A stretch of 19,333 nt of DNA from Desulfobacteraceae bacterium (GTDB taxonomy: Bacteria; Desulfobacterota; Desulfobacteria; Desulfobacterales; Desulfobacteraceae): assembly GCA_003354055.1 (NCBI GenBank), contig PIVQ01000066.1:1-19333 (forward strand), given 5' to 3'. Numbering within the stretch: the stretch's first letter is position 1; the number at the start of each line of letters is the position of its first letter. This document shows, piece after piece, positions 1 through 19,333 of the stretch. A program made the position numbers and the translations under genes. The notes beneath the pieces were generated by a model, which was not told the DNA's origin, did not search any database, and saw nothing but the letters and a program-made list of their open reading frames with translations.

Positions 1-250
1 CCTTTGATAGTAAGGTCTTCAATTTGTCGATGGCCTCCTTTTTCTGGTCCGGCGTCAACCTTGGGTCATTTTTCAATGACTCTATTTTTGCGAGGATAAA
101 GGCCTGTTCCGCTCCTTTTTCCTTGGGTGTGCGGCGGGTGATTTCGATGAATTCCTCCCTAACATCGCCGACCTTTGTTTCTGAATTACCACCGCGGGAT
201 CCAGGTGTTGGTCTGGGCTTAGGTTTATCGTTGCCTGTGTCTTTTGCCAA
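1..250 (-). CDS. Partial gene, tandem paralogue of the upstream gene's N-terminal module (C-terminus off the window)
   Basis: The minus-strand frame is open from 298 to the window edge and is in the same frame as the preceding gene, which stops at TGA 301-299. No ATG occurs in frame. The best start is TTG at 250-248, preceded by a GGGGAGGAG Shine-Dalgarno-like tract ending 9 nt upstream. The product opens with a Lys/Pro-rich linker and then a segment (about 150 down to 55) containing TPKEKGAEQAFI and KIESLKNDP. That segment matches TPKDKEAEDAFI and KINLLKSIP in the upstream protein, with 18 of 32 positions identical by eye. This shows a duplicated module. The rest of the protein lies outside the window, so its function is unknown. 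It could instead be the remnant of one longer repeat protein cut by the TGA. Confidence 0.55.
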   Translation of the reverse strand, partial: MAKDTGNDKPKPRPTPGSRGGNSETKVGDVREEFIEITRRTPKEKGAEQAFILAKIESLKNDPRLTPDQKKEAIDKLKTLLSK

Positions 251-298
251 ATCTTGGCCCTCCTCCCCTTTTTCTATTGGGTTAATGGTGTCCCTTGA

Positions 299-1249
299 TC
301 ATGAGGATACGGCATAACTATAATTCGGGTCCAGGAAAATAAGCTCAAATCCTTTTTTGTCGTTTCTTATGTAGCTGTTTGTTTTGGATAAAAGTTTCCA
401 GTCATCCCACTTGTATTTCTTATCCCGGGTAAGAATATAAGTGAGACTGGCGCCCAGGGTCTTGGTCTTTGAGTACTTGTCCTGGAATGTTTCCACGATA
501 GGCCCCCAGGAACCTACCCATCCCTTTTTTTGTATAGCTTCTGTGGAATCATAGGTGTAGTTGTAAACAACGTCAAATTTTTTGGTTTTATAGTTGGTTA
601 GCCAGACCCAGTTTTGCCAGTTTTTACCGTCATAGGTCTGGGTCGTGTTTTGAATAGTTATTACCTGATAGTTCTTGCCGTGAATATTTTTAGTCGTCAG
701 GTAATCGCTCAGTTTTGAGAAAGGAATATCTATCTGCCAGTGATCATCCCTTGCCCAGTCAAACACCTTAAAATGGGCTTCTTTCTGGGCATTATAAGAA
801 ATAAATGCCTCAACCCCTTTGGCCGTCCTGTTTGTTGTCGTCAGATAGAGCCATGTATTTACGTTTCCACCGGGCTTTGTGGGGGCGATATAATCAACCG
901 AAATCCTGGAACCGGTTGAAAAATCGGTTTTATAGGCAGTATTATAAAAAGGGCCGTATCCCACGCCCCCCGGAACAGGTGCGCCTCTGTCTGCCACGGC
1001 ACCTGCCGGCAAAAGTTTCTCGGTTTCCGCCAACACCATATCCTCATCCAGACCGGGAATGGATTTAAGCAAATTTATCTTGCTTGCAATAAAGGCGTCT
1101 TCGGCCTCTTTATCCTTCGGGGTCTGTGCGGTCAACTCCCTGAACTTATCCTGAGCGTCAACCACCTCAATGTTTTCTTCAAGTGATGGTGAAAAAGAGT
1201 ACATCGTCCCATCCCGCTCTACGTCAATATCGATATCTTTAAAAGTCAT
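299..1249 (-). CDS. Hypothetical protein, 316 aa: helical N-terminal module plus aromatic-rich beta domain
   Basis: The ATG at 1249 follows a GGGAG ribosome-binding site with 7-nt spacing. Residues 1-30 are acidic. Residues 36-70 form a charged, probably helical module that recurs in the next gene. After a Gly/Pro linker (80-100), about 200 residues are rich in Trp, Tyr, Asn and Thr with alternating polar/hydrophobic pattern, including KVFDWARDDHW, the WVGSWGPIVETFQ segment and a C-terminal GFELIFLDPNYSY. This suggests a beta-rich, possibly lectin-like or binding domain. No signal peptide, transmembrane segment or catalytic motif is visible. It sits near the 3' end of the minus-strand block, behind a 187-nt leader with two hairpins and a candidate promoter, so it may be expressed partly on its own. 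I do not recognise a named family. Confidence 0.85.
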   Translation of the reverse strand: MTFKDIDIDVERDGTMYSFSPSLEENIEVVDAQDKFRELTAQTPKDKEAEDAFIASKINLLKSIPGLDEDMVLAETEKLLPAGAVADRGAPVPGGVGYGPFYNTAYKTDFSTGSRISVDYIAPTKPGGNVNTWLYLTTTNRTAKGVEAFISYNAQKEAHFKVFDWARDDHWQIDIPFSKLSDYLTTKNIHGKNYQVITIQNTTQTYDGKNWQNWVWLTNYKTKKFDVVYNYTYDSTEAIQKKGWVGSWGPIVETFQDKYSKTKTLGASLTYILTRDKKYKWDDWKLLSKTNSYIRNDKKGFELIFLDPNYSYAVSS

Positions 1250-1276
1250 TCTAAAACTCCCTTCATAATTAGTTTA

Positions 1277-1305
1277 GTTGTAAATGGATGGATTCCCTTT
1301 GTCAA
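1277..1305 (-). promoter_or_regulatory. Candidate sigma-70 promoter for the 316-aa protein gene
   Basis: On the minus strand TTGACA (1305-1300) is separated by 17 nt from TACAAC (1282-1277). The -35 is perfect and the -10 matches TATAAT at 4 of 6 positions. It would give a leader of about 20 nt before the ATG at 1249, enough to carry the ribosome-binding site. Inferred from sequence only. Confidence 0.45.
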
Positions 1306-1340
1306 AACAGGTATCCTCCTTAATCCGGCAATGGGTATGA

Positions 1341-1384
1341 AGACAGGGCAAACCTTGCAGCCCGCAGGCGCAGTTGCCCTGTCT
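1341..1384 (-). other. 11-bp inverted repeat (hairpin) in the leader
   Basis: AGACAGGGCAA (1341-1351) pairs perfectly with TTGCCCTGTCT (1374-1384) around a 22-nt loop that can form a smaller stem of its own. There is no T-run on either side, so it is not an ordinary intrinsic terminator. In the block's mRNA it lies between the terminator-like stem at 1402-1426 and the next gene, where it could affect processing, stability or attenuation. Confidence 0.5.
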
Positions 1385-1401
1385 GTTCTGGTTTTAAATT
1401 G

Positions 1402-1426
1402 GGGCCGGGGCCGTCAGCCCCGGCCC
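1402..1426 (-). terminator. GC-rich hairpin just past the 208-aa protein gene
   Basis: GGGCCGGGGC (1402-1411) and GCCCCGGCCC (1417-1426) make a perfect 10-bp stem with a 5-nt loop, about 10 nt beyond the stop codon at 1437-1439 on the minus strand. The sequence after it in that direction is CAATTTAAAAC, a weak U-tract. It is probably a partial terminator or attenuator that lowers expression of the distal genes. Confidence 0.55.
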
Positions 1427-1436
1427 GGGTTCGGCA

Positions 1437-2063
1437 TTATTCAACAGGCATAAAGCCAAACTCCCAACGACCCTGGTTTCTGGTAACCGACACATCCACA
1501 GAGGTGGCACTGATGGGCATGACATACTTGGTCATGTCAGAAAAATTCTGGACAATATAGGTCTGTCCCACCAGGGGCGGTGACGCCACCATGAAATAGA
1601 AGTTGGGCATGTATTCAAAAGAGCAGGTCATGCCGGCATCCACCTTGGGCATGGTGACCACTGGCTTGTCATTGACAAACCAATTGCAGTCAAACTGGAT
1701 AAAGGGGTTGGTATTATTGACCACACCGGCCTGTTCCGGGGTCAGTTTTTCCTTGGCCAGGACTGAGGAGGCGTTCTCCAGTTTGGGAGACAGGCCGGTG
1801 GGGCTGATGGCCTGCTTGAGCTGTCCGGGCAGGATTATTTCGGTTTTTGAGATTACCGTATTACTGGGATTCAGCCCTACACTGGTCACGCAGGTTGAGA
1901 TTTTTGCCTGGTATACAAAGGATTCCGTGGCACCGGCAGAGGCATTGAGCACCTGCCAGGCATGCACCATATAATTGCGCTGGGGCGGGGTGGGTTTCAG
2001 AAATACCAGTACGCATTTACCGTCCATTGAGGTAACATCCATTTTTACATTAAAAGTTGTCAT
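1437..2063 (-). CDS. Hypothetical protein, 208 aa, paralogue of the 282-aa protein upstream
   Basis: The frame opens at 2102, but ATG 2063-2061 has GGAGG with 6-nt spacing and is the better start (MTTFNVKMDV). No signal peptide or membrane helix is seen. Shared landmarks with the preceding gene are HAWQVLNASAG (there KAWQFLNPSSG), an early FVYQAKIS/FNYVWQLAVS strand, VVNN before the middle, a CNWF/LEWFF aromatic patch, and a later FEYMPNFYFMV/GDRLLFHPV strand. The pair therefore arose by duplication, followed by strong divergence. The predicted character is beta-rich with many Val, Thr and Ser. The context (collar protein, giant protein) hints at a structural or binding role, but that is inference. 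The family is not recognised. Confidence 0.85.
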   Translation of the reverse strand: MTTFNVKMDVTSMDGKCVLVFLKPTPPQRNYMVHAWQVLNASAGATESFVYQAKISTCVTSVGLNPSNTVISKTEIILPGQLKQAISPTGLSPKLENASSVLAKEKLTPEQAGVVNNTNPFIQFDCNWFVNDKPVVTMPKVDAGMTCSFEYMPNFYFMVASPPLVGQTYIVQNFSDMTKYVMPISATSVDVSVTRNQGRWEFGFMPVE

Positions 2064-2148
2064 AACATTCCTCCATCGTTTTAGGTTGATATTCTGATAC
2101 AATTGCTGCCCCTCGAACCGGCGCCGTAATTGCCCGAAGGGCGGTCAG

Positions 2149-2162
2149 CCTGTGATCACAGG
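2149..2162. promoter_or_regulatory. Perfect 14-bp palindrome between the paralogous genes
   Basis: CCTGTGATCACAGG is fully self-complementary and lies in the 106-nt gap between the two paralogous genes, 8 nt beyond the upstream gene's stop. A smaller GCCC-GAA-GGGC stem is close by (about 2132-2142). It may be a protein-binding site or a short RNA stem. The inner TGTGA/TCACA halves resemble CRP/FNR half-sites but have no spacer, so this is not a standard CRP site. Confidence 0.35.
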
Positions 2163-2169
2163 AAACTGG

Positions 2170-3018
2170 TTATTTTCTTTCAGGCGGTATGAACCGGTAC
2201 ACCCGTCCCCCTGGGGCTGCAAGGACGGTTTCCCGTTTTTCTCCGGACCTCTCTGGGGGTAAACCGGTTTTCGGCTTCCCCTCTTCTTTTTTCGTGAACC
2301 AGATTTTCACCTGTTCTGCCTCAAGGGGCGGGTTATATGAACAGGTGTCTTTTAAGGCATCAGGCGTCCACCGCTTTTGGAGCCAGTCCTCTTTTTCCGG
2401 CATCACCGGATGGAAGAGCAGCCGGTCACCGGCCTGGATCACGGTGCATCCTCCCTTTGGCAGCCCGGTCGTCACCCCCATTTGCCCTGGCCCGAAAAAC
2501 CACTCCAACTCCAGGGCAGCAACGGATCCGGGATCCACATTGTTCACCACCTCAATGGTATTGGGTTCTTTGGCCTCTCCAGCCGGTTTTATGGTTAGGA
2601 TCTTAACGGTTTTCCCCTCCTGTGTAATATCCACGGCATCCACCAGCCACCGCTGGCCCGTGTTAATCTCTTGCCGGGCAGCGGGAATAAAATTTTCCGG
2701 GCTCCCCTGTCCTGATCCGGCAGCCTTATTTGCAACAGGAACGATCCGGGCGGATACAGCCAACTGCCAGACATAGTTAAAAATTTCCCCGGAGCCGCTG
2801 GACGGATTTAAAAACTGCCAGGCCTTGTAGAAGAATCCGGGGCCGGATGGCAATGGGTCTGTGTCAGAAGGGTCGGGATCAGATGGTTTAACATCGGGCG
2901 GCTTAACCTCAATACTCGAGTCCTTTGCAAACAGATTTTCAACAAAGACTAATGTGGCCATATGGGCTTCCTGGTCAGGCACTTGATTGATCAGGGTAAA
3001 GGGCAAAGATAAGGGCAT
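2170..3018 (-). CDS. Hypothetical protein, 282 aa, paralogue of the 208-aa protein
   Basis: Two ATGs are possible. The first (3024) directly abuts AAGGAG, while the second (3018) has ideal 6-nt spacing and is chosen. The N-terminal 35-40 residues are followed by an Asp/Pro/Ser-rich linker (PPDVKPSDPDPSDTDP), then the domain shared with the next gene, with landmarks KAWQFLNPSSG, VVNNVDPG and LEWFFGPG. The C-terminal tail of about 40 residues is rich in Lys, Glu, Pro and Arg and is absent from the paralogue. No signal peptide or membrane segment is visible. It lies 51 nt after the collar gene and is probably co-transcribed with it. Function unknown. A surface-exposed, linker-tethered domain would fit a fibre or adaptor role, but nothing in the sequence proves this. 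Confidence 0.86.
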   Translation of the reverse strand: MPLSLPFTLINQVPDQEAHMATLVFVENLFAKDSSIEVKPPDVKPSDPDPSDTDPLPSGPGFFYKAWQFLNPSSGSGEIFNYVWQLAVSARIVPVANKAAGSGQGSPENFIPAARQEINTGQRWLVDAVDITQEGKTVKILTIKPAGEAKEPNTIEVVNNVDPGSVAALELEWFFGPGQMGVTTGLPKGGCTVIQAGDRLLFHPVMPEKEDWLQKRWTPDALKDTCSYNPPLEAEQVKIWFTKKEEGKPKTGLPPERSGEKRETVLAAPGGRVYRFIPPERK

Positions 3019-3069
3019 GGTCATCTCCTTTTTCTTATGTGTTGGGGGTAAATTATCCTTGAATCCGAA

Positions 3070-3705
3070 TCAAAATCCGGGTAAAGGGCCATCCCGCAAC
3101 CGTACGGGGAATCCCCGGGTAAACTTGATGATAAAATGGACATAGACATTTTTTCCCCTGGTTTCCCGGGCAGCATATCGGTCTTTATCACCCGGTTTTC
3201 CGTCCAGGTCCGCAGAGGGACCGGTGGGGATGGAGTCATATGCGGAAAATACAGGGTCTCCCTTTTCGGAAATCCCCCCGGCCACTGACCGGTCATAATA
3301 ATGCCAGTGCTTTAAAAGGGCATCTTCCTGAACAGACCCCACACAATTACCCTGCCAGCCGTCAGGGCCTGAGGAGCGCCTGGTGTCCTGGTCCGGGTCC
3401 CTCAATTTTTTGTCCGGTCCCAGAGCCCCCAGGTTCACACCGCGGGGCATCCGGCCCCTGTAATCCGGGAGGCAGAAGAACCCGCCCTTTTTCCTGCCGT
3501 ATATGAACCCGATGGCCAGAAAAAGCTCACGATACTTTGCCACAGGCAGTTCCCTGCCGTCACAAAACAGCCATCCGGAGCCTTTCAGACGGACTTCCCA
3601 GACCGCCAGCCCGGGTTTTGGAAACCCGGCGGCAGAATCTGGATCATCCCTGACCGGTCCGGCATAAGGCATAACCGCCCCAACAGGTGTATGGGTCAAC
3701 CTCAT
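3070..3705 (-). CDS. Phage tail-collar-fold protein, 211 aa
   Basis: The protein has the tail-collar (microcystin-dependent protein/short tail fibre) layout. GSGWLFCDGRELPVAKYREL at about 42-61 is the usual 'GWL.CDG..L....Y..L' entry, then IGFIYG, then FFCLPDYRGRMPRGVN at about 76-91, matching 'F.LPDLRGR.P.G', and KNVYVHFIIKF close to the end, the usual closing strand. In phages this fold sits at the tip or collar of tail fibres and contacts receptors or sugars. The ATG at 3705 has GGAGGT at 5-nt spacing and overlaps the stop of the giant gene as ATGA, so translation is probably coupled. The last 15 or so residues extend past the normal end of the fold. The family call is firm; the role here (fibre of a tail-like particle versus secreted adhesin) is open. 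Confidence 0.88.
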   Translation of the reverse strand: MRLTHTPVGAVMPYAGPVRDDPDSAAGFPKPGLAVWEVRLKGSGWLFCDGRELPVAKYRELFLAIGFIYGRKKGGFFCLPDYRGRMPRGVNLGALGPDKKLRDPDQDTRRSSGPDGWQGNCVGSVQEDALLKHWHYYDRSVAGGISEKGDPVFSAYDSIPTGPSADLDGKPGDKDRYAARETRGKNVYVHFIIKFTRGFPVRLRDGPLPGF

Positions 3706-6700
3706 GGTTTACCTCCGGCCGGCAACCGGATGTTGTCCATGAATGACGGCAACTGGTCTCCGTCCTGAAGACGGATCATGGGCGTCGCCACCCGGACTTC
3801 CCATGCAGCTGTTTCCGGTTCGGGAACAGGGTCCTGAGTTTTCAATTGGTTCACCAGGTCCACATCCCTGTCCCACACCGGTGTCAGATCAGCACTGCCG
3901 AACCAGAAACAGCCCCGTGAGGACAGAAAATACAAGAGCGCCCGGTCATACCCGGGCCGGACCGGCACCACAAGCCGAGCCGAGCCGGCCCGTAAAAAGG
4001 CGGTGAAGTCATCCATGGCAGATGCTGATGGTTCCCGGACATAGAGAAAGGGACGGTCTAAGGCATCTGGTCCGAAAAAAGTCGGGTAATAGGTAAAAGA
4101 CATATCCGGCCATGCCAGGGCCCCTGAAAAAAAAGGCACCAGTCTGAAGTTCATTGCATCTTCCTTCCATCCGGTTGTCTCTTTTACGACTCCAGGCCTG
4201 TTAAGCCAGGTATTCACCAGACATTCTATGGCTTTCTTTTTAAGGGTCTCCCGCTCCAGGGCACCCAGCCGCTCCAGGGGAGAAGAACCGATTAACAAAT
4301 TTTCCAGGGTGTTTTTCCTGTTTTTTAGCTCCCGTTCATACCCGGTCATGACCCTGCGCCAGATCTGGTGCTGCCATGAGCCAAAGACCTTTCCTGCATC
4401 AGAACAGCTTGTCTGGACGATAATGTTTACACAATACCGGTAACCGGCAGGGGCCAGTACTGCCACAAAAAGGCGGGTCCGGGCTGATCCGGCAAACCCC
4501 TGTTTTAACGTACTGCCTTCCTTTTCCGGCAAACTGCTCTCTCCTGTGTCCCCCAGGGACGGCCAGGTGAATTCCAGGTCAAAGGTCCCGCTTACCGGTG
4601 CGGATTTTAAGTCCACGGTTTTCTGGGAGGGGCCGATCATAATGGCCAGTCCCCCTTTCCCCCCCTGTGGCCGGGCCGGCTCCTCCAAAGTCACGGCAAA
4701 GCTGATCCGGGCAGACTTAGTGGAATAGTCCGGCGGGATCTCAATGGAGTCGGCGTTGTGGGGGGGATCCTGGGACAGGGCAGCACTGAACAGCCTGATT
4801 TGAGGCGGGGGGAAAGGCCCCTTTTTTACACCGTACATTTCTAAGAATCCGCGATAGTTGTCCCGGGTGATGTCGCAGGGTTTCAACGTCCTCTCTCCGG
4901 TTCCGGCTTTAACCACAGGGGGCGGCGGCGGGGTCAGGTCCACACCGTGCAATGCGCCCTCCCGTTCAATCAATCCGTCAGCCGGCGCCGACAGGACAAA
5001 TTCCAGAAAGAGCCGCTGGCCCATGCTCTGAAGGCTGATGGCAAAAACCTGGTCAATCCATCGGTACATCCCGATCAGGGGCCGGTCCCTGTTTTCATTG
5101 GTTTGACGGCATTGCTGCCGGGATATCAGTTCTGCCTCAAGGCTGCGGTACCGGAGGGCTTTCACCTGTTTTGACACCATTTTGGCTGCCTTGTTCAGCA
5201 TGTCCATGGCCCTGTGGCGGACAGAAGAACGGGTGTCCTCTGCCGGGCTCAATGTATCTGACCATCCCCCGGTGATTGTCTGGGTCAGCCCGTCGCTTCC
5301 GTATTTATTGTTTAACTTGGCAAAATTGCGGGTCAGCTCCTGACCGGGATTGGACAATATTCGGTTGTCCAGATCCGAGGTTCCGGACTGGCCATGGTAT
5401 TGGCTGGTGTCCAGGTCCAGCCGGGTTTCTTCCAATTGGGCATTTTTGTGTTCAAACCGCTGGGTCTGCTCTTGCTGCCGCTGTTCGCCGGGCATGAGAT
5501 TCTCTATGTGGGCCAGTTCTCCAGGCTCATACCGGTTCAGGCGGTGCCGGAGCACCTGGAGTTCGGCTGCACCAAGGGTCCTGGCATATGCGGTGGTCCC
5601 CGGTGTTGCATCCATCTGATCAGAACTGCTATTGCAGGGAAAAACCGGGAGAACGCAGGCAGCTGACAGCAGTTCAGAAAGGCGCGCCTGCGTTAAAACA
5701 GAGGGGTGCCGGACCTGTTCGGCAAGATGGCAGATAATTAAAACCCGGATAAGGCGGTCTGGGAGCTGCCCATACCTGGCGCAGGATACTGCCAGGGCCA
5801 CAACGGAGTTTTGAACCCTGTTTTTTGAATCTTTGTATGTCTTGTCTGTGACAAAGGCATCCAATGATACCCCCAGAATGTCTGTGAGGGCCCCGACAAA
5901 ATCATTTGGACGCTCCTGGTGCCTGAAGAGCGCCCTGAATCGTCTTCCGCACAGATTGCCCATGGGAAGCGGCAGGTCCCCGACCTTGGACACAAACTGC
6001 CCCGGGTAGGATTTGGAATCCGGGTCCATGAACGCCATGGCTTCGGCAATCCGGTCCCTGACGGCGGGTTTATCTGACAATGCCTTTTGAAACGCCGTAG
6101 TATTGCAGATATCAATAAACCGGTTTGCCAGCTGCTCACGGGTGGGCAGCACCAGCCCCACGGGTGCCGCAAGGCAGGATAATATCTCTGCAGGGGTCCG
6201 GGCACCCACAAGCACCTCACCGGGGCATTTCCTGTCCGGACAGGGCCCACGGCCGCTATGCCATGTTTCAAGTTCCACAATGTCAATTTCCGCATCCACC
6301 CACCTGCAGTCCAGCTTTAAATTGATCACATCTCCGGGTTCGATGAGGTAGGTCAGGGCGCATTGTGCACAGATACCGTCGGCAACAAGGGTGTCCTGCC
6401 ACTCGCGTTTGTCCTCGGAAAGCCCTGGGGCCGCCACCTGTTTGTCATGGATGAAAAATCGGACCCTTACACCCTTGCAGTTCGTGTCTGCCCCGTCCAC
6501 GGTCCAGGTCGCTTTAATGGCCTTGCCCGGGCCAAATGCCAGGCTCCCGGTTTCAGGAGCCGCTGTCCTGTCATCCGGACACAGCCGCCACCGGTGCAAT
6601 GTGGACGGCTGGTGACTTAAGACTTCCATGTCCCCGATGCCGCAGGTCAGCATCAATGCACCAAAGGCTGTTCCCAGTCCGGACAGGGCAAGGGAGCCCC

Positions 6701-6953
6701 AGGCGGCCCGCTTACCGGAAAAAAGGATAAAATCCCTGGACGGCCGGTTCCTGTCCAGCCGGCAACGGAATGTCTGGCTGCCCAGGCGTACCACACAGTC
6801 CGCCACCGGGTATCTGGTCTTCTTACCTGCGCACTGCCAGTTCACCCTGAGGTCTTTCACCTGTTTTTCCCCGCCATTCAGGACGGGAATACCCACTGAT
6901 TTCAGGGGGCCGGTGCTGCCGGCGGTCTCTGTATGCTTTTCTTTTTCGGACAT
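3702..6953 (-). CDS. Giant protein of unknown function, 1083 aa, head of the minus-strand block
   Basis: The frame is open to 7088, but ATG 6953-6951 (MSEKEKHTETAG) has GGGAG at 6-nt spacing and is preferred. Visible parts: a hydrophobic stretch at about 83-106 (one possible membrane segment or buried helix); a Cys-rich beta-like region at 115-245; a helical middle; YEPGELAHIENLMPGEQ at 475-491 followed by a highly charged Gln/Glu/Arg stretch; RWIDQVFAISLQSMGQRLF at about 631-649; a five-proline run at 675-679; and a long C-terminal half of alternating beta and helical segments. From memory, the EPGE-[IL]-AHIEN and RW[VI]D.V....NYG.R pairs occur together in large uncharacterised proteins near phage-tail-like or contractile-injection loci. 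This was not checked. No catalytic motif is seen. It is translationally coupled to the collar gene. Confidence 0.85.
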   Translation of the reverse strand: MSEKEKHTETAGSTGPLKSVGIPVLNGGEKQVKDLRVNWQCAGKKTRYPVADCVVRLGSQTFRCRLDRNRPSRDFILFSGKRAAWGSLALSGLGTAFGALMLTCGIGDMEVLSHQPSTLHRWRLCPDDRTAAPETGSLAFGPGKAIKATWTVDGADTNCKGVRVRFFIHDKQVAAPGLSEDKREWQDTLVADGICAQCALTYLIEPGDVINLKLDCRWVDAEIDIVELETWHSGRGPCPDRKCPGEVLVGARTPAEILSCLAAPVGLVLPTREQLANRFIDICNTTAFQKALSDKPAVRDRIAEAMAFMDPDSKSYPGQFVSKVGDLPLPMGNLCGRRFRALFRHQERPNDFVGALTDILGVSLDAFVTDKTYKDSKNRVQNSVVALAVSCARYGQLPDRLIRVLIICHLAEQVRHPSVLTQARLSELLSAACVLPVFPCNSSSDQMDATPGTTAYARTLGAAELQVLRHRLNRYEPGELAHIENLMPGEQRQQEQTQRFEHKNAQLEETRLDLDTSQYHGQSGTSDLDNRILSNPGQELTRNFAKLNNKYGSDGLTQTITGGWSDTLSPAEDTRSSVRHRAMDMLNKAAKMVSKQVKALRYRSLEAELISRQQCRQTNENRDRPLIGMYRWIDQVFAISLQSMGQRLFLEFVLSAPADGLIEREGALHGVDLTPPPPPVVKAGTGERTLKPCDITRDNYRGFLEMYGVKKGPFPPPQIRLFSAALSQDPPHNADSIEIPPDYSTKSARISFAVTLEEPARPQGGKGGLAIMIGPSQKTVDLKSAPVSGTFDLEFTWPSLGDTGESSLPEKEGSTLKQGFAGSARTRLFVAVLAPAGYRYCVNIIVQTSCSDAGKVFGSWQHQIWRRVMTGYERELKNRKNTLENLLIGSSPLERLGALERETLKKKAIECLVNTWLNRPGVVKETTGWKEDAMNFRLVPFFSGALAWPDMSFTYYPTFFGPDALDRPFLYVREPSASAMDDFTAFLRAGSARLVVPVRPGYDRALLYFLSSRGCFWFGSADLTPVWDRDVDLVNQLKTQDPVPEPETAAWEVRVATPMIRLQDGDQLPSFMDNIRLPAGGKP

Positions 6954-7174
6954 TTTCCTCTCCCTTGGTCGAGGACAAGAACTCACGTGGATAAGAACTC
7001 CATTGGATACTGACTTCTTTAGGGGAGTGAATTTGGGATCAAGTAACCTTTGAATGTCAATCCTAATGGATTTAATGAATCGCGGCACAGCCCTGCTATT
7101 GGAATGTCAGGGTCATTTACGATGCTGTACCCGGTTCGGTAACCAGGCGAATAAGTACCCGGACAAATAGAAAA

Positions 7175-7190
7175 GGCAAATAAAATGCCA
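7175..7190 (-). promoter_or_regulatory. Candidate sigma-54 (-24/-12) promoter for the giant-protein block
   Basis: On the minus strand TGGCA (7190-7186), six nt, then TTGC (7179-7176) matches the RpoN consensus TGGCAC-N5-TTGC with GG and GC 12 bp apart. All nine of these fixed bases agree; the flanking C of TGGCAC is T here. Transcription would start near 7164, leaving a leader of about 210 nt before the ATG at 6953. A sigma-54 activator gene lies about 730 bp away, and a GC-rich dyad sits about 140 bp upstream of the -24 element, where activator sites are usually found. Confidence 0.6.
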
Positions 7191-7320
7191 CCCTTCCAGT
7201 GGATTGCACCCGCATTAAAGATTGCAGCAAAATTATGCCAGCTCTGTCCGGAAAACGGCACAATGTCTTTACTTTTCTCTAAATTATCGCAAAGAGGCAG
7301 AACAAACACTAAAAACACCG

Positions 7321-7341
7321 GGCCGGAACATCATGCCGGCC
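7321..7341. promoter_or_regulatory. Dyad GGCCGG-N9-CCGGCC, possible activator/operator site
   Basis: This perfect 6+6 bp inverted repeat lies 12 nt before the ribosome-binding site of the helix-turn-helix gene and about 140 bp upstream of the sigma-54 promoter on the other strand. A related copy follows the gene (7866-7909). It could be the enhancer for the sigma-54 activator, an operator for the helix-turn-helix protein, or a leader hairpin. Confidence 0.4.
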
Positions 7342-7365
7342 GTTTAATTCAAAGGAGGTACAGCC

Positions 7366-7815
7366 ATGCCTAAACGCATCACGCTCAAGAACAGGGAACA
7401 ACTGGAAGAAGAGATACTGTACCGTCTCTGGCAGAGACAGGATCCACGCTTTCTGCTGAGAATGCATGTTGTGCTGCTGGCCGCAAGCGGTATCAAGGTC
7501 AGCAGGCTTTCAAAAATCTACCGGCTCAATGCCACAACCATCCAGCGATGGCTTCACAGGGCTGACCAATACGGAGTTAAAGGATTGAAGGACCGGACCG
7601 GCAGCGGCCGCAGGCCGTCCTTAACCCGGGAAGAGGAACACCAGGTGGCCTTAGATCTGAAAAATGCCCCAAGGCAGGTGGGATTCAGACAACACAGCTG
7701 GTCCGGCAGACTTTTGTCAAGGCACCTTAAAACCTGCTACCAGGTCGATCTCAAGGAACGGCAGTGCCAGAACCTGATAAGACGCCTGGCTGGGACAGAT
7801 ACTGATATCGGATAA
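7366..7815 (+). CDS. Stand-alone IS630-type helix-turn-helix protein, 149 aa (no DDE domain)
   Basis: The start is firm: AAAGGAGGT lies 6 nt before ATG 7366. Residues about 25-70 form a helix-turn-helix (LLAASGIKVSRLSKIYRLNATTIQRWLHR), followed by GLKDRTGSGRRPSLTREEE, the linker typical of IS630/Tc1-type transposases and related regulators. A second winged-helix-like half (about 85-140) contains GFRQHSWSGRLLSRHL. A TAA follows at 7813 and no DDE catalytic domain is found downstream in any frame I can follow. It is therefore either the first ORF of a truncated IS630 element or a domesticated DNA-binding protein. The strong ribosome-binding site and its place between a sigma-54 activator and a sigma-54-type promoter favour a regulator. 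It is divergent from the giant-protein block. Confidence 0.85.
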   Translation: MPKRITLKNREQLEEEILYRLWQRQDPRFLLRMHVVLLAASGIKVSRLSKIYRLNATTIQRWLHRADQYGVKGLKDRTGSGRRPSLTREEEHQVALDLKNAPRQVGFRQHSWSGRLLSRHLKTCYQVDLKERQCQNLIRRLAGTDTDIG

Positions 7816-7865
7816 TTTTTTTTTGAAGACTGCAGGCATTGTTGCGGATTTCAGGATAATGGGCA

Positions 7866-7923
7866 CGGCCGGAAAATCATTTCCTGAGAAAAACGGTTGA
7901 AACCGGCCGGCACCCTCTTTTTT
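7866..7923 (+). terminator. Stem with T-run after the helix-turn-helix gene
   Basis: CGGCCGG (7866-7872) pairs with CCGGCCG (7903-7909) across a 30-nt loop, and TTTTTT follows at 7918-7923. The T-run suits termination of the plus-strand helix-turn-helix transcript, where it meets the convergent activator gene, whose stop is at 7923. The long loop weakens the call. The left arm is also part of a near-repeat of the dyad at 7321. Confidence 0.4.
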
Positions 7924-8975
7924 CAGGACGAATGCGTCCGGCTTTTTTCTGAATCAGAGAAAAGTTTTCGTTCAACTACTTTGCGGTGTACGCCGAGCAG
8001 CCGCCCGGCAGCTGTCTTGTTCCCCCCGCATTTATCCAGAGCCCGGCGGATCATGGTCTCCTGCAGGGTGTTGAGGCTCTTTTCAAGATTCAGATTGAAA
8101 ATATCCTCCACAATTCTGTCCAGCCTGTCACTTTCAGCATTAGAATGGTCAGGGATAAACCTGCGGACGGTTTCTTCGGTCACCGGATTATCATCACTCA
8201 AAATCGCAATACGGTCGATAGTATTTCTCAACTGGCGGATATTACCGGGCCAGTCTGTCCCGGCAAGGGCATCCAGTGCCTTGGATGTAAAACGCAGTTC
8301 GCGATCCTGGTTCCTGGCCATGTAGAAAACCAGCTCGGGGATATCTGTACTGCGTGACGCCAGCCCCGGTACCTGAAGGATAAGGACCCCGATTCGATAA
8401 TAAAGGTCTTCGCGAAATCGGTCGGTTTTTACCATTTCCTTTAAATCCCTGTTGGTCGCCGCCACAATCCTGCCTTTAAAAACCTGTTGTTTTGCCGAAC
8501 CAATGGGGGAAAATCTGCGGGTCTCAAATACCCGCAGCAGCCGGGTCTGCTGTGTCAGGGGCAGTTCTCCGATTTCATCCAGAAACAAGGTGCCCTCCTG
8601 AACCAATCCCAGGTATCCGTCCGTGGTTTGGACCGCACCGGTAAAGGCGCCGCGTTCATGGCCGAAAAGTTCCGATTCGATCAGGGTTTCGGGAATCGCA
8701 CCGCAGTTGACCGGGATAAATGCTGCATCTTTTCTGGGCCCTAGTGCATGAATCCGGACTGCCACCATTTCCTTGCCAGACCCTGTGGGGCCGGTGATCA
8801 GCACCGGACGGTCAGACCTTGCCACCCGCCTGACATCCTTGGCCAGCTGCAGCATTGCAGGGCATTTTCCCCAGGGCATATCTCCGGTATTGCCCGCAGA
8901 TGAAGAAATCCTTGCAGCAAGTACTGCATTTTCCCTTGATGCTCCCATAAAAGCCGCCGTATGCCTCTGGAACAA
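7923..8975 (-). CDS. Sigma-54-dependent transcriptional activator, AAA+ and Fis-type HTH, 350 aa, no sensor domain
   Basis: Such proteins hydrolyse ATP to open sigma-54 promoters. Seen here: Walker A GPTGSGKE (62-69), the sigma-54-contacting GAFTGA loop (109-114), Walker B LFLDEIGE (130-137), arginine-finger region FREDLYYRIGV (187-197), sensor II WPGNIRQLRN (242-251), and a C-terminal Fis-like helix-turn-helix (about 313-337, CGGNKTAAGRLLGVHRKVVERKL). The 40 residues before the AAA+ core are too few for a receiver, PAS or GAF domain, so its input is unclear: it may be controlled by its amount or by a partner. The start is doubtful. TTG 8975 follows an in-frame TAA and a T8 run, an internal ATG lies at 8948, and neither has a good ribosome-binding site. 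It is convergent with the helix-turn-helix gene and is the natural candidate activator of the promoter at 7175-7190. Confidence 0.9.
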   Translation of the reverse strand: MFQRHTAAFMGASRENAVLAARISSSAGNTGDMPWGKCPAMLQLAKDVRRVARSDRPVLITGPTGSGKEMVAVRIHALGPRKDAAFIPVNCGAIPETLIESELFGHERGAFTGAVQTTDGYLGLVQEGTLFLDEIGELPLTQQTRLLRVFETRRFSPIGSAKQQVFKGRIVAATNRDLKEMVKTDRFREDLYYRIGVLILQVPGLASRSTDIPELVFYMARNQDRELRFTSKALDALAGTDWPGNIRQLRNTIDRIAILSDDNPVTEETVRRFIPDHSNAESDRLDRIVEDIFNLNLEKSLNTLQETMIRRALDKCGGNKTAAGRLLGVHRKVVERKLFSDSEKSRTHSS

Positions 8976-9204
8976 AAAAAATTAAGTAAGTCGGGGATGA
9001 AACCTGATCTGGCGTCCCCAAAAGGCAGATGCATCACCAGATCCCCGCGTATCGACACCGGGCAACAAGAAGATAAGAAAAGAGACGCCCGGTTCCTTTC
9101 TTGCTACCAGGCAGCCCCGGCCCTGTCAAGGTAAAACTATACAGGGACAGTTTGGCGTCCATGCGGTCTATTGAATGTTATGGGGGGATACTCAGGAGGC
9201 CTGT

Positions 9205-9240
9205 ATGACCTTAATCCGGTTAATAGACTGTTCTCGCTGA
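9205..9240 (+). CDS. Putative 11-residue leader ORF before the MFS gene
   Basis: A perfect AGGAGG (9194-9199) lies 5 nt before ATG 9205. The frame reads MTLIRLIDCSRC-like residues and ends in TGA (9238-9240), which overlaps ATG 9240-9242 of the transporter frame as TGATG. The arrangement looks like a translationally coupled leader peptide. It could also be the old start of the transporter, separated from its body by a frameshift. Confidence 0.4.
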   Translation: MTLIRLIDCSR

Positions 9241-10640
9241 TGTCTACCGAAGGTCCGGATGGGATGTCCGGCCCGGGCAATCGTTTTTTAAATCTGTACC
9301 GCTGTAAAAATATCTATTCTGTACCTATTATCTTTGTTTTACCGGTGCTATTCATATTATCAGGCCATAATGTTCCAATCGTTTATCAGTTCTCAAACAG
9401 GAATAGCATCTTGATAACACAAGTCAAAAGAGCCCCTTTCTTTTACGGATATACAATTATCATTGCCGGTTTTTTTATACAGGCAGTGGTTTGGGGTGTC
9501 AGCAACAGTTTTGGTGTTTTTTTTGATCCGTTAATCAAGGAATTCGGCTGGTCAAGAGCTACAATTTCAGGCGCTGCCTCGCTGGGCTTTCTTGTTCATG
9601 GATCTACCAGTATTCTTTTGGGGAACCTCAATGACAGATTCGGTCCCCGTTTTATCATGTCCGCCTGCGGCTTGTTCATAGGTCTTGGCTTCTGGCTCAT
9701 GGCCACCCTGAATTCCGTCTGGCAACTGTATCTGTTTTACGGCCTTATAGCCTGTGTAGGCCTCGGCGGCATAGATGTGATTCCCCTGTCAACCGTGTCC
9801 AGGTGGTTTCAAAAAAAACGCGGCATGATGAGCGGTATCATAAAAGTCGGAACAGGGGTGGGGATGTTCGCCATGCCGTTTTTCATCAACTGGCTTATAA
9901 AAACCTATGGGTGGCGGCATTCTTTTGTGGTACTGGCATTCCTCATTATCATTTCAGTCTTGTTCCTGGCCCAGTTTTTAGTGCGTGATCCCTCCCAGAA
10001 AGGCCAGTTTATTGACAATGGAACCACTCATGTATCAAAAATGGAGAATGGCGCAGAAGACGGGCTGACAACTAAGGAGGCCTTTAGAACCAGACAACTA
10101 TGGATGATCTGTGCGGTCTATTTCGTGATTTTGTTCTGCACTTACACAATACTGATGCATATCGTCCAGCATGCCATTGATCTTGGCATATCCCGGGGTG
10201 TCGCTGCCAGCATTTTATCCGCTGTCGGCGGCGTGAGTATTATCGGCAGATTTTTGATGGGCGGGGCCGGCGACAAAATTGGTGAAAGAAACGCATTATT
10301 GATCTGCCTTCTGTGTCTTTTACTGTCTCTTTGCTGGCTGCAATCCGTATCAAGTTTGTGGATGTTTTACCTGTTTGCCGCGATCTACGGATTTGCTCAC
10401 GGCGGATTTTTCGCCCTGGTATCCCCTCTGATCGCTAAATTTTTCGGGACAAAATCCCACGGACTTCTCTTTGGGATCGTTATATTCAGCAGTACAATCG
10501 GGGGGGCTATCGGCCCGTTTCTGGCAGGTTATATTTTTGATGTGACCGCAAGCTATAAAATTATTTTCTGGATTCTGGCGGCTTTATGTACCGCAGCCAT
10601 TGTGCTGACAACTGCACTCAAGCCACCCGTCAAAAGTTAA
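9240..10640 (+). CDS. MFS transporter, OFA/monocarboxylate-type, about 466 aa
   Basis: The core begins at FFYGYTIIIAGFFIQAVVWG and shows about 12 hydrophobic helices, a cytoplasmic GNLNDRFGPR (the MFS signature loop after helix 2), a Pro/Gly-rich helix 4-5, a hydrophilic central loop, and a second-half GGAGDKIGERN loop. This matches the oxalate/formate-antiporter and monocarboxylate groups, usually about 400-430 residues. The start is uncertain. TTG 9171 has no ribosome-binding site; ATG 9240 overlaps the stop of a leader ORF (chosen); TTG 9411, preceded by CAGGA, would give 409 residues, closest to family length. The roughly 57 extra N-terminal residues contain another hydrophobic stretch. 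The substrate is probably a small organic acid, but this cannot be read from sequence. It is convergent with the OmpA gene. Confidence 0.87.
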   Translation: MSTEGPDGMSGPGNRFLNLYRCKNIYSVPIIFVLPVLFILSGHNVPIVYQFSNRNSILITQVKRAPFFYGYTIIIAGFFIQAVVWGVSNSFGVFFDPLIKEFGWSRATISGAASLGFLVHGSTSILLGNLNDRFGPRFIMSACGLFIGLGFWLMATLNSVWQLYLFYGLIACVGLGGIDVIPLSTVSRWFQKKRGMMSGIIKVGTGVGMFAMPFFINWLIKTYGWRHSFVVLAFLIIISVLFLAQFLVRDPSQKGQFIDNGTTHVSKMENGAEDGLTTKEAFRTRQLWMICAVYFVILFCTYTILMHIVQHAIDLGISRGVAASILSAVGGVSIIGRFLMGGAGDKIGERNALLICLLCLLLSLCWLQSVSSLWMFYLFAAIYGFAHGGFFALVSPLIAKFFGTKSHGLLFGIVIFSSTIGGAIGPFLAGYIFDVTASYKIIFWILAALCTAAIVLTTALKPPVKS

Positions 10641-10668
10641 CAGGGGCGGTTTCACCGCCGGTTCCTGT
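10640..10668. terminator. Hairpin in the gap between convergent genes
   Basis: ACAGG-GGCGGT (10640-10650) pairs with ACCGCC and CCTGT (10654-10668), with a TTC loop and a small bulge, filling the 27-nt gap between the MFS and OmpA stop codons. It probably serves both strands, although neither side has a strong T-run. Confidence 0.45.
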
Positions 10669-11291
10669 CAGTACAACTCCACCACCACCCGTCTGTTTCG
10701 GGGTTCCTCGGTATTGTCCAGGGTGGGGACCCGGAGGCCGTGTTCCCCGTAGGCCCGAATTTCAAGTTCCTTGAATCGGATTTGCGGGCTGGTCAGCAGA
10801 TTGGCGATCTTGTTGCTGCGTCCGGCTGACAGGGTCATGTTGGCGGCTGCCGATCCCACGGTATCTGTGTACCCCAGTATCCGCACGCCAAGTGGGGGAT
10901 CTGATTCCAGCCGGGAGATAATTTCCCGGAGAACCTTGTCAGACCCCGGGACAAGATCAAGGGTTCTGAATTCAAAGAAAACCGTAAATCTGTTTTTAAT
11001 CGGTGGCAGGGGAGGTTGTGGGGCTGGTAAGGGTTTTTCCAACTCATTGCTGAACAGGTTTTCGTATTCTAGGTTGAGCTGATACGGATTAGCCTTTTGA
11101 ACCGTTATTCCTCCCGGGCTGACAAAGGCATAGGGTTTATCAAGGACAATCTCGCCTTTATCCGTTGTTATGGACACTGCGCCTGTTTCCTGGTTGTCCT
11201 GGGGCAGTAAAATGACCTTTGCACCTTTTGGTTTCGGGGCACAGGAAACGAGCAGCACCAGGCAAAGAAATAGAAAAAAATATCGAATCAT
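10668..11291 (-). CDS. OmpA-family outer-membrane lipoprotein, 207 aa
   Basis: The N-terminus has a hydrophobic signal ending in the lipobox LVSC (14-17), so Cys17 is lipidated. No Asp follows it (Ala18), consistent with outer-membrane sorting. Residues 18-95 hold a short beta-like region and a Pro-rich linker (LPAPQPPLPP). Residues about 100-207 are an OmpA C-terminal peptidoglycan-binding domain: FTVFFEFRTLDLVPGSD, then RILGYTDTVGSAAANMTLSAGRSNKIA and EIRAYGEHG...NRRVVVEL, with the Asp and Arg of the usual 'GYTD...R' diaminopimelate-binding set. AGGTG lies 5 nt before ATG 11291. It follows the FecR-domain gene by 18 nt and is surely co-transcribed with it. The likely role is an envelope anchor or part of a signalling assembly with that partner. 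Confidence 0.9.
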   Translation of the reverse strand: MIRYFFLFLCLVLLVSCAPKPKGAKVILLPQDNQETGAVSITTDKGEIVLDKPYAFVSPGGITVQKANPYQLNLEYENLFSNELEKPLPAPQPPLPPIKNRFTVFFEFRTLDLVPGSDKVLREIISRLESDPPLGVRILGYTDTVGSAAANMTLSAGRSNKIANLLTSPQIRFKELEIRAYGEHGLRVPTLDNTEEPRNRRVVVELY

Positions 11292-11309
11292 GGTTTCACC
11301 TGCTTTGAA

Positions 11310-11750
11310 CTATTGAAGATCAACTATAAACCGGGTTCCCCTTATGCCCACAGTGGCTCTGGGGGTGTTCAGCCGAACCGATTTCGGGGACAGTTTCCCT
11401 ATTTTTCCGGAATTATATACCAGGGATCCTTTTTCCATGAAGAAATTAAAAAAATAGGCATCATCCCTGGGTTCAAAAATATAGGTTTCGATTTTAAATT
11501 CAGACTCCGGCCCCAGGGTGATAACGGTTCCGTCTTTGAACAGCAGTCCGGCAAATCCGGTTTTTCCCGTTGTCACGACATCCTGATTCATCAGGGGCAC
11601 GGACGGACTTGCATGATATACAGTCCCATCTCTTATGATTTCCACCTTTCCGGAAACGGCTTTAATGATTCCGACAGTATCATATTGGGCAGCACCGGGG
11701 CTGGACCATAATATTGGGAGAATTAAAGCGAGAAAGAGAGCGTGTTTCAC
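11310..11750 (-). CDS. FecR-domain periplasmic protein, 146 aa
   Basis: A 21-residue signal peptide (ends near SSPGAAQ) precedes a compact FecR-type domain: VGIIKAVSGKVEIIRDG, the NQDVVTTGKTGFAGLLFKDGTVITLGPES core and the closing VRLNTPRATVGIRGTRFIVD, the classic 'TP.A.VGIRGT.F' motif. There is no N-terminal membrane anchor or anti-sigma part, so it is the stand-alone periplasmic form rather than an iron-uptake FecR. GTG 11750 is the start, with AAGGA 8 nt before it. It leads a two-gene operon with the OmpA lipoprotein. Stand-alone FecR/OmpA pairs are often near adenylate-cyclase/CHASE2 sensors, but none is in this window, so the role is unknown beyond envelope location. Confidence 0.9.
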   Translation of the reverse strand: MKHALFLALILPILWSSPGAAQYDTVGIIKAVSGKVEIIRDGTVYHASPSVPLMNQDVVTTGKTGFAGLLFKDGTVITLGPESEFKIETYIFEPRDDAYFFNFFMEKGSLVYNSGKIGKLSPKSVRLNTPRATVGIRGTRFIVDLQ

Positions 11751-11789
11751 TGAACCATCCTTTATCTTACCATCCTTTATATGCCGAAG

Positions 11790-11818
11790 AGTATAGAGAA
11801 CCCCTGCCGGGGTGTCAA
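11790..11818 (-). promoter_or_regulatory. Near-consensus sigma-70 promoter of the FecR/OmpA operon
   Basis: On the minus strand TTGACA (11818-11813), a 17-nt spacer and TATACT (11795-11790) differ from consensus by one base. The start point would be near 11783, giving a leader of about 33 nt before GTG 11750 that contains the AAGGA ribosome-binding site. Strong housekeeping expression is expected. Confidence 0.75.
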
Positions 11819-11953
11819 GGATCGTCCCGGCTGCTGCACCTTATTAATAATTTGGGTTTTTTTGCAGCTTCCCCGGAACTTGGCACTGGGCTCGTATCAT
11901 TGAAATATTGAATTTTGCCCTTGTTGCATTATTTTTGTGATTTATAAGCCGTC

Positions 11954-12115
11954 ATGAAAACAAATGTTGCTCTCAAATGTTCAGACTGCGGGTCACTAAA
12001 CACGACTGTTTTCAAACTTTATCAAACGGTACACAATGGAACCAGGAAATTGCATCTGTGTAAAACCCATAACACGGCCATGGAAAATATCTTGTCGATG
12101 CAAAAATCGGTTTAA
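11954..12115 (+). pseudogene. 53-residue zinc-ribbon ORF, possible transposase N-terminal remnant
   Basis: ATG 11954 to TAA 12115 encodes a small protein with CSDCG near residue 9, a basic beta-hairpin-like middle (YQTVHNGTRKLHL) and CKTH near residue 36, that is C-x2-C...C-x2-H, a zinc-ribbon layout. The pattern, including the following NTAMENILSM, recalls the N-terminal zinc ribbon of IS1-like transposases, whose catalytic domain is absent here. No ribosome-binding site is visible. It is either a decayed insertion-sequence fragment or a real small DNA/RNA-binding protein. The rest of the 445-nt gap (11751-12195) holds only the promoter described above. Confidence 0.45.
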
Positions 12116-12195
12116 GATCAGAGTCATGTAACAGACACCTGGGTTCATAGTTCATAGCTGAGTGTCAGAATGATTGGAGCCCAGTGCCCCGGCCA

Positions 12196-14253
12196 TTAAA
12201 TCTGGAATTTTTCTGTCATGGTTCCCAACCGAACCATCACATCATTGAGAACCTTTGCCTTTTGCTTAAGATCTGTAGAAAATGCAGAGATCTGCTGGGA
12301 TGCCTCCAGAACCCCTGAAATTTCCTGGGCCACCTGGCTGGACATGGCTGAACTCTGGGACACATTCTCATTGACCTCCTGGATCCCCTGGGAGACCTGG
12401 CTGATATTCTCGGCAATCTCCACGGTGGTAGCGGACTGAATGTCTATGGCTGCGGCAGCCTCGTTCACAAAGGTATTAATCTCATGGATAATGGCTGAAA
12501 TATCCTGAATCTCGGTAACTGCCCCTTTGATCTGGGTTTGAATTTCCTTGATATTCCCGGCAATATCCTCTGTGGCTCCGGCAGTCTGACCGGCCAGGTC
12601 TTTGATCTCATTTGCCACAACCGCAAACCCCTTGCCAGCCTCACCAGCTCTGGCAGCCTCAATGGTGGCATTCAATGCCAGAAGATTGGTCTGGGAAGAA
12701 ATGTCATTGATGGTATCGGTGACCTTATCAATTTCTTCTGCGGCTTTACCCAGAGCCTTGACCCGCTCAGATGTTTGCTTGGCCTGTTCAACTGCCTTTT
12801 GGGTAATGTCCCGAGTGTGGGCGGAATTTTTGGCCACCTCCTCAATGCTGGCACGCATCTGGCCGGTCCCGGTGGAAACCGTTTCCACATTGGTACTGGC
12901 CTCTTCCATGGCTGCAGCCACAGAATCCATATTCACACTCATCTCCTCGGCGGCCGAGGCCACTGTGTTGACCTTTTCCACACTGATATCAGCCCCCTGG
13001 CTCATCTCATCAGAAATCTGGTTCAGATCTCCCGAGGCAGTACTCAGGGTTTCCACACCAGAATTGAGTTCCCGGATCATCTGGCCCAATTCAGCCGTCA
13101 TATCATTCATGGCATCCACTGTATCGTGGATGGCATCCTTGGCATCATAGGTAAAACTATATCTGAAATTCCCATGGGCCACCTCCTTTGCCATGGTGGC
13201 CATACCGTTCATATTATTCATGAGCTGCCGGTTCATCACCCCGATGATTAAAGCGCCGATAACAAGGGCAATGGCTCCGCTCACACCCACACTGCCCAGA
13301 ATTTGTTTGTTGATGCCGGCCATGAGTTCTGCCTCGGATACGGCAACCGTGAGATACAGATCCCAGGATTTAAAGTAATTAACATACCCGTAAAAAAGGT
13401 TCCCCCCGTGTTCATAGGAAATAAAGCCTGTCTTGGTTGTCAGAAGGGTTTGGCCGCCGGAAAATTCCTTTACATTTATCTTGGTATAGGCTGTGTCCGG
13501 GTGGGTGAGAATTCTGCCGTCAGCATCATTAATAAAGGCATACCCATTGCCGCTGACGGTTATTTTTTTCACCAGATTCTCCAGATCCGGGGTCAGGATT
13601 TTTTTCTGGATGCCAAAGGCACCGACTATTTTTTCATCAATCGCATCTTTAAAGGGAGAAAGATGCAGCAGGGTTTTATCCCTTCCCCTGCCGCTTAACA
13701 CCTGAACGGAATCTCCGGCCATCACTGATTTATAGTGATCTGCAGATGAAGGATAATACCCGCCCACCAATCGTGATTCATCCTTGCCCTTGGCACTGGT
13801 GGATACCTTGATCAGCTTGTCATCAAATAATTGATAAAACATGATCTCAGAATCGCTGAACTGACCCACCTTATCCACAATTTTATATTCGCCGGTGACA
13901 AATTCAAGACCAAAAATCAGTTTGGGTATGGTCAGCTTGACCTTTTCCCGGGTCAGGATATCAAAGGACTCCATATCTGTGGTTCTGGCCTGGACCACCA
14001 TGGCATTTCCATTGCTTTTGCTCTCTGTTTCAAGCATTCCAAGATCAGAACCTAATTTTGCTTTTTGGAGGGTATACTGAACCTCAATGGTATTCAGCAG
14101 GACATCGGAAACGTTTTGAATACTTGCCTTGCCCTTGGCAAGAAAACTGCGTTTTGTCTGATAAAAATTAACAGATGCAATGATCAGAATGGTGAGAAGG
14201 ATAATTCCCAGGGAAGAAATATAGAGTTTTTTTCCAAACCCGATTTTAGCCAT
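12196..14253 (-). CDS. Methyl-accepting chemotaxis protein, Cache-HAMP-signalling, 685 aa
   Basis: ATG 14253 has AAGGAGGT just upstream and is preferred to the open frame at 14274. Layout: helix 1 at about 11-28; a large periplasmic Cache sensor (about 30-315) with two parts, the second containing [17 protein letters not shown] and [16 protein letters not shown]; helix 2 at about 317-340; HAMP at about 341-393; then a long heptad coiled coil. The conserved hairpin tip [20 protein letters not shown] and its continuation lies at about 515-553, which couples to CheA/CheW. Possible methylation Glu/Gln pairs (AAEEMS, AMEEAS) occur in the coil. There is no C-terminal CheR-tether pentapeptide. Cache sensors usually bind small organic acids, amino acids or similar ligands; the ligand here is unknown. 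Single gene, no chemotaxis neighbours. Confidence 0.95.
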
Positions 14254-14303
14254 GTGACCTCCTTGAATTAGCAATTAGGCCAATACTGTGTCATTTTTTT
14301 CCC

Positions 14304-14347
14304 AGAGGCACAAGCTATTTCCCAGCTATAAAACAGCTTGTGCCTCT
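14304..14347. repeat. Perfect 13-bp inverted repeat upstream of the chemoreceptor gene
   Basis: AGAGGCACAAGCT (14304-14316) and AGCTTGTGCCTCT (14335-14347) are exact inverted copies around an 18-nt loop that contains a third AGCT. Neither side is followed by a T-run in the right direction, so it is a poor terminator. It lies 50-95 bp upstream of the chemoreceptor start and next to the hisF-like fragment, so it could be an operator, a leader stem or the end pair of a lost insertion. Confidence 0.55.
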
Positions 14348-14364
14348 AAAGTTTCATATCCTTG

Positions 14365-14484
14365 CTATTGCCTCACCTCAATCCCCTGATCAAACCCTGA
14401 GTTTGTTCCATCCTTATCAATGCAGTTGAGCAGGATTTCACCATCCCCAACCTCTTTAAGTTTGTTTTTCACCGCATCGGGCAT
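14365..14484 (-). pseudogene. hisF: hisF-like fragment, 39 codons
   Basis: Minus-strand ATG 14484 to TAG 14365 encodes a short peptide with KEVGDGEILLNCIDKDGTNSGFD spread over residues 10-32. That is the HisF (imidazole-glycerol-phosphate synthase cyclase) signature 'E.GAGEILL.SID.DGT..G.D', which includes the catalytic Asp-bearing strand. Only this piece of about 30 residues of a 250-residue enzyme is present, and the codons after it diverge to a stop. The ATG begins right after the TGA of the AraC-type gene. It is a broken remnant of hisF or of a HisF-like paralogue (such as WbuZ), not a working enzyme. Confidence 0.6.
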
Positions 14485-15312
14485 TCACCTGTTCTTGAAA
14501 TAACGTCCAGGTGTAATCCCCAGGGCTTTTTTGAACATCGCACTAAAGGCGCTTTGGGAGGAATAGCCAAGATCTTGAGCTATGTGGGAAATCGGCTGGT
14601 TATCGGCTATACGGCTGAGAGCTTCAAGCAATCTTGCCTGTTGGCGCCATTGGCCGAAAGTCATGTCTGTCTGTTTTTTGAAGTTGCGTGCCAGAGTTCG
14701 GGATGTTGTGGCTAAGCTATTTGCCCAATCCTCCAGCGTTGCTTTATCACTTGGGTGTTCCTTAAGGTAGTCGGCTATTTCCTGAACAGGGCCCTGATCC
14801 GGCACAGGCAGGTGTAAAGAGGCGACCGGGGAGGTTTTTAGACAATCCAGTATCAGCCGGCAGACACGTCCTTCCATACCGTTCGGATCATAAAGGGGAG
14901 GGAAGGTGACGGCTTCGGCAATCAATTCACGCATCAAAGGTGCAATCGCCATGACCTGGCAGCAGGTCGGTAACCCGTCAATGACACGGGGGGCGAAATA
15001 AACATTGCGCAGGGTGACTGTATGAATAACTTTTATGCTGTGAATCGTCCCGGGTGGTATCCAGACGGCCCGTTGCGGCGGGATGACCCAGATGGAACCT
15101 TCGGCCATGACCTGCATGACGCCGCTGGAAGCATAAAGAAGCTGTCCCCAGTCGTGCGAATGAGGGGGGGCTTCCACTCCTTTCCGGCGCACGCCCTGCC
15201 TGAGCGTCATGTCACGCGGAATATCTTCCAGCCGTTTGATCTCTACGCCGTCATCCGCTTTAAATGGTGTGAAGGTGGCAACGAGTGTCTTATTTAAGCT
15301 ATTTTTTGTCAT
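14485..15312 (-). CDS. AraC-family regulator, cupin sensor, NimR-like, 275 aa
   Basis: The N-terminal half is a cupin: APPHSHDWGQLLYASSGVMQV at about 48-68, then SIWVIPPQRAVWIPPGTIHSI, the pattern of the NimR/YeaM group. The C-terminal half (about 185-272) has two helix-turn-helices: ATLEDWANSLATTSRTLARNFKKQTDMTFGQW, then ISHIAQDLGYSSQSAFSAMFKKALGITPGRYF, the standard AraC second repeat. The length suits the group. It is divergent from an MFS transporter with an 89-bp shared upstream region carrying repeated GTTAACC boxes, so it very likely controls that gene, as NimR controls its neighbour exporter NimT. The ligand is unknown. Confidence 0.92.
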   Translation of the reverse strand: MTKNSLNKTLVATFTPFKADDGVEIKRLEDIPRDMTLRQGVRRKGVEAPPHSHDWGQLLYASSGVMQVMAEGSIWVIPPQRAVWIPPGTIHSIKVIHTVTLRNVYFAPRVIDGLPTCCQVMAIAPLMRELIAEAVTFPPLYDPNGMEGRVCRLILDCLKTSPVASLHLPVPDQGPVQEIADYLKEHPSDKATLEDWANSLATTSRTLARNFKKQTDMTFGQWRQQARLLEALSRIADNQPISHIAQDLGYSSQSAFSAMFKKALGITPGRYFKNR

Positions 15313-15360
15313 ATGCGTGTATATACGACATTTTTAATTTAATTTAAAGTGTGGGTGTTT

Positions 15361-15382
15361 GTTAACCTGATGTTCGTTAACC
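15361..15382. promoter_or_regulatory. Paired GTTAACC boxes between the AraC-type and MFS genes
   Basis: GTTAACC occurs at 15361-15367 and 15376-15382 in the same orientation, 15 bp apart. They lie 20-40 bp before the MFS start within the divergent intergenic region. Direct repeats of this size and spacing suit AraC-family binding sites. The MFS ribosome-binding site AAGGA follows, 6 nt before ATG 15402. Confidence 0.4.
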
Positions 15383-15401
15383 AGTTGTAAAGGAAAATAG
15401 T

Positions 15402-16577
15402 ATGTCCCCCAGATGGAAGCATCCAGGAATTTTGTTGTTTATAATGGCTGCGGCCATGCCGTTATCCTTTGGGACCTGGCAGGCCCTGCTGAATAATTTC
15501 GCCATTGAACACGCCAACTTTACCGGGGTGGAGATCGGTATTCTCCAATCCCTGCGTGAAATCCCGGGGTTTTTAGCATTTGCCGTCGTATTTATCCTGG
15601 TATTAATGCGGGAACAGACGCTGGCAGTGGTTTCCCTGATGCTGATGGGTATAGGAACGGCAATGACCGGGTATTTTCCTTCCGCTGTCGGGCTTTATGC
15701 GACCACCGTATTGATGTCCACCGGGTTCCACTATTATGAAACGGTCAACCAGTCGCTGCAACTGCAATGGTTTGACAAGGCCCATGCCGCCCATAACATG
15801 GGGCGCATGGTCGCCATCGGCTCTTTTGCTTCACTGATCGCCTTTGGCCTGGTCTGGCTAATGCTGGATATCCTTCAGATCTCCATGGAAACAGTCTATC
15901 TGCTCAGCGGCGGGGCCACGATTGCAGTAGCTGTTTTCTGCTGGCTGGCTTTCCCGCACTTCCCGCAAAAAGTCGAGCAGCATAAAAAGATTATCCTGCG
16001 TAAACGCTACTGGCTGTTTTATGCACTGCAGTTCCTGAGCGGAGCCCGTCGTCAGATTTTCGTAGTCTTTGCAGGCTTTCTTATGGTAGAGAAATTCGGC
16101 TTCGATGCAGCAGCCATTTCCATTATGTTCCTCGTAAACGGGGCATTGAATATGGTTTGCGCCCCTATGATCGGGAAACTGATCGGAAAATGGGGAGAAC
16201 GCCGTTCCCTGACCGTGGAATATATAGGTCTAATTATTATTTTCCTCGGCTATGCCATAGTCCAAAACCCATGGGTGGCTGTCGGGCTTTATATTCTGGA
16301 CCACCTGTTCTTTTCCATGGCCATTGCGATGAAGACCTATTTCCAGAAAATTGCAGATCCCAAGGATATGGCGCCCACTGCCGGTGTTTCATTCACCATC
16401 AACCATATTGCCGCTGTTGTTCTGCCTGCGGCCTATGGGGGCCTCTGGATTATCTCACCGGCTGCCGTTTTTGTAACCGGGGCCGGGCTGGCGTTTGTCT
16501 CACTGGTTCTGTCGCGTTTCATTCCTTTGCAGCCGGAAGAGGGCAATGAGGTAAGGATCGGCTTCAAAATTACTTGA
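15402..16577 (+). CDS. MFS transporter, 391 aa, with a repeat-derived C-terminus
   Basis: ATG 15402 has AAGGA at a suitable distance. About 12 hydrophobic helices are visible: start FIMAAAMPLSFGTWQALLNN, then a helix 2-3 region, a central basic loop (QHKKIILRKRYW), and a second half with MIGKLIGKWGERRSL, the repeated MFS cytoplasmic signature. The length is normal for a 12-helix carrier. The last residues (RIGFKIT) and the TGA stop lie inside a palindromic repeat that is copied again downstream, so the natural C-terminus was probably replaced by an insertion; only the tail after the final helix is affected. It is divergent from the NimR-like regulator, which suggests an inducible exporter. 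Substrate unknown. Confidence 0.92.
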   Translation: MSPRWKHPGILLFIMAAAMPLSFGTWQALLNNFAIEHANFTGVEIGILQSLREIPGFLAFAVVFILVLMREQTLAVVSLMLMGIGTAMTGYFPSAVGLYATTVLMSTGFHYYETVNQSLQLQWFDKAHAAHNMGRMVAIGSFASLIAFGLVWLMLDILQISMETVYLLSGGATIAVAVFCWLAFPHFPQKVEQHKKIILRKRYWLFYALQFLSGARRQIFVVFAGFLMVEKFGFDAAAISIMFLVNGALNMVCAPMIGKLIGKWGERRSLTVEYIGLIIIFLGYAIVQNPWVAVGLYILDHLFFSMAIAMKTYFQKIADPKDMAPTAGVSFTINHIAAVVLPAAYGGLWIISPAAVFVTGAGLAFVSLVLSRFIPLQPEEGNEVRIGFKIT

Positions 16578-16654
16578 TCTTTTGTTTCCAAAATACCCAG
16601 TCTTTTAAGGGTTTTTGGAAATAATTTAGATCAAGTTATTTTGTAACGATTCCT
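16553..16654. repeat. Palindromic repeat, copy 1 (102 bp)
   Basis: The arms fold back on each other: AGGATCG near the left end against CGATTCCT at the right; CAAAATTACTTGATC against GATCAAGTTATTTTG with one mismatch; TTTCCAAAATACCC against GGGTTTTTGGAAA with small differences. Its left arm contains the end and stop codon of the MFS gene. The size and long imperfect terminal inverted repeats suggest a MITE-like or REP-like mobile repeat without coding capacity. Confidence 0.8.
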
Positions 16655-16797
16655 AAGGATCGGCTTCAAAATTACTTGATCTTTTGTTTCCAAAATACCC
16701 AGTTGGGGTCTTTTGTAAAAATACCCATTTAAGGGTTTTTGGAAATAAGTTTCTGCCCTTCAGGGTATTTAGATCAAGTTATTTTGTAACGATTCCT
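16655..16797. repeat. Palindromic repeat, copy 2 (143 bp)
   Basis: It starts immediately after copy 1 and repeats its first 48 bp (AAGGATCGG... to ATACCCAGT) exactly, and the last 30 or so bp exactly. The centre is about 40 bp longer, with two more GGGTATTT/AATACCC-type segments that extend the hairpin. Copies 1 and 2 are therefore a head-to-tail pair with different central loops. Confidence 0.8.
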
Positions 16798-16869
16798 AAC
16801 CCGGATATTTCACACCTGACCCGATCCGGCTGCCTCTTTTGGGGGGCAATAATAAAAATATAGTATTCA

Positions 16870-17352
16870 CTACCTCTCTGACAACGGCAGACGGGTAGTG
16901 GCTTTGATTTTCCGCAAAGAAAAACTTGATTTAATGGAAGTTACCCCGGGCAGTGTACGTATTTTCTTCCTTAATATCTGTTCATAGGCCTCCAGATCCT
17001 CCGCCACAATCTGAAGGAAATAATCTGCTTCTCCGGTTACATTATGGCATGACAGCACCTCCGGAATGTCCTGGATGGCCTCTTCAAACTGGTAGGGCGA
17101 TTCTCCTGTATGAATGGCAAACCTGATGTTCACAAAGGCCAGCACCCCGAACCCAAGAATTCGACGATTTAAAATGGCATGATACCCGTCTATGCAGCCG
17201 GATTCCTCTAACCGCTTCAGCCTTCTCCAGCATGGGGTTTCGCTTAGGTTCAGGCTTTGTGCCAGATTGACATTGGATATCCTTCCGTCGTTTTGTATAA
17301 GATCGAGTAAGGCATAATCTGTTTCATCCATTTGTGCTTTTGGGGGATTCAT
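16870..17352 (-). CDS. Lrp/AsnC-family transcriptional regulator, 160 aa
   Basis: The frame is open to 17421, but ATG 17352 (MNPPKAQMDETD) has AAAGGA at 7-nt spacing and gives the usual family size. Residues about 10-60 are the AsnC helix-turn-helix (YALLDLIQNDGRISNVNLAQSLNLSETPCWRRLKRLEESG, then IDGYHAIL), and about 70-150 the ligand-sensing RAM domain with GVLAFVNIR, the VLSCHNVTGEADYFLQIV segment and LPGVTSIKSSFSL. These proteins sense amino acids and act as dimers or octamers. It is divergent from a LysE-family exporter, which it very probably controls, with a palindrome in its own leader suited to autoregulation. Confidence 0.94.
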   Translation of the reverse strand: MNPPKAQMDETDYALLDLIQNDGRISNVNLAQSLNLSETPCWRRLKRLEESGCIDGYHAILNRRILGFGVLAFVNIRFAIHTGESPYQFEEAIQDIPEVLSCHNVTGEADYFLQIVAEDLEAYEQILRKKIRTLPGVTSIKSSFSLRKIKATTRLPLSER

Positions 17353-17369
17353 TCGGTTTTCCTTTGATG

Positions 17370-17388
17370 TTTGAAATATTCTTTCAAA
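17370..17388. promoter_or_regulatory. Probable Lrp-type operator TTTGAAA-N5-TTTCAAA
   Basis: A perfect 7+7 bp AT-rich palindrome lies just upstream of the regulator's ribosome-binding site and right after its predicted -10 element. Binding there would block the regulator's own transcription. Lrp-family sites are typically AT-rich inverted repeats of this size. Confidence 0.55.
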
Positions 17389-17389
17389 A

Positions 17390-17417
17390 TCTATACTGAT
17401 TTGTGGGTAGAAAGCAA
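17390..17417 (-). promoter_or_regulatory. Candidate promoter of the Lrp-type gene
   Basis: On the minus strand TTGCTT (17417-17412), a 16-nt spacer and TATAGA (17395-17390) form a moderate sigma-70 promoter. Its start point would lie inside the palindrome at 17370-17388, consistent with autorepression. Confidence 0.45.
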
Positions 17418-17482
17418 GCACATTTCAACCGGCATATGGTACTTTTTAGTCAAGAACAACCCATGAAAGAAAGGAAATCGTT

Positions 17483-18115
17483 ATGATTGATTCAACATTG
17501 TTAACTTTATATCTTGCCGCATTGACAGCGGTTTATCTTGCCCCGGGACCGGATATGGCATTAATCATGGCCGCCTCAGCCACCCGTGGACCCCGTGCCG
17601 GTATCATTACTGCTGTGGGGATTGCCGCAGCCCGTTTTTTTCACGTGCTCGGCTCAGGACTGGGACTGGCGTCTTTGTTTACCACCTACCCGGCATTGCA
17701 GGACATGGTAAAACTCACCGGGGCAGCGTATCTTCTGTATCTTGCATTCAAGATTGTCCGCAACCGGGAAACAGGAACCAACAAGAAAGTCCGTTCGACG
17801 AATTCCGGATCTGATCTTTTGCGCGGATTTTTAACCAACCTTTTAAATCCCAAAGCGCTTCTGTTCTGTGGACTATTGCTGCCGCAGTTTGTTTCACCGG
17901 ACCGCGGACCCCTGATGGGGCAATTTCTTTTCCTGGGAGTTATACTGGTGCTGTACGGAATGTTTTTTGATATCATTTATGCCTTGCTTGCAAATGGAAT
18001 GACGCAATACATCGCCAGGAAAATGTCACATATCGGCGACAACATTGAACGCGCCCGCCGCTGGATCATGGCAGGCGTTTTTGCCACTATCGCAATGACA
18101 CTTTTTGCCGGATAA
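17483..18115 (+). CDS. LysE/RhtB-family amino-acid exporter, 210 aa
   Basis: The family signature LAPGPDMALIM lies at about 20-30, followed by GPRAGIITAVGIAA, GAAYLLYLAFKIVR at about 80-93, and the second-half FLTNLLNPKALLFCGLLLPQFV at about 115-136. About six hydrophobic helices and 200-210 residues are normal for the family, which exports lysine, arginine, threonine, homoserine or related compounds. AAGGA lies 7 nt before ATG 17483. It is divergent from an Lrp/AsnC regulator, the same logic as LysG/LysE-type control by intracellular amino-acid level. The exact substrate cannot be read from the sequence. Confidence 0.94.
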   Translation: MIDSTLLTLYLAALTAVYLAPGPDMALIMAASATRGPRAGIITAVGIAAARFFHVLGSGLGLASLFTTYPALQDMVKLTGAAYLLYLAFKIVRNRETGTNKKVRSTNSGSDLLRGFLTNLLNPKALLFCGLLLPQFVSPDRGPLMGQFLFLGVILVLYGMFFDIIYALLANGMTQYIARKMSHIGDNIERARRWIMAGVFATIAMTLFAG

Positions 18116-18138
18116 CGATTGGCCCCTTGCGTAACGTG

Positions 18139-18169
18139 CAGAATGCACCGGCTTGGCCGGTGCATTCTG
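18139..18169. terminator. 14-bp perfect hairpin between the convergent LysE and PSD genes
   Basis: CAGAATGCACCGGC (18139-18152), loop TTG, GCCGGTGCATTCTG (18156-18169). It lies 24 nt after the exporter stop and 57 nt beyond the end of the convergent decarboxylase gene. No T-run follows directly; a weaker AGCGG/CCGCT stem with TTTTTTT lies just after (about 18176-18208). Probably a bidirectional transcript end. Confidence 0.6.
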
Positions 18170-18226
18170 ATGGAAGCGGTTCCCACTGCCGCTCCGCTTT
18201 TTTTCAAACCTTTTCCTGAACTATTT

Positions 18227-19330
18227 TTACTTTTTCATGCTGAGTTCGCCGTATTCTTCACCCATCAAAATGTGTTGATATTTGTCCTTGCCCTTGATTT
18301 TCTCGACCGTCAATTTAAACTTTACGTCTTTCTGAAACAACAACACAAAATCCGAACCGCCGAACAGGAAATATCCGAGCATGTCTCCTTTCTTGACCTC
18401 ATTGTCTGCCGTGACGGCATCTTCGAAATTAACAGAGGATATCTGTGACATGCCAATGGGCAACAACGCCACCAATCCACATTCTTTGGTTTCGATGATG
18501 ACGCAGCCACGCGTCTCGATATTTTGCCAGCCGGGTTCCGTTGACTCAAGGATATATTTCTTTATCTTGGAATTCCATGTTGTAATGCCGCCTGCGGCAT
18601 CATCGGCCTCGATAATGCGCGCCTCTTTTATAATTCCGCCCATGGGAAAATGATAGCGGTGATAGTCGTTTACATCAAGAAATGTATGCGTCAATGTCCC
18701 GCCGGCAAATACATCCCTGTAAGCGCTACCCTCGCCGATAAGCACCTTTACGGATTTAAAGACATTGGATTTGATGGTGACGCCTTTGTTGGATACAATG
18801 TTGGAGTCGCCGTCTATTTTCCAGACACCCTGGGGGGTTGAGTCGGCAGGGGCCGTTACGATCCGCCAGTCATCCTGATCGGCAATCGGACGTTGATCGG
18901 GCGATGCCAGATACCTTGCAAAAAAATCGTTGAATGTCTTCCAGTTTGAAGGGTCCTCATACCAGCCTTTCGTAAGTCCGAATCTTTCGTCAGCCAACGC
19001 CTTTCTATAGTAATGTTCGTTCCATGAACCTTTCGTGGTCAAATACATGCCCCATTCTTTTGTAAAATTGATCAGCCATGTGCGGTAGGGTTCATGGTAT
19101 TGCAGCGAATTATTGTAATACCCTTTGCCCTTCAATTCCTTAAGGGGTTGATCGTTAATGAAATAAAAGTAATCCAGGCTCTGATCTATTTGTTCGTACA
19201 GCCTGGGATACGGAAGATCCGGCAGGATGGTCCATGGCATGGTCTTGGCCGCCCAATCCACAAAACCATAATATTCTTCCAGTGTTTGGGCGGGATTCGT
19301 TGTCCTGTCCGGGTTTTTGCTTTTAGCCAT
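18227..19330 (-). CDS. psd: Phosphatidylserine decarboxylase-like protein, 367 aa
   Basis: Phosphatidylserine decarboxylases make phosphatidylethanolamine using a pyruvoyl group formed by self-cleavage. Seen here: FNDFFARYLASPDQRPIA (133-150), the usual 'F.R.L....RPI' entry; TAPADS (159-164); GGTLTHTFLDVNDYHRYHFP (210-229), with the conserved DYHR.H.P active-site stretch; and KKGDMLGYFLFGGSDFVLLF (313-332), where Gly-Gly-Ser (324-326) replaces the common LGST and Ser326 would become the pyruvoyl group. The 130-residue N-terminal part is longer than in the short bacterial enzymes and has no clear membrane helix, so this is the larger PSD-like group, which also includes amino-acid decarboxylases. 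The ATG is 3 nt from the window edge, so its promoter is not visible. Confidence 0.88.
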   Translation of the reverse strand: MAKSKNPDRTTNPAQTLEEYYGFVDWAAKTMPWTILPDLPYPRLYEQIDQSLDYFYFINDQPLKELKGKGYYNNSLQYHEPYRTWLINFTKEWGMYLTTKGSWNEHYYRKALADERFGLTKGWYEDPSNWKTFNDFFARYLASPDQRPIADQDDWRIVTAPADSTPQGVWKIDGDSNIVSNKGVTIKSNVFKSVKVLIGEGSAYRDVFAGGTLTHTFLDVNDYHRYHFPMGGIIKEARIIEADDAAGGITTWNSKIKKYILESTEPGWQNIETRGCVIIETKECGLVALLPIGMSQISSVNFEDAVTADNEVKKGDMLGYFLFGGSDFVLLFQKDVKFKLTVEKIKGKDKYQHILMGEEYGELSMKK

Positions 19331-19333
19331 TTC

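Follow-up and report, generated by a model that had tools for sequence, protein, structure and literature searches.

A family of giant proteins beside collar genes or polymorphic-toxin-type genes, and its possible role in toxin delivery

The giant and collar genes of the window

What might a protein of 1083 residues do when its gene is joined to that of a phage-type collar protein outside any recognisable phage? This question is raised by a contig of a Desulfobacteraceae bacterium (PIVQ01000066.1; the window denotes the whole 19,333-nucleotide stretch that was analysed), for which the original prediction was a tail-like or appendage module controlled by sigma-54. The ORF list and Pfam confirm the minus-strand gene set at its center. 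The giant gene lies in an ORF spanning 3702-7088 on that strand, in which the ATG at 6953, which has a good ribosome site, yields the 1083-residue product (3702..6953), for which no match was found in Pfam, PHROG or NCBIfam at E<=1. The adjacent gene (3070..3705, minus strand) encodes a 211-residue protein with a T4 gp12-like collar domain (PF07484, 5.7e-13; 49.1 bits against a curated cut-off of 24), and a profile of this protein and 11 relatives matches T4 gp12 (1ocy, 2.1e-13); the predicted tail-collar fold is thus real. It differs from the gp12 short tail fibre in being a short stand-alone protein coupled to the giant. The stop codon of the giant and the start codon of the collar gene overlap in an ATGA at 3702-3705, and the same overlap is seen at 6 of the 15 other junctions compared (L004, L012, L032, L050, L059 and L069), in agreement with the translational coupling that had been proposed.

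Two pairs of paralogous genes follow on the same strand. The first, rightly recognised as a pair from the outset, comprises a version with an insert at 2170..3024, with one other database homologue, and a version at 1437..2102, for which an ATG at 2063 gives a 208-residue product with a predicted beta-sandwich; profile comparison matches both to a family of about 206 residues, here c3, encoded upstream of related giants (hhalign 93.3%, E 2.8e-7). The genes at 299..1249 and 2..250 had been taken for repeat-bearing; both are present and prove instead to be a second pair of paralogs. The former encodes a 316-residue member of a widespread unnamed family recovered by sequence search (566 proteins at E<=1e-3 including the window protein, the best other being 52% identical), with no Pfam match and no PDB relative at E<=1. 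The latter is the N-terminal piece of another member, cut by the contig end, and matches positions 23-84 of the family profile (1.6e-8). No member was found in the 88 other loci searched. The operon is incomplete because the contig ends at base 1, and no Pfam match to a toxin or immunity protein was found in 2-8975. Profile searches covered the genes in 2-8975 and, in the right half, 10668-11291 and 11310-11750, the rest being inspected by eye from the ORF translations; at this depth no sheath, tube, capsid or integrase was recognised in the window, as had been claimed, nor was a terminase, a further mark of a prophage.

Of the elements proposed for sigma-54 control, the activator is real. The minus-strand gene at 7923..8975 encodes a sigma-54-dependent activator with an AAA+ domain (PF00158, 1.1e-62) and a Fis-type HTH (PF02954, 5.8e-7), and no sensor domain was recognised at its N-terminus. 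The promoter is a weaker case: an exact TGGC-N7-TTGC lies on the minus strand at 7176-7190, 223 bases upstream of the giant ATG, as a weak candidate -24/-12 site. Four exact matches occur in the window against 1.08 expected, a count reached in 6 of 200 shuffles, and when up to one mismatch is allowed the count is what chance predicts (23 observed versus 23.8 expected); hence this site is only suggestive of a sigma-54 promoter for the giant operon. Likewise no more than suggestive of such control is the recurrence of activator relatives (E<=1e-10) in 5 of 88 other loci, three of them of the collar type described below (L003, L016 and L055).

Two sides of the giant family

The giants constitute a large protein family, apparently without a published description, for which there is no family model; precomputed Pfam assignments are lacking in all 41 database relatives of the window giant. 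Pattern scans, which were not exhaustive, recovered 299 relatives in a species-level genome scan, spread over many phyla and the archaea, and giants occur in 19 of 294 sampled Bacteroidia genomes (centre genome excluded). Alignment of the window giant with its nearer homologues begins at about residue 293, and the span shared with the whole family runs from about 455 to 1071. Its predicted structure has a mean pLDDT of 69, higher in the core, and displays long strands at 456-486 and 626-655 that are covered by no fold match among those listed. The giants were also inspected for an amphipathic hairpin of the membrane-inserting kind found in beta-pore-forming toxins: a YGP-type turn was located in 68 of 86 alignment rows, and mean hydropathy alternates around it, but stronger alternation is found elsewhere in the giant.

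In a phylogenetic tree of 62 giants, a single branch (support 100/99) separates the collar side from the toxin side. On the collar side, which includes the window, a collar gene lies 3' of the giant in all 15 tree loci, in 14 of them directly; one further locus outside the tree (L024) has the same pairing, giving 16 collar-type loci. Genes of the c3 family accompany 14 of these 16. This constancy, with the collar gene taking the place of the toxin gene at every collar-side tree locus, would suit a change of role in this clade, whereby the giant would join with the collar and c3 proteins in a sigma-54-controlled surface appendage or adhesin that involves no toxin, a reading close to the original one to which the activator and candidate site of the window also lend themselves. 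However, neither a signal peptide nor secretion or assembly genes were noticed by eye, and enzyme-like genes recur in the clade (a GT2-type protein in 9 of the 16 loci, as well as Stv and trypsin-like proteins), and we regard this alternative as unlikely.

The strongest signal, which the original prediction overlooked, comes from the other side of the tree, where the family is linked to genes of the polymorphic toxin type. Here the next gene 3' of the giant often encodes a toxin- or effector-like protein. Among 58 such downstream genes from 57 loci, 21 Pfam families were matched at E<=1e-4, including PAD (10), patatin (4) and WHH, EndoU, colicin-DNase and pre-toxin TG (2 each), and at least 20 partners were without any match. 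These partners are exchanged beside conserved giants. In two Bizionia loci (L049 and L051) the giants are 98.7% identical, and their partners are 98.2% identical up to residue 550 and then show no similarity; comparable swaps are seen in Tenacibaculum (L035, L041, L042 and L062), and by our own cut-offs 9 of 120 similar partner pairs share their N-terminus and differ at the C-terminus. In L087 an ART gene shares 52 residues (65%) with the toxin-like gene upstream of it and then diverges, in the manner of an orphan cassette. SUKH genes were identified beside the toxins by Pfam in L035 (two) and L049, and by sequence clustering in six more loci (L041, L046, L062, L065, L067 and L074). Judged by sequence, the wider family therefore shows the defining traits of polymorphic toxin systems, namely exchanged C-terminal toxin domains and, in some loci, adjacent immunity genes.

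As described in the available part of a survey of these systems (PMC3482391), they share with the giant family the constant N-terminus with a swapped C-terminal domain, the SUKH immunity genes and the orphan cassette, along with the pre-toxin TG, EndoU, WHH and Tox-MPTase4 domains; the words collar, holin, deiminase and patatin are absent from that part of its text. The giant family differs in that its constant partner is a separate protein, roughly 1000 residues long, that no family model covers, and the window differs further in that no toxin was recognised in 2-8975. The window giant is, on sequence grounds, a deep and distant branch of a family whose other branch adjoins swappable toxin-type genes.

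Phage-type neighbors and contractile tails

In six Flavobacteriaceae loci the giant and its partner are accompanied by genes for a repressor, an endolysin, a holin and a tail fibre. With profiles built from the Tenacibaculum genes, a holin was detected in 6, a CHAP endolysin in 6, a fibre N-terminal anchor in 9 and an S24 repressor in 10 of the 88 loci plus the window; in two loci (L042 and L065) the collar domain resides on a protein carrying the Tenacibaculum-type fibre anchor. Giants also occur on three viral contigs: in L086 beside Prophage_tail (PF06605), Sipho_tail (PF05709) and an amidase, in L087 beside DUF2586, an M15 peptidase and a patatin, and in L088 beside a protein that by eye resembles the DUF2586 protein of L087. 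We take DUF2586 to be a tail-sheath-like family. It had been set beforehand that homologues never accompanied by tail-like genes would speak against the original prediction; such company does exist, given the fibre, holin and endolysin genes beside some giants, the tail genes of L086 and the DUF2586-type proteins of L087 and L088.

These neighbors, together with the occurrence of giants in 12 plasmid records and the IS630-like fragment that lies between activator and giant in the window (7366-7815, on the strand opposite to the giant), raise the alternative that a toxin/immunity cassette serves a prophage or plasmid as cargo, with the giant acting in the cytoplasm as partner or chaperone of the toxin and not as its vehicle. 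To this we attach a low probability: as against the 299 genome stretches, and with the caveat that the pattern scans were incomplete, relatives turned up on just 3 of the 2.9 million IMG/VR contigs and in none of the 50,697 phage records, and the three Tenacibaculum islands are set amid regular chromosomal genes, inspection of 36-40 kb by eye revealing no capsid, sheath, tube or terminase.

Tc toxins, which according to the available part of PMC10847048 are released by a type 10 secretion system, resemble the Tenacibaculum and Kordia loci in combining toxin genes with a holin/endolysin cassette, but the family has collar and fibre proteins instead and most of its loci are devoid of lysis genes. 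The giant module is ruled against as a Tc toxin by the absence of TcA, TcB and TcC/RHS domains both from the window giant (Pfam, E<=1) and from the 21 families of the 58 partners (E<=1e-4).

eCIS, tailocins and T6SS share with the giant loci their phage-tail-derived targeting proteins, toxin-type neighbors and a modest genomic co-occurrence of tube genes. A check for eCIS core genes in giant-bearing genomes recovered the tube (PF06841) over its cut-off in 28 of 50, versus 0 of 14 control genomes, and the sheath (PF04984) in 28 of 50 at E<=1e-3, 19 being over the cut-off; neither was found within 300 kb of the giant on the same contig in any of the 50, many contigs being short. Therefore membership of a tail or eCIS does not by itself account for the family. 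The predicted tail-like or appendage module is supported by the conserved giant-collar pairing and by the fibre and lysis genes beside some giants, but not by any linkage to a sheath or tube. The giant could still serve in trans as an accessory that is loaded into, or attached to, an eCIS whose genes lie elsewhere in the genome. In the Bacteroidia sample a tube match is present in 7 of 19 giant genomes versus 31 of 275 others (centre genome excluded; Fisher p 0.0055, uncorrected for genome size), and both genes may just be commoner in large environmental genomes. Moreover, tube matches are missing from 22 of the 50 and 12 of the 19 giant genomes, and where both genes share a contig they are distant: about 0.33 Mb (G035) and 0.70 Mb (G019) from sheath or tube among the 50, and 56 kb (G195) and 2.2 Mb (G071) from the tube in the Bacteroidia sample, all other pairs being on separate contigs. 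This makes an accessory role in trans improbable.

A possible vehicle for protein delivery

Given that the other branch adjoins swappable toxins, and sometimes phage-type lysis and tail-fibre genes, the family may belong to an unrecognised route of protein delivery between cells. We lean slightly towards a protein-delivery complex in which the giant is the common carrier, either as its body or as its translocator. The giant would carry the neighboring protein into target cells, the collar and fibre proteins would attach to the target surface in the manner of T4 gp12, and release would depend on lysis at loci with holin and endolysin genes and on another route at all others, the window among them. 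For the window, the complex might consist of the giant and collar proteins, with the c3-like and 316-residue proteins as accessory or cargo parts, and its cargo may lie beyond the left end of the window. Delivery, pore formation and the cargo of the window are all points that we infer. The fuller proposal is tentative, though possible: a toxin-delivery system of bacteria and archaea, so far unrecognised and without a contractile tail of its own, in which the giant would be a pore-forming or translocating vehicle, collar and fibre proteins would aim it, polymorphic toxins or other enzymes would be the cargo, a phage-derived repressor, holin and endolysin would effect release in some hosts, and the window would represent a deep branch with a collar gene in the place of the toxin gene.

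The vehicle model is testable because partners swap beside near-identical giants: it predicts that different toxins are delivered by the same giant. If the giant is indeed a vehicle, it would define a new class of trafficking for polymorphic toxins, and toxin delivery would be tied to fibres and lysis genes of phage origin, with no contractile tail linked to them.

The window operon and the extent of the giant family

The minus strand of the window, from 6953 to its left end, carries six genes in an operon that ends at base 1 of the contig and is hence incomplete. The first gene (3702..6953) encodes the 1083-residue protein, here termed the giant, for which searches of Pfam, PHROGs and NCBIfam gave no hit at E<=1. 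Its stop codon overlaps the start of the next gene in an ATGA, and this gene (3070..3705) encodes a 211-residue protein with a T4 gp12-like collar domain (PF07484, 5.7e-13). Two paralogues of 282-284 and 208-221 residues follow (2170..3024 and 1437..2102). These are distant members of c3, a family of ~206-residue proteins (hhalign probability 93.3, E 2.8e-7), and lie downstream of the collar gene, whereas in related loci c3 genes lie upstream of the giant. The last two genes are tandem members of one family: 299-1249 encodes a 316-residue protein, and 2-250 the N-terminal piece of another, truncated by the contig end. This family comprises 566 proteins listed or counted, including those of Streptomyces, Kitasatospora and Solirubrobacteraceae; the best relatives of the window protein are ~50% identical to it, and it has no Pfam match or PDB relative. 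No member was found in the 88 other giant loci searched. A G+C-rich inverted repeat at ~1395-1440, between 1437-2102 and 299-1249, is a possible terminator inside the operon.

The original prediction of a tail-like or appendage module under sigma-54 control drew on this region. A sigma-54 activator gene does lie upstream of the giant, and an exact sigma-54-type site is located 223 bases upstream of it; this site is weak evidence, since the window has four exact sites where 1.08 are expected. Between activator and giant, the plus strand at 7366-7815 encodes a helix-turn-helix half of IS630-like type that scored 63.9 bits (cut-off 100) and is probably a transposase fragment. At the other end of the window, the product of 18227-19330, which we take to be phosphatidylserine-decarboxylase-like, has a weak relative (27% over ~205 residues) near a Desulfobacter giant operon (L016, ~1940-2545, a position inferred from contig coordinates).

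A protein search with the window giant recovered 41 sequences, its own included; the alignable part runs mainly from residue 455 to the C-terminus. With each species represented by one genome, a scan for conserved peptides yielded 330 stretches, and 299 of them encode a relative; the best 80 of these were kept. Giants occur, among others, in Bacteroidota, Pseudomonadota, Actinomycetota, Acidobacteriota, Thermodesulfobacteriota, Myxococcota, Bacillota and Cyanobacteriota, and among archaea in Methanoperedens (species scan) and on a plasmid of the haloarchaeon Natronorubrum. None of 50,697 phage records gave a match at E<=0.01; three IMG/VR contigs encode a relative.

The structural model of the giant, based on an 86-sequence alignment, has a mean pLDDT of 69, with confident parts at ~270-440 (helical), 455-490, 570-600, 620-800, 830-960 and 980-1070. 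Between two ~30-residue strands (456-486 and 626-655) lies a stretch of low model confidence. Its mean hydropathy, taken over the 68 of 86 rows in which a YGP-type turn could be placed, alternates about that turn; such alternation is stronger in other parts of the protein. No fold match among those listed covers this region, which in the model may recall the membrane hairpin of beta-pore-forming toxins.

Collar and toxin sides of the giant tree

The giants are of common descent, and in a tree of 62 of them a single branch (support 100/99) parts 17 collar-type rows from the other 45. The 17 comprise 15 collar loci, the window and P0002, a row labelled collar-type by its near identity to L004; L024 was left out of the tree. 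The place of the window giant within the collar side is unsure because its branch is the longest in the tree. Neighbour clustering and profile searches over 88 loci and the window placed a collar gene directly 3' of the giant in 15 loci (L001, L002, L003, L004, L005, L008, L009, L012, L024, L032, L033, L050, L055, L059 and L069), and in L016 one gene stands between the two. One or two c3 genes lie upstream in 14 of these 16 loci, the match in L032 being weak; L033 has none, and the L059 stretch starts inside the giant. On the toxin side collar domains occur only in L042 and L065, away from the giant. A GT2-type protein follows in 9/16 collar-type sister loci, and Stv, peptidoglycan-binding and trypsin-like proteins also occur in such loci; the cargo therefore need not be a classical toxin.

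Further genes were seen around collar-type giants. In Massilia (L024) a TOMM bacteriocin precursor (TIGR03795, 1.4e-40) and a SagD-type maturase (5267-7868) adjoin the c3-giant-collar genes upstream. Between c3 and giant, L055 encodes a 285-residue protein (8353-9210) that is endonuclease/exonuclease/phosphatase-like by eye, with no Pfam or NCBIfam match. A few kb downstream of the giant lie a patatin-like gene (L032, 15446-16231) and a GH25 lysozyme-like gene (L024, 16494-17156), both by eye. Downstream proteins of L032 (13931-14377), L050 (12994-13593) and L002 (11697-12470) bear a CPxxC-type motif near the C-terminus, the first two having no NCBIfam match.

On the toxin side, the gene after the giant gave 58 usable partner proteins from 57 of the 64 non-collar loci. 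At E<=1e-4 in Pfam the commonest is protein-arginine deiminase (PAD; 10/58), followed by patatin (4) and by WHH nuclease, PhoD, EndoU, pre-toxin TG and colicin-DNase (2 each). Another 14 families have one partner each, including muramidase, PLDc, Tox-MPTase4, SMI1_KNR4, SUKH_6 and amine oxidase; at least 20 of the 58 have no match at this threshold. As a partial control, no toxin family was seen among the 25 of 78 matches listed for 41 genes upstream in these loci. Two Bizionia loci show the exchange of toxin domains directly: their giants are 98.7% identical, and their partners share 98.2% identity over residues 1-550 but have no similarity in the 239 and 258 residues that follow. Tenacibaculum partners follow the same pattern at 44-61% identity, and by our own cut-offs a shared N-terminus with a different C-terminus was seen in 9 of 120 similar partner pairs. 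A group of 10 partners, of the PAD type to judge from its member L006, is alike over the whole length across phyla, and because of this its giant/partner pair is unlike an exchanged toxin. The viral contig L087 has a separate gene for a 250-residue ADP-ribosyltransferase-type protein, which has its first 52 residues in common with the product of a toxin-like gene upstream (Tox-MPTase4, a weak match under the cut-off). In the window itself, with its operon cut at base 1, no recognisable toxin has so far been found among the genes searched with Pfam (2-8975).

Lysis, fibre and contractile-tail genes

In Tenacibaculum L035 a divergent S24/CI-like repressor gene is followed by the giant, an EndoU-ended toxin, two SUKH genes, a CHAP endolysin, a holin and tandem tail-fibre-like genes with one N-terminal anchor in common. 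Across the 88 loci and the window, holin and CHAP genes were found in six loci (L035, L041, L042, L046, L062 and L065), the fibre anchor in nine and the repressor in ten, one of these matches being weak; all four of these phage-derived genes are present in each of the six holin loci. SUKH-type clusters, assigned by Pfam in L035 and L049 and elsewhere by sequence clustering, were seen in every holin locus except L042, and also in L049, L067 and L074. In L042 and L065 a protein with the fibre anchor bears a collar domain. Stretches of 36-40 kb from three holin-locus genomes have ordinary chromosomal genes on either side, and inspection of their translations by eye found no capsid, sheath, tube or terminase.

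Of 50 genomes with a giant, 28 have a sheath match (PF04984) at E<=1e-3, 19 of them above the cut-off, and 28 have a tube match (PF06841); collar-type genomes do not differ from the rest (9/16 vs 19/34). Giant and sheath or tube share a contig in just two of the 50, ~328 kb (G035) and ~700 kb (G019) apart. Among 294 Bacteroidia genomes, the centre genome left out, a tube match occurs in 7/19 with a giant versus 31/275 without (odds ratio 4.6, Fisher p 0.0055), and the two share a contig 56 kb (G195) and 2.2 Mb (G071) apart. From these counts and distances, co-occurrence of giants with contractile systems is modest, with neither close linkage nor dependence. On viral contigs, Prophage_tail, Sipho_tail and amidase genes adjoin the giant in L086, and a DUF2586 protein, an M15 peptidase and a patatin lie near it in L087, L088 being similar by eye. 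DUF2586 proteins are presumably tail-sheath-like; if so, the L087 and L088 giants lie within a few kb of a contractile-tail gene.

A proposed mode of delivery

By its partners the giant family belongs to the polymorphic toxin systems, but to our knowledge its constant component and its linkage to tail fibres where no tail is linked set it apart from known classes. Literature searches on the giant family and its parts, pre-toxins and lysis-released toxins found no description of the family among the entries listed, and the words collar, holin, deiminase and patatin are absent from the searched part of a polymorphic-toxin survey (PMC3482391). Tc toxins provide a precedent for lysis-released toxins (PMC10847048).

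We propose that giant and partner associate and that the giant would carry the partner into a target cell, which may be chosen by the collar and fibre proteins. Where lysis genes exist, lysis would set the complex free. In the window, giant and collar protein would form the complex, and the c3-like and 316-residue-family proteins may be accessory proteins or cargo.
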